From: a bacterium
GTDB lineage: Bacteria; T1Sed10-126
Assembly: GCA_003557545.1 (NCBI GenBank)
Contig: PWOD01000005.1
Coordinates: forward strand, 1 to 5,863
DNA: 5,863 nt
Direction of reading: 5' to 3'
Below are positions 1 to 5,863 of this stretch, piece after piece. A program made the translations under genes and the position numbers. The notes beneath the pieces were generated by a model. The model made no database searches and had not been told where the DNA came from. It saw only the letters and a program-made list of their open reading frames with translations. Position 1 is the first letter of the stretch, and each line of letters starts with the position of its first letter.

Positions 1-3000
1 ACCTACTTCGGCAATTCTAGCGCCACCGGAGCCGCCTTCAGCCGTGTGCTGCCCGAATTCTGTGTCGCCGCCTGAACCACCCGAATCGGATAGAGTCCCC
101 CCTCCCCCTCCGCCACCAATCATCGTTGCTTTTATTCGATACACGCCACTTGGAACCGTCCATGTACCGTCCCCGGAAAGCGTTTCCACACGTGTCATGG
201 GCGCATTGCCTTTTACTCGCAAATCCCCGTATACATCCCCGCTTAGCTCGAAATCACCGCTTAGCTCGAAATCACCGCTTACATCAAGCAAGCCTGCAAC
301 CTCTAATCCTGCGGACAACGCCGCCTTGTCGGTGGTGAGCGATAGCAGCTGCGGTTCGGCGCCTACTCCGATGTATGCGTTCCCCTCACCGTCGGCGGAC
401 AAGCGGAGCGGTTCATCGAGTCCTGTTTCAAGGTCACCCGTATCCGATATTTCCATCGATGAACGAACGCGGGTATCGAGCGTAGAGAGTCGTATGGTCG
501 TCAGCTCGAGTGTGAGGTTACCGTCTCCATCCAACTCGATGAACGACTCTCCGTCGGTGTCGCCGATTTTGAACGTGCGCTCATTGAGATCAACGTGGAA
601 ATGCTGAGGCGCCATCGGCGCTTCAATGCGCCCGGTGGTGAGAGTACCCATATTCGCGGTGATCGCTTCGAGGCTGTCGACGTTGATCTTCTCGGCAGTA
701 ACGGCATCAGCGTCCAACTTCTCGGTCACTACCGCATTGGTTGCGATCTTTTCCGCGACGACCGCGCCAGCGGCGATTTTGTCGGTTTCAATCGCGTCGG
801 TTGCAACTTTCGCTGCTGTCACAGCCTCGGCGAACAATTTCTCGGTGATGACCGCCCCGGCGGCTATCTTGTCGGTTGTGACTGCCGTGTCGGCCAGCTT
901 GTCTTCGACAATCGCCCCGGCCCCGACTTTGTCGACAACGATCGATCCATCTTTTATCTTGACCGTGCTTATCGACCCGTCGGCAATAGTGTTCTCGACG
1001 ACTGATGATTTACTGAGATCGCTTGTCACCGCGGGCCGAGTCGACGCGGAAACCGGCTCGCTCCACTCGCTGGCTATTGAGTCATCATCGGTACGCACAC
1101 GCCGCATTCGGTAGTAGAGCGTTCGCGGCTCGGGTTCCTCGTCGGTACCGGCGTGCGGCACATCACTATGTATCCACACCTCGCCGTCAAAATGTTCGAA
1201 ACCGCCTTCGCTGCCGGTCTTCCAATCCTCGCCATCGTGCTTCGGGCGATACCACGGCCCATCCGCTGAGTCCGACACCTGTACATCGTAGCCATAGCGA
1301 CGCACGTTGTTCTGTTGGTCGGCGAGCACATAAATGTCGCCCAAGAACCGGCGCGTCGAGAGCACGGGCGTGGTGAGGTTGATGTCCGAGGCTCTACTGG
1401 TTATCTCTTCGACTTCCTCATTGACGAAAATGCGTTCGCCCTGATTGCCTGCCACATCAATAGCGACAACAGAGTAGCGATACTCGCCGAGGTCAAGCTC
1501 ATCGAGTCGAACATACAACTCATCGCCCTCGGCAAGGATTTCCTCGGGCCAGTGCGTGCCACCGTCGAGGTCGAGATCATAGTCGGTCGTCGACGCATCA
1601 CCGCCGTCGATATCAATATCGTAGTCGGTAGTCGAGGCGTCACCACCGTCATAATCGACGTCGTACAATCCATCTCGACTGACAACGTATGTGCGGATCG
1701 GTAGTGCGTCGCCCTGCCACGGTGCGTCAGGCGGACGCCAGAACAGTTGCACTCCGTCCACGAGAACGGTTGCCGAAAGCTGCGTCACAGGGCCCGGGGC
1801 ACGAATGTCGATGGTATCGGTAGCGCTCTCTGTGGCGATATTGCCGGTGGTGTCAACGGCACGAACCTGTACGGTGTACTCGCCTGCGGTCAGGTTCTCC
1901 CAGAGAAACACCGTGGAATCACCCTCGAAGATTGTCTCGGCAGTATCCCAGTCCTCGCCATTGCGAAGTATAAAGTATGCGAAGTCTTTGTCCGCTATGC
2001 GCGACCACGACAGTTGAATCCCTTCGCCGGGACGAATGTCGTGCGTGATCGCGCCAACAATATTCGGCGGCGCGTCTTTTCCAAGAACCTGAATCGAGTC
2101 CTCGGCCCACTGACTTGATGTACCATCATTGGAAATGGTTCGCGCGCGAACGGTGTAGGTCTCAAGTGTGTCGACGTCGGTTATCGATACTTCCGCGTCT
2201 TCCGGGTCAACGAACATGGCGTTCCACGAATCGTCACTGCCTTCAATGCGCCATTGGACCTCATGCCGTTCAATCCCGGCGAAGGAGCTACCGGCGATTA
2301 TCTCAACGGCGATTCGATTCTCCCAACCGCCGTCACTCTTTTTCTTAATCGTCGTGCCGTCGGCGCGAAGCGATATACCGGGTATCGGCGGCGTGCGATC
2401 ATCGTCGGCGACAAGCGTTACTCGCGGATCGAACTCCGGCGCTTCTCCGGCCTCCGCGTCGAATATCGCCTGCTCTGTCGGCACGAGCGTGAGCTTCGCA
2501 GCGTAATCGTCTTCGGGCACGATCGAGGTAATCATGTAGGTGTCGGTAAGCTGGCCCATCTCACGGGTGCCGTAGAGATCGCCCGCAGCAATGTTGTACT
2601 GATCGACCTCACTGGATTTCAGGCTCACCGTTGTCACAGTGCTTTCGGCGTTCTCGAGTTCGATGAGGTAGTCGTCATCGTCGGGCGTGCGGATACGGAT
2701 AGCGTAGTCGGTGCCGGTCTCCATCGTGATCGGCTCATCGAGCTCAAGTGCGGTGACCTCATCTTGCTCGTTTCGAATGACCTCAACGAGCCTACCGCTT
2801 GTGACACCGAGTAGCGCGACATCATGCGTAACGCGGACCCAATCACCGCGACGACAACGCAACGCCTCGAAATCCGCGTTCAGCGCAAACCGAGTACGTC
2901 GCAATGTCGTCTGATACAGATCGCGCCTGCCATAGCGCCATGCCTGATCCTCACCAGTGATTCCCCACAGCTCAGTGTCGTCGACCACGGCATCCGATGG

Positions 3001-3507
3001 ATTGTCCTCATCGAAGTAGACGCGCATCTCAACTTGCTTGTAGTCGGCGTCGGCATCGATAAAGGTTACATTGAGTGCAGTCGCCGGTTCGGCGAAATTC
3101 TTGGTTGCGGAGAACCCCCAAGAGTTCTTTGGCGTAAAATGCTGGATCGGGTCCTTCGGCTGATCTTGAGCGACACCGAATTGGCCGCCGTTTTTGACGA
3201 CGAACGCCTGTCCGACCGACGCTATGAGCTGTAGCTGCTCTGCGAGCGTCTGACTCTCTTGGTCGTATGCGTTTACTTTGTAGCCCTTGTCGACGCACGT
3301 AGCGAACCATGACTCGAGTGCTTCCCAATCGATCTTCGCGTCCGGAACCGTGCGCTTCGCCGCCGGCCCCTGTAGGGTAAACAAATAGGCGCTTGCCGGA
3401 TTCGAGTCGTGATCGTGGGTATAACTCCATTCGCTCGCTCCGCTTCCGCTACCGCTGTACACCGGCAACGAAACCTTGCCCGTGCAACTGAGCTGGTCAA
3501 TGATGCC
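1..3507 (-). CDS. Phage tail tip / host-specificity protein (lambda gpJ-like), truncated at both ends
   Basis: This frame is open for 1169 codons without a stop, from the CRISPR repeat to the left edge; an in-frame TGA inside the repeat (3511-3513) closes it upstream. Counting the first codon as residue 1, residues 1-365 resemble the core of lambda J: NPASAYLFTLQGPA near 40, HFTPKNSWGF at 123-132 and RGDWVRVTHDV at 220-230. Fibronectin-III-like domains follow at about 370-480, 480-570, 570-705 and perhaps 710-830. Ten decapeptide repeats lie at 850-949, then a beta-rich segment (near 965-1060), GDFELS repeats, and a glycine-rich end beginning TWTVPSGVYRIKA, with seven glycines at 1131-1137. 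In the family, J sits at the tail tip and its C-terminal part binds the host receptor. Lambda J is 1132 residues, so this protein is larger. No start codon or ribosome site is visible: the N-terminal part is missing at the repeat. Family assignment is secure; the fine domain limits are my reading. Confidence 0.9.
61..180 (-). other. Glycine-rich C-terminal segment of the tail protein
   Basis: The minus strand encodes GDGTWTVPSGVYRIKATM followed by IGGGGGGG and more Gly/Ser-rich sequence continuing to the left edge. A short beta segment of the form T-W-T-V-P-x-G-V leading into a glycine run is the pattern of glycine-rich tip domains in many phage tail and adhesin proteins. A receptor-contacting role is inferred from that pattern and from the C-terminal position. 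The glycine run gives the plus strand a strong C/T-rich tract at about 97-114. Confidence 0.6.
241..276 (-). repeat. Two perfect 18-bp tandem copies encoding GDFELS
   Basis: Positions 241-258 and 259-276 are identical 18-bp units (plus strand GCTTAGCTCGAAATCACC). They encode GDFELS twice, residues 1078-1089 of the tail protein, and a third imperfect GD-type unit follows. Perfect identity suggests a recent duplication, in frame and so only lengthening the protein. Confidence 0.85.
661..960 (-). repeat. Ten in-frame 30-bp units encoding decapeptide repeats
   Basis: Exactly 300 bp encode ten consecutive decapeptides, residues 850-949 of the tail protein, each beginning with Lys. Examples are KLADTAVTTD, KIAAGAVITE, KIAAGAVVAE and KLDADAVTAE. 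The consensus is K-[IVL]-x-[AD]-x-[AS]-[VIL]-x-x-[ED]-like, with hydrophobic positions 2 and 7. The DNA units have diverged but lengths are perfectly kept. Similar K-I-A-x-x-A-V repeats are common in the shaft regions of phage tail-tip and fibre proteins, so a rigid, probably trimeric spacer is the likely role. Confidence 0.85.
1561..1662 (-). repeat. Asp-rich tandem repeat in the tail protein, 42-bp unit
   Basis: Residues 616-649 contain GGDASTTDYD twice, separated by IDID, with flanking partial copies (DYD before, LDLDGG after). The unit is 14 codons (42 bp). Synonymous differences between copies show an older duplication under protein-level constraint. It sits inside a fibronectin-III-like domain, probably as an enlarged loop. 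The dense aspartates could bind calcium, but I see no standard EF-hand-like loop, so this is only a possibility. Confidence 0.75.
3475..3506 (-). CRISPR. Presumed spacer 1 (32 nt), identical to coding sequence of the tail gene
   Basis: The 32 nt directly downstream of the repeat are where the leader-proximal spacer must lie, because 32 nt is the usual type I-E spacer length. Read on the minus strand it begins GCATCATTGACCAG and ends ACGGGCAAG. It is not followed by a second repeat; instead the gpJ-like reading frame continues through it. With the last repeat base it encodes GIIDQLSCTGK, which fits the gpJ family at this point. It is therefore spacer and protospacer at once. The inner spacer limit is assumed from standard length, since no second repeat marks it. 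Confidence 0.6.
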
Positions 3508-3535
3508 GGTTCATCCCCGCGTCCGCGGGGAACAC
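3507..3535 (-). CRISPR. Single type I-E CRISPR repeat (leader-proximal), array cut off
   Basis: The minus strand reads GTGTTCCCCGCGG, then ACGCGGGGATGAACCG, a 29-nt repeat of the classic type I-E kind. The inverted CCCCGCG/CGCGGGG arms form the hairpin that Cas6e binds and cuts at its base. Its place after cas2 and a leader, with the GTG end facing the leader, is the standard arrangement. Only one copy is present: no second copy or degenerate terminal repeat can be seen to the left. In type I-E systems the final G of the repeat usually comes from the last base of the PAM of the acquired protospacer. Confidence 0.93.
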
Positions 3536-3672
3536 TCCATTTGCAAGTAGCAAAAATGTAAGGAGATACTCGATCGAAGTCCATGTACCGGCGATTTCGA
3601 TGCATAAATGGTTGTATGTCAAAGATCGGCATCGAAGAACAGGTGTGGATCGCCGGGCTGTGCTTCGGGATC
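3536..3672 (-). promoter_or_regulatory. CRISPR leader between cas2 and the array
   Basis: A 137-nt non-coding stretch separates the cas2 stop from the first repeat. Its repeat-proximal part is more AT-rich than the surrounding genes and ends ACTTGCAAATGGAGT directly against the repeat. In type I-E systems this region drives pre-crRNA transcription and directs Cas1-Cas2 to insert new spacers at the first repeat. I could not place a convincing IHF site by eye, so whether integration depends on IHF here is undecided. Confidence 0.75.
3555..3583 (-). promoter_or_regulatory. Possible pre-crRNA promoter in the leader
   Basis: On the minus strand TGGACT and TACATT stand 17 nt apart, each matching the sigma-70 -35 and -10 consensus at four of six bases. 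Transcription would start roughly 10 nt before the repeat. The position suits an array promoter, but the match is weak and chance is a real alternative. Confidence 0.25.
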
Positions 3673-4909
<1,237 letters not shown>

Positions 4910-4914
4910 CGGGC

Positions 4915-4921
4915 CCTCCTT
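4915..4921 (-). promoter_or_regulatory. Ribosome binding site of cas1
   Basis: AAGGAGG on the minus strand in the 27-nt gap between cas6e and cas1, 5 nt before the ATG at 4909. It favours that start over the downstream in-frame Met codons. Confidence 0.8.
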
Positions 4922-4936
4922 TCTTCGAGTCCGGTG

Positions 4937-5581
4937 TCAGAGCGGGCTGATCGAAAGCAAACCGAATCCGAATCCCTTTGCCGGACCAACTCCGGAGCGG
5001 ATGGCAGACGCGAAGCGGTAGGGATCCTGAACAGTCAACTGTCCGTCGAAGCGAACTGCGTAAAGCGTGATCGGTGCCTGACCGTTTCTCCGGTTGCCGG
5101 TTACCTCCCCTTCCTTCTGTGCAAGGGCGCCGTCGAGTCGCGCTCCACCCTGTTGGAGCTTTCGTTCCAACCATTGGTCCTGAAGATTGTCATTCAATAT
5201 AGGAATACGGATGCGCTTAAGATCTCCGGTAGAATCCGTCTCATTCTCACGTCCACCGCGTATCGTTTTGATTGGATTTGCGCGCAACCGGAATCGTAGC
5301 CTCTGTCCCTTGCCAAAGCTCGGTAGTGCATACGGTTTGCATTCCGCCTGTACATCCATGTTCAGCTTTTCTCTCGGACGATCCCAATCCGGTTCTTTTT
5401 CGCTTTGCACGAGCAAGGAGACGAACGGGCCGTCAGGTAGCTCGGGCCGGAAAAGAACCCTGGAGCCGTGACTCCCGCTGCCACATGCGCATGATACGAG
5501 TCGATGCATCTGATAACAGTCCGAAAGGACTTTGAGATGTCGTGCATTCAAGACATTCAGGTGTACTTTACTGAGGTACAT
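4937..5581 (-). CDS. cas6e: Type I-E pre-crRNA endoribonuclease Cas6e (Cse3)
   Basis: This 214-residue protein cuts pre-crRNA at the base of the repeat hairpin and stays bound to the crRNA 3' stem as part of Cascade. It begins MYLSKVHLNVLNARHLKVL, the usual Cas6e opening. Tyr23 and His26 (in CYQMHR) match the known catalytic pair of Cse3/Cas6e in both spacing and number. The C-terminal glycine-rich loop GPAKGFGFGLLSISPL is the RNA-binding loop of the family. The frame is open back to 5746, but the start is placed at 5581 because the family begins MYL and GGAGG lies 6 nt upstream; an ATG at 5587 directly abuts GGAGG and is a poorer choice. It overlaps the end of cas5e by 14 nt. Confidence 0.95.
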   Translation of the reverse strand: MYLSKVHLNVLNARHLKVLSDCYQMHRLVSCACGSGSHGSRVLFRPELPDGPFVSLLVQSEKEPDWDRPREKLNMDVQAECKPYALPSFGKGQRLRFRLRANPIKTIRGGRENETDSTGDLKRIRIPILNDNLQDQWLERKLQQGGARLDGALAQKEGEVTGNRRNGQAPITLYAVRFDGQLTVQDPYRFASAIRSGVGPAKGFGFGLLSISPL

Positions 5582-5863
5582 CGGCATCCTCCAGATTGAA
5601 ATCCGATACGTCGCGAAAGTCGGTTCGTACGTAGCGCGTTCTGAACTCGCGTGCGCCGAGTTCGAAGCTAACCGGTTCATCGTGTCGCTGCTCGCCCGCA
5701 CTCCCGTCGTCCGGAACGACCAAGCGCACTCGTGTTTCCTGATCATTCGCGGTCCGGCGTAGGGGGATCAGGTGTAGCGGTGACAGCAGGTCCGAGTCCC
5801 TGAAAATCCAATCGGGTTTCGTGAACGGTGCTGAGGCAACATAGGATTTGCGACCGAGAAAGA
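5568..5863 (-). CDS. cas5e: Type I-E Cascade subunit Cas5e, C-terminal part
   Basis: A frame entering from the right edge encodes the last 97 residues and stops at TAA (5568-5570). It starts FLGRKSYVASAPF, the conserved FLGRK segment of Cas5e, and contains FRTRYVRTDF near the end, resembling the RYVRT-type strand of the family. Cas5e binds the 5' handle of the crRNA in Cascade. E. coli Cas5e is 224 residues, so somewhat under half is visible. The stop lies 14 nt inside cas6e, indicating translational coupling. This frame is easily missed because it has no start codon within the window. Confidence 0.9.
   Translation of the reverse strand, partial: FLGRKSYVASAPFTKPDWIFRDSDLLSPLHLIPLRRTANDQETRVRLVVPDDGSAGEQRHDEPVSFELGAREFRTRYVRTDFRDVSDFNLEDADVPQ
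5588..5592 (-). promoter_or_regulatory. Ribosome binding site of cas6e
   Basis: GGAGG on the minus strand, 6 nt before the ATG at 5581 and within the 3' end of cas5e. It fixes the cas6e start and removes a 55-residue spurious N-terminal extension. Confidence 0.8.

Follow-up and report, generated by a model that had tools for sequence, protein, structure and literature searches.

A de Bruijn graph represents a k-mer that a host and a phage have in common as a single node. Protospacers and spacers have been described as sharing such graph nodes (PMC12342471), and the assembly of CRISPR loci is known to yield chimeric contigs (PMC6617893). In type I-E systems the last base of the repeat itself comes from the PAM and is brought in with the spacer (PMC3338789), so that host and phage are expected to be identical over this base, a G, and the 32 nt of the spacer.

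Here we analyze a contig (C155) in which a type I-E CRISPR repeat passes directly into a phage tail gene. The contig makes up the entire window, that is, the whole stretch of DNA that was analyzed (5,863 bp), and belongs to a draft genome of 2.15 Mb that comprises 239 contigs and is 92% complete. Read along the minus strand, it consists of a cut open frame, cas6e, cas1e, cas2e, the leader, one repeat, and a 1,169-codon frame that runs to the other contig end. Its features are:

5568..5861, minus strand: C-terminal piece of an open frame truncated by the contig end, probably cas5e, judged by position only
4937..5587, minus strand: cas6e (casE/Cse3); TIGR01907, 100.2 bits (cut-off 45.2); PF08798, E 2.2e-47
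3980..4909, minus strand: cas1e; TIGR03638, 375.9 bits (cut-off 215.6)
3673..3999, minus strand: cas2e; TIGR01873, 117.4 bits (cut-off 33.15)
3536..3672, minus strand: leader of 137 nt, from the cas2 stop to the repeat; read directly, and positioned as in the relative G049
3507..3535, minus strand: single type I-E CRISPR repeat, 29 nt, perfect, GTGTTCCCCGCGGACGCGGGGATGAACCG; sole copy in the contig and the genome
3475..3506, minus strand: putative spacer 1 of 32 nt, which would also be the protospacer in phage J and the zone shared at the join; placed by the 61-nt repeat-spacer unit
1..3507, minus strand: fragment of the J gene for a phage central tail fibre, running off the contig end and lacking about 400 N-terminal codons; recognized by phrog_31 and the homologue profile

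The assignment to type I-E follows from the products Cas1e, Cas2e and Cas6e, all of which exceed the curated NCBIfam cut-offs, and the cas1e product is 63-65% identical to known Cas1e proteins. The truncated frame at 5568..5861 has no Pfam or NCBIfam match, and no tblastn match in relatives. Likewise, cas7e (TIGR01869) has no match in the source genome; because the contig ends upstream of cas6e, the Cascade genes may be unbinned. In nine short contigs (C30, C35, C40, C45, C50, C55, C60, C65 and C70), the stretches that were sampled read as N only, and the absence of a feature from the source genome is thus incomplete evidence.

The two halves of the contig have GC contents of 0.573 and 0.556, as against a mean of 0.453 (sd 0.047) over 40 sampled contigs of the genome, one of which is as high. 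The tetranucleotide distance between the halves is 0.028, and each half lies 0.043-0.053 from the genome mean, the genome's own contigs averaging 0.023. The contig is therefore a GC outlier in its bin, and may be misbinned or recently acquired. As a consequence of this unusual composition, assigning the CRISPR locus and the phage to the source genome would take more evidence; the host of the CRISPR locus is uncertain, and the contig is unsuited to naming it.

No other match to the repeat at up to 3 mismatches (<=3) occurs in the window, for which shuffles give an expectation of 0, or in the 2.15-Mb genome. At the offset expected of a second repeat (58 to 65 nt) there is none, the best match agreeing at 13/29 bases. 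An array of 29-nt repeats with spacers of about 32 nt is hence not what the contig contains, as it has one repeat only; an initial sequence-only reading, which had noted one type I-E repeat with no second, was correct on both points. The relative G049, whose Cas1 is 63% identical, has cas1, cas2, a leader and nine repeats spaced 61-62 nt, which continue up to the contig end, and all three relatives G049, G034 and G030 are represented by short contigs that end inside arrays. A decayed locus was also encountered in another genome (L022, 7338-7617, on the 507-kb contig C4 of G029), where only about the first 90 codons of cas1e are left and lead straight into a solitary type I-E repeat that is slightly trimmed.

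Starting at the last G of the repeat, a frame extends without a stop over 1,169 codons, as far as the end of the contig. It matches phrog_31 with an E of 2.3e-59 over profile positions 529-1011, and carries a Phage-tail_3 domain. It thus codes for a central tail fibre akin to lambda J, of which it covers the middle and the C-terminal part, and resembles the family profile while lacking the N-terminal part of a complete gene. An alignment of seven sequences, scanned against viral and genome contigs, recovered 126 loci, the best of which reach no more than 41% identity over the first 240 residues; the J proteins of six isolate phages show 31-36% identity over the same residues. A phage search from the single J sequence found no phage. 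Weak phrog_31 matches on the source-genome contigs C153, C182 and C17 fall in the C-terminal half of the profile, outside the N-terminal part. The fragment also contains several internal repeats: in-frame short repeats at 1567-1651 and 229-288, in which GGDASTTDYD is duplicated and ELSGDF recurs, and DKIAAGAV-type units at 689-937 (39-nt family D1), which are found in distant J homologues too.

The point at which phage homology stops could be located with some precision. The 126 loci include 65 distinct ones whose alignment starts at the first codon of the frame, and residue 1 is Gly in 65/65. The residue preceding this invariant Gly is Asn in 37/65 and Ser in 24/65. The J proteins of the six isolate phages also align from residue 1, which corresponds to their residues 408-433, or 580 in one, their genes starting 407-432 codons (579 in one) ahead of the start of homology. 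Homologues have a conserved upstream block, [IV][KR]A[TS]xQL[NS], that is missing from the window, and in all six isolate phages a conserved block ending in [KR]A[ST]xQL[NS]-G lies directly at the entry point. We built a position-specific profile from 68 distinct J homologues: the window scores +18.4 bits in the seven codons that follow the repeat (homologue mean +17.6), whereas in the ten codons that precede it the score is -29.4 bits, against a homologue mean of +29.6 and a lowest homologue of +9.0. Furthermore, a stop codon stands in frame two codons ahead of the Gly. Taken together, the switch in the profile and the upstream stop place the end of the phage sequence at the final base of the repeat, give or take about a codon. 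The phage homology accordingly ends at that base, inside a conserved block of J. The sequence-only reading had proposed a gpJ-like frame of 1169 codons opening at the last repeat base, with family-like sequence from the first codon after the repeat, and both proposals hold, the first through the phrog_31 match and the second through the profile scores on either side of the edge. Its further statement that a phage gene boundary coincides with the repeat edge stands for the edge of homology but not for the start of the gene, J being entered in mid-gene with about 400 codons missing.

The usual type I-E PAMs require a G at the repeat-adjacent base. The shared G opens the codon of the invariant Gly, and is a G in 65/65 homologous loci, the commonest PAMs predicted from the homologues being ACG (21/65) and ATG (16/65). 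In E. coli, ATG and AAG lead to rapid interference, whereas CCG, the repeat end, does not (PMC6568314). The foreign homology thus starts at the PAM-derived last base of the repeat, which is what a chimera through a spacer and its protospacer calls for.

We consider it very probable that the contig is an assembly or library chimera formed through a shared spacer 1 and protospacer, an explanation that is supported, not proven. Under this explanation, two DNA molecules of one mixed sample would have been joined. A type I-E locus would carry a 32-nt copy of phage J as its leader-proximal, and hence newest, spacer, and the phage matching that spacer would have been present in the same sample. The spacer and the PAM-derived last repeat base would make about 33 nt identical in host and phage, and an assembler entering the shared stretch from the leader and repeat could exit into the phage; template switching in amplification would be a less likely route to the join. 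We infer that the shared stretch spans 32-33 nt; the real host would then have a second repeat after spacer 1, and the join would have arisen during assembly, with the real assembler taking such a path through the graph.

A simulation of graphs from 60 synthetic pairs, each a random array and a random phage with 33 nt in common, contained the leader-repeat1-spacer1-phage path in every case for k up to 33; one to two forks were left along it at k=31-33, and the path was gone by k=39. The single repeat in a draft genome of 239 contigs also counts for the chimera. Counted against it are the absence of the exact 32-nt putative spacer from viral_contigs, and the similar composition of the two halves, which is equally expected of a real junction. 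The exact 29-nt repeat has no match in the viral contigs either. The chimera proposed by the sequence-only reading is therefore supported by the homology edge at the PAM base, the cut of J in a conserved block, the graph path, and the relatives with truncated arrays; so too is its view that a genuine recombination is the less likely explanation.

That the junction is a real molecule, with phage DNA brought to the spacer side of repeat 1 by recombination or half-site integration, is improbable. Recombination of spacer 1 with its protospacer in a phage, whether infecting or integrated, would leave phage DNA inside the array; it predicts the same junction and agrees with the similar composition of the halves. 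However, a CRISPR locus would have to exchange DNA across some 33 bp with the very phage that it targets, and this otherwise targeted phage would have to persist. Moreover, the missing N-terminus of J was not found elsewhere in the source genome with a distant relative as the probe, no second example was seen, and a literature search on spacer-protospacer recombination found nothing. For a comparison of the junction among related genomes, the phylum offers two genomes only, and the one of the same family lacks a cas1 match. We regard recombination by itself as unlikely. Natural decay of an array, in which a deletion would have fused the first repeat to some unrelated remnant of a phage, is very unlikely: the lone repeat fused to a truncated cas1 in L022 does indicate that deletions into repeats occur, but that repeat is trimmed at its 5' end, unlike the one studied here, and deletion end points are not expected at the exact repeat edge with the correct PAM base. 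We give even less credence to a phage or other mobile element with its own type I-E CRISPR locus beside J; relatives of the Cas1 are present on some phage and plasmid records, but this possibility is disfavoured because none of the J-homologue loci has cas1, cas2 or cas6e, and because the break in J would fall within a conserved block. Least probable of all is a half-site product, in which Cas1-Cas2, one of whose two sites of attack is the spacer side of the repeat, ties one end of a long untrimmed phage DNA to repeat 1: this would give a leader-repeat-phage order cut exactly at the edge, but is expected to be a rare, short-lived intermediate that should not dominate an assembly, and both it and recombination are disfavoured because each needs a rare event to do so.

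The join as such is most likely an artefact and no biological feature; neither a fused gene nor a prophage residing in a CRISPR array should be deduced from it. Its by-product is a probable spacer-protospacer pair from one sample, which links a CRISPR locus to a phage that it probably targeted. It also serves as a warning that phage sequence can reach host bins via joins between spacers and protospacers.

Three known systems provide the terms of comparison: 1) Chimeras from the short-read assembly of CRISPR loci (PMC6617893; graph view PMC12342471) have in common with this contig the break at a repeat/spacer boundary, the fragmented assembly and the nodes common to spacer and protospacer; the present join differs in running into a phage gene, and in being one that we infer. 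2) The type I-E locus, with its order cas6e-cas1e-cas2e-leader-repeat, is matched in gene order, families, a 29-nt repeat with dyad, and leader position; the contig differs in having one repeat, and its upstream cas genes lie beyond the contig end. 3) The J protein of phages (phrog_31; lambda J-like) is matched in the Phage-tail_3 domain, the fibronectin-like regions, the DKIAAGAV-type repeats and the alignment from the invariant glycine; the contig differs in having a CRISPR leader and repeat in place of about 400 N-terminal codons.
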